DNA from: Ancylobacter amanitiformis
GTDB taxonomy: Bacteria > Pseudomonadota > Alphaproteobacteria > Rhizobiales > Xanthobacteraceae
DNA length: 64,000 bases
Direction: 5' to 3'
NCBI RefSeq assembly: GCF_030814815.1
Contig: NZ_JAUSVR010000006.1
Coordinates: 1 to 64,000 of the forward strand
Positions 1 through 64,000 of this stretch are shown here, one piece after another; within the stretch, counting starts at the first letter, position 1, and the number at the start of each line of letters is the position of its first letter. A program made the translations under genes and the position numbers. Below the pieces are notes generated by a model, which did no database searches, had not been told where the DNA came from, and saw only the letters and a list, made by a program, of their open reading frames with translations.

Positions 1-117
1 CAGAAGCGAACCATCGAAGACACCTGGCGCCATGTCGGCGAACTCGTCCACGCCATCGACCCAACCGAGTGCGCCAACTATCTCAAAAATGCCGGATACG
101 CTTCAATCAAAACATGA
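1..117 (+). CDS. IS630-family transposase, C-terminal fragment cut by the window edge
   Basis: The open frame enters from the left edge and gives 38 residues before TGA. The end reads ECANYLKNAGYA, which is the usual C-terminus of IS630/Tc1-type DDE transposases (ECANYFxNAGY). Only the tail is visible, so the catalytic DDE residues lie outside the window and activity cannot be judged. The sequence after the stop is lower in G+C than the rest of the window, which fits an insertion border, but I could not recognise the terminal inverted repeat or TA target duplication. Confidence 0.7.
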   Translation, partial: QKRTIEDTWRHVGELVHAIDPTECANYLKNAGYASIKT

Positions 118-797
118 AACGCTCTAGGACCAAACCACTCTCGGTAATGCCGTCCACGTCCAACGGGACATGGAACCGAGTATACCCGCCTTCATCAAGG
201 GACGGGCCTGGCAGCGTCCAAGCGACAGAAACAGGAATAAGCTTTGTGGCGTCTATAAGTTGCGGCAGCGACATACCGAACGCTACCGCGAATCCAGCGG
301 TCTAGGCGAGTCCCTTACGTGAAGGGGGGCACTTGTCTCAAGGGGATAATCGCCTAATTTTTTGCTCGATGTGTTCATTGAGGTGACAATAGAGGAATTT
401 TGCAGTCTGCCAGAACCAGAAAATGGGTGATTCCATTTAAATATCTGAAACTAGGAATTGCACCGAATTTTAATAATACTGATAGATTAGAGGATGTCTC
501 GGAAATACTCTCGAAGACAGCCGGCCCGGCCGCAGCCGGAGGCTGAGAGCCGGCGGCGTCAACCAGGATGCGGTCACGATCCCGGATATGGCCTGCGGCC
601 ATTCCGGGATGACGGTGATAGAAGAGTTTCCAAGAAGGCTCTTACGCCTGACTGGCGTGTTTGCGCTTTTAATACTGGGAGCTTGGTAGGCGATCTTTAC
701 GTGGAAAGGTGGGCAGGACGCCGTCGAGCCCGCCATTCCTGACCGCACAACCCGTATCGCTCGGGACGCCAACCCTCAGCGACCCAAGTCGGAACCC
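118..797. other. 680 bp lower-GC stretch without a convincing gene
   Basis: Short frames on both strands show no recognisable domain and lack ribosome binding sites. Base composition is closer to 50 percent G+C around 300-480, unlike the flanking 65-72 percent. A frame near 170-320 contains a YKLRQR-like string reminiscent of IS5-type transposase tails, too weak to call. Positions 579-612 form an imperfect palindrome (atcccggatatggcc against ggccattccgggat). The stretch looks like decayed insertion-sequence border DNA. Confidence 0.5.
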
Positions 798-1022
798 CTA
801 CTTCCCGCCGCGCGCGCTGGTGGCGCGGGCCGGCTTGGCCGGGGGGAGCGGGAGGGCGGCGTCGCGGGCGAGGCGGGCTTCACGCAGGCGGGCGGTCTTG
901 GCGTCGCGCCGGACGGTTTCCTGGTTGATCAGGCTGCGCGCGACACGCGCGACCGTCTCGGCCTTGCTCTCGGTCTTGGTGAGGTTGGGCTTGAAGAGAT
1001 CGTCGTGGGTGGTCTTGGCCAT
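798..1022 (-). CDS. small basic protein of unknown function (74 aa)
   Basis: The start at 1022 has a ribosome binding site (ggag about 9 nt upstream). The product is rich in Lys, Arg and Ala, with a central helix of TESKAETVARVARSLINQE type and an Arg/Ala-rich segment RDAKTARLREARLARDA, ending in a Pro/Ala/Arg tail. It resembles small hypothetical proteins common in Hyphomicrobiales; no function is known to me. A longer frame extends upstream to 1211 but would run through the stem-loop at 1042-1070, so the shorter start is preferred. It lies downstream of cspA on the same strand, separated by a terminator. Confidence 0.6.
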   Translation of the reverse strand: MAKTTHDDLFKPNLTKTESKAETVARVARSLINQETVRRDAKTARLREARLARDAALPLPPAKPARATSARGGK

Positions 1023-1041
1023 CGTCCTAATCTCCTTCACA

Positions 1042-1070
1042 TGAAAAAGGCCGGGGCTGATCCCGGCCTT
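1042..1070 (-). terminator. Rho-independent terminator after cspA
   Basis: A perfect 9-bp stem (aaggccggg with cccggcctt) around a 6-nt loop is followed on the minus strand by TTTTTCA. It ends only 20 nt before the start codon of the downstream 74-aa gene. Confidence 0.75.
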
Positions 1071-1237
1071 CCCTGGAGCCTCGTCGCAATCGGGCGGATG
1101 CCCGATTGGCCAAGGCTCTTCATTGCGCGCGCTGGGCAGGATCATCCGGCGCGGATCCGAAGGATCCGGCCGCGATCGTGCCCGGTGGCTCAGCGCTGCG
1201 TGCCAGTACATCCGTGGTCACGCAACGCCGGCACGAA

Positions 1238-1447
1238 TCACACGTCCTGAAGTTGGCCGGCCGTCTGCTTGCCGGTGCGGCTGTCGGCTTCGATCTCGTA
1301 GGAGATCTTCTGCCCGTCGCGCAATTCGCTCCAGCCTGCCCGCTGAACGGCGGAGATGTGGACGAAAATGTCCGACCCGCCGGCGTCCGGCTGAATGAAT
1401 CCATAGCCCTTCTGGCCGTTGAACCACTTCACGGTGCCTGTCGTCAT
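1238..1447 (-). CDS. cspA: CspA-family cold shock protein
   Basis: A 69-residue single cold-shock domain, the usual length. The nucleic-acid-binding motifs are intact: RNP1 as KGYGFI near residues 13-18 and RNP2 as DIFVHI near 27-32, with the aromatic [10 protein letters not shown] start. The family binds single-stranded RNA/DNA and melts mRNA structure. It is monocistronic by layout, with a promoter-like element about 140-165 nt upstream, giving a long leader as is common for csp genes, and a terminator at 1042-1070. Whether this paralogue is cold-induced cannot be read from the sequence. Confidence 0.93.
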
Positions 1448-1585
1448 GATGAATTCCCTTCACTCGATATAGAAAATCGTTCGGTCACCCGAGGGTGATC
1501 GTCACGCCGTCATCGATTTGAGAGGAAGTTCGCCACCGCGCGAAACGCGCAAACAAAGCTCAACGTGCAAGATCGATGTGGATAA

Positions 1586-1612
1586 CTTATAGATTCGCTG
1601 GTGATATTGCAA
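1586..1612 (-). promoter_or_regulatory. candidate sigma70-type promoter for cspA
   Basis: On the minus strand TTGCAA and TATAAG are separated by 15 nt. A start near 1579 would leave a leader of about 130 nt before the cspA ATG. The spacing is shorter than ideal, so this is a candidate only. Confidence 0.35.
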
Positions 1613-1685
1613 CCCTGCAGGAATGTTATTTTTCCGCACACGTCCTCGTGGCGGAAAAGCGATCGGCGAAGACGATGCCCGCTCG

Positions 1686-2240
1686 CTAGATCAGGTCGCC
1701 AGCGCGAAGCACCGTGCCGTATTCGCCATGCATGTTGGCCAGCGACAGCGCGTGCACCTCGTCGGCGCTGCGCCATCGTCCGGCATGGTCGCGGCGCGCG
1801 AAGGTGAAGCAGCCGTCCTCGATCAGAATCACCCGGAAGCCGAGATCGGCCGCCATCCGCACCGTCGCCTCGACGGAATTATTGGTGATGACGCCGGCGA
1901 CCACCAGGGTGCCGATCCCCGCCGCGCGCAGGAGGGGCTCAAGCTCGGTGCCGATGAAGGCGCTGTGCGCCTGCTTGGCGATCACCGCCTCGCCGGGGAG
2001 CGGCATGGCTTCCGGCTTGAAGGCGCTGCCGGCGCCACCTGGCGCGTAGGTCGAGGTGGGGTCGGTGGATTCGTGGCGGATGTGGAAGATCGGCCGTCCG
2101 GCCTCCCGCCAGACGGCCAGCAGGCGGGCGATGACCGCTTCCGCGCCGGGATTGTTGCGCGGCCCCTGTGCCGCCCAGCGTGGATCGTCGATGGCTGTCT
2201 GCAGATCGATGAGGATGAGCGCGGCGTTGGGCGGCAGCAT
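1686..2240 (-). CDS. isochorismatase-fold hydrolase-like protein with Ser at the catalytic Cys position
   Basis: The 184-residue product has the alpha/beta fold pattern of cysteine hydrolases (nicotinamidase/isochorismatase superfamily). Asp12 (LILIDLQ) and Lys89 (VIAKQAHSAF) match two catalytic residues, and the cis-peptide region reads GVITNNSVEAT, so the usual nucleophile Cys is Ser122. The start at 2240 is chosen because CCGGAGGA lies 8 nt upstream. An ATG at 2267 has no binding site and sits against the ppdK terminator. The substrate is unknown. Without Cys it may be a serine variant or non-hydrolytic; related sequences with NNSVEAT form a recurring subgroup, so this is unlikely to be a sequencing error. 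Confidence 0.85.
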   Translation of the reverse strand: MLPPNAALILIDLQTAIDDPRWAAQGPRNNPGAEAVIARLLAVWREAGRPIFHIRHESTDPTSTYAPGGAGSAFKPEAMPLPGEAVIAKQAHSAFIGTELEPLLRAAGIGTLVVAGVITNNSVEATVRMAADLGFRVILIEDGCFTFARRDHAGRWRSADEVHALSLANMHGEYGTVLRAGDLI

Positions 2241-2269
2241 GCGGGCGTCCTCCGGTACGGTCAGCATAA

Positions 2270-2299
2270 ACGAAAACGGCCGGGGCGAACCCCGGCCGT
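2270..2299 (-). terminator. terminator after ppdK with UUCG tetraloop
   Basis: A perfect 10-bp stem (acggccgggg with ccccggccgt) encloses TTCG on the minus strand and is followed by TTTTCGTTTA. It separates ppdK from the isochorismatase-like gene. Confidence 0.85.
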
Positions 2300-2334
2300 G
2301 CTCGTGTCATGATCCGCTGGCGGGCCTGGCGGAC

Positions 2335-5013
<2,679 letters not shown>

Positions 5014-5307
5014 GTGGGGAGCCCCGTTGCTTTCAAGCGCGAACGCGCCCTCATCGCCTTGATGGAAATTCAGACGAGATTAAAAATAAAGCACCTACAA
5101 TGGGTTCGGGCGGAGTGAGACAGTTTTGCCGCTCGTTTTCCCACTGGATGATCTAGCGGTTTGAGGTCCCTCATTCAATCCATCATTTGCAGTGCGGCAT
5201 GGCTTTGTGCCGCGCACCGGAATGTGACCACATCGATGGATTGTGACCAAACCGGCAATCGGTCAGTTTCGCCGGGCTTGGAAACCACCTCGCGTACAGG
5301 GCTCATC
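5014..5307. other. intergenic region between divergent ppdK and doxX
   Basis: The region must carry promoters for both genes. An AT-rich patch at 5072-5100 lies upstream of ppdK. On the doxX side TGTGACCA occurs twice (5223-5230 and 5242-5249), 19 nt apart start to start, close to two helical turns, so a protein-binding site is possible. No complete sigma70 promoter is convincing. Confidence 0.4.
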
Positions 5308-5706
5308 ATGAATGCTGTTTTGAATCGTCTCGCGCCGCATGTTCTCAGCCTGCTGCGCGTCGCCTCCGCGCTGCTGGTCATGCAGCACGGCACCACCAAG
5401 ATCCTCGGCTTTCCCGCGACGCAGATGTCGGGGGTCAGCATCTTCACCATGGCGGGCGCGGCCGGCGTCATCGAACTGGTCGGCGGGCTGCTGCTGCTGA
5501 TCGGGCTGTTCTCGCGCGCGACCGCGTTCATCCTCTCGGGCATGACCGCGGTGGCCTATTTCCTGGTGCACGCGCCGCGCGATTTCTTCCCCATCAACAA
5601 TGGCGGCGAGCTCGCGGCGCTGTATTGCTTCGTGTTCTTCTATCTCGTCTTTGCCGGCCCCGGCCCGTGGAGCGTCGACGCGCTGCGCGGCGGCGAGAAG
5701 GCCTGA
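5308..5706 (+). CDS. DoxX-family membrane protein
   Basis: The 132-residue protein has four predicted hydrophobic helices (LLRVASALLVMQHGTTK, an IFTMAGAAGVIELVGGLLLLIGLF segment, an AFILSGMTAVAYF segment, and a C-terminal LYCFVFFYLVFAG). The GTTK and ELVGG positions match DoxX/SURF4-type proteins, linked in some bacteria to respiratory or thiol redox complexes. The start at ATG 5308 is chosen because hydrophobic family homology begins there; the frame remains open upstream but that part is not conserved-looking. It is single, followed by a stem-loop. The role in this organism is unknown. Confidence 0.85.
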   Translation: MNAVLNRLAPHVLSLLRVASALLVMQHGTTKILGFPATQMSGVSIFTMAGAAGVIELVGGLLLLIGLFSRATAFILSGMTAVAYFLVHAPRDFFPINNGGELAALYCFVFFYLVFAGPGPWSVDALRGGEKA

Positions 5707-5727
5707 CCGCTCCCGCGATGAGACAAG

Positions 5728-5756
5728 CCGATGCCTGGGTTCGCCCCGGGCATCGG
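5728..5756. terminator. stem-loop between convergent doxX and DUF3096 genes
   Basis: A 12-bp stem with one G-T pair (ccgatgcctggg with cccgggcatcgg) is closed by a TTCG-type loop. The T-tracts on both sides are weak. It sits where a bidirectional terminator would be expected. Confidence 0.5.
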
Positions 5757-5777
5757 CCCTATTCCGTGCGGGCAGGA

Positions 5778-5936
5778 TCAGAACGGCAGCTTGAAGCCGT
5801 GGCCGAGCAGGCCGGTGACGCCGATGAAGATGAGATAGATCGCCACGATGAAGTTGAGCAGGCGCGGCATCACCAGAATGAGGATGCCGGCGATCAGCGC
5901 GACGAGCGGCTGGATGGCGACGATGTTGATTTCCAT
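5778..5936 (-). CDS. DUF3096 small membrane protein
   Basis: The start ATG at 5936 has GGGGAG upstream. The 52 residues consist almost wholly of two hydrophobic segments (VALIAGILILVMP and FIVAIYLIFIGVTGLLG) joined by RLLN, and the sequence ends GLLGHGFKLPF. This matches the DUF3096 family of about 50-residue alphaproteobacterial membrane proteins. Function is unknown. It lies downstream of glyS on the same strand with a 123-bp gap. Confidence 0.8.
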   Translation of the reverse strand: MEINIVAIQPLVALIAGILILVMPRLLNFIVAIYLIFIGVTGLLGHGFKLPF

Positions 5937-6059
5937 GAGAGTCTCCCCGGGGTGGTAACGACATAAGCCGCCCCGGCGCGGATGGTTCCGTGCCGGACGG
6001 GCCTGTCGCGCCACCCAACGGGTGCAGGATACCGCCCGCCCCGGCCGCCGGCGAGGGGC

Positions 6060-8306
6060 TCAGCCCTCGATGCGATCGAAATCGGCGATGGCGCGGGTAA
6101 TCGCGCGGATATCGGCCAGCAGGCGCAGCCGGTTCTGGCGCAGGGCCGGGTCTTCGGCGTTCACCGTCACCTTGTCGAAAAAGGCATCGACCGGCCCACG
6201 CAAGCTGGCGATCAACGCCATGGCGGCCTCGAAATCCTCGCGGTCCAGCGCCTGCTTGATCTGCGGGCCGAGCGCGGCGATGGCCTCGCCCAGCGCCCGC
6301 TCCTCCGGCTCGTGCAGCAGCACCATGTCGACGCCGCCTTCATAGGAGACGCCGTCCTTCTTCTCCTCGATGCGCAGGATATTGGCCGCGCGCTTGGTGC
6401 CGGCCAGCAGCGTCCGGCCGTCCTCGGTGGCGAGGAACCGGCCGAGCGCCTCGACGCGCTTCACCACCAGCAGCAGATCGTCCTGGCCGGGGAGCGCGAA
6501 GACGGCATCGACGAGGTCGTGGCGGGCGCCTTGTTCGCGGAGGTGAACCTTGAGGCGGTCGGCGAGGAAGGAAAGGAGGTCGGAAATGATCTCATGTTCG
6601 TCTGACTGCGGAGGTGCGTTGAAGCGGAATCTATTTCCCAATTCCGTTGCGTGTTTCGCAAGAAATATAAGTTTTCCTGTGCTTTCCTCATTCTCTGAAG
6701 CTTGACGAGTCTGGAGGTGATTTTGAATGGCGATATTAATAGCTAACCGCGTGCGACGCAGCGGTTTCAGAATTACGCTCCGAAGATCAAGCGTCAGCCC
6801 GTTCTCCAGCACCAGCCGCACCACGCCTAGCGCCGCGCGGCGCAGCGCATAGGGGTCCTTGCTGCCGGTCGGCTTCTCGTCGATGGCCCAGAAGCCGACC
6901 AGCGTGTCGAGCTTGTCGGCCAGCGCCACGGCGACCGAGACCGGCGCGGTCGGCACATAATCCGTCGGGCCCTGCGGCTTGTAATGCTCTTCCGCCGCCG
7001 CGGCGATTTCCTCGGGCATGCCTTCGAGCCGCGCGTAATAACGCCCCATCAGGCCCTGCACTTCGGGGAATTCGCCGACAACTTCGGTACGCAGGTCGCT
7101 CTTGGCATAGCGCGCCGCCTGCTTGGTCAGCGCCGGATCGGCCCCGACCAGCGGCGCCAGCGTTTCCGCCAGCGCGGCGATGCGCTGGATGCGCTCATAT
7201 TGCGAACCCAGCTTCTCGTGGAAGGTGACGTTCCGGAACCGCTCCAGCCGTACGTCGAGCGGCACCGTCGCGTTGGTGCGCTGGTCCGTCTCCCAGAAGA
7301 ACTTGGCGTCGGACAGGCGGGCGCGGATGACGCGCTCATTGCCGGCGATGATCGCCGTGCCGCCATCGCTGGCTGCGAGATTCGACACCAGCACGAAGCG
7401 GTTGGCCAGCCGCCCGGTGGCGGGGTTCCGGAGCACGAAGCACTTCTGGTTGGCGCGGATGGTGGCGCGGATCACCTCGTCCGGCACGTCGAGGAATTCC
7501 TCCTCGAAGCCGCCCATCAGCACGACCGGCCATTCCACCAGCCCGGCGATTTCCTCCAGCAGGCCGGCATCCTCGACCAGTTCCAGCCCCTGGGCGAGCG
7601 CGAGGTCCTTGGCGTCGTTGAGGATGATGTCCTTGCGCCGCTCGCGGTCCACCACCACGAAGGCGGCTTCCAGCTTGGCCATCCAGTCCTCCAGCCGGCG
7701 CACGCGGATCGTGCCGGCGCTGAGGAAGCGGTGGCCGCGCGTGGTATCGCCCGATTCCAGCCCGTCAATCTCGAAGCGCACCACTTCGGGCTCCTCGGTC
7801 TCCGGCCCGAAGGTGCACAGGATCGATTGCAGCGGCCGCACCCAGCGCAGCGCGGCGGGATGGACCGAGGCCTTGCCCCAGCGCATCGATTTCGGCCACG
7901 GGAAGGCGCGCACGATCTGCGGCACGATCTCGGCGATCACTTCCGGCGTGGTGCGCCCGTGCTTGTGGATGCGCGCGACATAGAAGGAGCCCTTTTTCGG
8001 GTCGGTCTCGATGGTCGCCTGATCGAGGGAGGCGAGCCCCGCCGCCTTGAGGAAGCCCTGAATGGCGGCCTCCGGCGCGCCGACGCGCGGGCCCTTGCGC
8101 TCCTCATGCACATCCGGCTGGTGCGCCGGCAGGCCGTGCACCGCGAGCGCGAGCCGGCGCGGCGTCACGAAGGCCTTGGCGCCCTCATAGACCAGACCTC
8201 GCTCGACCAGCGCATCGGTGACGAGCTTCTTCAGCGCGTCCGCGGCGGCCGCCTGCATGCGGGCGGGGATTTCTTCCGAAAACAGTTCGAGCAGGAGATC
8301 GGGCAT
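6060..8306 (-). CDS. glyS: glycine-tRNA ligase beta subunit
   Basis: The 748-residue product starts [18 protein letters not shown], the hallmark N-terminus of bacterial GlyS. The beta subunit recognises tRNA-Gly and partners GlyQ in a tetramer. HD-like and anticodon-binding DALR-type segments follow in order. Start 8306 is the family start; the frame is open further upstream. Between about residues 505 and 560 there is a segment encoded by unusually AT-rich DNA (6600-6790) containing [18 protein letters not shown] and [13 protein letters not shown], unlike its neighbours in codon use. The reading frame is kept, so the gene should be functional. Confidence 0.96.
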
Positions 8307-8441
8307 GGGGCGGTTCGATACGCTGTCGGCGCCGGCACGCGCGGTGCCGGCGGGGATGGAGGTCGGGTGAGGCCCTAGCACGTCGCGGCGCGCGGCGGGA
8401 GTGCGGATTTCGGCAGCGGGCCGGGCGGGGGCGCCCGGAGA

Positions 8442-9755
8442 TCAGGTCAGCGACGCCCCGCTCCGCTCCTTCAGCGTCAGCGCCGCCGCGAGCGACACCA
8501 GCGAAATGCCGATCAGATAGACCGCCGGGCCCATGTCGAAGGCCTCGCGGTTGACGAGATAGACCGCGACCATCGGCGCCGTGCCGCCGGCAAGGCCGAG
8601 CGCGACATTGTAGCTGAGCGAGAGCGCCGTGCAGCGCGCGCCGGGGCGGAACATTTCCACCAGCGTGGCGGGTATGGGCCCGGCATAGCAGGCGGTGAGC
8701 ACGGCAAAGCCGAGCTGGCCGAGCAGCGCGCCCTGCGCCCCGCTCTCCAGCAGGCGGAACAGCGGCCAGGAAAACAGCACCATGCCGGCAAGGCCGGCGA
8801 GGATCACCGGCTTGCGGCCCACCCGGTCCGACAGCGCCGCGAAGAGCGGCGCCAGCACCAGCACGGCGATCATGGAAATCGTGTTGATCTGCAGCGAGAG
8901 CCGCTGCGTCAGCCCGTCCACCTGCTGCATATAGGTGGTGAGGTAGACGAACAGCAAGTAGAAGCCGGCGCCGAGCGTGAGGTTCAGCGCCGCCGCGCGC
9001 AGCATGTCGGCGCCGTCGCTGCGCAGCGCCATCCTCAGCGGCAGCTCGACCTTCGCGCCCTTGGCCCGCCCCGGCCGGGGCGGGGCGTGCTCGATCGCCG
9101 CGTTGCGCAGATAGAGCGTGAAGCCGCCCAGCACGATGCCGAGCAGGAACGGGATGCGCCAGCCCCAGGCGATGAGGTCGTCGGTCGACATCATCATGGC
9201 GGTGACGGCGCCCACCATTGACCCCAGCAGCGTGCCGCCCGAGGCCCCGCAGCCGGCGAAGGAGGCGATCAGCCCGCGCCGGCCGGGCGCGGCGTTCTCG
9301 GCGAGGAAGATGGCGGATGTGGTGTATTCCCCGCCGATCGACAGCCCCTGCAGCAGGCGCAGCAGCAGCAGCAGCACGGGAGCCAGCGCGCCGATCGTGG
9401 CATAGGTCGGCAACAGGCCGATGGCGACCGTTGACGCCGTCATCATGGCGGCGGAGAGGAACAGCGCCGGCCGCCGCCCGTAATTGTCGCCGATATGGCC
9501 GAACAGCACGCCGCCGATCGGCCGCATGAGGAAGGAGGCGGCGAAGATGCCGAAGGCGGCGATCAGCCCGACAAAGGCATCGCTGGCGGGAAAGAAGTTC
9601 TTCGCGAAGATCGCCGCCAGGAAGCCATAGGCGGCGAAGTCGTACCATTCCAGCGCGTTGCCCAGCGCCCCGGCCAGAAGCGCCCCCGGCGCCGCGCGCC
9701 GGGTCGCCGGTCCGGTATCTCGGTAGCCTGCATCGTCAAGGCTGGTCACGGACAC
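8442..9755 (-). CDS. MFS metabolite:proton symporter (ProP/ShiA type)
   Basis: The 437-residue protein has about 12 membrane segments. The cytoplasmic loop 2-3 motif appears as GHIGDNYGRRPAL, and LQGLSIGGEYTTSAIFLAE is typical of the metabolite:H+ symporter subgroup (proline/betaine, shikimate, citrate or alpha-ketoglutarate transporters). A second DRVGRKP motif marks the C-terminal half. The start is uncertain: GTG 9755 avoids overlap with glyQ, while an upstream start at 9857 would overlap it by 62 bp. It sits between glyQ and glyS on the same strand, so it is probably co-transcribed. The substrate cannot be named. Confidence 0.85.
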   Translation of the reverse strand: MSVTSLDDAGYRDTGPATRRAAPGALLAGALGNALEWYDFAAYGFLAAIFAKNFFPASDAFVGLIAAFGIFAASFLMRPIGGVLFGHIGDNYGRRPALFLSAAMMTASTVAIGLLPTYATIGALAPVLLLLLRLLQGLSIGGEYTTSAIFLAENAAPGRRGLIASFAGCGASGGTLLGSMVGAVTAMMMSTDDLIAWGWRIPFLLGIVLGGFTLYLRNAAIEHAPPRPGRAKGAKVELPLRMALRSDGADMLRAAALNLTLGAGFYLLFVYLTTYMQQVDGLTQRLSLQINTISMIAVLVLAPLFAALSDRVGRKPVILAGLAGMVLFSWPLFRLLESGAQGALLGQLGFAVLTACYAGPIPATLVEMFRPGARCTALSLSYNVALGLAGGTAPMVAVYLVNREAFDMGPAVYLIGISLVSLAAALTLKERSGASLT

Positions 9756-9795
9756 GGCGCAGTCCCCATGGGGGGCACGGATGAATGGGATGAGG

Positions 9796-10740
9796 TCAGG
9801 CGGCCGGTGTGCCGCCCGCCGCGGTCTTGAGCCAGGCCGCCCCACAGGCCTTGGCAAGCTCGCGCACGCGCAGAATGTAGCTTTGCCGCTCGGTGACGGA
9901 AATCACCCCGCGCGCGTCCAGCAGGTTGAACACGTGGCTGGCCTTGATGCACTGGTCATAGGCCGGCTGCGCCATGAGATGGCGGCTCTTGGCGTCGTCT
10001 TCCCAGCCGGCTTCGAGATATTTCGATGCCGCGCTCTCGGCCATCCTGAACTGCTCGAACAGCATGTCGGTGTCGGCATGTTCGAAATTGTGCCGGGAAT
10101 ATTCCTCCTCGGCCTGCAGGAACACGTCGCCATAGGTGACTTTCTCCGTCCCCTCGCGGCCGTTGAAATTGAGGTCGTAGACGTTCTCGACCCCCTGCAC
10201 ATACATGGCGAGACGTTCCAGCCCGTAGGTCAGCTCACCCGCCACCGGCGAGCACTCGAAGCCGGCCACCTGCTGGAAATAGGTGAACTGCGAGACTTCC
10301 ATGCCGTCGCACCAGCACTCCCAGCCCAGCCCCCAGGCGCCCAGGGTCGGGCTCTCCCAGTCATCCTCGACGAAGCGCACGTCATGGAGGTTGAGATCGA
10401 TGCCGATCGCCGCCAGCGAGCCGAGATACAGCTCCTGCAGATTGGCCGGCGAGGGCTTCAGGATCACCTGGTACTGGTAATAATGCTGCAGACGGTTGGG
10501 GTTCTTGCCGTAGCGCCCATCCTTGGGCCGCCGCGAGGGCTGCACATAGGCGGCCTTCCACGGCAGCGGCCCGAGCGCGCGCAGCGTGGTGGCGGGATGG
10601 AAGGTGCCGGCACCGACCTCCATGTCATACGGCTGGAGAACCACGCAGCCCTTGTCCGCCCAGAAGGCATGAAGCGCGAGGATGAGCCCCTGGAACGATT
10701 TGTCGGGGCGCATATGGGGCGGCAGGGCGGGATCGATCAT
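9796..10740 (-). CDS. glyQ: glycine-tRNA ligase alpha subunit
   Basis: The 314-residue product shows the class II core: [32 protein letters not shown] (residues about 13-44, here abbreviated), [16 protein letters not shown], and [21 protein letters not shown]. It makes glycyl-adenylate and charges tRNA-Gly together with GlyS. Start [13 protein letters not shown] at 10740 is preferred by comparison with family N-termini, although no strong ribosome binding site is visible at any candidate start. A 40-bp gap separates it from the MFS gene and 1.5 kb from glyS. Confidence 0.96.
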
Positions 10741-10866
10741 GGGAGGCGGCCGGCGGTTGGCGGGAAAACGCGCGCAACCTAGGCCGGGCAAGGGCGGGGA
10801 TCAAGGTGGGTCTCGCGTCCGGCGCCATGCGCTGGACAGCCGGAGGGGAAGCGGTAGCCTTTCCCT

Positions 10867-11298
10867 ATGGAAGCTGATTCTCCCCTTCGTATCCGCCACG
10901 CCATCGGCCCCGACGACATCGCCGGCCTTGCCCGGCTTTGGGCGGAGATCGGGTGGGGATCGGCCGAATTCGAGGGCGAGGAGCAGGCGCGCAAGGCTCT
11001 CGCCGGCTCCGGCTGGATCGCCATCGCCGAGGTCGACGGCCGCTTCGCCGGCTATGCGCGGGCGCTGACGGATGGGGTGCTCGTCACCTATCTCGTGGAA
11101 GTGGCCGTGGTGGCCGACCTGCGGCGCAGGGGAATCGGCGCCGCGCTCATCCGTTCCTGCCTGTCCGCCTTCCCCCACACAGCGCTCTATGCCGATGCCG
11201 GGCCGCTGGCCGTCGGGCTGCTTGAGCGCCACGGCATCGTGCCGCGCCCGGCCTATTACACCGCCTGCGCCCGCGGCCCCCAGCGTCCGGTGGCCTGA
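10867..11298 (+). CDS. GNAT-family N-acetyltransferase
   Basis: This 143-residue protein has the GNAT acetyl-CoA signature VEVAVVADLRRRGIGAALI near residues 78-96 (the RRxGIG/A loop), followed by HTALYADAGPLAVGLLERHGI, a typical beta-bulge and C-terminal strand. The family transfers acetyl groups to amines; the substrate is not evident. It reads divergently from glyQ and precedes xseA by 77 bp. Confidence 0.85.
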   Translation: MEADSPLRIRHAIGPDDIAGLARLWAEIGWGSAEFEGEEQARKALAGSGWIAIAEVDGRFAGYARALTDGVLVTYLVEVAVVADLRRRGIGAALIRSCLSAFPHTALYADAGPLAVGLLERHGIVPRPAYYTACARGPQRPVA

Positions 11299-11375
11299 TC
11301 GGGGAGGCATGACCGGCGGGGGCGAGCAAGGGCGGCTCGGTTTCCGAGTGGGAAAAATCCGACTATCACTCCCCC

Positions 11376-12971
11376 ATGCCCGACCTTGCCCCCGAATCGC
11401 CCGCCTCCAACGCCCCCGACTGGTCCGTCTCGGAACTCTCCGGCGCGCTCAAGCGCACGGTGGAGGAATCCTTCGGCCATGTGCGGGTGCGCGGGGAAAT
11501 CTCCGGCTATCGCGGGCCGCATTCCTCGGGCCACGCCTATTTCAGCCTGAAGGACGCCAATGCCCGCATCGATGCCGTGGTGTGGAAGGGCGTGTTCGGC
11601 CGGCTCAGGCTGAAGCCCGAGGAAGGGCTGGAAGTGGTCGCCATCGGGCGCATCACTACCTTTCCCGGTAAGTCCTCCTACCAGATCGTCATCGAGCAGA
11701 TCGAATTCGCCGGCGCCGGCGCCATCATGGCGATGCTGGAGGAAAGAAAGCGCCGGCTCGCCAGCGAGGGCCTGTTCGATGGCGCGCGCAAGCGCCGCCC
11801 GCCTTTCCTTCCGCGCGTCATCGGCGTCGTCACCTCGCCGACCGGGGCGGTGATCCGCGACATCCTGCACCGCCTGTCGGATCGCTTCCCGCGCCATGTG
11901 CTGGTGTGGCCGGTGCGGGTGCAGGGCGACACCAGCGGGGCCGAGGTGGCGGCGGCCATTCGCGGCTTCAACGCCATCGCGCCCGGCGGCCCGATTCCGC
12001 GTCCGGACGTGCTCATCGTCGCGCGCGGCGGCGGCTCGCTGGAGGATCTGCTCGGCTTCTCCGAGGAGAGCGTGGTGCGGGCAGCGGCCGAGAGCGCCAT
12101 TCCATTGATCGCCGCGGTCGGCCACGAGACCGACGTGACGCTGATCGACTTCGCCGCGGACGTGCGCGCGCCCACCCCCACCGCCGCCGCCGAAATGGCG
12201 GTGCCGGTGCGCGGCGAGCTTCTCGCCGAGATCGGCAGCCTCAAGGCCCGGCTCGGCGGGGCGCTGGCGCGCGGCACGGAGCGGCGCCGGGCCGAACTGC
12301 GCGCGCTGGGGCGCCTGCTGCCGGGCGCGGATACGCTGCTCGCGGTGCCGCGCCAGCGCCTCGATGTCGCCGGCCAGCGTCTGCCGCGCGCGCTCAAGGC
12401 CAATGCGGGGGCGCATCGCCTGCGCCTCACCCGGCTTGAGGGGCGGCTCGGCCCCGAGCGGCTCGCCGCTGTCATCGAGCGGCGACGCGAGCGGTTCGGC
12501 CTGTTCGCCAGCCGGCTCGCCAGCGCGCTGCGCGCCAATGCGAGCGCGCATCGCGAACGCCATGCGCGCTCGCGCGAGCGGCTGGAGGGCGCGCATGCCC
12601 GCCTGCTGCCGAGCTTCAACCGGGCGGGGGCGGAGCGCCGCCGCCGGCTGAAGGCGCTGGAACAGCTGATGCAGGCGCTGTCCTACAAGGGCGTGCTCGC
12701 GCGGGGCTATGCGCTGGTGCGCGATGCCGCGGGCGAGCCGATCCACGCCGCCCGCCAGATCGCCGCCGGGCAGGCGCTGGAGATCGAATTCCACGACGGT
12801 CGCCTCGCCGCCACGGCCGGTCCGGCGGGCGCCTCGGGGGAGCCGCCGCCTGCCGCGCCCGGCTCGCCGGCGCCGTCGTCATCCGGCCGTCCGCGCGCGG
12901 CCCGGGCGGGCGCCCGCAAGGCCAAGGCCTTGCCGGACAAGGACGCGCAGCCCACCTTGTTCGAGAGCTAG
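11376..12971 (+). CDS. xseA: exodeoxyribonuclease VII large subunit
   Basis: The 531-residue protein begins with an OB-fold ([29 protein letters not shown]) and has the catalytic region [26 protein letters not shown], with [21 protein letters not shown] and [28 protein letters not shown] long Arg/Ala-rich coiled-coil region follows (about 280-430). The Ala/Pro/Ser-rich extension of about 50 residues at the C-terminus is longer than in E. coli. With XseB it degrades single-stranded DNA bidirectionally. The small subunit gene is not in this window. A perfect 16-bp palindrome after the stop may end transcription. Confidence 0.95.
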
Positions 12972-13069
12972 CATTTTCCAGCGACGTGGATTCCGGTTCG
13001 CGTGAAGAAAATGCGTCAAACCAAGAATCTGGAGCTTTTCCGGTGAACCGGAATTCACCGGAAAAGCTC
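12972..13069. repeat. dispersed alphaproteobacterial intergenic palindromic repeat
   Basis: Two inverted repeats stand side by side directly after the xseA stop: gcattttc (12972-12979) with gaaaatgc (13008-13015), and a perfect 16-bp arm pair at 13032-13047 and 13054-13069 around ccggaa. The whole, including the linking ggttcgcgtgaagaaaatgc string, resembles a repeat I know from many Rhizobiales intergenic regions. It probably doubles as a stem-loop terminator for xseA. Confidence 0.7.
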
Positions 13070-13148
13070 TGGCGAACGCGCCGATCGGATGGCCGCGCAG
13101 TCGGATCGGGTGGCGTGTTCTCTTTCAATGATGCAGAGCGGTTGCGTT

Positions 13149-13190
13149 TCCGGGTCTGCATCTCCGGGTCCGCGTCTCCGGGCCTGCGTC
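13149..13190. repeat. 14-bp tandem repeat, three copies
   Basis: Units tccgggtctgcatc, tccgggtccgcgtc and tccgggcctgcgtc are contiguous in the xseA-DUF2093 intergenic region. The function is unknown; slippage origin is likely. Confidence 0.85.
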
Positions 13191-13270
13191 TCGCCTGCGC
13201 AGGGCGCTTGCCCGACAGGCCCTGGTCTCTCTATGGTGTGCCCCGTCAACCAACAAGGAGGAGCGGCATC

Positions 13271-13495
13271 ATGAACCGCTTCGAGCGTTTCTCCGCCTCG
13301 GGTGAAGCCGAGGTGCGTTATCTCGATGGCGACTTCCGGGTCGTGCGTCCGGGCACATTCGTACGCTGCGCGGTGACCGGCCAGCCGATTCCGCTCGACG
13401 AACTGCGCTACTGGAGCGTCGATCTGCAGGAAGCCTATGCGAGCCCGCAGGCCGTGCTCGCCCGGATGCACCCGGACCGCGTGCGCCCGGGCTGA
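13271..13495 (+). CDS. DUF2093 domain protein
   Basis: The 74-residue product has the DUF2093 pattern: AEVRYLDGDFRVVRPGTFVRCAVTG followed by PLDELRYWSVDLQEAYASP. A strong AAGGAGG lies upstream of ATG 13271. This family is small, restricted largely to Rhizobiales and often found next to lpxK, as here (convergent). The single Cys in FVRCAVTG resembles half of a metal knuckle, but no second pair is present. Function unknown. Confidence 0.85.
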   Translation: MNRFERFSASGEAEVRYLDGDFRVVRPGTFVRCAVTGQPIPLDELRYWSVDLQEAYASPQAVLARMHPDRVRPG

Positions 13496-13528
13496 CGGCC
13501 GCGCCGGGCGCCGGCGCGTCGGGCCGGT

Positions 13529-14533
13529 TCAGCCGAGGATGCCGGACAGCATGTGGTCGAGCGCCTTGACGCTCTGCGGTTCGAGCGCAAGGCGCACCGG
13601 CAGCACCTCCGACGCGTCGAGCAGCTTTTCCCCCACCTCCGTGCCGGCGAGCCGGACCGCGTCCTTCTCCGTTGTCACCAGCGTGAGGTCGTGGGACCTG
13701 GCCTCGGCCAGCAGGCCGGCCACCTCGGCCAGCGTGTACACGTGGTGGTCGGGAAAGGGGCGGGTGAGGATGGGCAGCACGCCGAGCGCGCGCAGCGTCT
13801 CGAAGAACTTGGCTGGCCGGCCGATGCCCGCATAGGCCAGCACGCGCCGGCCGAACAGCCGGGCCACCGCCTGGGCATCCGGGGCGAGCCGCCCGCGCAG
13901 CACCACCACGCCCGCGCCATAGCCGTCGCGCGCCACCCGCTCGCCGGGCGCGCCCTCGCCGACCACGAGCAGCGCCTGTGCGTGCTCCAGCTGGGGGCCG
14001 AGCGGGGCGCGCAGCGGGCCGGCGGGCACGCACAGGCCATTGCCGACCCCGACCCCGGCATCGACCACGAGGATGGACAGCGCCTTGGCCAGCGCCGGGT
14101 TCTGGAACCCGTCATCCATCACGACGACATCGGCGCCGTCCTGGGCGGCGAACTGGGCGCCGGCGAGGCGGTCGCGCGCCACATAGGTCGGCGCCACGCG
14201 CGCGATCAGCAGCGGCTCGTCGCCGACATCGCGCGCCTGGTGCAGCAGCGGGTCCACCTGCACCGGGCCACGCTCGCGCCCGCCATAGCCCCGCGTGAGC
14301 ACGCAGGGACGGTGCTTGGCGGCGATCAGGCGACGGGCGAGATGGATCACCGTCGGCGTCTTGCCGGCGCCGCCCACGGTCGGGTTGCCGATGCAGATGA
14401 CGGGAATGCCGACCTCCGAGCCCGCCGCCTTCAGGCGCGCCAGGGTCACCGCGCCCAGCGCGGCGCCGAGCGGCGCCAGCAGCCGCGCCGTCGTGCTCGG
14501 CTCGCGTCGCCACCAGAAGTCGGGCGCGTGCAT
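13529..14533 (-). CDS. lpxK: tetraacyldisaccharide 4'-kinase
   Basis: This 334-residue inner-membrane kinase phosphorylates the 4' position of the lipid A disaccharide. The ATP-binding loop is GNPTVGGAGKTP (49-60), and ADVVVMDDGFQNPAL matches the conserved DDGxQ motif with catalytic Asp. A hydrophobic N-terminal segment (ARLLAPLGAALGAVTLARL) anchors it. It is the last gene of the cysQ-DUF4170-DUF374-waaA-lpxK run, 5 bp after waaA, so it is translationally close to it. Start 14533 gives the family N-terminus. Confidence 0.95.
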   Translation of the reverse strand: MHAPDFWWRREPSTTARLLAPLGAALGAVTLARLKAAGSEVGIPVICIGNPTVGGAGKTPTVIHLARRLIAAKHRPCVLTRGYGGRERGPVQVDPLLHQARDVGDEPLLIARVAPTYVARDRLAGAQFAAQDGADVVVMDDGFQNPALAKALSILVVDAGVGVGNGLCVPAGPLRAPLGPQLEHAQALLVVGEGAPGERVARDGYGAGVVVLRGRLAPDAQAVARLFGRRVLAYAGIGRPAKFFETLRALGVLPILTRPFPDHHVYTLAEVAGLLAEARSHDLTLVTTEKDAVRLAGTEVGEKLLDASEVLPVRLALEPQSVKALDHMLSGILG

Positions 14534-14538
14534 GTTCC

Positions 14539-15834
14539 TCAGCGCCTCTCCAGTCGGATCTGCACCAGATAGGGATCGATGGCGGCGAGGGACCGGTCCA
14601 GGGCGCCGCCGAAGCTCTCGATGGTCGCCTGCGCGGCCTCCACCATGTGCTGACGCGCCGCGCCATCCGTCAACAGCGTGAAGCTTGCGGCGGCCAGCGA
14701 GGGCGCGTCGCTCACCATCGCGGCGCCCTCGCCGGCGTCCAGCGCGCGGTAGAGATCGTCGAAATTTGTGGTGTGCGGCCCGTGCAGGATGGCGAGGTCG
14801 AGCTTGATCGGCTCGATCGGGTTCTGCCCGCCCTTGCGCGCCAGCGAGCCGCCGAGCAGCGCCACCCGGCCCAGCCGGTAGAACAGGCCGAGCTCGCCGA
14901 TCGTGTCGGCGATGTAGATGGCGGTGCCCCGGTCCGGCAGGTAGCCGTCGCTGCGCAGCACCGCCGGGCAACCCGCCTCATTGGCGAGCCGCGCCACCTC
15001 GGGCCCGCGCTCGGGATGGCGCGGGGCGATGACGGTGATGAGGCCCGGCACGCGTTCGGCGAGCTGCCGATGCGCCTCGATGACGATTTCCTCCTCGCCC
15101 GGATGGGTGGAGGCGGCGACCAGCGCGGTGCGCCCGGCCGTGGCATAGCGCAGCCTGTCGAAGGCGATGATGTCGACCGGCGGCGGCGGGGAATCGAATT
15201 TCAGGTTGCCGGTGACGACCACGCGGGGCGCCCCCAGCTGCTTCAGCCGGGCGCCGTCGTCGGGCGCCTGGGCAAGGCACAGATCCACCCGGCCGAGAAG
15301 GGCGCCGGCGCTCGACCCGACCCTCTGCCAGCTGGCGAAGGATTTCGGCGACATGCGCGCATTGACCAGCACCAGCGGAATGCGGCGGGCATTCACCTCC
15401 AGGATGAGGTTGGGCCACAGCTCGGATTCGACCAGCAGCACCAGGTCCGGCCGCCAGTGCTTGAGGAAGCGGCGCACGAACAGGGGTGAATCCAGCGGCA
15501 CGAACTGGTGCACCACATCCGGCGGCAGCCGCGTGGCGGCGAGCCGGGCCGAGGTCACGGTACCGGAGGTGAGCAGCACCTTGAAGCCGCGCCCGCGCAG
15601 CCGGTCGATCAGCGGCAGCACCGCCAGCATCTCGCCGACGCTCGCCCCGTGCAGCCAGATGAGCGGTCCCTTCGGGCGCGCCGCGCTCGCCCGCCCGTAG
15701 CGTTCGCGCATGCGCCCCCGCTCCTCCTTGCCGCGCTTCAGCCGGCGCCACAGCAGCAGCCCGATGAACGGCGTCGCCAGCCAGGTCGCGAAACGGTAGA
15801 GGCGTACGAGCAGGGTGGTCGGCGCCCTAGCCAT
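14539..15834 (-). CDS. waaA: 3-deoxy-D-manno-octulosonic acid transferase (Kdo transferase)
   Basis: The 431-residue GT-B glycosyltransferase adds Kdo to lipid IVA. An N-terminal membrane anchor spans about 10-29, and GPLIWLHGASVGE carries the catalytic Glu68. Further motifs are LLTSGTVTSARL, HQFVPLDSPLFVRRFL, LVESELWPNLI and ALLGGSLARKGGQNPIEP. Start 15834 overlaps the upstream acyltransferase gene by 8 bp, indicating translational coupling. Whether it adds one or two Kdo residues is not deducible. Confidence 0.95.
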   Translation of the reverse strand: MARAPTTLLVRLYRFATWLATPFIGLLLWRRLKRGKEERGRMRERYGRASAARPKGPLIWLHGASVGEMLAVLPLIDRLRGRGFKVLLTSGTVTSARLAATRLPPDVVHQFVPLDSPLFVRRFLKHWRPDLVLLVESELWPNLILEVNARRIPLVLVNARMSPKSFASWQRVGSSAGALLGRVDLCLAQAPDDGARLKQLGAPRVVVTGNLKFDSPPPPVDIIAFDRLRYATAGRTALVAASTHPGEEEIVIEAHRQLAERVPGLITVIAPRHPERGPEVARLANEAGCPAVLRSDGYLPDRGTAIYIADTIGELGLFYRLGRVALLGGSLARKGGQNPIEPIKLDLAILHGPHTTNFDDLYRALDAGEGAAMVSDAPSLAAASFTLLTDGAARQHMVEAAQATIESFGGALDRSLAAIDPYLVQIRLERR

Positions 15835-16540
15835 GCGTGTGGCCACCGGGCGCGGCGGGACGGCCGACCAGTTCCTCGGCGCGGGCCGTGGCGGCTTCGA
15901 GCTGGCGCTGCACCTCGCGGCGATGGATCTCCAGTTCCTCGGTGCCCGCATCGAACGGCACGCGCACCCCGTCGCCGGCCACGACGGCGGCGCGGCCGAA
16001 GGGCAGGTGGATGGCGGCGCGGTCCCAGCTGCGGGCGAGGATGCGGTTCGAGGTCGCGATCGCCACCGGATAGATCGGCCGGCCGGAATGCTTGGCGAGC
16101 GTGACGACGCCGAGGCCGGCGATGCGGGAGATCTTCGGAACGTCGGCGGTCATCGCGACATTGGTGCCCTCGGAGAGGTGACGCAGCATCTCCACCGTCG
16201 CGTTCAGGCCCCCTTTGGTGCGGAAATCGCGGCCCTGCGCGCCCGAGCCGCGCACCGTGCCGATGCCGAGCGCCTCGGCGGCGATGGCGTTCACATCCGC
16301 GTCGGCACTGCGCGAAATCATCACGCGCGCCTTGTGGTACGGCTTGATCAGGAACGGGGTGAGGAAATGCTGGCCATGCCAGAAGGTGAGGATCATCGGC
16401 ACCTGCACGTCGGCGCGCGCGTACAGGTCGAAGGGCTCCATCACCACATCTTGGGTTCGCCAGACGAAACGCAGATAGGACGCCATGCCGCGCCCGAGCA
16501 CGGTTCGCACTACCTGCGAGGAGCGCAGCTTACGCCACAT
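15827..16540 (-). CDS. DUF374 lysophospholipid acyltransferase-family protein
   Basis: The 237-residue protein matches the DUF374 (LPLAT-like) family: ILTFWHGQHFLTPFLIK contains the WHG form of the acyltransferase HX4D-like block, with MISRSADADVNA and a VRGSGAQGRDFRTKGG segment, then VAMTADVP. The family lies beside waaA and lpxK in Rhizobiales and is thought to act in outer-membrane lipid biosynthesis; acceptor and acyl donor are unproven. It overlaps waaA by 8 bp and follows DUF4170 by 18 bp. Confidence 0.88.
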   Translation of the reverse strand: MWRKLRSSQVVRTVLGRGMASYLRFVWRTQDVVMEPFDLYARADVQVPMILTFWHGQHFLTPFLIKPYHKARVMISRSADADVNAIAAEALGIGTVRGSGAQGRDFRTKGGLNATVEMLRHLSEGTNVAMTADVPKISRIAGLGVVTLAKHSGRPIYPVAIATSNRILARSWDRAAIHLPFGRAAVVAGDGVRVPFDAGTEELEIHRREVQRQLEAATARAEELVGRPAAPGGHTHG

Positions 16541-16558
16541 ATGTCTGATGCCGGCGCG

Positions 16559-16795
16559 TCAGCTGGCAGGGGTGCTGGCTTCCGGGTCCAGCAGCCGATG
16601 CAGGTGAACGACGAAATAGCGCATCTGGGCGTTGTCGACGGTCTGCTGCGCCTTCGCCTTCCAGGCGGCGTGGGCGGTCGCATAGTTCGGGAAGATCCCG
16701 ACCAGGTCGAGCTTGTCGAGATCCTTGAAGGTCACGCCGTCGAGCTTTTCGAGTTCGCCGCCGAAGACAAGGTGAAGGAGCTGGGGGTTCGTCAT
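16559..16795 (-). CDS. DUF4170 protein
   Basis: This 78-residue protein has the DUF4170 pattern LHLVFGGELEKLDGVTFKDLDKLDLVGIFPNYATAHAAWKAKAQQTVDNA (split over the chain) and YFVVHLHRLLDP near the C-terminus. It looks like a small soluble alpha/beta protein. It is conserved in this position between cysQ and the DUF374 gene in Rhizobiales. Function unknown; genomic context suggests a link to lipid A or envelope work. Confidence 0.85.
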   Translation of the reverse strand: MTNPQLLHLVFGGELEKLDGVTFKDLDKLDLVGIFPNYATAHAAWKAKAQQTVDNAQMRYFVVHLHRLLDPEASTPAS

Positions 16796-16851
16796 GGTCT
16801 CGATTGCTGCCGTTGTTTGCGATCCGCGTGGCTCGCCCTGCGCCTCCGCCG

Positions 16852-17736
16852 TCAGCGCGCCGCGTCCAGAAGGGACGGGTACAGCCGGGGCCCCGCCGAG
16901 ACCAGTGCCCCGTGCCGCGGAACCGGTGCATTATAGGCGAGAGCCAAGCCGTCGAGCGTCGTCAGGCGTCCACCCGCTTCGTGCACCAAAAGGTCGGCGG
17001 CGGCAAGATCCCAGTCGTGTCCGTTAGGGGAAGCGAAGGCGGCATCCAGCTCGCCGGTGGCCACCCGCGCGATGCGCAAGGCCAGCGAGCGGATGCGCGT
17101 GACCCGGCGCAGCGGCGCAAGCGGGGCGATCCGCCCGTCAATATGGTTGAGCCAGGGGGCAGGGCCGTCGGCCAGCGCGCCCGATACCGTGCCGGCCTGC
17201 GAGGCCCGGATCGGCTGGCCGTTGCGCGTCGCCCCACCCCCGCGCACGGCGATGAACAATTCCTCGGTGAGGGGGGCGAACAGCGCGCCGGCGATCGGCC
17301 GCCCGTCCTCCACCAGCGCCGCCTCGACGCACCAGTCGGACCCGCCGGCCATGTAGGCGCGCGTCCCGTCGATCGGGTCGACGATCCACACCCGCCGTCG
17401 CGCCAGCCGCGAGGGCTCGTCCACCGTCTCCTCGGACAGCCAGCCATAGGTGGGGGAGAGCCGGCCGAGGCGCTCGCGCAGCATCCGGTCGACGGCGATG
17501 TCCGCTTCGGTGACCGGCGAATCATTGTGCTTCGACCAGGATTTGACGCCCGCGCGAAACATCTCCACCGCCACCGCGCCGGCCGCCACCACGGCTTCCG
17601 CGAGGTGCTGCGCCGCCATGGCCGGCTCGGCGAGCGGATCGGCGAGCGGATCGGGCGTCGGCGTGTGGGGCAGGTGCTGCGGCTCGGCGAAGGGCGCGCG
17701 GCGATCGGCGGGGGAGGGGGCGGAACTGTCGGTCAT
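16852..17736 (-). CDS. cysQ: 3'(2'),5'-bisphosphate nucleotidase / inositol monophosphatase family
   Basis: The 294-residue protein carries the Mg/Li-sensitive phosphatase motifs WLSEETVDE (Glu102-103), IVDPIDGTRAYMAG (Asp120, Asp123) and GHDWDLAAADLLVHEAGG. These give CysQ-type activity on 3'-phosphoadenosine phosphate, or inositol phosphatase. The first about 40 residues are Pro/Asp-rich, with a duplicated ADPLADPL encoded by a 12-bp tandem repeat (17628-17651). An internal ATG at 17619 would remove this tail, and neither start has a good ribosome binding site. It heads the lipid A cluster. Confidence 0.85.
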   Translation of the reverse strand: MTDSSAPSPADRRAPFAEPQHLPHTPTPDPLADPLAEPAMAAQHLAEAVVAAGAVAVEMFRAGVKSWSKHNDSPVTEADIAVDRMLRERLGRLSPTYGWLSEETVDEPSRLARRRVWIVDPIDGTRAYMAGGSDWCVEAALVEDGRPIAGALFAPLTEELFIAVRGGGATRNGQPIRASQAGTVSGALADGPAPWLNHIDGRIAPLAPLRRVTRIRSLALRIARVATGELDAAFASPNGHDWDLAAADLLVHEAGGRLTTLDGLALAYNAPVPRHGALVSAGPRLYPSLLDAAR

Positions 17737-17949
17737 GGCCGGGGCATAAGCGCTGAGGCTGGTGGCGGCAATGGGGCATATCGTCGGAGAGCCGCCCGGT
17801 GACAAGGTTTCGTCAAGCATGGCAGCGGAAAGCTCGCCGGGATCCGCCCGCCGAGAATCGTCAACCATGTCCCTTAAGCGGGCGGGGGGAGGGCCGCGCC
17901 TAGGGTTCGCCCAGTGACCGGGGCCGTCAGAGCCTGAAAACCGGCAGGG

Positions 17950-18567
17950 ATGAACATGATGCGTCAGATGAGAGCGGAGGCGCGCTCCGCGTGCCCGACC
18001 GAACCACGTCCGGCCTATCCCTTTGTTGCGCTGGAGCGTCCGTCCGGCGCCGGGGAGTGGCCCATCGCCTTCCAGTCGCTCGATCCGGGCGCCGATAACG
18101 GCGTGCGGCTGATCGAGCTGCACCGCGACCACCTGGTGCTGCGCCGTCGCGTGGCGGGTGTGCCGATGAAGCTCCGGCTGGACCTCTCCGCCTATGAGGG
18201 CCTCGCGGTGGCCCTGCTCGATCCGGAGGGCGAGGGCGAGGGTGTCGCCATCGTGCTGGTGCATGCCGATCCCGGCCTGTGCGTGACGCTCTATTCCGCC
18301 CCGCATATCGACGACGTGGTCGCCGAATGGCGGCGCTGGACCGCCGATCTCGGCCTGCCCATGCTGGTGACGGAGGAGGACGGCACGCGCCACCCGGCCT
18401 ATGCGATGATCGGGCGGCTGTCGGTCGGCACCAGCGGCGCGCGGCGCCGCCGCCGCGGCGCTTTGAAGCACCGCCGCCCGACCGTTTTCCGCCGTCGCGC
18501 CCCGGGCCGGCCCGTGGCCGGGCTGGCCGTGCATCGCGGCGAGCGCGAACTGATCGCCCGCGAATGA
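17950..18567 (+). CDS. DUF6101 family protein
   Basis: The 205-residue protein begins after ggcagg. It has a beta-rich core (GVRLIELHRDHLVLRRRVAGVPMKLRLDLSAYEGLAVAL) and a basic C-terminus rich in Arg (RRRRRGALKHRRPTVFRRRAPGR), the pattern of the Rhizobiales DUF6101 family. No catalytic motif or signal peptide is visible. The basic tail could bind nucleic acid or lipid; that is speculation. It is transcribed away from cysQ, with 213 bp between their starts. Confidence 0.7.
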   Translation: MNMMRQMRAEARSACPTEPRPAYPFVALERPSGAGEWPIAFQSLDPGADNGVRLIELHRDHLVLRRRVAGVPMKLRLDLSAYEGLAVALLDPEGEGEGVAIVLVHADPGLCVTLYSAPHIDDVVAEWRRWTADLGLPMLVTEEDGTRHPAYAMIGRLSVGTSGARRRRRGALKHRRPTVFRRRAPGRPVAGLAVHRGERELIARE

Positions 18568-18595
18568 GCCGGCCGGCAGGTTGTGCTCGCAATGT

Positions 18596-18623
18596 CATGG
18601 TGCAAACGTCATGCTGCAAACGT
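18596..18623. repeat. 14-bp tandem repeat, two copies
   Basis: catggtgcaaacgt and catgctgcaaacgt are adjacent, with a third partial catgct after them, in the intergenic region after the DUF6101 gene. Confidence 0.85.
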
Positions 18624-18675
18624 CATGCTCGACGCGCCGGGCTCGAAACGAGGCGGCGCTTCCTGCTAGACTGAC

Positions 18676-18738
18676 GTGGCATTCGATACCGACTTGGCGT
18701 TCGATATTGACTTGGCGTTCCAGACCGACTTGGCGTTA
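18676..18738. repeat. 18-bp tandem repeat, 3.5 copies
   Basis: Units gtggcattcgataccgac, ttggcgttcgatattgac, ttggcgttccagaccgac and a partial ttggcgtta lie 42-104 bp before the next gene. Substitutions between copies suggest it is not recent. It may overlap the promoter of the 116-residue secreted protein. Confidence 0.85.
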
Positions 18739-18779
18739 TCCCTGATTTCCCCGCGACCGCCCGTGTCCAGAGAGGCACC

Positions 18780-19130
18780 ATGAAGCACACGCTGTCCATC
18801 ACCCTGACCCTTTTCCTGCTTGGCGCGGCACCGGCCGCCATGGCCGGGCCCTGCGAACAGGCGGTCAAGGATACCCAGGCGGCCCTGGATCGCGTGATTG
18901 CCGACATCGCGGCGCTCTCGCCGACAGCGCCGGAGAGCGAAGGCGCGCTGCTCAGCCATGATCCCTCTCCGGAGGGCATCGCCAAGGAGGAAGCCGAGCT
19001 TGGCGACGGCGTGGCGCCCGAGAAGGCGCTGGAAGCGCTGGAACGCGCCCGCACCGCGGCCGCGGCTGGCGACGAGGATGGCTGCCAGAAATACGTTGCC
19101 GCCGCGCGCGACGCGATCGGTCTTCAGTAG
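18780..19130 (+). CDS. small secreted helical protein (116 aa)
   Basis: A clear Sec signal peptide (MKHTLSITLTLFLLGAAPAAMA) precedes a mature protein of about 94 residues with two Cys (PCEQAVKDTQ near the start, DGCQKYVAAARDAIG near the end), suitable for one disulfide in the periplasm. The chain is Ala/Glu-rich and probably all-helical. I do not recognise a family. An 18-bp tandem repeat lies just upstream. Confidence 0.75.
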   Translation: MKHTLSITLTLFLLGAAPAAMAGPCEQAVKDTQAALDRVIADIAALSPTAPESEGALLSHDPSPEGIAKEEAELGDGVAPEKALEALERARTAAAAGDEDGCQKYVAAARDAIGLQ

Positions 19131-19265
19131 CGCCGGACGCCCGGAGCGGGCGCCCGCATTCGTGCGCGGACAAACGCGCCCGTCTCGGGAAGCACGCTAT
19201 GTGACGGCACCGGTGAAGGCCGGCCCTTGGCGGGTGGGAGCCGCCGCGCGCGGGGGCAGTGGGGC

Positions 19266-19946
19266 TCAATCGCCCCCTTGTGCGGCGAACGGCTGGATGA
19301 TGTGGTCGTGAAAGGCGTAGGCGGTCAGCGCCAGCGCCGCCAGCAGCAGGCAGGCGCCGCCAACCGCCGGGCTGAGGCCCACCCCATGCAGCATGACCGC
19401 CCCGAGCGCGGCGCCGCTGACGAAAGTGACCCACGAGAACGCGTAGAGCGAAGCCTCCTTCGGGCCCTCCTTGCCGGCCATCCTGCGCGCCAGCGCCTGC
19501 CCGCAGCTGACCAGCGCGCCGGTGACGAAGCTCTTGCCGATATCGGCGCCGGCGATCACCTGATGCACGTTGTTCTGCATGCCCATGGCGGTGGCGATCG
19601 GCAGCAGGGCAAGGAAGCCGACGCCCGCGAGCGTCAGCACCGTCGCCAGCGCGAACAACGCCACCTCGGTGGAGAGCACCGCCACCAGCTTCCAGTCGCC
19701 GACGGCGTCGCAGACCACGGCGCCCAGAAAGGCGCCGAGGATGAAACTTCCGATGACGCCGATCGTGAAGGCGACATGGGCCCAGTCCGCCCCGGCGATC
19801 TGGATGCCGAGCCGCGTGCTGTTGCCGCTCATGAACGACACGTAGAGCCCGCCGAGCTGGGTATAGCCGACCGCGTCGACGAAGCCGGCGATCAGCGTCG
19901 CGAAGGTGGCGAAGATGAACGGGCGGATGCTGACGGGCTTGGACAT
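19266..19946 (-). CDS. YoaK (DUF1275) family membrane protein
   Basis: The 226-residue protein has six hydrophobic segments and the family start FATLIAGFVDAVGYTQLGGLYVSFMSGNSTRLG, with GMQNNVHQ in the second half. The family resembles small transporters, but no substrate is established. The ATG at 19946 abuts a 12-bp tandem repeat (gggcaaaaatcc twice, 19947-19970) with no ribosome binding site. A GTG at 19976 in the same frame would translate the repeat as SGFLPGFLP, so the start is open. Confidence 0.85.
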   Translation of the reverse strand: MSKPVSIRPFIFATFATLIAGFVDAVGYTQLGGLYVSFMSGNSTRLGIQIAGADWAHVAFTIGVIGSFILGAFLGAVVCDAVGDWKLVAVLSTEVALFALATVLTLAGVGFLALLPIATAMGMQNNVHQVIAGADIGKSFVTGALVSCGQALARRMAGKEGPKEASLYAFSWVTFVSGAALGAVMLHGVGLSPAVGGACLLLAALALTAYAFHDHIIQPFAAQGGD

Positions 19947-20003
19947 GGGCAAAAATCCGGGCAAAAATCCGGACACGTGTCCGTGGCGCGGGGGATGGCG
20001 GGA

Positions 20004-20031
20004 GAAGATAAGGGCGCCTCGCGGCGCCCTT
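20004..20031 (-). terminator. terminator after the 129-residue secreted protein gene
   Basis: A perfect 9-bp stem (aagggcgcc with ggcgccctt) has a GCGA loop on the minus strand and is followed by ATCTTCTC. Confidence 0.6.
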
Positions 20032-20059
20032 CACAGGTTCGACGATGGCACGCGCGGGC

Positions 20060-20449
20060 TCAGGGGCAGACGTGAACCCACGCCCCGCCCCAGTTGCGCC
20101 GCCAGAAGCAGTCCGGCCGCACCGGCGGGCCCCAGGCGCGGGCATAGGGCGGCACGTACCAGTTGGTATAGTTGGGCCGCCAGGCGCAGCGCCACGGACC
20201 GCAGACCCACCGCACGTTCTCGGTGAGCGGGGCGGCGGCGGGCAGGGCGGTGCCGAGCACCGGACCGGCGACACCGGCCTGGGCCGGCGTACCGGCCATG
20301 CCCGTCACACCAAGCGCGGCGAGCGCCAGCGCGGCGGCGAACAGGGACTTGCGCAGACTTTTGCGCAGACCGGATGCGCGAGGGGCGGATGCACGGGTGG
20401 GCGACGTATCGGCACGAGACGTTTCGCAAGTCACGGCGAACTGGGGCAT
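20060..20449 (-). CDS. small secreted Trp/Cys-rich protein (129 aa)
   Basis: A long charged N-region leads into a signal segment (SLFAAALALAALGVTGMAGTPAQA). The mature part, about 70 residues, ends in a domain with four Cys and many Trp, Arg and Pro: VCGPWRCAWRPNY, then CFWRRNWGGAWVHVCP. Similar short GPWRC-type secreted proteins are common and uncharacterised in Rhizobiales. LRKSLRKSL is encoded by a small tandem duplication. A start nearer the signal segment is possible, since the first 25 residues look unlike a signal peptide. Confidence 0.6.
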   Translation of the reverse strand: MPQFAVTCETSRADTSPTRASAPRASGLRKSLRKSLFAAALALAALGVTGMAGTPAQAGVAGPVLGTALPAAAPLTENVRWVCGPWRCAWRPNYTNWYVPPYARAWGPPVRPDCFWRRNWGGAWVHVCP

Positions 20450-20637
20450 GGATCACTCCCGAGCGATTTAACCTGACACCCCACGATATCACGCGCCAAA
20501 CCCGACGCTATGCCTAAGCCCCTGCGGCAATGGAAATATTTCGGCGGCAGACTGGATTGTAGCGTCTCCCTTGCCCTAAGCTTTCGCATTCGCCGCTCCA
20601 TGCCACATGCCTGCCCCGGCCGTTTCAGGAGACACTC

Positions 20638-21333
20638 ATGCGCTCGAAGATCATCGGCACCGTGCTTCCCGTCCTGGAGATCGGTCTGGAGCCGGGAGAA
20701 TCGGTTGTCGGCGTGCCTGACCAGCTCTCCTGGATGTCGGGCGACGTGACGCTGACGACCTCGACCTCGGGCGCGGGGGGAGGCGGCCTGTTCGGGCTGG
20801 TGAGCCGCGCCGTCTCGGGCGGCGGGCTGTTCATGACCGAGTTCGCGGCCCAGCGCGGCCCGGGCAATGTCGCCTTCGCCGCCAAGCTGCCGGGCAGCAT
20901 CGTCGAGGTCGAGGTGAGCCCCGGGCGCGGCTATCTCGTGCACCGCCACGGCTTCGTCTGCGGCACGCCGGGCATCGAGGTGGCGAGTGCGTTCCAGCAA
21001 TCGCTGGGCGGAGCGGTGTTCGGCGGCGAGGGCTTCATCCTGCAGAAGCTCTCGGGCAGCGCCAAGGCGTGGATCGAGGTGGGCGGCGAGATCGTGACCT
21101 ATGATCTCCAGCCCGGCCAGTTCCTGCTGGTGCATCCCGGCCATGTCGGCTTCTTCGAGGAGAGCGTGTCCTTCGAACTCACCGCCCTGCGCGGCATCAG
21201 GAATGCGCTGTTCGGTGGTGACGGGCTGTTCCTGGTGAAGCTGTCCGGGCCCGGCAAGGTGTGGCTGCAGACGCTGACGGCCCCCGGCCTCGCCCACACG
21301 ATCAGCCCCTATCTGCCGCCGAGGCAGGGATGA
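20638..21333 (+). CDS. AIM24 / TIGR00266 family protein
   Basis: The 231-residue beta-rich protein has the TIGR00266 features: Met-rich and Gly-rich turns (VPDQLSWMSGDVTLTTST, GGGLFGLVSRAVSGGGLFMTEFAA) and repeated LPGSIVEVEV, GEGFILQKLSG, GDGLFLVKLSGPGKVWLQTL segments, suggesting an internally repeated double-stranded beta-helix. The mitochondrial homologue Aim24 affects membrane organisation; bacterial function is unknown. AGGAG precedes the ATG. The stop overlaps the GST start (ATGA). Confidence 0.9.
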   Translation: MRSKIIGTVLPVLEIGLEPGESVVGVPDQLSWMSGDVTLTTSTSGAGGGGLFGLVSRAVSGGGLFMTEFAAQRGPGNVAFAAKLPGSIVEVEVSPGRGYLVHRHGFVCGTPGIEVASAFQQSLGGAVFGGEGFILQKLSGSAKAWIEVGGEIVTYDLQPGQFLLVHPGHVGFFEESVSFELTALRGIRNALFGGDGLFLVKLSGPGKVWLQTLTAPGLAHTISPYLPPRQG

Positions 21334-22121
21334 CGATTGGGGCAGGGATGACGACAGCGGAGGGAGAGGCCGCGAGCCCTCCCGCCGCCCGCCCGCGCGT
21401 GTTCGGCGCGGCCTACAGCGTCTATGTCCGCATCGCGCGGCTGGCGCTGGCGGAAAAGGGGATCGAGCATGAACTGGTCCCCGTCGATGTCTTCGCCGCC
21501 GAAGGGGTGCCGCCCGGCTATCTCGACCGGCAGCCCTTCGGCCGCATCCCGGCCTTCGAACACGGCGATTTCACCCTCTACGAGACCGCGGCCATTGTCC
21601 GCTATGTCGACGAGGCCTTTGACGGCCCGTCGCTCCAGCCGGTGGACCTGCGCCAGCGCGCCCGCTGCAACCAGATCCTCAGCATCGCCGATGCCTATGC
21701 CTATCCCAGCCTTGTCTGGGGAATCTATGTGGAGCGCGTGGCGCGGCCGGCGGAGGGCGTTGCCGCCAATGAGGCACGGATTGCCGCCGCCCTTCCGCGC
21801 GCGCGGACCTGCCTCGCGGCGATGTACGATCTCATGGGCGGGAATGTCTGGCTCGCGGGTGCCGCGCTGTCGCTGGCCGATCTCTATCTCGCGGCGATGA
21901 TCGATTATTTCGTGCAGGCGCCGGAGGGGCGGGCGATGCTCGCCGAATATGAGCGGCTGGCCGCGTGGTGGTCCCGCATGGCCGTGCGTCGATCGATGGA
22001 GGCGACCCGGCCCGATGAGCCGGCGGCGGGCCTCACGGCATGCCGGCGCCGGTGCGGCTCAGCAGGAGGAGGCCGACCACCCCGCCGCCGAGCACGAAGA
22101 AGGCCGGGTTCACCTTCTTGA
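21330..22121 (+). CDS. glutathione S-transferase family protein
   Basis: The thioredoxin-like N-domain (AYSVYVRIARLALAEKGIEHELVPVDVF) and the GSH-binding QPFGRIPAFEHGDFTLYETAAIVRYVDEAF are intact. The helical C-domain contains GNVWLAGAALSLADLYLAAMIDYF. The 263-residue length includes a C-terminal Arg-rich tail that overlaps the convergent chrA gene by 89 bp. The start overlaps the AIM24 stop. A copy of ggcagggatgacga occurs at 21323 and again at 21341, so two in-frame ATGs (21330, 21348) exist. The substrate is unknown. Confidence 0.88.
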   Translation: MTIGAGMTTAEGEAASPPAARPRVFGAAYSVYVRIARLALAEKGIEHELVPVDVFAAEGVPPGYLDRQPFGRIPAFEHGDFTLYETAAIVRYVDEAFDGPSLQPVDLRQRARCNQILSIADAYAYPSLVWGIYVERVARPAEGVAANEARIAAALPRARTCLAAMYDLMGGNVWLAGAALSLADLYLAAMIDYFVQAPEGRAMLAEYERLAAWWSRMAVRRSMEATRPDEPAAGLTACRRRCGSAGGGRPPRRRARRRPGSPS

Positions 22122-22578
22122 TGAAATACACCCCGATGAACGCGCCGATGGCGATGGCGACGGTAAGCGAGCCGTCGATCGCGGTGCGGGCGATGGAAAT
22201 GGCGCCGGCCGCCATCAGGCCGATCACCATCGGCGCCATGCCGAGCTGCAGCGAGCGCCGCCATGGCGAGCCTTCGAAATGGTCCCACACCCGTGAGGCG
22301 CCCCACGAGATGACGCCCGAGGGCACGAAGAAGCCGAGATAGGCGAGAAGGGCGCCGAGATAGCCGGTGACATGATAGCCGATCACCAGCACCATCAGCA
22401 TGTTCGGTCCGGGCACCACCTGGCCGAGGCCGTATATGTCGCGGAACTGGTCGTCGGTCAGCCAGTGATGGGTGTCCACCACCAGCATCTTGGTCTCCGG
22501 CAGCACCGCCGCGCCGCCGCCCACCGCCAGCACGGACAGCAGCGAGAAGACGCCGAGGACGGAAAGATTCTCGCTCAT
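22033..22578 (-). CDS. chrA: short-chain chromate transporter (CHR) subunit, second
   Basis: This 181-residue membrane protein is one CHR half: FSLLSVLAVGGGAAVLPE, then LTDDQFRDIYGLGQVVPGPNMLMVLVIGYHVTGYLGALLAY, the conserved FGGG/PGP pattern. Together with the adjacent half it would form a hetero-dimeric chromate/sulfate-type exporter. It overlaps the first half by 4 bp (ATGA), so translation is coupled. Split short-chain CHR pairs are a known subgroup. Its 3' end overlaps the GST gene. Confidence 0.9.
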   Translation of the reverse strand: MSENLSVLGVFSLLSVLAVGGGAAVLPETKMLVVDTHHWLTDDQFRDIYGLGQVVPGPNMLMVLVIGYHVTGYLGALLAYLGFFVPSGVISWGASRVWDHFEGSPWRRSLQLGMAPMVIGLMAAGAISIARTAIDGSLTVAIAIGAFIGVYFIKKVNPAFFVLGGGVVGLLLLSRTGAGMP

Positions 22579-23228
22579 GCGCGGGGGCCTGCGGGGTCGG
22601 AGGGGGCGGCGCCGTCGTCGCGGCGGGGCCGGTAGATCAGCACGGCCGCCGGCCCGACGGTGAGCAGCACCCAGAGCAGCGAGATGTGCAGGAAGCTCAC
22701 CATCGCAATGGTGATCAGGATGATGGCGGCGTCGATCAGCCCGCCGAACTGCTTGCGGCCGATCTGCAGCGTCACCGCCGTGAGCATGCCGACCGCCGCC
22801 GCGCCGACCCCCACCAGCGTCGCGTTCACATAGGGGTTGCTGGCATTGGAGGCGTAGAGCACGCCCAGGATCATCACGAGGCTGGCACCCGGCAGGGTGA
22901 CACCGAGAAAGGCGACCACCGCGCCCGCCACGCCGCGCAGCCGGTCGCCGACGATGATGCTCATGTTGGTGGCGTTGAGGCCCGGCAGCGCCTGGGAAAT
23001 CTCCAGCGCCGACATGAAGTGCTCCTCGTCGAGCCAGCGCTTGCGAATGACCAGGCCGGCCCTGAGATAGGCCACCACGCCGCCGCCAAAGCTGGTGGCG
23101 CCGATGACCAGAAAGGTGAGGAAGATTTCCCACAGCGGCACGCCGCGCGGAAGGACATAGGCCGCCTCGCCGGCCGCCTCGCCGGCTCCCTTGGCGGGCC
23201 CGCCCGCTTCATCCGCGGTCGATCTCAT
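22575..23228 (-). CDS. chrA: short-chain chromate transporter (CHR) subunit, first
   Basis: The 217-residue half has a 25-residue Ala/Gly-rich head, then the CHR core: LTFLVIGATSFGGGVVAYLRAGLVIRKRWLDEEHFMSALEISQALPGLNATNMSIIVGDRLRG. About six hydrophobic segments follow. It starts 10 bp after the CYTH-like gene and overlaps its partner by 4 bp, so the three genes are an operon. No ChrB regulator is nearby, so chromate may not be the natural substrate. Confidence 0.9.
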   Translation of the reverse strand: MRSTADEAGGPAKGAGEAAGEAAYVLPRGVPLWEIFLTFLVIGATSFGGGVVAYLRAGLVIRKRWLDEEHFMSALEISQALPGLNATNMSIIVGDRLRGVAGAVVAFLGVTLPGASLVMILGVLYASNASNPYVNATLVGVGAAAVGMLTAVTLQIGRKQFGGLIDAAIILITIAMVSFLHISLLWVLLTVGPAAVLIYRPRRDDGAAPSDPAGPRA

Positions 23229-23238
23229 GATGCGCGGT

Positions 23239-24078
23239 TCATTCGTGGCTGGAGACGAACTGCTTGCCGAAATTGTACACCAGCGCCGTCTTGGTGGCGC
23301 CGAGCTTCACCCATTCGGGCGCGCGGGTCTGGATCGCCTTGAAGAATTCCTCCGAGCGCGCGCGGGCCTTGGCGTGCACCGTGTCGTAGCGGTCGAACTT
23401 CGCCTGGAAGGCGAACTCGCCGATGATCGAGGTCTCGGTCGCGCGGTCACGCCATACCGCGATGGTGGCCTTGGCGACGAATTCGTGGCCGAAATCGAAG
23501 GAGCCGACATTCACCTGCACCTCCTCGACGGGCAGGTTGTTCACCAGCGAGACCTTCTCGTCCGCATGCGCCGGGCAATGCTCGCGCAGCACCGGGAACA
23601 CGGTGGAAATCCGCTCCAGCCCCTCGTCCAGCACCAGGCCGGGGGTCAGTAGCACGCAATTATGCGAGTAGAGCGAGCGCATGCCCCCGAGGCTGTCCTT
23701 CAGCGGCAGCAGTTCTTCCTTGAACTTGATGTTGGCCGAGCCGCTCAGATGCGGCGTCACGTCGATGGCCGAGGCTGCGTCCAGATCGGGATGACGGAAC
23801 TTGAAGGTCAGCTCGTGCTCGTGCTCGGGCCAGCCATCCGTATAGAAGGTGCGTTTGCGCAGAATGAAGGCGTTGCGATAGAGGTCGCTGTCGGGCGTGT
23901 CGTAGAACAGCACCTCGCGGACCTGGCGCTTGAAGCCGTCCTTCGCGGTGGTGACGCCCACCTTGAATTCAGGGGCGATCAGGCACAGCTTGTGCCAGAA
24001 GACCTCGAACTGATGGGGATCGAAGAACCGCTCCGGGCGGAGCAGGATCTTGTACTCACGATAGTGAATATCGTCCAT
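23239..24078 (-). CDS. conserved protein with CYTH-like features, function unknown
   Basis: This 279-residue cytoplasmic protein begins MDDIHYREYKILLRP. The charge pattern (EYK near the N-terminus, ELTFKFRHPD near 80, IKFKEELLPL near 110, then EVQVNVGSFDFG and TSIIGEFAFQAKFDR) resembles alternating strands of the CYTH/triphosphate tunnel fold, but the exact ExExK motif is not clear. Related proteins are annotated only as hypothetical. It is first in the operon with the chrA pair, 10 bp upstream. An alternative GTG start lies at 24102. Confidence 0.6.
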   Translation of the reverse strand: MDDIHYREYKILLRPERFFDPHQFEVFWHKLCLIAPEFKVGVTTAKDGFKRQVREVLFYDTPDSDLYRNAFILRKRTFYTDGWPEHEHELTFKFRHPDLDAASAIDVTPHLSGSANIKFKEELLPLKDSLGGMRSLYSHNCVLLTPGLVLDEGLERISTVFPVLREHCPAHADEKVSLVNNLPVEEVQVNVGSFDFGHEFVAKATIAVWRDRATETSIIGEFAFQAKFDRYDTVHAKARARSEEFFKAIQTRAPEWVKLGATKTALVYNFGKQFVSSHE

Positions 24079-24269
24079 GGATGTCTCGAAGGCACCTGTC
24101 ACGAGGCTGTATTAGGGTTTACGCTTACTGCGAAATCGCCACAAGGGCATCTTCACGCTTGAGGCCGAGGCGGGCGGTCGCGGCGTGACGGCACAGGATG
24201 CCGGCGCCGCGGAAGCGTCCCGTCGGCGGGGTCTGGGGCCGGGATGTCCGCAAGAAGAGAGGCCGCACC

Positions 24270-25232
24270 ATGCCGTCCAAGCTCGACCAACTGCGTTCCA
24301 TGACCGTCGTCGTCTCCGATACCGGCGACATTGAAACCGTCCGGCGGCTCAAGCCGCAGGATTGTACCACCAATCCGACCCTGCTGCTCAAGGCGGCCGA
24401 GATGCCCGCCTATGCCCATCTCGTCGACGAGGCGATCGACTGGGGCCGCGCGCAGGGCGGTGGCGCGGTCCATGCCACCTGTGACCGGCTGGCGCTGAAT
24501 TTCGGTGCCGAGCTTTCCAAGATCGTGCCCGGCCGCGTCTCCACCGAGGTCGACGCCGACCTGTCCTTCGACACCGCCGCGACGCTGGACAAGGCCCGCG
24601 CCTTCATCAACGCCTATGAGGCGCGCGGCGTCGGCCGCGAGCGCATCCTCATCAAGGTGGCGTCCACCTGGGAGGGCATCCGCGCCGCCGAGGTGCTGCA
24701 GAAGGAAGGCATCGACTGCAACCTCACGCTGCTGTTCTCGCTCACCCAGGCGGTGGCGGCGGCCGATGCGGGCGCCTTCCTCATCTCGCCCTTCGTCGGG
24801 CGCATTCTCGACTGGCATGTCAAGGCGGGCGAGGGGCCGTTCACCGCCGAGACCGATCCGGGCGTCACCTCGGTGCGGCAGATCTATGCCTATTACAAGA
24901 AATACGGCATCTCGACCGTCGTGATGGGCGCGTCCTTCCGCAATACCGGCGAGATCGAGGCGCTGGCGGGCTGCGACCGGCTCACCATCGGCCCGGCTCT
25001 GCTCGACCAGCTCGCCGCCGACGAGGGCGTGCTGGAGCGCAAGCTCGACGCGTCCAATGTCGCCGAGGCACCGGCCCGGATCGAGCTTGACGAGAAGGCG
25101 TTCCGCTTCGCTCTCAACGAGGACCAGATGGCGACGGAGAAGCTCTCCGAAGGCATTCGCCTGTTCGTGAAGGACCTGCGCACCCTGCGCGGGCTCGTCG
25201 CCCGGCGGCTGGAAGGCGCGCAGGCGGCCTGA
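24270..25232 (+). CDS. tal: transaldolase
   Basis: The 320-residue protein has the TalB-class length and motifs: [29 protein letters not shown], with Asp17, and [16 protein letters not shown] with Schiff-base Lys129. [14 protein letters not shown] follows. It transfers dihydroxyacetone between sedoheptulose 7-phosphate and glyceraldehyde 3-phosphate in the non-oxidative pentose phosphate pathway. AAGAGAGG precedes ATG 24270. The TauE/SafE gene follows after 39 bp. Confidence 0.96.
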
Positions 25233-25271
25233 TAGAGGAGGGCGCCCGCCCTCCTCACATGCCTGGCTTTG

Positions 25272-26030
25272 ATGACCTCTCCCGAACTCGCCTTCGTGCT
25301 GGCTGCCGGCCTCGCCGCCTTCTGCGTCGGCATGGGCAAGGGCGGTGTCCCCATGATCGGCACGCTCGCCGTGCCGATCATGTCGCTCGTCATGCCCCCC
25401 ATCGCCGCCGCCGGCCTGCTCCTGCCGGTCTATGTCGTCAGCGACATGTTCGGCGTGTGGGCCTACCGGCGCGAATTTTCCGCGCGCGTGCTCGCCATCA
25501 TCATTCCCGCCGCCGCGCTCGGCGTCGGCATCGGCTGGGCGACCGCCTCCTTCGTCACCGACGCCATGGTCGAGGTGATCATCGGGGTGATCGGCATCGC
25601 CTTCTGCCTGGTGCGCTGGTTCGGCACGGCGGGCGCGGTGGCGCGGCCGGCGGATGTGCCGCGCGGCCTGTTCTGGGGCGCCGTCTCGGGCTTCACCAGC
25701 TTCGTCACCCATGGCGGGGCGCCGCCCTACCAGATGTACGCGCTGCCGCTGAAGCTGCCGAAAATGGTCTATGCCGGCACCACGACCATCGCCTTTGCCG
25801 CCATCAACGCGATCAAGCTGGTGCCCTACTGGGCGCTCGGCCAGCTCAACCCCGCCAATCTGAAGGCCACCGCCCTGCTCATGCCGGTGGCGATCGGCGC
25901 CACCTTCGTCGGCGTGCAGGTGACGCGCCGCCTGCCGGAGGCGCTGTTCTACCGGCTCATCGTCATCGCCCTGTTCCTGCTCTCGCTGAAGCTGCTGCAG
26001 GGCGGGCTGTTCACCCTGCTCGGGCTCTGA
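25272..26030 (+). CDS. TauE/SafE-family sulfite/anion exporter
   Basis: The 252-residue protein has about eight hydrophobic segments. The first repeat shows AFCVGMGKGGVPMIGTLAVPIMSLVMPP and the second shows GFTSFVTHGGAPPYQMYALPLKLPK, both characteristic of TauE/SafE. Substrates in the family are sulfite, sulfoacetate or other small organic anions. Start 25272 follows TTG at 25269. The stop abuts the stop of the convergent MFS gene without a gap. Confidence 0.9.
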   Translation: MTSPELAFVLAAGLAAFCVGMGKGGVPMIGTLAVPIMSLVMPPIAAAGLLLPVYVVSDMFGVWAYRREFSARVLAIIIPAAALGVGIGWATASFVTDAMVEVIIGVIGIAFCLVRWFGTAGAVARPADVPRGLFWGAVSGFTSFVTHGGAPPYQMYALPLKLPKMVYAGTTTIAFAAINAIKLVPYWALGQLNPANLKATALLMPVAIGATFVGVQVTRRLPEALFYRLIVIALFLLSLKLLQGGLFTLLGL

Positions 26031-27272
26031 TCACGCCTCGTCCGTCACCGGCCGGCCGATGGCGGCGGCGGTCCAGAACCCGGCGGCTACCACCAGCGAG
26101 GCGGCGATGATCGCCGTCAGCACGGCGTCGTAGCCGCCCGTGGCGGTCCACAGCACGGCGAGGCCGGCGGGGGCCGCCGCGCGGGCGATCAGCGCGGGGA
26201 AGGCCAGCGCGCCGTTGACCGCGCCATAGGCGCGCCGGGTCAGCAGTTCCGGCACGATCAGGCCGCGCACGATGGTGATGATGCCGTTGACCGCGCCGAA
26301 GGCGAGCGCGAACAGCGCCACGGCGGCGAAGGCGGGCGGCATCAGTTCCAGCGCGAGGAAGGCGAGCGGAAACACCGCGACGATCAGCGAGCCGATCACC
26401 CGCACCGGCGCGCGCGGCGCCAGCACGGTGATGGCGATCCGCCCGGCGACCTGCGCCGGCCCGATAATGGCGATGGCGCCCACCACGGCGTGGGTGTCGA
26501 AGCCGCGCTCGATCAGCAGCGGGTAGAGATGGAAGGTGAAGCCGGAGAACATCGCGGCATAGGCGGTGAAGGCGACGGCCAGCGCCCAGAACACGGGCTG
26601 GCGCAGCGCCTCGCCCACCGCCGAGCGCCGTCCCTCGTCCGGCGCCGCACTGGCAGGCGGGCGGGCGAGATCGCGGGAGGGGTCGATGGCGACGAAATTC
26701 GCCGTGCCGCAGATCGCGATGTTGATCGCCGCCATCACCAGCAGCGTCTCGCGCCAGCCGATGCCCTCGATGAGCAGCTGGATCAGCGGAATGAACAGTG
26801 TGGAGGCGAAGCCGCCCCACATGGTGAGCGTGGTGATGCCCCCACGCGCCCGCATCGGCCCGGTTCGCCGCGCCACCACCGCGAAGGCGGGATCATACAG
26901 CGTGGCCGCCTGCATCGCGCCGATTCCGGCGGCGGCGAGATAGAACAGCACCATGCTGTCGGCCCGCGACCACAGCACGAAGAGCAGCCCGGCCAGCAGC
27001 GAGCCGCCGGCCATAATCGCGCGGCCATAGCCCCGGTCGATCCACACGCCCACGGGATAGGCGGCGAGCCCGGCCAGCGCGAGGCCGAGCGTGGCGGCGC
27101 CATAGAGCTGGGCCTTCGACCAGCCGAGATCCGTGCTCATCGCCTGCGCGATCAGCGGGAAGCTGTAATAGAGCGTGCCCCACGAGCAGACCTGCCCGAT
27201 GCCGAGCCCGGACAGGAACAGGCCGCGCGCGCCGGGCAGCGGCTCGGGCGCTGCGGGGGAGGAGACGCCCAT
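26031..27272 (-). CDS. MFS transporter
   Basis: The 413-residue protein has 12 predicted membrane segments, starting GLFLSGLGIGQVCSWGTLYYSFPLIAQAM, with the loop motif PVGVWIDRGYGRAIMAGGSL. It is nearest in style to the oxalate/formate antiporter-like or monocarboxylate group of MFS proteins. GAGGG precedes the ATG. It lies 14 bp downstream of an M20-type amidohydrolase gene, so the pair is an operon; import or export of an N-acyl amino acid or its product is a reasonable guess. Confidence 0.85.
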   Translation of the reverse strand: MGVSSPAAPEPLPGARGLFLSGLGIGQVCSWGTLYYSFPLIAQAMSTDLGWSKAQLYGAATLGLALAGLAAYPVGVWIDRGYGRAIMAGGSLLAGLLFVLWSRADSMVLFYLAAAGIGAMQAATLYDPAFAVVARRTGPMRARGGITTLTMWGGFASTLFIPLIQLLIEGIGWRETLLVMAAINIAICGTANFVAIDPSRDLARPPASAAPDEGRRSAVGEALRQPVFWALAVAFTAYAAMFSGFTFHLYPLLIERGFDTHAVVGAIAIIGPAQVAGRIAITVLAPRAPVRVIGSLIVAVFPLAFLALELMPPAFAAVALFALAFGAVNGIITIVRGLIVPELLTRRAYGAVNGALAFPALIARAAAPAGLAVLWTATGGYDAVLTAIIAASLVVAAGFWTAAAIGRPVTDEA

Positions 27273-27286
27273 GATCGGCCCTCGGC

Positions 27287-28489
27287 TCAGGCCGCGGGTC
27301 GCAGCAGGGAATGCACCAGATTGACCCAGTAGCTGGCTCCGACCGGAAGCAGCGCGTCGTTGAAGTCGTAATGCGCATTGTGCAGGTTGGCGCCGGGCCC
27401 GCTGGCGAGGCACAGATAGGCGCCCGGCGCCTTCTCCAGCATATAGGCGAAATCCTCCGCCGCCATGATCGGCTCGAAATCCGCCACCACCGCCCCGGCG
27501 CCGGCACCGGCGGTGAGGCGGGCGGCATCGAGCGCGTGGGCGAATTCGGCGCCGTGATTGACCAGCGCGGGATAGCGCCGCTCGTAGCGGATCTCGGCCC
27601 TGGCGCCCTGTGCGGCGCACACGCCCTCCACCACCGCGCGGAAGCGCTGCTCCACCAGGTCCCGCACCTCCTTGGTGAAGGTGCGCGCGGTGCCGCGCAG
27701 CACCACCTCGTCGGGGATCACGTTCCAGGTGTCGCCGCCATGGATCTGGGTGACGGTGACGACCGCCGCCTCCTGCGGGCTCACTGCGCGCGCCACGATG
27801 GACTGGAGCTGCGCCACGACCAGCGATGCCGTGAGCACCGGATCGATGCCGCGCTGGGGCATGGCGGCATGGGCGCCGCGGCCGATCACCTTCACCTCGA
27901 AAATGTCGAAGGCGGCGAACATCGGCCCCGGCCGGCCGAGAAAGGTGCCGAACGGCGCGTTCGGCCAGTTATGCAGGCCATAGACCGCCTGCATCGGGAA
28001 CAGGTCGAACAGGCCCTGCTCGACCATGACCCGCGCGCCGCCCTCGTTCTCCTCGGCCGGCTGGAAGATGAAATGCACCGTGCCGGCGAAATCGGGGTCC
28101 GCGCTCAGATGTCGGGCGGCGGCGAGCAGCATGGTCATGTGCCCGTCATGGCCGCAGGCGTGCATCTTGCCGGGGGTGTCGGAGCGCCAGGGCAGGTTGG
28201 TGGCCTCGTGAATGTCGAGCGCGTCCATGTCGGCGCGCAGCCCGATGGCTGGCCCCGCGCCGCGCGCGCCCTGCAGCGTCGCCACCAGCCCGGTGCCGGC
28301 GAGGCCGCGATGGATGGGCAGGCCGAAGCTCGCGAGCCGGGCGGCCACATAGGCGCTGGTGCGCTGTTCCTCGAAAGCCGTCTCGGGCATGGCGTGCAGC
28401 GTGCGTCGCCAGGAGGTGAATTCCTCCGCCGCCTGCGCGAGGGCGGGCAGGATGCCGGGGGCGATGTCGTCGTCGGTTTCATGCTGCAT
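27287..28489 (-). CDS. M20D-family amidohydrolase (hippurate hydrolase-like)
   Basis: The 400-residue zinc enzyme has LRADMDALDI, MHACGHDGHMTMLLAAARHL (metal-binding Cys112, His114, His117), IFQPAEENEGGARVM with the catalytic Glu pair, and GLHNWPNAPFG. A dimerisation domain follows, and near the end PIMAAEDFAYML. The family cleaves N-acyl amino acids or hippurate. Start 28489 (MQHETDDD) is preferred to the upstream frame. It leads an operon with the MFS gene 14 bp downstream. Confidence 0.92.
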   Translation of the reverse strand: MQHETDDDIAPGILPALAQAAEEFTSWRRTLHAMPETAFEEQRTSAYVAARLASFGLPIHRGLAGTGLVATLQGARGAGPAIGLRADMDALDIHEATNLPWRSDTPGKMHACGHDGHMTMLLAAARHLSADPDFAGTVHFIFQPAEENEGGARVMVEQGLFDLFPMQAVYGLHNWPNAPFGTFLGRPGPMFAAFDIFEVKVIGRGAHAAMPQRGIDPVLTASLVVAQLQSIVARAVSPQEAAVVTVTQIHGGDTWNVIPDEVVLRGTARTFTKEVRDLVEQRFRAVVEGVCAAQGARAEIRYERRYPALVNHGAEFAHALDAARLTAGAGAGAVVADFEPIMAAEDFAYMLEKAPGAYLCLASGPGANLHNAHYDFNDALLPVGASYWVNLVHSLLRPAA

Positions 28490-28640
28490 GTGCGGCCCGC
28501 CTGACGCTGCGCTGGAACTCGCGCGCTGTATAGGCACCCGCGCCGCTCCGAGGCAAGGGGCGCCGAAAGAGGCGCCGCATCGGGTAACACAAAGGTAGCG
28601 GTAAGGACGTGCTGCGCCTCTATTTCGCGGGAAAGGCGAA

Positions 28641-28665
28641 GGAACGTTGTCCGCTGGTGGGTGTT
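28641..28665 (+). promoter_or_regulatory. EcfG-type general stress promoter for the DUF892 gene
   Basis: GGAAC, 16 nt, TGTT: one mismatch to the alphaproteobacterial EcfG consensus GGAAC-N16/17-CGTT. The predicted start near 28673 leaves a leader of about 85 nt before the DUF892 ATG. Confidence 0.65.
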
Positions 28666-28756
28666 CTACCTTCCGTGGGCCGCGCCGCGACGGCAGATAA
28701 GGCCCCTGATCTAGACATTACGTACATGCCGCACGCTCCATCAGGAGGAAATTACC

Positions 28757-29263
28757 ATGTCAGTGTTCTCGAAAGACATCAAAACCTTCGACGACCTCTT
28801 CCTGCATACGCTGCAGGACATCTATTACGCGGAGAAAAAAATCTCCAAGGCTCTGCCGACTATGATCGAGAAGGCGAGCAACAAGCAGCTCAAGGCCGAT
28901 TTCAAGCATCATCTCGGCGAGACCGAGAATCATATCAAGCGTGTGGAGAAGGTGTTCGAACTCTACGGCGCCAAGGCCAAGACCACCAAGTGCCCGGCCA
29001 TTGACGGCATTCTCGAGGAGGCCGACGAGGTCGCCGGCGAGGTGGCCGATCCCGAAGTGCTCGACGCCGCGCTGATCGCAGCCGCCCAGGCGGTGGAGCA
29101 TTACGAGATCACCCGCTACGGCACGCTCGCCGCCTGGGCCAAGCAGCTCGACCGCGCCGACTGCGCGCGCGTGCTGGAGGAGAACCTCGCCGAGGAGAGG
29201 AAGGCCGATGCCAAGCTGACCAAGCTGGCGGAATCCAAGATCAATCTGCAGGCCGCCGAATAG
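28757..29263 (+). CDS. DUF892 / YciF-like ferritin-like protein
   Basis: This 168-residue all-helical protein starts after AGGAGG. It has FDDLFLHTLQDIYYAEKKISKALP, with Asp and Glu at ferritin-like ligand positions, HHLGETENHIKRVEKVFELYG, AAAQAVEHYEITRYGTLAAWAKQL and LEENLAEERKADAKLTKLAE. E. coli YciF/YciE relatives are stress-induced rubrerythrin-like proteins; metal binding is likely and the reaction unknown. An EcfG-type promoter upstream places it in the general stress response, as in other Rhizobiales. Confidence 0.92.
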   Translation: MSVFSKDIKTFDDLFLHTLQDIYYAEKKISKALPTMIEKASNKQLKADFKHHLGETENHIKRVEKVFELYGAKAKTTKCPAIDGILEEADEVAGEVADPEVLDAALIAAAQAVEHYEITRYGTLAAWAKQLDRADCARVLEENLAEERKADAKLTKLAESKINLQAAE

Positions 29264-29437
29264 GCTGGCCGGCGGGTGGCCGGTGCCGGTGGCGAGGTCT
29301 CCCCCTCCGCCGGCGCCGGCCTGCAGCCTTTCCGGTGAGCCCCCGCTCATCGGAGGGGCTGCGGAGCCTTGGCGGTACGCCTCGTCGTGAGCGAGGCGCG
29401 CCTCACGCGACACGTTCCATTGCCTGGGAAGGTCGAC

Positions 29438-29644
29438 ATGCCCGCGAAATCGAAAGCCCAGCAGAAAGCCGCCGGAGCGGCGCTCGCCGCCAAGCGTGGC
29501 GAGACGGCATCGAGCGCGCTCAAGGGCGCCTCGAAGCAGATGGCGCGATCCATGAGCGTCGACGAACTGGCCGAGCTTGCCGCCACGCCGCGCAAGGGCA
29601 AGCCCGAGCGCGTCTCCGCCAAGGGCGGCGGGAGCCGTCATTGA
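29438..29644 (+). CDS. DUF3008 small protein
   Basis: The 68-residue protein starts MPAKSKAQQKAAGAALAAKRG, the DUF3008 hallmark, and continues MARSMSVDELAELAATPRKGKPERVS. GGAAGG precedes the ATG. It is basic and probably disordered at the ends. Such proteins are found among stress-responsive genes in Rhizobiales; no biochemical role is known. Its stop overlaps the region of the EcfG promoter for the next gene. Confidence 0.88.
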   Translation: MPAKSKAQQKAAGAALAAKRGETASSALKGASKQMARSMSVDELAELAATPRKGKPERVSAKGGGSRH

Positions 29645-29646
29645 CC

Positions 29647-29671
29647 GGAACGAAGCCGGCCGCGCCACGTT
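29647..29671 (+). promoter_or_regulatory. EcfG-type general stress promoter for the iron permease-family gene
   Basis: GGAAC, 16 nt, CGTT: a perfect match to the EcfG consensus. It starts 3 bp after the DUF3008 stop and lies 25 nt before the next ATG, so the predicted start is near 29679. Confidence 0.8.
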
Positions 29672-29696
29672 GAAGCTCCGCATAGCGGGGGGTCCC

Positions 29697-30182
29697 ATGG
29701 CGACGACACGCAAGCCGGCTTCAACATCGTCTCGCAAATCCCTTTCCAAGCCCTCCGGCGAGACCTCCGGAGACCCCTCCGGCGAGCCCTCCGCGTCCGG
29801 CGGCGGACGACCCAAACGCTCCTTCTTCACCCGCTTCTCGCAATGGGTGTCGACGCAGGCGGGCAAGCCGACGACCTTCATCGGCGCTCTGGGCCTGATC
29901 GTGCTGTGGGGCGCCAGCGGGCCCCTGTTCGGCTTCGGCGATACCTGGCAACTGGTGATCAACACCTCGACCACCATCATCACCTTCCTGATGGTGTTCG
30001 TGATCCAGAACAGCCAGAACCGCGACACCGCCGCCCTGCACATCAAGCTCGACGAACTGATCGCCAGCGGCACGAGCGCCCGGCGGATTCTGCTCGATCT
30101 CGAAGAGTTGGATGAGAGCGCGATCGAGACGATCCGTTCCGAATACGAGGAACTCGCCCGCCGCGCGCGGGAGGGCCGTTAG
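29697..30182 (+). CDS. low-affinity iron permease family protein
   Basis: The 161-residue protein has a Ser/Pro/Gly-rich head with SGETSGDPSGEPS encoded by a 12-bp triplicate (29754-29789), then RFSQWVSTQAGKPTTFIGALGLIVLWGASGPLFGFGDTWQLVINTSTTIITFLMVFVIQNSQNRDTAALHIKLDELI (two membrane segments), the core of PF04120. Bacterial members may not carry iron; the yeast relative Fet4 does. The last 30 residues are acidic-helical. It overlaps the convergent ROK gene stop by 4 bp and has its own EcfG promoter. Confidence 0.88.
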   Translation: MATTRKPASTSSRKSLSKPSGETSGDPSGEPSASGGGRPKRSFFTRFSQWVSTQAGKPTTFIGALGLIVLWGASGPLFGFGDTWQLVINTSTTIITFLMVFVIQNSQNRDTAALHIKLDELIASGTSARRILLDLEELDESAIETIRSEYEELARRAREGR

Positions 30183-31384
30183 CCCTTGTCCTTCTCGCCC
30201 TTGTCTTTCTTGCCCGCTTCCTTGCCGCTCTTGTCTTTCCCAGCCTTCCGCTTGTCGTCATGGCGCTCCCGCGCCGCGGTCTCCTCGGCATTGGGGTGGG
30301 AGCGGTTGGTGAAGCGCGCATTGCCAAGGCCGGTGCCGATGGTGATGACGCCCCAGCGCTCGACATCGCCCATGAAGGGCACCTCGCTCAGGCCCTGAAC
30401 CACCGCGTCATTATGCATGACCAGCGTCGTCTCGCGCCCGCCAATGGCCGGGATCGCCTCCCATAGCGCGGTCGGCAGGTTGAAACGGCGGCTCTCCCAG
30501 TTGCCCGGCAGGTTCTGCGCGCCGGTCTCGATGGCGCCGTCCGGGGCGATCGCGCCGGGGCAGCCGATGCCGATGAAGGGGGCGAGGTTGAAGCCCTGCG
30601 CCTCGGCCTGCTCAATGAGCGTGCCCAGCATGCCGGCCAGCCGGTCGACCGCCGCGTCGCGGGTCAGCTTTTCCTCCGCGTGACGCCACAGCTCCATTGC
30701 GGCGACGCGCGCCTTGGAGAGGTCCTCCGCCTTGTCGAGGTTGAGCTTGACGATGCCGGCGCGAATATTGGTGCCGCCGATATCCACCGCGAGAATGTGG
30801 TCGAAGCTGGCGAACATCCAGCTCGGCGCGAGATGGACGGCACCGATCAGCCCCGCCTCGTCGGGCTCGGCGCGGATGGGCACCAGTTCGATCTCGATGC
30901 CGTCGGCGCGGGCGATCAGTTCGGCGCGGGCGATGGCGATCTCGGCGAAGCGCCCCCCTTTCAGCCCGCCGCCCACCACGATGCGCTGGGTGTCGCGCCA
31001 TTCCCGGGTGCGCAGCAGGCGGCGGATGACGACGATGAGTTCGCTGGCATAGTCCTCCACGGCACTGAAGATCAGCGCCTGTTCGTGCGGCTTGCCCTCG
31101 ACGAGCAGTTCGTCCAGCAGCGTCTTCGAAAGGTCCGCGGTCGGCGTGTCGCCCAGCGCCTTGGCGGGACGGCGGGCGAGGTTGCGCCAGCGGTCGAGTA
31201 TATCGAAGAAGGCGGCGCGGCGGGCGCGGTCGCCGACGAAGCCGTCCTCCTCGCGGATCTGGCTGTTGCAGGCGTCGACGCTCACGGCCGCCAGCACCGG
31301 CGCGCCGTGCACTGTGACGGCGGGCGCGGCGGGCTCGTTTCGCGATCTGCGGTCGGCGTCGGTCTGCGGGCGGGAGGAGGCCAT
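30179..31384 (-). CDS. ROK-family kinase-like protein with permuted motif order
   Basis: The 401-residue protein contains all ROK kinase landmarks but in rotated order. The C-lobe elements come first: RIVVGGGLKGGRF (134-146) and DEAGLIGAVHLAP (175-187). The N-lobe follows: AVDIGGTNIRAGIV (199-212), GIGCPGAI (272-279), HNDAVVQGLSE with candidate catalytic Asp326, and ITIGTGLGNA (347-356). The canonical zinc motif is absent. The last 27 residues are Lys/Asp/Glu-rich (GKDKSGKEAGKKDKGEKDKG). It is likely a sugar kinase (glucokinase-like) or derived regulator. An EcfG promoter sits 39 bp before the start. Confidence 0.85.
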   Translation of the reverse strand: MASSRPQTDADRRSRNEPAAPAVTVHGAPVLAAVSVDACNSQIREEDGFVGDRARRAAFFDILDRWRNLARRPAKALGDTPTADLSKTLLDELLVEGKPHEQALIFSAVEDYASELIVVIRRLLRTREWRDTQRIVVGGGLKGGRFAEIAIARAELIARADGIEIELVPIRAEPDEAGLIGAVHLAPSWMFASFDHILAVDIGGTNIRAGIVKLNLDKAEDLSKARVAAMELWRHAEEKLTRDAAVDRLAGMLGTLIEQAEAQGFNLAPFIGIGCPGAIAPDGAIETGAQNLPGNWESRRFNLPTALWEAIPAIGGRETTLVMHNDAVVQGLSEVPFMGDVERWGVITIGTGLGNARFTNRSHPNAEETAARERHDDKRKAGKDKSGKEAGKKDKGEKDKG

Positions 31385-31422
31385 GTGTGCCGGGCTCGCT
31401 GTTCATGCGTCGGGTTGGTAGA

Positions 31423-31448
31423 AACGACGGAGGCCGCCCGTGCGTTCC
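31423..31448 (-). promoter_or_regulatory. EcfG-type general stress promoter for the ROK-family gene
   Basis: On the minus strand GGAAC, 17 nt, CGTT: a perfect consensus match. It lies 39 bp before the ROK start codon, giving a short leader of about 30 nt. Confidence 0.8.
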
Positions 31449-31522
31449 CTCCTGCGTGGCCTTCCCGGATGGCGGCGCGCCGCCGGGTCGCGGAGCGGCG
31501 ATGGAAAATCGGCGGACGCGGG

Positions 31523-31550
31523 GGAATAGAGTGTCGAGCGGCTCCGTATA
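31523..31550 (+). promoter_or_regulatory. candidate autoregulated ECF promoter
   Basis: GGAATA (preceded by GG), 16 nt, CGTATA. This resembles the GGGAATA/CGTCTA promoters of ECF groups with membrane anti-sigma factors. The ECF sigma ATG begins only 7 nt after the element, so the transcript would be nearly or fully leaderless. Confidence 0.5.
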
Positions 31551-31556
31551 CGGGTC

Positions 31557-32168
31557 ATGAAGCGCGAAAGTTCCACCTTCGACGTGCCGGCCGAGCTGCC
31601 CGTCCTGCGGCGCTATGCGCGCGCGCTGACGCGCGGCGACGACGGCGACGCGGAAGATCTGGTGCATGATGCGCTGGTGCGTGCCTATGAGCGCCGCGGC
31701 ACCTTCCAGGACGAGCGGACCGTGCCCGGCCGGGCCGGCGGCGGCGCCTCCGGCAACCGGCTGCGCGGCTGGCTGCTCTCCATCCTGCACAATGTGTTCG
31801 TCGACCGGCGCCGCTCGCGCCATGCCGAGCAGCGCCGCGAGGCGCAGGCGGTGGAACTGGCCGAGGCCGTCATGCCGCCCGCGCAGGAGCATCACCTGCG
31901 CCTGTCGCAGGTGCGCGAGGCCTTCATGGGCCTGCCGGAGGAACAGCGCGCCGCGCTGCATCTCGTGAGCATCGAGGGGCTCGGCTATGCCGAGGCCGCC
32001 GCCGCGCTCGGCATTCCGCAGGGCACGCTGATGTCCCGGCTTGCGCGCGCCCGGGCGGCGCTGCGCGCGCTCGACGAAGGCACGGCCGAGGCCCGCGCCG
32101 CCCGCCTCGCGGCCCCGTCCGCTTCTCATCTTCGCATCGTAGGAGGTCCGGATGACCCGACCCGTTGA
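31557..32168 (+). CDS. ECF-type RNA polymerase sigma factor
   Basis: The 203-residue protein has region 2 (LPVLRRYARALTRGDDGDAEDLVHDALVRAYERRGTF, with DAEDLVHD as region 2.2) and region 4 (FMGLPEEQRAALHLVSIEGLGYAEAAAALGIPQGTLMSRLARARAAL). An unusual Gly-rich insertion (PGRAGGGASGN) lies between 2.3 and 2.4. No ribosome binding site precedes the ATG, and a promoter-like element ends 7 nt before it. It overlaps the anti-sigma gene by 17 bp. It is not the PhyR/NepR-associated EcfG, whose gene is not in this window. Confidence 0.92.
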   Translation: MKRESSTFDVPAELPVLRRYARALTRGDDGDAEDLVHDALVRAYERRGTFQDERTVPGRAGGGASGNRLRGWLLSILHNVFVDRRRSRHAEQRREAQAVELAEAVMPPAQEHHLRLSQVREAFMGLPEEQRAALHLVSIEGLGYAEAAAALGIPQGTLMSRLARARAALRALDEGTAEARAARLAAPSASHLRIVGGPDDPTR

Positions 32169-32940
32169 TCCCGTCTCCGACGACGACCTGCAGGCCTATG
32201 TCGACGACGCGCTCCCCGTGGAGCGGCGTATCGATGTCGAGGCCCATCTCAGCGCCAACCCCACGGAAGCCTCGCGGGTGATGGCGGATCTGCGCATCCG
32301 CGACGAGCTGCGCCTCGCGCTGGCCGATGCCCCGCGCTCGGTGATGAACGCCCCGGCGCGGGTGGCGACGGTGGAGGCGGCGCGCCGGCTGGAGCGCGCG
32401 CTCTCGCGCGAGAGCTGGATGCGCCCGGTGCGCATCGCCGCCTCGGTGGCGCTGCTGCTGGGCGCCGGCTGGCTCGCCCATGCCCAGTTCGGTCCGCTCG
32501 GGGTCAGCCGCGTCGTCGCCTCGGACCTGCCGCCGGCCTATCTGGAGGAAGCGGTGCGCGCCCACCGCACGGCGGAGCTGCGCGCCGGGCTGGGCGCCCC
32601 GGTCGGTCCCGCCGGCTACCAACCGGCGGATATCCGCGCCGCGACCGCCATCATCATGCCCTCCCTGCCGGAGGACTGGCAGGTGGCGGATGTGCAGATC
32701 TTCCCCTCGGCTTTCGGCCCCAGCGTCGAAATGTCGGTGAAGACCAGGGATTTCGGCGCGGTGTCGCTGTTCGCCGTCCGTCCGGGCAGTTTCGACGTGG
32801 TGCCGGCGACCAGCGTGCCGAAGGACGGGCTCAATGCCGCCTACTGGCAGGTGGGCGAGGTGGCCTATGCGCTCGTGGCCCATGGCGACGCGCGCGAACT
32901 CGACCGCGCCGCCGCCGGGCTGGCGCGCTCGCTCTACTAG
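32152..32940 (+). CDS. membrane anti-sigma factor
   Basis: The 262-residue protein starts within the sigma gene after AGGAGG. The cytoplasmic N-domain (VSDDDLQAYVDDALPVERRIDVEAHLSANP, then VMADLRIRDELRLAL) is the RsiW/COG5662-type anti-sigma domain but lacks the zinc HX3CX2C. A single membrane helix spans about 93-112 (VRIAASVALLLGAGWLAHAQF). The periplasmic domain of about 150 residues would sense a signal. It holds the ECF sigma inactive until released by the signal. Confidence 0.88.
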   Translation: MTRPVDPVSDDDLQAYVDDALPVERRIDVEAHLSANPTEASRVMADLRIRDELRLALADAPRSVMNAPARVATVEAARRLERALSRESWMRPVRIAASVALLLGAGWLAHAQFGPLGVSRVVASDLPPAYLEEAVRAHRTAELRAGLGAPVGPAGYQPADIRAATAIIMPSLPEDWQVADVQIFPSAFGPSVEMSVKTRDFGAVSLFAVRPGSFDVVPATSVPKDGLNAAYWQVGEVAYALVAHGDARELDRAAAGLARSLY

Positions 32941-33024
32941 CCTTTCGTGCCGCGGGGCGCCCATTCGCCAGGCGCCACGCGGCTGACATCCCCTTGTGCT
33001 CAGATCCCCTAAGAGGAGACCGAC

Positions 33025-33747
33025 ATGAACATGCCGAATTCCGGCTTCCAGTGGCAGACAGGCGCTCGCGGCGTCGATCAGGCCGTCTTTGACGAAGGCC
33101 TGCGCCGCCACATGCTGCGCGTCTATAATTACATGGCGATCGGCCTCGTCCTGACCGGCGCCGTGGCCTTCTTCGTCGGCACCACGCCGGCGCTCTACGT
33201 ACCGATCTTCTCCACCCCGCTCAAATGGGTGGTGATGCTCGCCCCGCTCGCCTTCGTGCTGCTGTTCTCGTTCCGCATGCAGTCGATGTCGGCGGGCGCG
33301 GCGCAGATGATGTTCTGGGCGTTCTGCGGCGTGATGGGGCTTTCCATGGCCTCCATCTTCCTCGTGTTCACCGGCACCTCGATCGCCCGCACCTTCTTCA
33401 TCGCCGCCACCATGTTCGGCGCGACGAGCCTGTACGGCTACACGACCAAGCGCGACCTGTCGCAGTTCGGCTCCTTCCTGATGATGGGCCTGATCGGCGT
33501 CGTCATCGCCAGCGTGGTGAACATCTTCCTCGGCTCGACCATGCTGCAGTTCATCGTCTCGGTGGTCGGCATCCTGGTCTTCGTCGGCCTGACCGCCTGG
33601 GACACGCAGTCCATCAAGGAACAGTACGCGGAAAATTTTGATGCGGAATCGCAACAGAAGCTCGCTGTTTTCGGCGCATTCTCCCTCTATCTGAACTTCG
33701 TGAACATCTTCCAGCTGCTGCTGAACCTCACCGGCGAGCGGGAGTGA
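33025..33747 (+). CDS. Bax inhibitor-1 / YccA family membrane protein
   Basis: This 240-residue protein starts after AGAGGAGA. Seven hydrophobic segments match the family: YMAIGLVLTGAVAFFVG, WVVMLAPLAFVLLFSF, MMFWAFCGVMGLSMASIFLVFTG, FFIAATMFGATSLYGYTTKRDL, FLMMGLIGVVIASVVNIFLG, FIVSVVGILVFVGLTAWDTQSIKEQYAEN, and a C-terminal LYLNFVNIFQLLL. The conserved WDTQ(x)IK is present. Family members act as pH-sensitive leak channels or modulate FtsH; the exact role is unknown. Confidence 0.94.
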   Translation: MNMPNSGFQWQTGARGVDQAVFDEGLRRHMLRVYNYMAIGLVLTGAVAFFVGTTPALYVPIFSTPLKWVVMLAPLAFVLLFSFRMQSMSAGAAQMMFWAFCGVMGLSMASIFLVFTGTSIARTFFIAATMFGATSLYGYTTKRDLSQFGSFLMMGLIGVVIASVVNIFLGSTMLQFIVSVVGILVFVGLTAWDTQSIKEQYAENFDAESQQKLAVFGAFSLYLNFVNIFQLLLNLTGERE

Positions 33748-33798
33748 TGCGGGCGACGCTGTATCCGCAGTGATATCCCCGACAGGAGGGATTTCGAC

Positions 33799-34635
33799 AT
33801 GAACGACCAGGACCGTCAGGCCATTGATGGCCTCTTTGCCAAGCTCGGCGAGGTCGAGAGCCGCACGGGCCCGCGCGATGGCGACGCGGAGGGCTACATT
33901 GCCCGCCGCATCGCCGCGCAGCCGGCTGCGCCCTATCTGATGGCGCAGACCATCGTGATGCAGGACTATGCGCTGAAGCAGGCGCAGGCGCGTATCGAGG
34001 ACCTGGAGCGCCAGGCGCAGCAGGCGGCGAGGGACGCCCAGGAGGCGCAGGAAGCGGCCCGGCAGGCGGCCCAGCGCCCGGCCGGCGGCGGCGGGATCTT
34101 CGGCGGCCTGTTCGGCTCCGGCGAAGCGCCGGCGCGGACGGGTTCCGTGCCCTCGGTTCCGCGCGCGGGCGCGTCCTTCGGCGCGCCGGCGGCGGGTTCC
34201 CAGCCGTCGGGCGCCGTACCGCCGGATGCCTCCTCGGTCTGGCAGTCCGGCGGGCCGCAGGGCGGGGCTTATGGCGCTCCGCAATATGCCCAGCAGCCGC
34301 CCGGCGGGCCGCAGGGCCAGCCCGGTGGTTTCGGCCGGTCGGGATTCGGCGGCGGTGGCGGATTCGGCGGTGGCGGCTTTCTGGCTGGCGCCGCGCAGAC
34401 GGCGCTCGGCGTCGCCGGCGGCGTGATGCTCGGCAACGCCCTTGGCGGCCTGTTCGGCGGGCACACCGCGCAGGCCGCGCCCGTCAGCGAGGAGAAGACC
34501 CCCGCCAGCGATGCCGACCCGCGCGCCGACGACAGCGCCGCCAATGACGACCCGTCCTCGGGCGACACGTCCTCGGGCGACGATGGCGGCTGGTTCGATG
34601 GCGGCGACTGGTTCGGCGGTGACGACCAGCTCTGA
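33799..34635 (+). CDS. DUF2076 domain protein, Gly-rich
   Basis: AGGAGG precedes the ATG of this 278-residue protein. The N-terminal helical part (DRQAIDGLFAKLGEVESRTGPRDGDAEGYIARRIAAQPAAPYLMAQTIVMQDYALKQAQARIEDLERQAQQAARDAQEAQEAARQA, described in part) is the DUF2076 signature with a coiled coil. A low-complexity Gly/Pro region follows, then a hydrophobic FLAGAAQTALGVAGGVMLGNALGGLFGG and an acidic tail with WFDGGDWFGGD. The family is periplasmic in some annotations, but no signal peptide is visible here. Function unknown. Confidence 0.85.
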   Translation: MNDQDRQAIDGLFAKLGEVESRTGPRDGDAEGYIARRIAAQPAAPYLMAQTIVMQDYALKQAQARIEDLERQAQQAARDAQEAQEAARQAAQRPAGGGGIFGGLFGSGEAPARTGSVPSVPRAGASFGAPAAGSQPSGAVPPDASSVWQSGGPQGGAYGAPQYAQQPPGGPQGQPGGFGRSGFGGGGGFGGGGFLAGAAQTALGVAGGVMLGNALGGLFGGHTAQAAPVSEEKTPASDADPRADDSAANDDPSSGDTSSGDDGGWFDGGDWFGGDDQL

Positions 34636-34888
34636 GCCAGCCTGGCCCGCGTAAACGGGCAGATCGCGCATCCGTGCGCGCTGTTTCAGGCGCGAGAAGA
34701 CGCCATCTCTCCATCTCCGCGGGGCCGGCCTCCGGGTCGGCCCCGATCTCATGGCGGACCGCCGGCGCCACGCTTCCGGCTTTGGCGTGATATCGTAAGG
34801 GAAATTCCGGTTGCCGCGGGCCCGCGAGCCGGTAGCGTGCGTGGCACCGCGTCTCCTCCCTGCCGAACCCGAGAGCGCCACCGGAACG

Positions 34889-37672
34889 ATGATCGACGCC
34901 GCCCCGCCTCCCGGCTCCTCCGCGCCGTCCCGGTCCGCCCCGCGCACCCCGCCTGCCCCACACCCGGCCCGCCCGCCCGACTGGCACGCCCTGCCGCATG
35001 AGGCGGTGGCCGGCCATCTCGATGCGTCCCCCCAGGGGCTCAGCCCGGCGGAGGCGCAGGCCCGGTTGCAGCGGCACGGCGCCAACGCCCTGCCCGAGCC
35101 GCCGGGCCGCCATCCGCTGCTGCGCTTCCTCGCCCAGTTCAACAATGCGCTGATCTACTTCCTGCTCGCGGGTGCGTTCGCCGCGCTGCTGCTCGGCCAC
35201 CATGTCGATGCCGGGGTGATCGTCGCGGTCGTGCTGGTCAACGCCATTGTCGGCTTCGTGCAGGAGGGCAGGGCCGAGCAGGCGCTGAAGGCGATCGGCA
35301 ACATGATCTCGCCGCAGGCCAGCGCGTTGCGCGGCAACCGGCGCGTCAGCGTCGCGGCGCGCGATCTGGTGCCGGGCGACCTCGTCATCCTGGAGGCGGG
35401 CGACCGGGTGCCGGCCGATACGCGGCTGGTGCGGGCGCGCGGCATGCGGATCGACGAATCGGTCCTGACCGGCGAATCCCTCGCCGTCTCCAAGCGCGAG
35501 GATCCCGCCCCGCGCGACGCCGCGCTGGGCGACCGGCACTCCATGGCGTTCTCCGGCACCACGGTCGCGGCCGGGCAGGGGGCGGGCATCGTCGTTTCCA
35601 CCGGCCGCCATACCGAGATCGGCCGCATCGGCACGCTGATTGCCGGGGTGGAGCCGCTGGCGACGCCGCTGCTCCGGCAGATCGACGCCTTCGCCCACCG
35701 CTTCACCTGGGCGGTGCTGATCGCCGGGGCGGGGCTGTTCCTGTTCGCGGTCGCGGTGCGCGGCTATGGCTGGAGCGAAGCGCTGATGGCGGTGGTGGCG
35801 CTCGCCGTCGGCGTGGTGCCCGAAGGCCTGCCGGCGGTGATCACCATCACGCTGGCCATCGGCGTGCGCCGCATGGCGGTGCGCCATGCCATCATCCGGC
35901 GCCTGCCGGCGGTGGAAACGCTGGGCGCGACCTCGATCATCTGCTCGGACAAGACCGGCACGCTCACCCGCAACGAGATGACGGTGCGCCGCCTGTTCCT
36001 GCCCACGGCCGGGCCGGACACGGGCGAGATCGAGGTGTCCGGCGCCGGCTATGGGCCGGAGGGCGACCTTTCCTGGCCGGCGGCATCCGAGGCCGAGGGC
36101 GATCCGGCGGCGGCTGCCGAGGCGCTGCTGCGCTGCGGCCTGCTGTGCAATGACGCCCATCTGTCCGCCAGTGCGGGGCACTGGAACGCCGAGGGCGACC
36201 CGATGGAGGGCGCGCTGGTGGCGCTGGCGATGAAGGCCGGTGTCAAACCGGAGGTGGAGCGTGCCCATTGGCTGCGGCGCGACGAGATTCCCTTCGATGC
36301 CGCCCACCGTTTCATGGCGGTGCTGGCACAGGGGCCGCAAGGCGCATGCGTCGCCTTCATCAAGGGCGCACCGGAGGCGGTGCTGGCCATGTGCGACGCG
36401 CCGGACATGGCGCGCTGGGACGCGGCCATCGAGAGCGCCGCGCGGCAGGGCGAGCGCGTGCTCGGCTTTGCGATGAGGCGCTTCGAGACCGCGCCGGCGC
36501 GGCTGACGGCCGAAGCCCTGACCGGGCCCGGCGCGTCGCCCCGCGCCGTCTTCCTCGGCCTTGCCGGCTTCATCGATCCGCCGCGCCCCGAGGCGGTGGC
36601 GGCGATCGCCGAGTGCCGCACCGCCGGCATCGGCGTGAAGATGATCACCGGCGATCACGGCGCCACCGCGAAGGCGATCGCCCGCCAGCTGGGCATCGCG
36701 CCGGACCCGGCGGTCGTCACCGGCGCGCAGGTCGATGGCGCCTCCGACGCGGCGCTCATTGCCATGGCCCGCGACACCGCCGTGTTCGCCCGCACCAGCC
36801 CGGAAAACAAGCTGCGCATCGTGCGCGCGCTGCAATCCAGCGGCGCGGTGGTGGCGATGACCGGCGACGGGGTGAATGACGCGCCGGCGCTGCGGCAGGC
36901 CGATGTCGGGATCGCCATGGGCAGGAAGGGCACCGAGGCGGCCAAGCAGGCGGCGGAGGTGGTGCTGGTGGACGACAATTTCGCCACCATCGTCGCCGCG
37001 GTGCAGGAAGGCCGCACGGTCTACGACAATATCCGCAAGATGATCGCCTGGACGCTGCCGACCAATGGCGGCGAGGTGCTGGCGGTCATCATCGCCATCC
37101 TGCTCGGCGTCGCCCTGCCGGTCTCGCCGGCGCAGATCCTCTGGATGAACCTTCTGCTCTCCGCCACGCTGGGGCTCGCGCTGGCCTTCGAGCCGACCGA
37201 ACCCGGCGTCATGCGCCGCCCGCCGCGTGCCGCCGATGCCGGGCTCATGACGCCCTTCATGCTCTGGCGCGTCGTGCTGGTCTCGCTGCTGTTCATGGCC
37301 GTGACCTTCGCCATGCAGGCGCTGGCCGTCGCGCGCGGGCATGACGAGGCGATGGCGCGCACCATCGTGGTCAACACCATCGTGGTGATGGAGATCTTCT
37401 ACCTGTTCAACGTGCGCTTCCTGCACATGACTTCGGTCACATGGCGCGGCGCGCTGGGCACGCCGGCGGTGCTCATGGCCATTGCCGCCGTGACGTTGGG
37501 ACAGGTCGCCTTCACCTATCTGCCGGCCATGCAGATCATCTTCGACACCCGTCCCGTCGGCCTTGTCGACGGGCTGTTCATCCTCGGCGCCGGCGTGGCG
37601 CTGATGGGCGTGCTGGAGGCGGAGAAGGCGCTGCTGCGGCGGCTGCGCCTCTTTGCCACCGAGGACATGTGA
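34889..37672 (+). CDS. P-type cation-transporting ATPase (P2-like)
   Basis: The 927-residue pump has all catalytic motifs: cation ATPase N-domain (HEAVAGHLDASPQGLSPAEAQARL), actuator LTGES, phosphorylation DKTGTLTRNE (Asp354), MTGDGVNDAPAL, and M4 VPEGLPAVITITLAIG. In M6 the usual N-x-x-T/S-D ion motif is replaced by MNLLLSATLGLALAFEPTEPG, as in a bacterial subgroup of uncertain ion. It is related to Ca2+/H+ and Mg2+ pumps. The N-terminal 45 residues are Pro/Ala/Ser-rich. A GC-rich stem-loop (34721-34744) lies between it and the preceding gene. Confidence 0.92.
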   Translation: MIDAAPPPGSSAPSRSAPRTPPAPHPARPPDWHALPHEAVAGHLDASPQGLSPAEAQARLQRHGANALPEPPGRHPLLRFLAQFNNALIYFLLAGAFAALLLGHHVDAGVIVAVVLVNAIVGFVQEGRAEQALKAIGNMISPQASALRGNRRVSVAARDLVPGDLVILEAGDRVPADTRLVRARGMRIDESVLTGESLAVSKREDPAPRDAALGDRHSMAFSGTTVAAGQGAGIVVSTGRHTEIGRIGTLIAGVEPLATPLLRQIDAFAHRFTWAVLIAGAGLFLFAVAVRGYGWSEALMAVVALAVGVVPEGLPAVITITLAIGVRRMAVRHAIIRRLPAVETLGATSIICSDKTGTLTRNEMTVRRLFLPTAGPDTGEIEVSGAGYGPEGDLSWPAASEAEGDPAAAAEALLRCGLLCNDAHLSASAGHWNAEGDPMEGALVALAMKAGVKPEVERAHWLRRDEIPFDAAHRFMAVLAQGPQGACVAFIKGAPEAVLAMCDAPDMARWDAAIESAARQGERVLGFAMRRFETAPARLTAEALTGPGASPRAVFLGLAGFIDPPRPEAVAAIAECRTAGIGVKMITGDHGATAKAIARQLGIAPDPAVVTGAQVDGASDAALIAMARDTAVFARTSPENKLRIVRALQSSGAVVAMTGDGVNDAPALRQADVGIAMGRKGTEAAKQAAEVVLVDDNFATIVAAVQEGRTVYDNIRKMIAWTLPTNGGEVLAVIIAILLGVALPVSPAQILWMNLLLSATLGLALAFEPTEPGVMRRPPRAADAGLMTPFMLWRVVLVSLLFMAVTFAMQALAVARGHDEAMARTIVVNTIVVMEIFYLFNVRFLHMTSVTWRGALGTPAVLMAIAAVTLGQVAFTYLPAMQIIFDTRPVGLVDGLFILGAGVALMGVLEAEKALLRRLRLFATEDM

Positions 37673-37690
37673 CGACCGGGCGCGGGACGC

Positions 37691-38686
37691 CTACCCGGCC
37701 TTTGATTCCCCCCGCGCGGCGCGCATGGCGCCGGGGGCGTGGCCGGTGATGCGCTTGAAGGCGCGGCTGAAGGCCGCCTGCGAGCCATAGCCGAGCCGGT
37801 GCGCGGCTATGTCGATCGGTACCCGGTCGTGGCGGATCCATTGCGCGGCCAGCCGCATGCGCAGATCGGTGAGGTAGCGTAGCGGCGTCATGCCGGTGAC
37901 GGCGAGGAAACGCTCGGCGAAGACCGAACGTGAGGCGCCCATCTGCGCCGCCAGTTCCGCCACCGTCCAGTCGCGGCCGGGATCGCGGTGCAGGGCGGCG
38001 ATGACGCGGCCGAGGCGCGGGTCGCGCAGCGCCGCCACCCAGCCGCTGGCATCGCCGCAGCCGCATTCCACCCAGGCGCGAACGATGAAGGCCGAGACCA
38101 CGTCGGCTAGGCGCGCCAGGATGCCGGCAAAGCCGGCCCGGTCGCCGCGCGTCTCGCGTTCCATCGCCTCCAGCATCGGCAGGATTTCGGGATAGCGTGC
38201 CAGCAGCGTGCCGACGAACATCTGCTCGGGCATGAGGCTGACCAGCGGGCTCATGCTGCCGAGATCGAATTCCATCGAGCCGCTGAAGATCAGTGCGTGG
38301 GTGGAGGGGCAGCCCTCGGGGGCGGTGATGTCGCCGACGCTGTCACAGATCGGCTGTACCGCGCAGCTGCGCACATCGCGGCAGGGCAGGTCGGGCGCCG
38401 AGAGCAGGTCGTGCAGGCCGCCGCGCGGCAGCAGCACGGCATCCCCGGTCTGCATCGCGTCGAGGCCTCCGGCCGGACGGCGCAGGAAAACCGGACCGCG
38501 CGCGATGAAGTGGAACTGCGCGCGGCCTTCCTCCTGCCCGAAGCGCAGGCCGAACGGCGGTGCCAGTTCGATGCGGCGATAGTCGATACCGATCAGGCGC
38601 ATGCCCATCAGCATGTCGCTGACCAGATCGAGCGCCCCACCGGCCGGGTCGCCCAGTCCCGCTGTTCCGGACGAACGATCAATCAT
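37691..38686 (-). CDS. AraC-family transcriptional regulator with cupin-6 domain
   Basis: The 331-residue protein has an N-terminal cupin-like sensing domain (IELAPPFGLRFGQEEGRAQFHFIARGPVFLRR and DAVLLPRGGLHDLL), then two helix-turn-helix units: WTVAELAAQMGASRSVFAERFLAVTGMTPLRYLTDLRMRLAAQWI and IDIAAHRLGYGSQAAFSRAFKRITGHAPGAMR. Start 38686 lies in the 81-bp divergent region shared with a NepI-like efflux gene, so it probably regulates that gene and itself. It belongs to the RCS/AraC-binding_2-like group with cysteine-rich centre (CRDVRSCAVQPICDS). Confidence 0.9.
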   Translation of the reverse strand: MIDRSSGTAGLGDPAGGALDLVSDMLMGMRLIGIDYRRIELAPPFGLRFGQEEGRAQFHFIARGPVFLRRPAGGLDAMQTGDAVLLPRGGLHDLLSAPDLPCRDVRSCAVQPICDSVGDITAPEGCPSTHALIFSGSMEFDLGSMSPLVSLMPEQMFVGTLLARYPEILPMLEAMERETRGDRAGFAGILARLADVVSAFIVRAWVECGCGDASGWVAALRDPRLGRVIAALHRDPGRDWTVAELAAQMGASRSVFAERFLAVTGMTPLRYLTDLRMRLAAQWIRHDRVPIDIAAHRLGYGSQAAFSRAFKRITGHAPGAMRAARGESKAG

Positions 38687-38767
38687 ATGAGAGTTATTGG
38701 CATATATCGTCCGGCATTTCCAGCCTAGGACTGCGGCAACCATGCTCCCGCTTCGAAGGAAATTTCG

Positions 38768-40012
38768 ATGAGCGACACTCTGCCCTGGCCCGAGGAGGCT
38801 TCCGCCGCCGGGCTCGACCCCGACAGCATCTCCGCCCTCGCCCCGCCCGCCGCCGCCGCCCCCGCCTGGGCGGCGGTCGGCTCGATGACGCTGGGCGTGT
38901 TCGGCCTCGTGACCGCCGAGTTTCTCCCCGCCAGCCTGCTGACGCCGATGGCGGCGGACCTGCGCATCAGCGAGGGCACGGCCGGGCAGGCCGTGACGGC
39001 GACCGCCATCGTCGCGCTGGTGGCCAGCCTGCTCGTCGCCACGGTGACGCGACGCATCGACCGGCGCGTCGTGCTGCTGGTCTTCACCGTGCTGCTGATC
39101 GTCTCCAACCTGATCGTCGCCTTCGCCCCCGACCTCGGTTCGCTGCTGGTTGGCCGCGTGCTGCTGGGCATCGCGCTGGGCGGGTTCTGGGCGATGTCGG
39201 CTGCGCTCGCCATGCGCCTGGTGCCGGAGGAGATGGTGCCGCGCGCGCTGTCGATCATCTTCAGCGGCGTCTCGGCGGCCACCATCTTCGCCGCGCCGGT
39301 GGGCAGCTATCTCGGCCATCTGTTCGGCTGGCGGGCGGTGTTTCTCATCGCCGCGGTGCTGGCGGTGGCGACGCTGATTGCACAGGTGGCGACGCTGCCG
39401 CGCATGGCGCCGAGTGGTTCGGCCAGCCTGCGCACGCTGGTCGACGTGCTGCGCCGGCCGGGCATCGGCATCGGCATGTTGGCCGCGATGCTGGTTTTCT
39501 CCGGCCATTTCGCCGTCTTCACCTATATCCGCCCCTTCCTGGAAACGGTGACGGGCGTGGGTATCAGCGCGGTGTCGGGCATCCTGCTCGGCTTCGGCGT
39601 GGCCAATTTCGTCGGCACGCTGGTGGCGGGGCGGCTTTTGCAGCGCAGCCTCGGCTTCTCGCTGGTCTGCGCCCCCGTGCTGATGGGGGTGCTCGGGCTG
39701 GGGCTGGTCACGCTGGCCAACAACCCGGCGGGGGATGCGCTGATGGTGGCACTGTGGGGCTTCGCCTTCGGCATCGTGCCGGTGGCGTGGTCCACCTGGC
39801 TGACCCGCACCGTGCCCGATCAGGCGGAAAGCGCCGGCGGCCTGCTGGTCGCGGCGGTGCAGTTCGCCATCTCGGTCGGCGCGGCGGGGGGCGGGATGAT
39901 CTTCGATCGGGCAGGCGCGACCGGCGTGTTCGGTGCCGCCAGCCTCATCCTGCTGGTCTCGGTTATGATCATCCTCGCCGGCGTGCGTCCGCGCCTGCGG
40001 CAGGGGGCGTGA
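38768..40012 (+). CDS. MFS efflux pump, NepI-like (DHA1 family)
   Basis: The 414-residue protein has 12 membrane segments and strong resemblance to E. coli purine ribonucleoside exporter NepI: VTAEFLPASLLTPMAADLRISEGTAGQAVTATA, VGRVLLGIALGGFWAMSAALAMRLVPEEMVPRALSIIF, PVAWSTWLTRTVPDQAESAGGLLVAAVQ. AGGAAA precedes the ATG. Divergent to the AraC regulator. It may export nucleosides or related drugs; the substrate is inferred from similarity only. Confidence 0.9.
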   Translation: MSDTLPWPEEASAAGLDPDSISALAPPAAAAPAWAAVGSMTLGVFGLVTAEFLPASLLTPMAADLRISEGTAGQAVTATAIVALVASLLVATVTRRIDRRVVLLVFTVLLIVSNLIVAFAPDLGSLLVGRVLLGIALGGFWAMSAALAMRLVPEEMVPRALSIIFSGVSAATIFAAPVGSYLGHLFGWRAVFLIAAVLAVATLIAQVATLPRMAPSGSASLRTLVDVLRRPGIGIGMLAAMLVFSGHFAVFTYIRPFLETVTGVGISAVSGILLGFGVANFVGTLVAGRLLQRSLGFSLVCAPVLMGVLGLGLVTLANNPAGDALMVALWGFAFGIVPVAWSTWLTRTVPDQAESAGGLLVAAVQFAISVGAAGGGMIFDRAGATGVFGAASLILLVSVMIILAGVRPRLRQGA

Positions 40013-40051
40013 CGCCTCCTCGCACGCCCGGCGCGGATGGGGCCGGGCGCG

Positions 40052-40723
40052 TCAGGAGCGCGCGGCCGGCTGCACGGCGCGCCGCGGCGTGCGCGGGCGC
40101 CGCATGATGCGCGACTGGACGAGCTTGAGCACCACGCCCGTGGCCAGCAGCATCACCAGGGTCAGTCCGCCCATCCACATCAGCCACGAGCCTTCGCTGT
40201 GGGCGCCGATGAGCGAGGCGCTCTCGGCGGCGAGCCAGCCGGGCGCCAGCATCACCGGCGCCCACACCACCGCCGAGGAGACGTTGGCGAACTGGAAACG
40301 GCGCTGGTTCATACGCATCATGCCGGCCACCATCGGCATGGTGGCGCGCACCGGGCCGAAGAAACGGCCGACGAAGATGGACGCGAAGCCGAAGCGGCGG
40401 AAGAACAGCCGCGCCTGCGCCACCTGCGAGCGATAGCCGATCAGCGGCCAGCGATGCACCACGCGCGGCCCCACCCAGCGACCGAACCAGTAGGACACGA
40501 TGTCGCCCGCCACGGCGCCGACGATGGCGCCGGCAATGACCGGGATCGGCTCCACCATGCCGGAGCCGATCAGCCCGCCGATCGCCAGCATCAGCGCGGT
40601 GGCCGGAATGACCAGGCCGAGCAGGACGAGCGATTCGCCGAAGGCGATGATGCCGACCACGACGGGCACGAGATAGTCGTGGCTCTGCATGAGCTGAGCC
40701 AGATACGCGCTGATGCTTTCCAT
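40052..40723 (-). CDS. DedA-family membrane protein
   Basis: The 223-residue protein starts MESISAYLAQLMQ after GAGG. It has GESLVLLGLVIPATALMLAIGGLIGSG, the EsLxlPGpgE-like block, GAIVGAVAGDIVSYWFGRWVGPRVV (with the conserved GD and FGR), then FFRRFGFASIFVGRFFGPVRATMPMVAGMMRM (conserved GRFxPxxR). DedA proteins support membrane lipid homeostasis, including flipping of polyprenyl phosphate or phospholipid. A C-terminal basic tail follows. It lies convergent to the NepI-like gene. Confidence 0.93.
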   Translation of the reverse strand: MESISAYLAQLMQSHDYLVPVVVGIIAFGESLVLLGLVIPATALMLAIGGLIGSGMVEPIPVIAGAIVGAVAGDIVSYWFGRWVGPRVVHRWPLIGYRSQVAQARLFFRRFGFASIFVGRFFGPVRATMPMVAGMMRMNQRRFQFANVSSAVVWAPVMLAPGWLAAESASLIGAHSEGSWLMWMGGLTLVMLLATGVVLKLVQSRIMRRPRTPRRAVQPAARS

Positions 40724-40929
40724 TGTCCTCTGCCGTTGGAATGCCGCGCCGCCCGCCGCACCGGCGGCAATGGCCGGGGGACACACCGGAAGTTCGGTCC
40801 CTCATGTTGGACAGGAACATGGCAGCCGCAAGACAGGCATTCCCCAGGGGAATGCACGAAATCCACCGTGATGGCGGTTATTCGCCCCCTGCGACGATAT
40901 GAGCGGGCCCCCGGCGCCTGCCGGGCGGG

Positions 40930-41006
40930 TGGCCTCCCGGAAGGGAATCGAACCCCTGACCCCAGGTTTAGGAAACCTGTGCTCTATCCTGCTGAGCTAC
41001 CGGGAG
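40930..41006 (-). tRNA. tRNA-Arg (CCT)
   Basis: A complete cloverleaf: 7-bp acceptor ctcccgg with ccgggag, D arm gctc...gagc, anticodon stem caggt with acctg around ttcctaa (anticodon CCT), and T arm agggg-ttcgatt-ccctt. CCA is encoded after the discriminator G. It would decode AGG. Confidence 0.97.
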
Positions 41007-41161
41007 TGACCGCCGGTACATGACCTCAATCGGCGTTCCGGATCAAGAGGGCGGCCGCACCGGGAAGGGGCTGCGGCCACCGCGACGGCGGATATCGCCG
41101 TCCATCCGCGTGGATTAGCATGGGCAACCGGCCCGGGCGGCTGGATGCGAATGGAGTGCCG

Positions 41162-42103
41162 ATGTCACCATGGCAAGCCGCTGCCGGCCCGCGCGCCAGC
41201 GAGGCGCACGAGCGCCCGCCCGCGAGGCGCTGGCGGCGCGATGCCGCGACGTCGCGGCGTGGTCTGCCATCCGCGCGCGCCGGCCTCGCGGGCGTCCTCG
41301 CCACCTTCCTCGCGGCTGTCCTCATGCTCGGCGCGCCGGCGCGGGCGGCGAAGGGTGAGGCGGCGTCCTGTCCGGCCGCGTTCGGCGCGCCGGTCGCCGT
41401 CACGGCCATCGACCGCTTCGGCGATATCGTGCTGGCCGATGGCACGGTCGTCGCGCTGGCGGGCCTTGCCGTCGAGGACGGCGAGGCGGCGCTGGCAGCC
41501 CGCCGCGCGTCGCTGGCGGCGCAGCTGGGCGGGCGCGAGGTGACGCTGGCCGGGCCGGCCGCCACCGACCGCTACGGTCGTCGGCGCGCCCTGCTGCGGC
41601 TGGCGGCGCCCCGTGAGGAGGACGGCGCCGACGCCACCGTTCAGGTCGCGCTGCTGCGGCAGGGGCTGGCGCTGGCGCGGCCGGAGGCGGGGTTTCTCGG
41701 CTGCATGAACGAACTGCGGGCGGCGGAGGCGCCGGCCCGGCGGGCGAAGCGCGGCCTCTGGGCGGGGCTGCCGCTGCCCGCGCGCGACGAGAAGACCGTG
41801 ACAGCGAAGGCCGGGCGGTTCACAATCCTTGCAGGACGTGTGCTTTCGGTTGGAAACGGCCGGCGGGTGGACTACCTCAATTTCGGCCCGGTTTGGCGGC
41901 AAGACACCACCGTCAGGCTGGAAAAACCGGTGCGCGTGGCTCTGGAGCGCGCCGGCCTGTCGCTGGAGGCGCTGGCGGGGCGCGCGGTGGCGGTGCGCGG
42001 CGTGGTGTTCGAGGCGGACGGACCGGCAATCGACGTGCGGTGGATCGAGCAGATCGAGTTCATCGACGGCAGGATGGGACAAGGGCAGGCGGGGAACTGG
42101 TGA
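41162..42103 (+). CDS. secreted thermonuclease-like (SNase-fold) protein
   Basis: A 313-residue protein with a basic twin-Arg-rich head (RRWRRDAATSRRG) and hydrophobic segment GLAGVLATFLAAVLMLGAPARAA, consistent with export, possibly by Tat. The middle matches the staphylococcal-nuclease OB-fold: AIDRFGDIVLADGTVVALAGLAVED and TDRYGRRRALL (the D-R-YGR segment), then RAAEAPARRAKRGLW. Catalytic Glu is not clearly conserved, so nuclease activity is doubtful. A second beta domain (VRLEKPVRVALERAG...) follows. GGAG precedes ATG 41162; an alternative ATG is at 41120. Its stop overlaps the next gene's GTG. Confidence 0.75.
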   Translation: MSPWQAAAGPRASEAHERPPARRWRRDAATSRRGLPSARAGLAGVLATFLAAVLMLGAPARAAKGEAASCPAAFGAPVAVTAIDRFGDIVLADGTVVALAGLAVEDGEAALAARRASLAAQLGGREVTLAGPAATDRYGRRRALLRLAAPREEDGADATVQVALLRQGLALARPEAGFLGCMNELRAAEAPARRAKRGLWAGLPLPARDEKTVTAKAGRFTILAGRVLSVGNGRRVDYLNFGPVWRQDTTVRLEKPVRVALERAGLSLEALAGRAVAVRGVVFEADGPAIDVRWIEQIEFIDGRMGQGQAGNW

Positions 42104-43617
42104 GGACACCGGTGCATAGCAGGGCAGGCGGTCTGTCCAGGGGTACGGCGTCGGTGTGGCGGCGGCTGGGCGCGTTTGCCTGCCTGCTCGCGGCCGGGCT
42201 CCTGCTCGCCGCCTGCGCCGGCATGCAGGAGCCCTCCACGGCGGAATTGAAGGCGAGCACGCCCGCGCCCGCCGCCGAGGAGGCCATGACGCCGGCCCAG
42301 CGCAAGGAGCACGAGCGTCTCGTCACGTCCTATGGCGGCGCCTATAACGACCCCAAGCTGCAGGCGCAGATCCAGCAGATCGTCACCCGGCTGGTGGCGG
42401 CGTCGGAGCGGCCGGACCAGAAATACCGCGTCACCATCCTCAATTCGCCGGCCATCAACGCTTTCGCGCTGCCCAATGGCTCGCTCTATGTGACGCGCGG
42501 CCTGCTGTCGCTGGCCTCCGACAATTCCGAGCTGGCCTCGGTCCTGGCGCATGAAATGGCCCATGTCATCGCCAACCACGCGGCCACCCGCGAGGACCAG
42601 ATGAAGCAGGCGGTGCTGGTCAGCCGCGTGATCTCCGATGTGGTGAACGATTCCGACCTCGGCGCGCTGGCGCTGGCCAAGAGCCGCATTTCGCTCGCCA
42701 GCTTCTCGCGCGGGCAGGAACTGGAGGCGGATGCGATCGGCGTCGGCATCAGCGCCCGCGCCGGCTTCGATCCCTATGGCGCGGAGCGCTTCCTCACCAC
42801 CATGGGCCAGCAGGCCAACCTGAAGTCCAGCTCGATGAACCAGAGCGCCAGCGGCGAGCAGGCGGATTTCCTCGCCACGCACCCGGCGACGCCCGAGCGT
42901 ATTTCCATCGTCATGGCCAATGCGCGCGAATATGCCTCGCCCAAGAAGCCGGGCGAGCGCGACCGGGCGCAATATCTCGCGGCGATTGACGGCCTCGTCT
43001 ACGGCGACGATCCCAAGGAAGGCTTCATCCGCGGGCGGCGGTTCTTCCATCCCAAGCTCGGCTTCACCTTCACCGCACCGGAAGGCTTCGCGCTGGAGAA
43101 CACCTCGCAGGCGGTGCTCGGCGCCAGCACCACCGGTCGCGAGGCGCTGCGGCTCGATGCCGTGCGGGTCGGCGGCGACCAGTCGCTGGCGCAATATCTC
43201 TCCTCCGGCTGGATCGACGGGGTCGAGGTATCCTCGGTGGAGAGCCTGGTGCTCAACGGCTTTCCCGCCGCCACCGCCGTGGCGCGCGGCGAGCAATGGT
43301 CGTTCCGCATGTTCGCCATCCGCTTCGGCAGCGATGTGTACCGGCTTATCTTCGCGGCGCGCGAGCTGACGCCGGAACTCGACGCCGGCTTCCGCGAGGC
43401 GGCGGAAACCTTCCGCCGCGTCTCCATCGAGGAGGCGGACAACGTGAAGCCGCTGCGTATCCGCATCGTCACGGCCGGGCTCACCGATACGCCGGAGAAG
43501 CTGGCGGCGAAGATGGACGTGCAGGACCGGCAGATGGAGCGGTTCCTCATCCTCAACGGACTGCAGCGCGGCGACAAGCTGGCCTATGGCGAGCAATACA
43601 AGATCATCGCGGAATAG
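42100..43617 (+). CDS. M48-family metalloprotease lipoprotein, BepA-like with LysM-like tail
   Basis: The 505-residue protein starts with GTG overlapping the previous stop (GTGA), translationally coupled. Signal and lipobox: CLLAAGLLLAACAG (Cys about residue 36). The zinc site is HEMAH in ASVLAHEMAHVIANHAA with downstream RGQELEADAIGV. After the peptidase domain a long region (YTFTAPEGFALEN..., WSFRMFAIRFGSDVYRLIF) and a C-terminal segment PLRIRIVTAGLTDTPEKLAAKM...FLILNGLQRGDKLAYGEQYKII that resembles a LysM-like unit. It likely acts in envelope protein quality control. Confidence 0.92.
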   Translation: MRTPVHSRAGGLSRGTASVWRRLGAFACLLAAGLLLAACAGMQEPSTAELKASTPAPAAEEAMTPAQRKEHERLVTSYGGAYNDPKLQAQIQQIVTRLVAASERPDQKYRVTILNSPAINAFALPNGSLYVTRGLLSLASDNSELASVLAHEMAHVIANHAATREDQMKQAVLVSRVISDVVNDSDLGALALAKSRISLASFSRGQELEADAIGVGISARAGFDPYGAERFLTTMGQQANLKSSSMNQSASGEQADFLATHPATPERISIVMANAREYASPKKPGERDRAQYLAAIDGLVYGDDPKEGFIRGRRFFHPKLGFTFTAPEGFALENTSQAVLGASTTGREALRLDAVRVGGDQSLAQYLSSGWIDGVEVSSVESLVLNGFPAATAVARGEQWSFRMFAIRFGSDVYRLIFAARELTPELDAGFREAAETFRRVSIEEADNVKPLRIRIVTAGLTDTPEKLAAKMDVQDRQMERFLILNGLQRGDKLAYGEQYKIIAE

Positions 43618-43832
43618 GACCGGCCGAAAGCTGAACCTGGCGGTCCGTTCGACATTGCGGGCGGCCGCGGGCGGATCCGGGATCTCGCGCCGGGCGACGC
43701 GCGGCGGCTGCGATGCTCGATCCCCGCTGTTCCTTGGCCGCGGCGGGGCGAACGCTGGCCATGGGCGTGGCAGGCTCTGGGCTGGGCCGCCTTTCGCGAT
43801 TCGAAAACGCCCGGCTTGTTGAAACGAGAGCT

Positions 43833-44720
43833 TCAGATCGGCCCGAAGGCGCCGCGCGGCACGTCGGGGCCTTGCGTCAGCGCGACGCGCAGCTTTTCCA
43901 GCGCCCGGCTTTCGATCTGCCGCACCCGCTCCTTGGAGATGCCGAGCCGTGCGCCGAGCGTTTCCAGCGTCTCGCTCTCCTCGTTCAGGCGGCGGGCCTT
44001 GATGATGCGGATCTCGCGCTCGTTCAGCGCCGCCAGCGCGCGCCACAGCCAGCGCCGCCGCCGCTCGCCGTCGATTTCCATCGAGGCCTGCTCGTCGGGC
44101 AGCGGATCGGCGGCGGCGAGCTGGTCGAGCCGGGCGCCTCCATCTTCCTCGCCGGCCTGAAGCGGGGCGTTGAGCGACAGGTCGGGCCCGCTGAGCCGGG
44201 CATCCATGCGCGCCACCTCGACCGGGTTCACGCCGAGGCTACGGGCGATGGCGCCGTGCATCGCCTCGCGCGGGGGCGGTGTGGCGCCGCCGGCGCGCTC
44301 GAGCCGGGTCCGCATGCGGCGCAGGTTGAAGAACAGCGCCTTCTGGCCGGAGGAGGTTCCCCCGCGCACGATCGACCAGTTGCGCAGCACGTAATCCTGA
44401 ATCGCCGCGCGGATCCACCAGGTGGCATAGGTGGAGAAGCGCACGTCATGGGCGGTCTGGAACCGCGCGGCGGCTTCCAGCAGGCCGATATTGGCCTCCT
44501 GCACAAGGTCCGACATGGGCAGGCCATAGCTGCGGAAGCGGCGGGCGATGGCGATGGCGAGGCGCATATGCGCATGCACCAGCTGGTGCATCGCGTGCTC
44601 GTCGCGCTGCTCGGTCCAGCGGCGGGCGAGCCCGTATTCCTCCTCGCGCCCCAGCAGGGGCGCCTTCATCGCGTCCCGCACCAGGACAATGTGACGCTCG
44701 GCCCTGTCGCTCATGCGCAT
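43833..44720 (-). CDS. rpoH2: RNA polymerase sigma-32 family factor, second RpoH type
   Basis: The 295-residue sigma70-family protein has region 2 (RLAIAIARRFRSYGLPMSDLVQEANIGLLEAAARFQTAHDVRFSTYATWWIRAAIQDYVLRNWSIVR), the RpoH box QKALFFNLRR (126-135), and region 4 (LNEREIRIIKARRLNEESETLETLGARLGISKERVRQIESRALEKLRVAL). Alphaproteobacterial RpoH2 copes with oxidative or general stress. A perfect EcfG-type promoter 38 bp upstream (44758-44783) places it in the general stress cascade. Two in-frame ATGs exist (44720, 44714). Confidence 0.93.
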   Translation of the reverse strand: MRMSDRAERHIVLVRDAMKAPLLGREEEYGLARRWTEQRDEHAMHQLVHAHMRLAIAIARRFRSYGLPMSDLVQEANIGLLEAAARFQTAHDVRFSTYATWWIRAAIQDYVLRNWSIVRGGTSSGQKALFFNLRRMRTRLERAGGATPPPREAMHGAIARSLGVNPVEVARMDARLSGPDLSLNAPLQAGEEDGGARLDQLAAADPLPDEQASMEIDGERRRRWLWRALAALNEREIRIIKARRLNEESETLETLGARLGISKERVRQIESRALEKLRVALTQGPDVPRGAFGPI

Positions 44721-44757
44721 CTCTTTGCTCGTTCAGACGGCGGCTGGACAACGTGTC

Positions 44758-44783
44758 AACGCGACCGGGCAAAGGATGGTTCC
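44758..44783 (-). promoter_or_regulatory. EcfG-type general stress promoter for rpoH2
   Basis: On the minus strand GGAAC, 17 nt, CGTT: a perfect consensus match, 38 bp before the rpoH2 ATG, with predicted start near 44750. Confidence 0.85.
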
Positions 44784-44883
44784 CGAAAGGATTCGAGCCG
44801 GGAATGCGGGCCCCGCTTGCCGGCTGGGATTTCCGCGCGCGCGCGGACGACACGGGACAAGAAGGGGGCAAGAAGGGGGGGCC

Positions 44884-44916
44884 AAAAAAGAAAAGCCCGG
44901 CACGGAGCCGGGCTTT
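44884..44916 (-). terminator. strong Rho-independent terminator of carD
   Basis: A perfect 10-bp stem (aaagcccggc with gccgggcttt) with a 5-nt loop is followed on the minus strand by TTTTCTTTTTT. It lies 30 bp after the carD stop and upstream of the rpoH2 promoter. Confidence 0.95.
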
Positions 44917-44946
44917 CATCGCGGTGTCGAAGGGAGAAGCGGCGCC

Positions 44947-45549
44947 TCAGGCGGCGGCTTCCTCGGCTTCGTCGTCGGTATGCTCGACTTCGGCCTCGGC
45001 CTCGACCTCTCCCTTGCCCAGGCGACGCGGGCCCTTGAGCAGGTTCTGCTCGATAGCCTTGATCGCCTCGGTCTCGGTCATGTTCTCGACGGCGGCCAGC
45101 TCGCGGGCCATGCGGTCGAGCGCGGCCTCATAGAGCTGGCGCTCGCTATAGGACTGCTCGGGCTGCGCATCGGAACGATAGAGGTCGCGCACCACTTCGG
45201 CGATGGCGACGAGATCGCCGGAATTGATCTTGGCCTCATATTCCTGAGCGCGGCGGCTCCACATCGTGCGCTTCACGCGGGCGCGGCCCTTGAGGGTCTC
45301 CAGCGCCTTCTTGAGCACGATCGGATCGGAAAGCTTGCGCATGCCGACGGTCACGATCTTCGGCACGGGCACGCGCAGCGTCATCTTGTCCTTTTCGAAA
45401 TGAATGACGAAAAGTTCAAGCTTGAAGCCGGCGACTTCCTGTTCCTCGATCGCCATGATGCGTCCGACACCGTGGGACGGATAAACGATATGCTCGCCCG
45501 TCTTGAAACCCTGGCGGATGTTGTTGGACGGCTTCTTCGTCGACGTCAT
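44947..45549 (-). CDS. carD: CarD/CdnL-family RNA polymerase-binding regulator
   Basis: The 200-residue protein has the N-terminal RNAP beta-binding Tudor-like domain (GFKTGEHIVYPSHGVGRIMAIEEQEVAGFKLELFVIHFEKDKMTLRVPVPK in parts), a helical DNA-binding C-domain (WSRRAQEYEAKINSGDLVAIAEVVRDLYRS, SYSERQLYEAALDRMARELAAVE) and an acidic tail (EAEAEVEHTDDEAEEAAA). It stabilises open promoter complexes, notably at rRNA promoters, and is essential in many relatives. It has its own terminator, and the promoter-like element upstream predicts a 250-nt leader. Confidence 0.95.
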   Translation of the reverse strand: MTSTKKPSNNIRQGFKTGEHIVYPSHGVGRIMAIEEQEVAGFKLELFVIHFEKDKMTLRVPVPKIVTVGMRKLSDPIVLKKALETLKGRARVKRTMWSRRAQEYEAKINSGDLVAIAEVVRDLYRSDAQPEQSYSERQLYEAALDRMARELAAVENMTETEAIKAIEQNLLKGPRRLGKGEVEAEAEVEHTDDEAEEAAA

Positions 45550-45944
45550 GCTGTATCTGCTCCTGGGTCTCGGTTCTTCCGGCGGAGTACCACCCTGGCA
45601 CGCCGTCGCCTCGCGAGTTGCCCCGCGGGGTCAAGAAACACCGCGGCTCCAGCGGATGCCGGAGCCGTACGCTCAGCCGTCGACGGAAAACTCAGGGGAG
45701 CCCGATACGCGGTTGCGCATTGGACAAAGACCCGACATCAATTCCGGGAGGGGCGCTCCGGCCTGGGAGCGTTGCACCATGGCAAACCCATTCGACTGCA
45801 CGGGTAAGCTTATAACACAATTTATGCCGAAATCAAAATACTGCTGCGCTGCAGCGCGCGCGTGGCTGCGGCCGCGGTCCCTGCCACGGCGTCGTGTCGG
45901 CGCGTCGACCATGTCCGGCCCGTCATCGGGTCGGCAGTCCGGAG
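45550..45944. other. 395 bp intergenic region between carD and fdxA
   Basis: Both flanking genes read leftwards, so this holds the carD promoter and the fdxA 3' end. An AT-rich block at 45806-45843 contains a promoter-like pair for carD. The about 250 nt between that block and the carD ATG has no recognisable gene; short frames there lack ribosome binding sites. No terminator is evident for fdxA. Confidence 0.5.
45809..45836 (-). promoter_or_regulatory. candidate sigma70 promoter for carD
   Basis: On the minus strand TTGATT, 16 nt, TATAAG. It lies in the only AT-rich block of the intergenic region. A start near 45802 would give a carD leader of about 250 nt. Confidence 0.45.
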
Positions 45945-46280
45945 CTAGCCCTGCTTACCCGGTTCGGCCGAGAGATACTGTAGCTTGTCGGCTACACCGT
46001 CCCATTCCTTGGCGTCAGGCAGCGGGTCCTTGCGGTCGGTGATGTTGGGCCAGGCCTTGGCATAGTCGGCGTTGATCGTCAGCCACTTGTCGAGGCCGGG
46101 TTCGGTATCGGGTTTGATCGCCTCGGCCGGGCATTCCGGCTCGCACACGCCGCAGTCGATGCATTCGTCCGGATGGATGACGAGGAAGTTCTCACCCTCG
46201 TAGAAACAGTCGACAGGGCACACCGAGACGCAGTCGGTGTACTTGCACTTGATGCAATTCTCCGTGACGACGTAGGTCAT
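45945..46280 (-). CDS. fdxA: 7Fe ferredoxin FdxA
   Basis: The 111-residue protein begins [17 protein letters not shown]. Cysteines at 9, 17, 21 and 40, 43, 46, 50 bind a 3Fe-4S and a 4Fe-4S cluster (pattern CX7CX3C and CX2CX2CX3CP), with extra Cys12 and Cys25. A C-terminal stretch with [18 protein letters not shown] follows, typical of the Azotobacter ferredoxin I-like class. It carries electrons at low potential; the partner is not in this window. It reads downstream of proA with a 156-bp gap. Confidence 0.95.
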
Positions 46281-46436
46281 TCATCCGGTCTCCGCGCCGG
46301 GCGTGTAGATTGGCCCGCGGCCCTCCCCTAGCGCACCGTCTCAAACGGCGCAAGGAACATGAACGCATGGCGACAGCCGGCGGGCTCCCAGCGGGCTCAT
46401 GGCCTGCCGGGCTGTGCCAGCCCTGCCGGAGGAGGG

Positions 46437-47798
46437 TCAGGGGCGGATCTGGCCGGTGCCCCGCACCCGGTATTTGAACGAGGTCAACTGCTCGGCGCCC
46501 ACCGGCCCGCGCGCGTGCATGCGCCCGGTGGCGATGCCGATCTCGCCGCCGAAGCCGAATTCGCCGCCATCGGCGAACTGGGTCGAGGCATTGTGAACCA
46601 CGATCGCGGAATCGACCTCGCTGAGGAAGGTTTCCGCCACCACGGCATCTTCGGTCAGGATGGCGTCGGTGTGGTGCGAACCATAGGTCTCGATATGGTC
46701 GATCGCGGCATGGAGACCGTCCACCAGCTTCACCGAGATGATGGCGTCGAGATATTCGGTGCGCCAGTCGCCCTCGCTGGCCGGCCGCACGCGCGGATCC
46801 ACCGCCTGCGTCGCCGCATCGCCGCGCACCTCGCAGCCCTCGTCGAGCAGCATGGTCACGAGCGGGGCCAGCAGCGTACCCGCGCCGGCGCTGTCCACCA
46901 GCAGCGTCTCGGCCGCCCCGCACACGCTGGTGCGGCGCAGCTTGGCGTTCCTCACCACGGCCAGCGCCTTGGCGGGGTCCGCCGCCTTGTCGACATAGAT
47001 GTGCACCAGCCCTTCGAGATGGGCGAAGACCGGCACGCGCGCCTCGCTCTGCACGCGGGCGACAAGGCTTTTACCGCCGCGCGGCACGATGACGTCGATC
47101 GCGCCCGCGAGGCCCCCCAGCATTTCGCCCACCGCCGCGCGGTCGCGGGTCGGCACCAGCTGGATGGCGTCGGCCGGCAGTCCGGCGCTGGCAATGCCCT
47201 CGGCCATGGCGGCGTGGATGGCGCGGCTCGACTGGAAACTGTCCGAGCCGCCACGCAGGATCACCGCGTTGCCGGCCTTGAGGCAGAGGCTGCCGGCATC
47301 CGCCGTCACGTTGGGCCGGCTCTCATAGATGACGCCGACCACGCCGAGCGGGGTGCGCACGCGCTCCATCCTCAGCCCGTTGGGCCGCTCCCAGCTGTCG
47401 ATCACCGTGCCGACCGGATCGGGCAGATCGGCGATCTCCTCGACGCCGCGCGCGGTCGCGTCCAGGCGGGCCGCGCTGAGCGTCAGCCGGTCCAGCATGG
47501 AGGCGCTCATGCCGGAAGCCTGCGCCGCCGCCACGTCCTGCGCGTTGGCGGCGAGAATGGCGGAGGCCTGGGCGCGGATGGCCTGGGCGGCCGCCTTAAG
47601 CCCGGCGCGCTTGGCCTCGGCCGAGGCGAGCGCCAGGGTGCGGGCGGCGGCCCGCGCGCGGCGGCCGATCTCCAGCATCAGCGCCGGCACATCATTCGCC
47701 GGTTCCGGCTGCGGGGCCGGCACGCCGAGACGGGTCTCGGGGGCGGAAGCGGCACGCAGGGAGGCGGCGGACGAGGTGGCGGATGACGCGGCGGACAT
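46437..47798 (-). CDS. proA: glutamate-5-semialdehyde dehydrogenase
   Basis: The 453-residue ALDH-fold enzyme has the ProA landmarks: [51 protein letters not shown], and the catalytic Cys in [16 protein letters not shown]. It reduces gamma-glutamyl phosphate to the semialdehyde in proline biosynthesis. The N-terminus is about 30 residues longer than E. coli ProA, Ala/Ser-rich. A GTG in frame at 47807 is the alternative start. No proB lies next to it in the window. Confidence 0.95.
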
Positions 47799-48015
47799 GG
47801 CGTTCACTCGGGCTTTCCCCGCGCATCCTTCACGCGGGGGTCATGAAACGGGCGCCCTATCTACCACTAGTCGGCCGCCGGCGCACCAAAGCGAATTCGC
47901 GCGGTGCCGGGCTCCGGCCGAGGGGATCCGGGGGCGCGCCTTTCCGCGGGGCCATGAGGATCGGGACGTCGAGGAATCGGGGCGTTACGTCTTGCCATTT
48001 CTCGCGTGACGTCCG

Positions 48016-48894
48016 ATGTCAGGTCACACCTTTAACGTCGAACAGGGGAGACCGGGCGACGTGTTGCGTGCTTTCGACATCGCCTGGGATGCCTTCTGGC
48101 GCTTCGTCGAGGATGACGGGTGGGCGATTTCCAGCCATATCGCCCTGTCCGCGCTGATGTCGCTGTTCCCCTTCCTCATCTTCGTCACCGCGCTGGCGGC
48201 GTTCTTCGATTTCAAGAACCTCGCCGACGAGACGGTGCAATTGATGCTGGAGGCGTGGCCCAGCCAGGTCGCCGCGCCGATCGGCCGGGAAATTCGCAAC
48301 GTGCTGACGCAGGTGCGCACCGACGTGCTGACCGTCGGCGTGGTGCTGGCGATCTACTTCTCCTCCAACGGCATCGAGAGCCTGCGCATCGGCCTCAACC
48401 GCGCCTATGGCGTGCGTGAGAAGCGATCCTGGTACTGGCTGCGGCTCGAATCCATCGGCTATGTCGTCGTCGGGGCGGCCGGGCTGCTGGCGCTGTCCTT
48501 CCTGGTGGTGCTCGGGCCGGTGCTGTGGCTCACCGCCATACGCTGGGTGCCCGCGCTCACGCCCTTCGGCTGGATGATCACCTTTCTGCGCTATGCCGCG
48601 ACCTCGGCCATCCTCATCGTCGCGCTGGTGGTCGCGCATATGTGGCTGCCGGCGGGGCGGCGCACGCTCACCGAGGTCGCGCCGGGCATTCTGGTCACGC
48701 TGGCGCTGTGGCTGGCCGCCGGCGCCGCGTTCGGCCGCTATCTCGCCGAGTTCGCGAGCAACTACGTCACCACCTATGCCGGCCTCGCCTCGGTGATGAT
48801 CGCGCTCATCTTCCTCTACACGACGGCGTCGATCTTCGTGTATGGCGGCGAACTCAACGCCGCCATTCGCCGTGCCCGCTCCGGCGCCTTCTGA
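48016..48894 (+). CDS. YihY/BrkB-family membrane protein
   Basis: The 292-residue protein has six hydrophobic segments with the family pattern: FEDDGWAISSHIALSALMSLFPFLIFVTALAAFF-type start, VGVVLAIYFSSNGIESLRIGLNRAYGVREKRSWYWLRLESIGYV, and a C-terminal YAGLASVMIALIFLYTTASIFVYGGELNAAIRR. It was once annotated as RNase BN, now regarded as a likely transporter or lipid-related protein. It is divergent from proA with 217 bp between. Confidence 0.92.
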   Translation: MSGHTFNVEQGRPGDVLRAFDIAWDAFWRFVEDDGWAISSHIALSALMSLFPFLIFVTALAAFFDFKNLADETVQLMLEAWPSQVAAPIGREIRNVLTQVRTDVLTVGVVLAIYFSSNGIESLRIGLNRAYGVREKRSWYWLRLESIGYVVVGAAGLLALSFLVVLGPVLWLTAIRWVPALTPFGWMITFLRYAATSAILIVALVVAHMWLPAGRRTLTEVAPGILVTLALWLAAGAAFGRYLAEFASNYVTTYAGLASVMIALIFLYTTASIFVYGGELNAAIRRARSGAF

Positions 48895-49048
48895 GCCCGC
48901 CGATCGGCGCGCCCGCGCTTGTTGACCCGCGTCAAGGCGGCTTGCCGGCGGCCGTGCTCCTATGAGAGCGGGCTCCTGCGCGGAGCATCCTCCGGGATGG
49001 CCGATCGGGTCGGGGCAGCACCGCGCCAGCGCGCGGGAGGAGGCGTGA

Positions 49049-49519
49049 ATGAGCCGCACGGACACGATCAAGATCAAGGCCGGCGCGTGGGTCGTCGTGT
49101 GCGACGGCCACAAGGCGCTCATTCTCGTCAATGAGGGCGACGCGGCCTTTCCCAACCTGCGCACGCACGAGGTGCACGCGCAGGACAACCCGCCCAGCCG
49201 CGCGCAGGGCGCCGATGCGCCCGGTCGGGTACACCAGTCGTCCAGCCCGGCCCGTTCGTCGGTGGAGCCGACGGACTGGCACGAAGAGGCCGAGCGCGCC
49301 TTTTTGCGCATGATCGCCGATCGGCTGGAGGCGGCGGTTGCCGCCGGGGAGACGCGTTCGGTCGTGGTGGTGGCGCCCCCGCGCGCGCTCGGCGTGCTGC
49401 GCCCGCTCTATGGTCGCGCGCTGGCCGCAGCGGTGGACGCGGAGATCGACCGCGATCTGGTGAAGCTGCCGCTGCACGAGATCGAGCAGCACCTCGCCGG
49501 CGGACAGGCCACGGGCTGA
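49049..49519 (+). CDS. host attachment family protein (PF10116-like)
   Basis: The 156-residue protein starts after GGGAGGAGG. It has the family framework KIKAGAWVVVCDGHKALILVNEGDAAFPNLRTHEVH, a Pro/Ser linker, DWHEEAERAFLRMIADRLEAAVAAGETRSVVVVAPPRALGVLRPLYGRALAAAVDAEIDRDLVKLPLHEIEQHL. The name comes from an Agrobacterium attachment mutant; the fold resembles release-factor/eRF1 domains. Its function here is unproven. Confidence 0.88.
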   Translation: MSRTDTIKIKAGAWVVVCDGHKALILVNEGDAAFPNLRTHEVHAQDNPPSRAQGADAPGRVHQSSSPARSSVEPTDWHEEAERAFLRMIADRLEAAVAAGETRSVVVVAPPRALGVLRPLYGRALAAAVDAEIDRDLVKLPLHEIEQHLAGGQATG

Positions 49520-49632
49520 CCCGCGCCCTCGCATCGGCTCCCGTCTTGCCCGGTGGCGCGGTCTGGCGGACTGTTGTCGTCGGCGATATCCCGTTGGTCG
49601 TTGGCGGCGGCGGGTGAGGTGAGGGCGCGCGG

Positions 49633-50589
49633 ATGTGGGATTTCTCGATCGGAACCGCGTTCGGGCTGGTGGCGCGCACCTGGCCCTTCGTGCTGCTGCG
49701 GCTCGTCGTCTATGCCGCGTCCGTGCTGGCCATCCTCGCCGGCACCGGCCTTGGGGTGGGTGTCGGCTGGAGCCTCGGCGGGCTGTTCGGCCGCGACGAG
49801 AGCCTGTTCGGCGCGATGATCGTCGGTGTCGGCGGTCTCAGCCTGATGTTCGGCGTGCTGTGGTGGGTGCGCCAGTATGTCGTCTATCTCGTCAAGGCCG
49901 GCCATGTCGCGGCGATGGACGCGCTGCTGCGCGGTGCCGCGCTTCCCGACGGGCGATCGCAGATCCGGTTTGCCACCGCGATGGTCCGCGCGCGCTTTCT
50001 GGAGGTGAATGTGCTGTTCGGCATGGATCTGCTGATCCGCGGCACGGTGCGCGCCTTTGTCGGAATCATGGACGTGCTGACCTTCTGGATACCCGGCGCG
50101 GGGGCGCTCGACCGGTTCGTCGCCGCGGTGCTGCGGGTGGCGCTCGGCCTGGTCGACGAGATCATCCTCGCCTACATCATCCGCCGCGATGGCGTGCCGC
50201 CCGGCGACGCGGCGCGGGACGGGCTGGTGCTTTACGCGCAGAATGCCGGCCCGCTGGCGCGCAACGCGGTGTGGATCGCGCTGTTCGACTATGCGCTGAC
50301 CCTTCTCATCTTCCTCCTGCTGCTCGGGCCGGCGGTGGGGCTCGCCTATTGGCTGCCGGGAGCGCTCGGCGGCTTCGGCATCGTGGTCGCCCTCGCCAGC
50401 GCCTGGGCGCTGCGGGCGGCGCTGATCGAGCCGCTGTCGATCGCGGCACTGTTGCAGGCCTATGACGTCGCGACTCGCGGGCAGGCGCCGAACCCGGCCT
50501 GGACCGCGCGGCTGGACGCGGCGTCTGCCGCCTTCCGCGATCTCGGCCATCGCCCGCCGGCCGCGCGTGGCATGAAGGGGACGGCATGA
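49633..50589 (+). CDS. multi-pass membrane protein of unknown family
   Basis: The 318-residue protein has about six hydrophobic segments (ARTWPFVLLRLVVYAASVLAILAGTGLGVGVG, GAMIVGVGGLSLMFGVLWWVRQYVVYLV, VRAFVGIMDVLTFW, a segment near 200, ALFDYALTLLIFLLLLGPAVGLAYWLPG, GFGIVVALASAWALRAALIEPLSIAALLQAY). No family is recognised. The last codons lie in a 14-bp tandem duplication (ggcatgaaggggac at 50569-50596), which adds MKGTA to the C-terminus. It precedes tspO by 117 bp. Confidence 0.75.
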   Translation: MWDFSIGTAFGLVARTWPFVLLRLVVYAASVLAILAGTGLGVGVGWSLGGLFGRDESLFGAMIVGVGGLSLMFGVLWWVRQYVVYLVKAGHVAAMDALLRGAALPDGRSQIRFATAMVRARFLEVNVLFGMDLLIRGTVRAFVGIMDVLTFWIPGAGALDRFVAAVLRVALGLVDEIILAYIIRRDGVPPGDAARDGLVLYAQNAGPLARNAVWIALFDYALTLLIFLLLLGPAVGLAYWLPGALGGFGIVVALASAWALRAALIEPLSIAALLQAYDVATRGQAPNPAWTARLDAASAAFRDLGHRPPAARGMKGTA

Positions 50590-50596
50590 AGGGGAC
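50569..50596. repeat. 14-bp tandem repeat, two copies
   Basis: Two identical ggcatgaaggggac units cover the 3' end of the membrane protein gene; a partial third follows. The shift contributed by the repeat supplies the stop codon. Confidence 0.9.
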
Positions 50597-50706
50597 GGCA
50601 TGAGGGGTGGGGAATTCGCGCCGGAGGTGATCCGACCGGACGTCTCGGCCACTATAAGCAGTCGAATCAGCCGCTGCCGCGGCCTTGATCGCGCAGGGAG
50701 GCCCCG

Positions 50707-51183
50707 ATGAAGACATTGTCCTTCTTCCGTCTCGTCGTCGCCGTCGGCGTGTGCCTGGCGGTCGGCGCGCTGGGCTCGCTGGCTACCACGCCGAAGATCC
50801 CGACCTGGTATGCGAGCCTCGCCAAGCCGTCCTTCACGCCGCCCGACGCCGCGTTCCCCATCGTCTGGACCACGCTCTACGTGCTGATGGCGGTGGCGCT
50901 GTGGCGGCTCTGGCAGCTTCACGCGCCCTCGCCCGAACGGCGGACGGCGATCGCGCTGTGGATCGTCCAGCTGGCGCTCAACGCCGTGTGGTCGCCCGTT
51001 TTCTTCGGCATGGAGGCGATCGGGGCGGGACTGGCGATCATCCTGGCTCTGTGGCTGGCCATTGCCGCCACGATCTGGGCGGCAGCGCGGATCGACCGTA
51101 TCGCGGCCTGGCTGCTGGTGCCCTATCTCGTCTGGGTGTCCTATGCGACCGTGTTGAATGCTGCCATTGTCGTGATGAACTGA
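50707..51183 (+). CDS. tspO: TspO/MBR-family tryptophan-rich sensory protein
   Basis: The 158-residue, five-helix protein starts after GGGAGG. Conserved: TPKIPTWYASLAKPSFTPPDAAFPIVWTTLYVLMAVALWRLW, then ALWIVQLALNAVWSPVFFGM, and PYLVWVSYATVLNAAIVVMN. TspO binds tetrapyrroles and steroids, and in Rhodobacter regulates photosynthesis genes. Its closeness to a cobalamin adenosyltransferase gene suits tetrapyrrole handling but is not proof. Confidence 0.95.
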   Translation: MKTLSFFRLVVAVGVCLAVGALGSLATTPKIPTWYASLAKPSFTPPDAAFPIVWTTLYVLMAVALWRLWQLHAPSPERRTAIALWIVQLALNAVWSPVFFGMEAIGAGLAIILALWLAIAATIWAAARIDRIAAWLLVPYLVWVSYATVLNAAIVVMN

Positions 51184-51219
51184 ATGCCGGCCTCGCGCCG
51201 CGCTCGCCGGAGATAAACG

Positions 51220-51423
51220 ATGGATCTCGTCACCATCGCCAAATTCGTGGTCCTGCCCATCGCGCTCGGCGCGGTCGCGGTCGTTCTCGTGCTCGGCCTC
51301 GCCAACATGGCGCGGGGCGGCTCGCCCCAGCGCTCGCAGAAGCTGATGCAGTGGCGCGTGCTGCTGCAGGCGGTGGCGCTCGGCTGCGTGCTCGTCACCA
51401 TCTTCCTCATGAACCGGGGCTGA
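51220..51423 (+). CDS. HIG1-domain twin-membrane protein
   Basis: The 67-residue protein has two membrane helices (LPIALGAVAVVLVLGLANMARGG and LLQAVALGCVLVTIFLMNRG) joined by SPQRSQKLMQWRV, the HIG1/QRRQ motif region. GGAG precedes the ATG. Mitochondrial homologues (Rcf1) assist cytochrome oxidase; alphaproteobacterial ones are small twin-helix proteins of similar suspected function. It lies 24 bp before the adenosyltransferase gene, so the two are co-transcribed. Confidence 0.9.
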   Translation: MDLVTIAKFVVLPIALGAVAVVLVLGLANMARGGSPQRSQKLMQWRVLLQAVALGCVLVTIFLMNRG

Positions 51424-51447
51424 GGCCGCAGGGGACGCGCATCCGCC

Positions 51448-52035
51448 ATGGTGGTGCTCAACCGCATCTATACCCGCACCGGCGACGACGGCACGACCGC
51501 GCTCGGCACCGGCGAGCGCCGCGTCAAGCACGACCTGCGGATCGCCGCCTATGGCACGGTGGACGAGACCAATGCCGCCATCGGCGTGGCGCGGCTGCAT
51601 ACCGGCGCGCTGGCCGATATCGATGGCGTGCTCGCGCGGGTGCAGAACGACCTGTTCGATCTCGGCGCCGACCTCGCCACCCCCGATGACGGCGTCGATC
51701 GCGGCTATGAGCCGCTGCGCATCGTCGCGCGCCAGGTGGATCGGCTGGAGCACGACATCGACATGCTCAACAAGCCGCTCAGGCCGCTGCGCTCCTTCGT
51801 GCTCCCGGCCGGCACGCCGGCCGCGGCGCACCTGCATGTGGCGCGCACCGTGTGCCGGCGTGCCGAGCGGCTGGTGGTCGAGCTGGCGCAGGCGCCCGGC
51901 GAGACCGTCTCGGCGGCGGCGGTCCGCTACCTCAACCGGCTGTCCGACCTGCTCTTCGTCATGAGCCGCGCCGCCAATGCCCGCGAGGGCGGCGGCGACG
52001 TCCTGTGGGTGCCGGCGGCCGGGCGCGAGGGGTAG
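51448..52035 (+). CDS. pduO: PduO-type cob(I)alamin adenosyltransferase
   Basis: The 195-residue protein has IYTRTGDDGTTALGTGERRVKHDLRIAAYGTVDETNAAIGVAR (ATP-binding N-terminal motif in parts), LFDLGADLATP, RSFVLPAGTPAAAHLHVARTVCRRAERLVVEL and the closing YLNRLSDLLFVMSRAAN. It converts cob(I)alamin to adenosylcobalamin. HIG1 precedes it and the rhomboid gene follows after 8 bp. The etfBA pair further on is a different function though the cluster order is conserved in Rhizobiales. Confidence 0.95.
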   Translation: MVVLNRIYTRTGDDGTTALGTGERRVKHDLRIAAYGTVDETNAAIGVARLHTGALADIDGVLARVQNDLFDLGADLATPDDGVDRGYEPLRIVARQVDRLEHDIDMLNKPLRPLRSFVLPAGTPAAAHLHVARTVCRRAERLVVELAQAPGETVSAAAVRYLNRLSDLLFVMSRAANAREGGGDVLWVPAAGREG

Positions 52036-52043
52036 GGCGCGCC

Positions 52044-52763
52044 ATGCTGCTGCCTATCAATGACGACAACCCGCTGGAAGGCATCACCCACGCCTATGTC
52101 ACCTGGGCGCTGATCGCCGCCAATGTGATCATCTTCGTGCTGGTGCAGCACGGCTACCGCGCGGAGATCGACATCGCCTCGGCCTTCGGCTTCGGCGCCA
52201 TCCCGGCCGTCGTCACCCATGCCGCGGTGCTGCCGGCCGAATATGCCCGCCTGCCGGCCGAACTGACCCTCGTCACCTACATGTTCCTGCACGGCGGCTG
52301 GATGCATCTGGCCGGCAACATGGCCTTCCTCTGGGTGTTCGGCGACAATGTCGAGGATGCGCTCGGCCATGCCCGCTTCCTCGCCTTCTATCTCATCTGC
52401 GGGGTGGTCGGCGGGCTCGCCTATGCCTATGCGGTGCCGGATTCGGCGGCGCCGCTGGTGGGCGCCTCGGCGGGCATATCCGGGCTGGTCGGCGCCTATC
52501 TGATGCTGCACCCCAATGTGCGCATCTGGGTGCTGGTGTTCCTGCGCGTGCCGCTGCGCATTCCCGCCATCTGGCCGCTCGGCGCGTGGATCGCCTTCCA
52601 GCTGTGGAGCGTCATCGGCTCGGGCGATCAGGATACCGCCTGGTGGGCGCATATTGGCGGGCTGCTCACCGGTGCGGTGCTCATCGTCGTCATGCGGCGC
52701 AAGGGCGTGCCGCTCTGGGTGCTGACGCGCGACGGCACCCCCGAGCAACACCCGCCGATCTGA
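52044..52763 (+). CDS. rhomboid-family intramembrane serine protease
   Basis: The 239-residue, six-helix protein has FLHGGWMHLAGNMAFLWVFGDNVED (His83, His88 and Asn92), the catalytic serine in VGASAGISGLVGAYLMLHP (Ser142, with GASA rather than the usual GASG) and AHIGG with catalytic His203. It would cleave substrates within the membrane; targets unknown. It is 8 bp after the adenosyltransferase gene and reads toward etfB with a 233-bp gap that contains no gene. Confidence 0.92.
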   Translation: MLLPINDDNPLEGITHAYVTWALIAANVIIFVLVQHGYRAEIDIASAFGFGAIPAVVTHAAVLPAEYARLPAELTLVTYMFLHGGWMHLAGNMAFLWVFGDNVEDALGHARFLAFYLICGVVGGLAYAYAVPDSAAPLVGASAGISGLVGAYLMLHPNVRIWVLVFLRVPLRIPAIWPLGAWIAFQLWSVIGSGDQDTAWWAHIGGLLTGAVLIVVMRRKGVPLWVLTRDGTPEQHPPI

Positions 52764-52996
52764 TGGCGCCGGCGCGCTTCCCCACGTTGACAGGCCCTTG
52801 GGCGATCCATAGTTTCGCCCCCGCTTTCCGCAGGCCGATGCCGGGCCGTGTCGTCCGTGCGGGGCGCTGAACCGCGGCGCCCTCACCGGGTGCCGCGTGC
52901 AGTCCCCGCCGGTGCCCTCCGGCCCCATCGCATCGCCTTCCTCGACTTGCTGCTGCCGCGACGGCCCCGACATCGCGTCGGGCGGGAGATGTGGTG

Positions 52997-53746
52997 ATGA
53001 AGATCCTTGTGCCCGTGAAGCGGGTGGTCGACTACAACGTCAAGATCCGCGTCAGGCCGGATGGCTCGGGCGTCGAGCTTGCCAACGTCAAGATGTCGAT
53101 GAACCCGTTCGACGAGATCGCCATCGAGGAGGCGCTGCGGCTCAAGGAAGCCGGCAAGGCCACCGAGGTGATCGCCGTCTCCATCGGGCCGGTGAAGACC
53201 GACGAGACCATCCGCACCGCGCTCGCCATGGGTGCCGATCGCGGCATCTGGGTGAAGACGGAGGAAGCCGGCATCGAGCCGCTCACCGTCGCCAAGATCC
53301 TGCGCAAAATCGTCGAGGCGGAAGGCCCCGGCCTCGTCATCCTCGGCAAGCAGGCGATCGACGACGACGCCAACCAGACCGGGCAGATGCTCTCCGCCCT
53401 GCTCGGCTGGCCGCAGGCGACCTTCGCCTCGAAGGTGGTGGTGGGCGAGGGCAAGATCGACGTGACGCGCGAGATCGACGGCGGCCTGCAGACGCTGGAG
53501 CTGGCGCTGCCGGCGGTGCTGACCACCGACCTGCGTCTCAACGAGCCGCGCTATGCCAGCCTGCCCAACATCATGAAGGCGAAGAAGAAGCCGATCGAGG
53601 AAAAGCCGGCGGCCGATCTCGGCATCGACCTCGCCCCCCGCCTCGACGTGCTTTCCACGCTGGAACCCACCGGCCGCACCGCCGGCAAGAAGGTGGGCTC
53701 TGTCGCCGAACTGGTCGGCGATCTCAAGCAGGCGGGAGTGATCTGA
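52997..53746 (+). CDS. etfB: electron transfer flavoprotein beta subunit
   Basis: The 249-residue protein starts after GGGAG (two GTG codons precede the ATG). It has [94 protein letters not shown]. With EtfA it takes electrons from acyl-CoA dehydrogenases to the ETF:quinone oxidoreductase. etfA follows after 2 bp. Confidence 0.96.
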
Positions 53747-53748
53747 CC

Positions 53749-54693
53749 ATGGCGACGCTGCTTTTTGCCGAACATGACGATGCGAGCCTGAACCCCGTCA
53801 CCGCCCGCGCGCTGACCGCGGCGCGCGCGCTGGGCGCGCCGGTGCATGTGCTCGTGGTGGGCGAGAATGCACGTCCCGCCGCCGAGGCCGCCGCCCGGCT
53901 CGAGGGCGTGGCCGAAGTGCTGCTCGCCGACGCGCCGGTCTATGCGCACCGCCTCGCCGAGCCGGTGGCGAGCCTGGGCGTCGCGCTCGCGGGCGAGTAT
54001 GACGCGCTCATTGCGCCTTCCACCGCCGTGTGGAAGAGCGTGCTGCCGCGCATCGCCGCGCTGATCGATGTGATGCAGGTGTCCGACGCCATCGCCGTCA
54101 TCGCGCCCGATATTTTCGAGCGGCCGATCTATGCCGGCAACGCCATCCAGCGCGTGCGCGTGCGCGACGCCAGGAAGGTGGTGACCATCCGCACCGCCGC
54201 CTTCGCCGCGACGGGCGAGGGCGGGGCGGCGCCGATCCGCGCGATCACCCCGGCGGATGCTCCGGCCGGCACGCTTTTCGTCGGCGAGCAGATCGCCGCC
54301 AGCGAGCGCCCGGACCTGACCGCGGCGCGCATCATCGTCTCGGGCGGGCGGGCCGTCGGCTCGGCGGAGAACTTCGCCAAGGTCATCGAGCCGCTGGCCG
54401 ACGCGCTGGGCGCGGCGGTCGGGGCCTCGCGCGCCGCGGTGGATGCCGGCTACGCGCCGAATGACTGGCAGGTCGGCCAGACCGGCAAGGTGGTGGCGCC
54501 CGACCTTTATGTCGCGGTGGGCATTTCCGGCGCCATCCAGCATCTGGCCGGCATGAAGGATTCCAAGGTCATCGTCGCTATCAACAAGGACGAGGACGCG
54601 CCGATCTTCTCCGTGGCCGATTTCGGCCTGGTCGGCGACCTGTTCCAGCTGGTGCCGGAACTGACGGCGGAAATTGCTAAGGCGAAAGCCTGA
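53749..54693 (+). CDS. etfA: electron transfer flavoprotein alpha subunit
   Basis: The 314-residue protein has the C-terminal FAD-binding domain: [86 protein letters not shown]. It forms the heterodimer with EtfB. It is followed 51 bp later by a 3-hydroxybutyryl-CoA dehydrogenase, consistent with fatty acid or polyhydroxybutyrate metabolism. Confidence 0.97.
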
Positions 54694-54744
54694 GAGCCTT
54701 TATACTGAGCACCGAGCCGTCAGCAGGGGCAGGACAACGTGGCC

Positions 54745-55626
54745 ATGGGTTTCGAGATCAAGCGCGTCGGCATTATCGGCGCCGGCCAGATGGGCAACGG
54801 GATCGCGCATGTGTGCGCGCTTGCCGGCTACGATGTCGTGCTCAACGACCTGGAGAAGGACCGCCTCAAGTCGAGCCTCGCCACCATCAACGGCAACATG
54901 TCCCGCCAGGTTGGCAAGGGGCTGTATTCGGATGAGGAGAAGCAGGCCGCGCTCGGGCGCATCCACGGCACCGACCAGACGGCCGACCTCTCCGAGGTCG
55001 ATCTGGTGATCGAGGCGGCGGTGGAGAAGGAGGAGATCAAGCGCAGGATCTTCGCCGCGGTCTGCCCGTTCCTCAAGCCCGAGGCGATCCTCGCCACCAA
55101 CACGTCGTCCATCTCGATCACCCGGCTCGCCGCCTCGACCGACCGGCCGGAGCGCTTCATCGGCATTCACTTCATGAACCCCGTGCCGCTCATGCAGCTC
55201 GTCGAGCTGGTGCGCGGCATCGCCACCGAGGACGAGACCTTCGAGCTCTCCAAGGCCTTCGTCACCCGGCTCGGCAAGACCTATGCGGTGTCGGAGGATT
55301 TCCCGGCTTTCATGGTCAACCGCATCCTGCTGCCGATGATCAACGAGGCGATCTACACGCTCTATGAGGGCGTGGGCTCGGTCGACGCCATCGACACCGC
55401 CATGCGGCTCGGCGCCAACCACCCGATGGGCCCGCTGCAGCTCGCCGATTTCATCGGGCTGGATACCTGCCTGTCCATCATGCAGGTGCTGCACGAGGGG
55501 CTGGCCGATTCGAAGTATCGCCCGTGCCCGCTGCTGGTGAAATATGTCGAGGCCGGCTGGCTGGGGCGCAAGACCCAGCGCGGCTTCTATGATTATCGCG
55601 GCGAGAAGCCGGTGCCGACGCGCTGA
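54745..55626 (+). CDS. hbdA: 3-hydroxybutyryl-CoA dehydrogenase
   Basis: The 293-residue enzyme has the NAD-binding VGIIGAGQMGNGIAHVCALAGYDV, VDLVIEAAVEKEEIKRRIF, NTSSISITRLA, the catalytic His in GIHFMNPVPLMQLVELVRG, and the C-domain GANHPMGPLQLADFIGLD. GTG 54739 in frame is the alternative start. It converts acetoacetyl-CoA and 3-hydroxybutyryl-CoA, likely for butyrate, PHB or beta-oxidation, with etfBA upstream. Confidence 0.95.
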   Translation: MGFEIKRVGIIGAGQMGNGIAHVCALAGYDVVLNDLEKDRLKSSLATINGNMSRQVGKGLYSDEEKQAALGRIHGTDQTADLSEVDLVIEAAVEKEEIKRRIFAAVCPFLKPEAILATNTSSISITRLAASTDRPERFIGIHFMNPVPLMQLVELVRGIATEDETFELSKAFVTRLGKTYAVSEDFPAFMVNRILLPMINEAIYTLYEGVGSVDAIDTAMRLGANHPMGPLQLADFIGLDTCLSIMQVLHEGLADSKYRPCPLLVKYVEAGWLGRKTQRGFYDYRGEKPVPTR

Positions 55627-55637
55627 GGGTTTCCCTC

Positions 55638-56045
55638 TCAGGCCGTCAGGAAATCGACGGCCAAACCTCGCGCGACCGAATTGCTCACCGTGGAATCCTG
55701 CCGCGCCCGCTCGACCAGAGCGCCGATATCGCTCGCCGGATCGACGGGCACCACCTCAACCCGCACCAGGGCGCGGGTCGCCAGCAGTGGCGCGCCCGCA
55801 AGCGTCAACTCGACGCCGACGTCGATCGATTCGATCGCGATCCCCATCTCCTGCGCGACATAGTGGAGGTCGTTGCAGAGGCATCCGCCGATGGCGAGCG
55901 CCAGCAACTCCCCGCCATTGAAGCCAAGCCCGGTGCCGCCGGCACGCCCCTCGGCCCGGTCGACCACCAGCGTATGCGCGCCGGCCCAACCCAGCGCCGC
56001 GCCCGTGCCGCCGATGCTGCGCAGCTGAACCTGCATCCTTGCCAT
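55638..56045 (-). CDS. OsmC-family protein lacking the second cysteine
   Basis: The 135-residue protein has the OsmC fold order: N-terminal strands, GFNGGELLALAIGGCLCNDLHYVAQEMG (Cys55 and Cys57), then a strand-rich part, ending DSTVSNSVARGLAVDFL, where OsmC/Ohr proteins usually have CPVSN. The second Cys is replaced by Ser118-Thr119. OsmC/Ohr proteins reduce organic hydroperoxides with two Cys; this one may use another partner or have lost that role. Confidence 0.85.
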   Translation of the reverse strand: MARMQVQLRSIGGTGAALGWAGAHTLVVDRAEGRAGGTGLGFNGGELLALAIGGCLCNDLHYVAQEMGIAIESIDVGVELTLAGAPLLATRALVRVEVVPVDPASDIGALVERARQDSTVSNSVARGLAVDFLTA

Positions 56046-56103
56046 CGCGAGGGGTCTCCGTGAAGCGCATGGATGCTCTCAGGGCCGTGGCGGCTTTGCA
56101 AGC

Positions 56104-57087
56104 CTATCGCATCCCGCGCCCCACCCAGCGCGCCGGCCGCCCGTCGATCGCCGCCAGCCCCAGCGCGATGAGCGCGAAGCCGGCCAGTTCGCGCGGCTCC
56201 AGCGCCTCGCCCAGGAACAGCGCGCCGAGCAGGATGGCGCTCACCGGCACGAGGAAGGTGACGAGCGAGATGTTGGTCGCGCCGTTGCGCGCGAGAATGC
56301 GGAAATACAGGATATAGGCGATGCCGGTGGAGAGCACGCCCAGCCCCATCAGCGCCGCCAGCACATGCGGGGAGGGCAGCGGCCGCGTCCAGGGCTGGTC
56401 GATCGCGAGCGCGAGGGGCGCGAGCAGCACGCTTGAGGCGGCGAGTTGCAGCATGGCGACGCCGATCGGCGGCAGGTGGCGGAAGCGCCGGCCATAGACC
56501 GCGGCGAAACCATAGGACACGGTCGCGCCGATGGCCGCCAGCTGGGCCGGCAATTGATGGCCGCCGAGCTGGCCGATCAGCGCCGGCCCCATCATGACCG
56601 CCACGCCGGCAAAGCCCAGCACCACGCCGGCCAGCTTGCCGGCGGTGAACTTCTCGTCGCGGGTGAAGGCCTGCGCCACCAGCACGGTGAAGAGCGGCGT
56701 GGCGGCGTTGAGGATCGAGGACAGGCCGCTGGGAATATGCTGCTGCGACCAGGCGATGAGGCCGAAGGGAATGATATTGGCGATCACCGCCATGATCAGG
56801 AATTCGCCGATCAGGCGGCGGTTGAGCGGCACGTGCACGCCGCCGATCCGGGCGATGACGAACAGCGCCGCGGTGCCGATGGACACCCGCCCCAGCACCA
56901 TGGTGAGCGGGGATATCTCCTGCACCGCCACCTTGCCGAAGAAGAACGAGCCGCCCCAGATCAGCGACAGCAGCACCAGCGCCCCCCAGTCGCCGGCCGC
57001 CATGGGTAGCGGCGTCGACAGCGGCGTCCTCGCGCCCGCCACCGAGGGCGGAGAGCCGGGACGGGCGGCGGATGGGGAGGCGGACAT
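56104..57087 (-). CDS. EamA/DMT-family transporter
   Basis: The 327-residue protein has 10 hydrophobic segments in two EamA repeats: WGALVLLSLIWGGSFFFGKVAVQEISPLTMVLGRVSIG and LAGVVLGFAGVAVMMGP for the first; LAAIGATVSYGFAAVYGRRFRHLPP..., ALMGLGVLSTGIAYILYFRILARNGATNISLVTFLVPVSAILLGALFLGE for the second. It exports small metabolites; the substrate is unknown. Start 57087 follows GGAGG. Confidence 0.92.
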   Translation of the reverse strand: MSASPSAARPGSPPSVAGARTPLSTPLPMAAGDWGALVLLSLIWGGSFFFGKVAVQEISPLTMVLGRVSIGTAALFVIARIGGVHVPLNRRLIGEFLIMAVIANIIPFGLIAWSQQHIPSGLSSILNAATPLFTVLVAQAFTRDEKFTAGKLAGVVLGFAGVAVMMGPALIGQLGGHQLPAQLAAIGATVSYGFAAVYGRRFRHLPPIGVAMLQLAASSVLLAPLALAIDQPWTRPLPSPHVLAALMGLGVLSTGIAYILYFRILARNGATNISLVTFLVPVSAILLGALFLGEALEPRELAGFALIALGLAAIDGRPARWVGRGMR

Positions 57088-57247
57088 GCAACGCTCCTGC
57101 GCGAACGCGGCCACTCCGCACGGGACGGGCGAGCGGCGGATGGGACCCGCCGCCCCGCCCAATCGGCCGATGACCGCGGCGGGCGAGCCGGCTCGCGCAG
57201 GGTCATACGTCCTCGCGCGGCGTTCGCCTACCCGATTTCGCCGGGTT

Positions 57248-58213
57248 TCAGCCGTGCGAGGTCGCGGGATGAGCCAGCCACGCGGCGTACCAGCGCGGCC
57301 AGTCGGCGCTGGGGGTGCCGGGCCGGCCCATGCCGAAGCCGTGCCCGCCGGAGGGGAGCCTGTGCAGTTCCACCGGCACGCCGGCGCCTTCACAGGCGCG
57401 AGCTATGAGCGGGGCCTGCCGGGGATCGCTGACCGGGTCGTCCGCCGCCTGCACCAGAAAGCTCGGGGGAAAGGCGGGCGTGACATAGGTCTCCGCCGAC
57501 CAGCGCGCCGCCTCCCCGGGCGAAGGGTGGCGACCGGCCAGCAGGCGCTGCGTCGAGGTCGGCGTCAGGTCCGGGGAAAGGCTCAGCACGGGATAGATGA
57601 AGGCGGCGAAATCCGCGCTTCCCACCGTCGCATCGGTGGCATCCACCGGGGGATAGTCGCCCATCGGCGCGGCGCCGGCGGTGAGCGCCAGCAGATGCGC
57701 GCCGGCGGAAAAGCCGAGCAGGCCGACGCGGGTGGGCGCGGTCCCGCTCGCGCCGGCCCGGATGAGCCGCAGCGCGCGGCGCGCATCCTGCAACGGCGCG
57801 GCCGCCGCCGCCTTCCAGCCCTCGCCCGGCAGGCGATAATCGAGCACGGCGGCGGCGATACCCCGCCCGGCGAGCCAGCGTGCGGCCGGCAGCGCCTCGT
57901 TTCCGTCCTCGATCCGCCGGTAGCCGCCGCCGGAGGCGATGAGGATCACCGTGTCGGTCGGCCGGTCCGGGTGGAACAGCGTCAGGCTGGGGCGGGCGAT
58001 GGTGCGCCGGGCGTCGCGCGGGCCGCTCGCGACCGCGCCCCGCGGGCCGCCGCCGCCGGGAGGCGTGCCGGGCCACAGCGGGAGCACCGCGTCGGGCGCG
58101 CGGCCGGGCGCGCGGCAGGGAGCGGAGGCCGGCGCATCCGCCCGGCTCGTGCCGGTGGCAAGCGCGCCCAGCAGAGGTGCCCCGAGGAGGGCGAGGAGGT
58201 TCCGGCGGTTCAC
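57248..58213 (-). CDS. exported alpha/beta hydrolase (esterase/lipase-like)
   Basis: The 321-residue protein has a twin-Arg signal (NRRNLLALLGAPLLGALATG) for Tat export. The hydrolase core follows: VILIASGGGYRRIEDGNEA, RGIAAAVLDYRLPGEGW, LGFSAGAHLLALTAG with nucleophile Ser in GFSAG, FLVQAADDPVSDPRQ (Asp) and GHGFGMG (His). This pattern is close to BD-FAE/acetylxylan esterases. The second GTG at 58213, 5 nt after GGGGAGG, is preferred to the first at 58216. Confidence 0.88.
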   Translation of the reverse strand: MNRRNLLALLGAPLLGALATGTSRADAPASAPCRAPGRAPDAVLPLWPGTPPGGGGPRGAVASGPRDARRTIARPSLTLFHPDRPTDTVILIASGGGYRRIEDGNEALPAARWLAGRGIAAAVLDYRLPGEGWKAAAAAPLQDARRALRLIRAGASGTAPTRVGLLGFSAGAHLLALTAGAAPMGDYPPVDATDATVGSADFAAFIYPVLSLSPDLTPTSTQRLLAGRHPSPGEAARWSAETYVTPAFPPSFLVQAADDPVSDPRQAPLIARACEGAGVPVELHRLPSGGHGFGMGRPGTPSADWPRWYAAWLAHPATSHG

Positions 58214-58260
58214 CACGGCCTCCCCTCGGCGCGGAACGCGTCGCCCGAGGCTCGAACGCG

Positions 58261-59052
58261 CTATAGCCCCGCCGGCGCGCGGCGGGCCGCCTCGATCAGC
58301 GCCACCGCGTCCGGGCTCGCCCATTCCGCCGGCCCGGCAATATGGCCGATCTCGCAGCCCTGCGCGTCGATCAGCATGGTGGTCGGCAGCCCGAAGCCGC
58401 GCCCCACCGCGCGCAGGTCCTGGAAGGCCTGCGCCTTGGGGTCGGTATAGAGCGCCAGATGCCGGATGCCGGTCTCGTCCATGAAGGTCTTCGGCTTTTC
58501 GGGATTGCGCTGGTCGATATTGATGGCGATCACCGCGAAACCGGGCAGCGCCGTTGCATCCTTGCCGGTCGCCGTCGTGGCGCCGAGCGTGCCCTGCAAT
58601 TCGTCGAGCGCGGGCATTTCCTTGCGACAGGGCACGCACCAGGTGGCCCAGATGTTGACCAGTTTCAGCCCGTCGCCCCCCACTTTGGACAGGCTGCTCG
58701 GCGTGCCGTCGGGGGCGAGGAAGGCGAGATCGGGAATGCGGGTCGGTTTGAGTGTCGGGGCGAAGGCGGCGAGTTCGCCCTTGGCGAGATCGGCGATGCG
58801 GCGGCCGGTGTCGCTGGCGGCGGTGCAGGCGGCATCGCCCCCGCGCGCGGCTATGGTGGCCTCTTCCGGGGCTGCCGGCGCCTCGTGCTGCGCAACGGCG
58901 TTGCGCCCCCCGCCCCCGATCCCGTATACGCCTGCCAGCCCGGCAGCGGCGCCGAGCACAAGCGCGGCCGCCACGATGAGGGCGAACCGGCCCTTGGCGC
59001 GCGCCGTGCCCCGCCCTTCGGGGGGCGTCGCATCCTCAGGTCGTTCGGTCAT
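58261..59052 (-). CDS. tlpA: TlpA-family thiol-disulfide oxidoreductase
   Basis: The 263-residue protein has an N-terminal membrane anchor ([22 protein letters not shown], about 23-44), a periplasmic thioredoxin domain with [13 protein letters not shown] (Cys139 and Cys142), [15 protein letters not shown], and [20 protein letters not shown]. TlpA proteins reduce periplasmic thiols for cytochrome oxidase assembly in rhizobia. It is divergent from argH with only 26 bp between the start codons, a layout conserved in the group. Confidence 0.93.
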
Positions 59053-59078
59053 GGCCGTCCTCGCGGAGAAAAGTCAGC

Positions 59079-60467
59079 ATGAGCAACAAGATGTGGGGCG
59101 GCCGTTTCGAGACCGGCCCCGACGCGATCATGGAGGAGATAAACGCCTCCATCGGTTTCGACCAGCGCCTCTATGCGCAGGACATTGCGGGGTCGAAGGC
59201 GCATGCCTCGATGCTCGCGGCGAAGGGGATCATCGACAAGGCTGATGCCGAAAAGATCGTCGCCGGTCTAGACACGATCCTGTCAGAGATCGACGCGGGC
59301 GATTTCACCTTCCAGCGCGCGCTGGAAGACATTCACATGAACATCGAATCGCGCCTCGCCGTGCTGCTCGGCCCGGCGGCCGGCCGGCTGCATACCGCCC
59401 GTTCGCGCAACGACCAGGTGGCGACCGATTTCCGGCTCTATGTCCGGGACACGATCGACACGCTCGACGCCCAGTTCAAGGACCTGCAGAAGGCGCTGGT
59501 GGAGAAGGCGCTGGTGCATTCCGGCACGGTCATGCCGGGCTTTACCCATCTGCAGACCGCCCAGCCCGTGACATTCGGCCACCACCTGCTCGCCTATGTC
59601 GAGATGCTCGGGCGTGATCGCGGCCGGTTCCGGGACGCCCGCGCGCGGCTGAACGAATGCCCGCTCGGCGCGGCGGCGCTGGCCGGTACCTCCTTCCCGA
59701 TCGACCGCTTCGCCACGGCGAAGGCGCTGGGATTCGACCGGCCGACCGCCAACTCGCTCGATTCGGTGTCCGATCGCGATTTCGTGCTGGAGACGCTGGC
59801 GGCGGCCTCGATCGCGGCCATGCATCTCTCGCGCTTCGCGGAGGAAATCGTCATCTGGACCTCGCCCCTCACCGGGCTGCTCAAGCTCTCGGATCGCTTC
59901 ACCACTGGCTCCTCGATCATGCCGCAGAAGCGCAACCCGGACGCGGCCGAACTGGTGCGCGCCAAGATCGGCCGCATCGCCGGCGCGTTCTCCGGGCTGC
60001 TGATGGTAATGAAGGGCCTCGCGCTCGCCTATGCCAAGGACATGCAGGAAGACAAGGAAGGCGCGTTCGACGCGCTCTCCACCCTCTCGCTGATGATCGC
60101 CGCCACCAGCGGCATGGTGCGCGACATGGTGCCGGACGAGAAGCGCATGAAGGACGCCGCGGGCTCGGGCTATTCCACCGCCACCGACCTCGCGGACTGG
60201 CTGGTGCGCGTGCTCGGCCTGCCGTTCCGCGAGGCACACCATGTCACCGGCCGCATCGTCGCGCTGGCGGCGGGCCGCGACGTGGCGCTGCACAAGCTGT
60301 CGCTGGCCGACATGCAAGAGGTGGAGCCACGCATCACCAATGAGGTATTCGGCGTGCTCTCGGTGGCGAAATCCGTGGCGAGCCGCGTCTCCTATGGCGG
60401 CACCGCGCCGAAGAATGTCCGCGCGCAGGCCAAGCGCTGGCTGAAGCAACTGGACAAGCCCGCCTGA
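59079..60467 (+). CDS. argH: argininosuccinate lyase
   Basis: The 462-residue protein has all signature motifs: [75 protein letters not shown], and the fumarase-type [14 protein letters not shown] (about residues 274-287). It cleaves argininosuccinate to arginine and fumarate. A putative inner-membrane septation gene follows after 40 bp. The promoter must lie in the 26-bp gap or inside tlpA. Confidence 0.97.
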
Positions 60468-60507
60468 GGGGCGTCCCCTTGCGCCGACCTCAAGGAGCCA
60501 TGCCGCG

Positions 60508-61182
60508 ATGACGAGCCCCGAGACGATGAAGCCGGACAGGACCGCGACCGACAGGACCGCGACCAACAGGACAGGGTCGGACATGATCCGGCCCGAGGCC
60601 GGCGATGCCGGGACCCGGGTCCTGCGCCGCCTGCACCCGGTGACGAAGTTCGCGCTGGAGATGGGCCCGCTCGCCGTGTTCTTCATCGCCAATGCCAAGG
60701 GCGGCATCTATGCGGCGACCGGCGCCTTCATGCTGGCGACGCTGATCGCGCTGGCGGCCATGTGGTATCTCGCGCGCAAGATCGCGGTGATGCCGCTGGT
60801 GTCGGCGGGAGTGGTGCTGGTGTTCGGCACGCTCACCCTCGTGCTGCAGGACGATCACTTCATCAAGATGAAGCCGACCATGGTCAACGCCCTGTTCGGC
60901 ATCGCGCTGCTCGGCGGGCTGGCGTTCAACAAGCCGCTGCTGCCTTATGTGCTCGGCGACGTGTTCGAACTGACCGATGAGGGCTGGCGCGTCCTCACCA
61001 TCCGCTGGGGCGTGTTCTTTCTCGTCATGGCTGTGGTGAACGAGATCGTCTGGCGCAGCGTGTCGACCGATGCCTGGGTGGCGTTCAAGACCTTCGGCTA
61101 CCTGCCGCTGACCTTCATCTTCGCCATGGCGCAGATGCCGCTGATGACGCGCCACGGCATCGCGCCGGGCGCCGAGAAATAG
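60508..61182 (+). CDS. yciB: inner membrane septation protein A
   Basis: The 224-residue protein has five hydrophobic segments and the IspZ/YciB core: KFALEMGPLAVFFIANAKGGIYAATGAFMLATLIALAAMW, VLVFGTLTLVLQDDHFIKMKPTMVNALFGIALLGGLAFNKPLLPYVLG, and LTIRWGVFFLVMAVVNEIVWRSVSTDAWVAFKTFGYLPLTFIFAMAQMPLM. Near the N-terminus DRTATDRTATNRT is encoded by a 15-bp tandem duplication (60535-60564). It has a role in cell division and envelope maintenance. AAGGAG lies upstream, with a spacing longer than usual. Confidence 0.93.
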   Translation: MTSPETMKPDRTATDRTATNRTGSDMIRPEAGDAGTRVLRRLHPVTKFALEMGPLAVFFIANAKGGIYAATGAFMLATLIALAAMWYLARKIAVMPLVSAGVVLVFGTLTLVLQDDHFIKMKPTMVNALFGIALLGGLAFNKPLLPYVLGDVFELTDEGWRVLTIRWGVFFLVMAVVNEIVWRSVSTDAWVAFKTFGYLPLTFIFAMAQMPLMTRHGIAPGAEK

Positions 61183-61186
61183 GCCG

Positions 61187-61214
61187 CGGGAAACAGGCCC
61201 CGGGAAACAGGCCC
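61187..61214. repeat. 14-bp tandem repeat, two copies
   Basis: Two identical cgggaaacaggccc units directly follow the yciB stop. Confidence 0.9.
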
Positions 61215-61224
61215 CGGACAATGG

Positions 61225-61248
61225 CCGGCGGGATGCTCATCCCGCCGG
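61225..61248. terminator. GC-rich stem-loop between convergent yciB and aldo/keto reductase genes
   Basis: A perfect 10-bp stem (ccggcgggat with atcccgccgg) has a 4-nt loop. There is no T-tract on either side, so termination strength is uncertain. Confidence 0.5.
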
Positions 61249-61272
61249 GCGTGCGTGCCGCCGGCTCCGGCG

Positions 61273-62319
61273 CTACGGGCAGGGATTGCCGCGCAGCTGG
61301 TGCACTGCGTCGATCTTCGCCTCGATTTCCGGCGTGATCGCCACATCGATGGCGTCGATATCGGTGGCGAGCTGCGCCATCGAAGTGGCGCCGATGATGA
61401 CCGAGGTCATGAACGGGCGCGACAGGCAGAAGGCGATGGCCATCTGCGCGGGGTCGAGCCCCTCCTCGCGGGCAATAGTGAGATAGTCGTCGATCGCCGC
61501 TTCCGCGCCCGGCTTCTGGTAGCGCTGGCCGCGATCGAACAGCGTCGAGCGCGCGCCGGGCGGGCGGGCGCCCTTCTGGTACTTGCCGGTGAGAAAACCC
61601 TGCGCCAGCGGGGAATAGGCGAGCAGGCCGACCGCCTCGCGCAGGCTCACCTCGGCGAGCGCGGTCTCGAAGGTGCGGTTCAGCAGGTGATAGGCGTTCT
61701 GGATCGAGGCGACGCGCGGCGCGCCCGAGCGCTCGGCCTCCGCGAGGTAGCGCATCGTGCCCCAGGCGCTCTCGTTGGAGAGGCCGACATGGCGCACCTT
61801 GCCCTCCCGCACCAGCTCGGCGAAGACATCGAGCGTCTCGGCAATCGGCGTCTCCTCGCCCGGTGCCGATGTCCAGCGGGTGGGGTTGGAGCCGAACTCC
61901 GCCATGGGCCGGCCGGGCCAGTGCAACTGGTAGAGGTCGATATAGTCGGTCTGCAGGCGCCGGAGGCTCTTCTCGACCGCCTCGCGGATCTGCCCGCGTG
62001 TCGGGCGGGCGGGCGCGCCGTCGTCGCGGAACCAGGTCATTTCGGACAGGCCGCAGACCTTGGTGGCAAGGATCACCTTGTCGCGGGTGCCGCGCGCCTT
62101 GAGCCACGAGCCGATGACCCGCTCGGTGGAGCCCTGCGTCTCGGGCTTGGGCGGGATCGAGTAAAGTTCGGCGGTGTCGAGGAAGTTGATGCCGCGGTCC
62201 AGCGCATAGTCCAGCTGCGCATGGCCTTCGGCTTCGGTGTTCTGCTGGCCGAAGGTCATGGTGCCGAGACAGATGGCGCTGACCTCCAGGCCGGTGCGGC
62301 CGAGCGGGCGATAATGCAT
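61273..62319 (-). CDS. aldo/keto reductase, Tas-like
   Basis: The 348-residue protein has the AKR tetrad: Asp in INFLDTAELYSIPP with Tyr following, Lys in VILATKVCG, His in YQLHWPGRP. The start MHYRPLGRTGLEVSAICLGTMTFGQQNTEAEGHAQLDYALDRG and PKPETQGSTERVIGSWL match E. coli Tas. NADPH-dependent carbonyl reduction is likely. No ribosome binding site is visible before ATG 62319. A weaker start upstream at 62373 is possible. Confidence 0.93.
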   Translation of the reverse strand: MHYRPLGRTGLEVSAICLGTMTFGQQNTEAEGHAQLDYALDRGINFLDTAELYSIPPKPETQGSTERVIGSWLKARGTRDKVILATKVCGLSEMTWFRDDGAPARPTRGQIREAVEKSLRRLQTDYIDLYQLHWPGRPMAEFGSNPTRWTSAPGEETPIAETLDVFAELVREGKVRHVGLSNESAWGTMRYLAEAERSGAPRVASIQNAYHLLNRTFETALAEVSLREAVGLLAYSPLAQGFLTGKYQKGARPPGARSTLFDRGQRYQKPGAEAAIDDYLTIAREEGLDPAQMAIAFCLSRPFMTSVIIGATSMAQLATDIDAIDVAITPEIEAKIDAVHQLRGNPCP

Positions 62320-62430
62320 GGCGATGTATCGGGTTTTCGAGGGGAGGGGGTGGGTTGAGGATAGGCGCCGCACGCCCGGCGGGCAAGATGCCGGGCGGGA
62401 TGTGGGGCGTTCGTCAGGGAGGGGATATGT

Positions 62431-64000
62431 TCAATTCCGCGCCGTCGCCTGTTCGATCCGGGTGAGGGCCGCCGTCAGGCTGGTCTCGACAAAGCGCGCG
62501 CCATAGAGCGAGAGGTGGTTATTGTCGAAATAATAGCTGCCGTTGCGGTCGCCCCAGAGATACACGCCGTTCTGCTGGAACAGGTCCTTGAACGACAGCA
62601 CCCAGACATTGGCGCCGGCGAGCCGGGACAGCACGGCGCTGGCGAAGCCATGCGCCGCCGTGTCGGCCGCCACGCTCTGCGACGTCTCCCGCACCGCCTG
62701 TTCGAACTGCTCGGGTGACACTCCGCCGCTGCGGCCGAGATAGACCGCCTGGCGCAGCACCTTCTGCGGGAAGGCGGGCTGTTCGGGAACCTGGTCGATC
62801 AGCACGACGGTGACGCCGAGATCGGCATAGGCCCGGACGGTGCGCGGGATGAAGCGGGCGAACACCGCCTTCGAGCCCGCAAGCGTCGGCCCGCCGGGCG
62901 CGCCGCCATCCGGCGGGCGGGCCTCCGGTGGGGCGCTGTCCGGCGGCAGCATGGAGGCGCTGTCCGGCGGCCCCTCGCTCAGGCTGTTGAGGTAGTAGGA
63001 CCACGCCGAGACCAGCACCACCATGTCGTAGCCGCCGGCCTTGACCGTTTCATATTGCTGACGGGCGAAGGGCTCGCACACGCCCGCCCCGAACGCGGCG
63101 CCGCGCACCGTGACGCCGAGGAAAGGCGGGCAGCTGGCGAGACCCATCCACGAGACCGCGTCGGTCCTGCCGATCTGCGCGAAGGCCGGCAGGAGGATGT
63201 GCGCGTGGCTGTCGCCGATCACGAGGATGCGCCGCCGGGGGTTTTCCGGCGTGAAGATGGGGCACAGGATCGCTTTGCGCGGCGCCCCGGGCTTCAGCCC
63301 GTCCGGCCAGCAATCCTGGCCCAGTTCGTTGCCCTTCAGCGTGTCGAGCAGCATCGCCTCGCGGCTGCCGGGCGCGGGGATGGGGAAGCGCTCCGGCAGG
63401 CCGCCGGTGAGACTGCCATAGAGGCCCAGCGCGACGAACACCGTCCCCACCGCGCAGGAGGCGACGAGCACGCGCCGGCCCGGCAGCCAGGGGAGCGGCC
63501 CGCGACGGAACGGCTGCTCGACAAAACGCCAGCTCAGATAGGCGAGCACCAGCGACAGCGCCGCCAATCCCAGCAGCAACGCTTCCGGGGGAGCTGCCAG
63601 CGCGCGGATGCGGGCGAAGGCGAAGAGCGGCTGGTGCCAGAGATAGGCGCTGTAACTGATGAGGCCGATGCCGACCAGAGGCGGCAGCGAGAGCAGCCGC
63701 GCCGTCCATGTGCCCTGCCGGGCATAGAGGATGATCAGCGCCGCCCCGCCCACGGGGGCCAGCGCGTAGAGGCTCGGGAAGGGTGTCTTGCCGTCGAAGC
63801 GGAAGATCGCGAACAGGATGAGCGCCAGCCCGGCGGCACCCAGCGCGTCATTGCCGCGCGGCGCCCGCCACGTCATCCGCATGGCGCAGAGCGAACCGGC
63901 CAGCAACTCCCACACGCGGAACGGGGTGAGGTAGAAATTGGCACTCGGCGCATGGCGCCAGCCCCATTCGGTCAGCGCCAGGCTGGCGAGCGCCGTTGCC
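62431..64000 (-). CDS. acyltransferase-3 / SGNH-domain membrane protein, N-terminus beyond the window
   Basis: The frame is open to the right edge, so the 5' end lies outside. Hydrophobic segments of the OafA/Acyl_transf_3 domain are visible (FYLTPFRVWELLAGSL at the edge, ALAPVGGAALIILYARQG, PLVGIGLISYSAYLWHQPLFAFARIR, LLGLAALSLVLAYLSWRFVEQPFR), then a C-terminal SGNH hydrolase-like domain: ILVIGDSHAHILLPAFAQIG (GDSH) and FDNNHLSLYGARF (D..H). It probably O-acetylates an envelope or exopolysaccharide. At least 523 codons are visible. Confidence 0.9.
   Translation of the reverse strand, partial: ATALASLALTEWGWRHAPSANFYLTPFRVWELLAGSLCAMRMTWRAPRGNDALGAAGLALILFAIFRFDGKTPFPSLYALAPVGGAALIILYARQGTWTARLLSLPPLVGIGLISYSAYLWHQPLFAFARIRALAAPPEALLLGLAALSLVLAYLSWRFVEQPFRRGPLPWLPGRRVLVASCAVGTVFVALGLYGSLTGGLPERFPIPAPGSREAMLLDTLKGNELGQDCWPDGLKPGAPRKAILCPIFTPENPRRRILVIGDSHAHILLPAFAQIGRTDAVSWMGLASCPPFLGVTVRGAAFGAGVCEPFARQQYETVKAGGYDMVVLVSAWSYYLNSLSEGPPDSASMLPPDSAPPEARPPDGGAPGGPTLAGSKAVFARFIPRTVRAYADLGVTVVLIDQVPEQPAFPQKVLRQAVYLGRSGGVSPEQFEQAVRETSQSVAADTAAHGFASAVLSRLAGANVWVLSFKDLFQQNGVYLWGDRNGSYYFDNNHLSLYGARFVETSLTAALTRIEQATARN

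Follow-up and report, generated by a model that had tools for sequence, protein, structure and literature searches.

The open reading frame at 30179–31384 on the minus strand of the window (the whole stretch of 64,000 nucleotides of Ancylobacter amanitiformis DNA that was analysed) encodes a 401 aa protein with ROK motifs in permuted order. Its ATG start lies at 31384 and its stop codon at 30179–30181. The gene is under purifying selection, with a dN/dS of 0.09 against the homologue L033 (340 codons), 0.27 against L034 and 0.23 against L035. Its tail-to-tail neighbor is a gene for a low-affinity iron permease (PF04120), beyond which genes for DUF892 (PF05974) and DUF3008 (PF11450) proteins are found at 28757–29644 on the plus strand. 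Divergent from the kinase gene are a gene for an ECF-type sigma factor and, overlapping it, a possible anti-sigma gene with a zf-HC2 match below the cut-off (31557–32940, plus strand).

All features of the coding sequence are on the minus strand. The conserved core, residues 21–361 (30302–31324), was delimited with 93 distinct homologue rows. Its first half, residues 25–195 (30800–31312), is the equivalent of the ROK C-lobe, which is now N-terminal. It contains VVGGG (136–140) and DEAGLIGA (175–182). The GGG at 138–140 (30965–30973) is invariant in 67/67 rows, aligns with the IVLGGG of ROK proteins and presumably provides the adenosine-binding glycines known from ROK/ASKHA proteins. Judged by conservation and profile alignment, GLIGA (178–182; 30839–30853) corresponds to the aGxxGAA segment at the C-terminus of ROK proteins. 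The second half, residues 196–361 (30302–30799), is equivalent to the ROK N-lobe and contains DIGGTN (201–206; 30767–30784), the phosphate-1 motif according to the homologue alignment, followed by GIGCPG (272–277), HND (324–326) and ITIGTGLG (347–354). N325-D326 (30407–30412) is invariant in 67/67 rows and includes the putative catalytic aspartate, a role that we take D326 to share with the corresponding residue of ROK kinases. The phosphate-2 motif, GTGLG (350–354; 30323–30337), lies near the C-terminal end of the core and is equally invariant (67/67 rows). All six motifs were found where the initial annotation had placed them. A new linker of residues 184–196 (HLAPSWMFASFDH; 30797–30835), in which P187 and W189 are invariant, leads from the old C-terminal to the old N-terminal end, and the junction reads GLIGA-V-HLAPSWMFASFDH-ILAVDIGGTN. 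The new chain ends fall past the phosphate-2 hairpin (GTGLGNARFTNR), and the homologue alignment leaves residues 362–401 (30182–30301) as a non-conserved, Lys-rich tail.

The Pfam ROK profile (PF00480) matches residues 198–360 only, corresponding to profile positions 2–141 of 294 (E 3.6e-7; 30.4 bits, above the gathering cut-off of 22.9). The sole other Pfam family seen was Hexokinase_1, with a sub-threshold match at 197–228. For comparison, a ROK profile was made from the ORFs matching Pfam ROK in related genomes, where 20 of 31 aligned stretches were kept and 11 of 200 residues or less were dropped. In profile-profile alignments the first half of the family (21–195) aligned to ROK positions 197–293 (E 1.7e-6) and the second half to positions 1–133 (E 1.1e-9). 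The two halves are therefore reversed relative to the N-lobe-then-C-lobe order of ROK proteins. The unrotated profile of the whole family aligned to positions 1–133 only, whereas the rotated profile aligned to 1–293 (E 1.7e-13). Among 22 cut points (every 19th residue plus 195–198) the best rotation was obtained at residue 197, with a score of 103.3 vs. 65.6 without rotation. The profile of the first half scored 47.3 against ROK, compared with 20.1 for the best of 100 column shuffles and 16.3 for the reversed profile, and the motif order is not a matter of chance. The similarity to ROK C-termini that the initial annotation expected for residues 100–190 is present, as the ROK signal of the first half sits in residues 96–195 (E 6.3e-7). 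Residues 21–90 alone gave no sequence match to the ROK profile, and their assignment comes only from the structure model.

When single sequences were rotated, their Pfam scores either barely changed or dropped (rotated/unrotated 31.7/30.4 for the window protein, 42.5/41.7 for the homologue L097 and 45.6/50.5 for L083), and no single continuous match to Pfam or the PDB resulted. The best stretch of the rotated sequences stayed on the N-lobe. A second, weak Pfam stretch was seen in two of the three rotated sequences, and likewise in both unrotated homologues that were compared. A PDB search with rotated L083 again matched N-lobes, with a second stretch at noise level. The C-lobe is thus clear only by profile-profile comparison, and the case for a permutation does not depend on single-sequence matches; it is the profile alignments, the shuffles and the invariant motifs that bear out the circular permutation of ROK first suggested from the motif order.

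Structure models and structure searches gave a predicted two-lobe ASKHA fold with ROK proteins among the nearest structures, and both halves match complementary parts of one ROK profile and of one structure, 3vgk. The search with the whole model aligned mainly the N-lobe, as is to be expected of sequential alignments, and the N-terminal half was therefore modelled separately. The first 30 Foldseek rows for this half-model are all sugar kinases or ROK repressors, with a best E-value of 0.035 and none below 0.001, and its last 21 residues, including the GLIGA segment, mostly have a pLDDT below 50. The structural comparison that had been proposed as a check on a rotated topology thus recognised both lobes, the N-terminal half at a modest E-value and with a poorly modelled end.

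A genome scan for homologues confirmed 399 of 411 candidate stretches. The best 80 of these 399 and the loci from related genomes together gave 111 loci and an alignment of 93 distinct rows. Members of this set were ranked by their similarity to the permuted protein used as query, so it shows that the order is conserved and says nothing on the rarity of the permutation. In 93/93 rows, residues ≈21–361 align in unchanged order within a single open frame; residues past 361 are not conserved. Across 67 aligned homologues 56 positions are invariant, among them G138–G140, G181, D201, G203–G204, N206, N325, D326 and G350–N355. The phosphate-1, catalytic ND, phosphate-2 and adenosine motifs of ROK are therefore all present and invariant in 67/67 rows. 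A second copy of the N-lobe, looked for as a tandem-duplication intermediate, was seen in 0/111 ORFs. Two C-lobe matches were seen in two of the 111 (L029 and L044), which would fit an insertion.

The kinase gene has a match in 34 of 61 related genomes, and in 29/30 within the same genus. One of these 29 genomes (G021) has a match of 59 residues only (G021:C8:375328-375510), and in the remaining genome of the genus (G012) none was found, which suggests that the gene may be dispensable. A phylum-wide sample of 398 genomes gave full-length matches in 22 genomes (24 places). Another 35 genomes had a weak match confined to profile positions 160–336, and the eight of these 35 that were inspected are unpermuted (L164–L171). 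Most record titles of the scan name Alphaproteobacteria, and a few name Gammaproteobacteria or other groups. There were also matches in 206 plasmid records, 203 of them covering 80% of the query or more; Rhizobium (111) and Sinorhizobium (79) account for most. Sinorhizobium meliloti 1021 carries a homologue on pSymB at 477074–478129, where the record lists no gene. Many bacteria of soil and root nodules share the conserved permuted form. Annotated homologues do exist, as had been anticipated: among the matches listed the annotation is “ROK family protein” (in most records), “glucokinase”, “hypothetical protein” or none, and one partial match is annotated under a response regulator. Such names hide the rearrangement.

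The family shares the ASKHA fold with the ROK sugar kinases (PF00480; e.g., Streptomyces griseus glucokinase, 3vgk, and human ManNAc kinase, 2yhy). The phosphate-1, phosphate-2 and adenosine motifs, the catalytic ND and an N-lobe sequence above the Pfam cut-off are common to both, and so are the two lobes of the predicted structure. Unlike ROK kinases, the permuted family has swapped lobes, an HLAPSW linker, GAQNLPGNWES / GTGLGNARFTNR signatures and next to no ExGH, which we take to be the ROK sugar-binding motif. The ExGH pattern occurs in 2/93 permuted rows (L057 and L097) and not in the window protein, compared with 13/31 canonical-order ROK ORFs. Sugar recognition has therefore probably changed, and the substrate may be other than glucose. 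The pattern CxCGxxGCxE, presumably the zinc motif and a ROK signature, is absent from 93/93 permuted rows. The zinc-binding segment is thus missing as initially described, but the same pattern is missing from 23 of the 31 canonical-order ORFs (present in 8/31), so its absence says little and loss of zinc is weakened as a hallmark of the family.

Of the unpermuted ORFs compared, the relatives with the best scores are L164–L171, ROK proteins in canonical order that come from genomes of about 1–3 Mb within the same phylum. They align with the second half of the permuted family (hhalign E 1.7e-15) and share its ILAxDIGGTN, NLP and GTGxG motifs, but differ in having the normal order, the zinc motif (8/8) and ExGH (8/8). 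By eye, GFxGDRASxxAF (residues 48–59) could also be seen as resembling GCLEAYASATAV of these proteins. With its reversed lobes, and lacking zinc and ExGH patterns that are themselves found in only some of the canonical-order ROK ORFs, the kinase is best classed as a permuted, ROK-derived lineage and not as a classical ROK member.

The Lys/Asp/Glu-rich C-terminus pointed out in the initial annotation is present in the window protein. It was rejected as a family trait, as the median tail is 9 residues in the 78/93 rows with a locatable end motif; tails of at least 25 residues occur in 13 of these 78, all 13 with at least 25% Lys/Arg.

To our knowledge, no natural circular permutation has been described for ROK kinases. 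The initial annotation knew of no described family with this architecture, and no description of a permuted ROK kinase was found either in the titles and abstracts listed by searches of an open-access library. In the excerpts of one paper with both terms, “circularly permuted” and “ROK family” refer to two different proteins (PMC7701253).

The gene is preceded by the motif GGAAC-N17-CGTT at 31423–31448 (minus strand), 38 bp upstream of the ATG. The promoter motif GGAAC-N16/17-CGTT is thereby shared with alphaproteobacterial EcfG general-stress regulons, as far as these are covered in excerpts of two studies (PMC3892343; PMC4167512). The form given there for Rhizobium etli EcfG is GGAAC-N16-CGTT (PMC3892343; PMC4167512), and that for Sphingomonas, in an excerpt of a third, is GGAAC-N17-20-GTT (PMC6599016). 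An EcfG-type motif upstream of the permuted kinase gene is new here; the word “ROK” is absent from the main texts of the EcfG-regulon papers PMC3892343, PMC6599016, PMC4167512 and PMC8092242. Strict motifs (N16-17) were counted within the 330 bp that precede the codon for residue 26. After removal of repeats and short flanks 119 of 140 loci were kept; two motif strings of the near set and one of the far set remain in duplicate. The strict motif was present in 23/28 near homologues (at least 61% identity) and in 18/91 far homologues, compared with 49/4800 background windows (0.93 expected among the far homologues). The opposite strand of the far homologues had the motif in 4/91, and five scrambled motifs were found in 0–1/91. 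The binomial p of 3e-18 for the far homologues overstates independence because the rows are related, including two strains of one species (L178 and L179). The exact motif is missing upstream of 73/91 far homologues. From this motif, the kinase gene appears to be switched on by the general stress response.

The surroundings of the gene vary, and no conserved operon was found across the distant relatives, many of which share no cluster. otsB is divergent from and adjacent to the kinase gene in three of seven plasmid regions (Rhizobium and Shinella) and at the homologue locus L157; of the other four plasmid regions it was not seen in three and one is without annotation. Five Hyphomicrobium loci also have otsB within 4 kb, and adjacency of otsB was seen in two lineages only. 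Of 137 loci, which are partly redundant, 31 have a DUF892 gene near the kinase; most of these 31 belong to Ancylobacter, while others come from Hyphomicrobium and Bradyrhizobium. S. meliloti RCAM1750 has an NAGGN osmoprotectant peptidase near the kinase gene. The genome of A. amanitiformis also encodes an ordinary glucokinase (PF02685), and its one trehalose-phosphatase gene is found elsewhere. Such a gene content is compatible with an additional kinase specific to stress, though it is no proof of one. According to an excerpt on Bradyrhizobium diazoefficiens, the general stress response controls trehalose synthesis by OtsA/OtsB, which consumes glucose-6-phosphate (PMC8092242).

The permutation, the predicted fold, the motif conservation and the enrichment of the promoter motif are computational results, and they make it likely that the gene encodes a permuted ROK-type ASKHA sugar kinase that is transcribed under stress and makes hexose-6-phosphate; from them we infer the catalysis, the substrate, the sigma dependence and the link to trehalose. 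The ROK-type chain has been circularly permuted, with the old N- and C-terminal ends joined through the conserved HLAPSW linker. With the new ends past the phosphate-2 hairpin, the C-lobe with the adenosine site would be made first and the N-lobe, with the phosphate-1 motif and catalytic Asp, second, and together they should re-form the cleft typical of these kinases. The kinase would then use D326 as the base in transferring the γ-phosphate from ATP to a hexose. A general-stress sigma factor of the EcfG/RpoE2 type probably transcribes the gene, and the likely job of the enzyme would be to supply hexose-6-phosphate in osmotic or desiccation stress, e.g., glucose-6-phosphate for OtsA-OtsB trehalose synthesis, or for other solutes. 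We lean, by a smaller degree of confidence, toward the full reading of a natural ROK/ASKHA permutation that has spread in Alphaproteobacteria and some other Pseudomonadota as a dedicated general-stress hexose kinase, with an altered sugar site that lacks the usual zinc and ExGH motifs and with the adenosine half made before the catalytic half.

Somewhat less probable, but a serious competitor, is that the permuted kinase uses a different substrate or phosphate donor, being for example a polyphosphate- or ATP-dependent glucomannokinase or a kinase for a compatible-solute sugar or polyol rather than glucose. The best PDB match of the single sequence is the polyphosphate/ATP-glucomannokinase 1woq (E 6e-4), although this protein has the normal lobe order and is matched over chain residues 14–184 of 267, i.e., the N-lobe and little beyond. 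The best NCBIfam match is to polyphosphate--glucose phosphotransferase (NF045942), at 25.5 bits vs. an equivalog cut-off of 250. Polyol dehydrogenases, a PfkB kinase and ABC-transporter ATPases, as read from translations, are encoded within 5 kb in six Ancylobacter-group loci. ROK repressors use the ROK fold for sensing, and the protein could instead have given up sugar phosphorylation and serve in sensing or regulating stress by binding sugar or ATP. The near absence of ExGH, NCBIfam matches that are all weak and below cut-off and the lack of a gene cluster common to most loci would suit such a role, but we find it unlikely, as a pure binder would not need the invariant D201, N325, D326, GTGLG and GGG (67 rows) and the Pfam search showed no DNA-binding domain. 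Finally, it is very improbable that two half-genes of different ASKHA families were fused or that the order is an artefact of assembly, given one open frame in 93 distinct rows from many genera, halves that complement each other on the same ROK profile and 3vgk, and no ORF with a second N-lobe.

A permuted stress-transcribed sugar kinase suggests an overlooked metabolic step in the alphaproteobacterial general stress response. It also offers a direct test of whether proteins of the actin/hexokinase superfamily depend on lobe order to fold and to close their hinge, and the pSymB homologue places the gene in a model symbiont, where it is open to ordinary genetics.

Two further EcfG-like motifs are present in the window. 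One lies at 29647–29671 (plus strand), 25 bp upstream of an ATG at 29697 that is in frame and likely the true start of the iron permease gene (ORF listed as 29577–30182). The other lies at 44758–44783 (minus strand), 37 bp upstream of an ORF at 43833–44720 (minus strand) called an RpoH-like sigma factor from reading its translation. The window thus has three such motifs vs. 0.55 expected, and at least three were seen in 2 of 100 shuffles.
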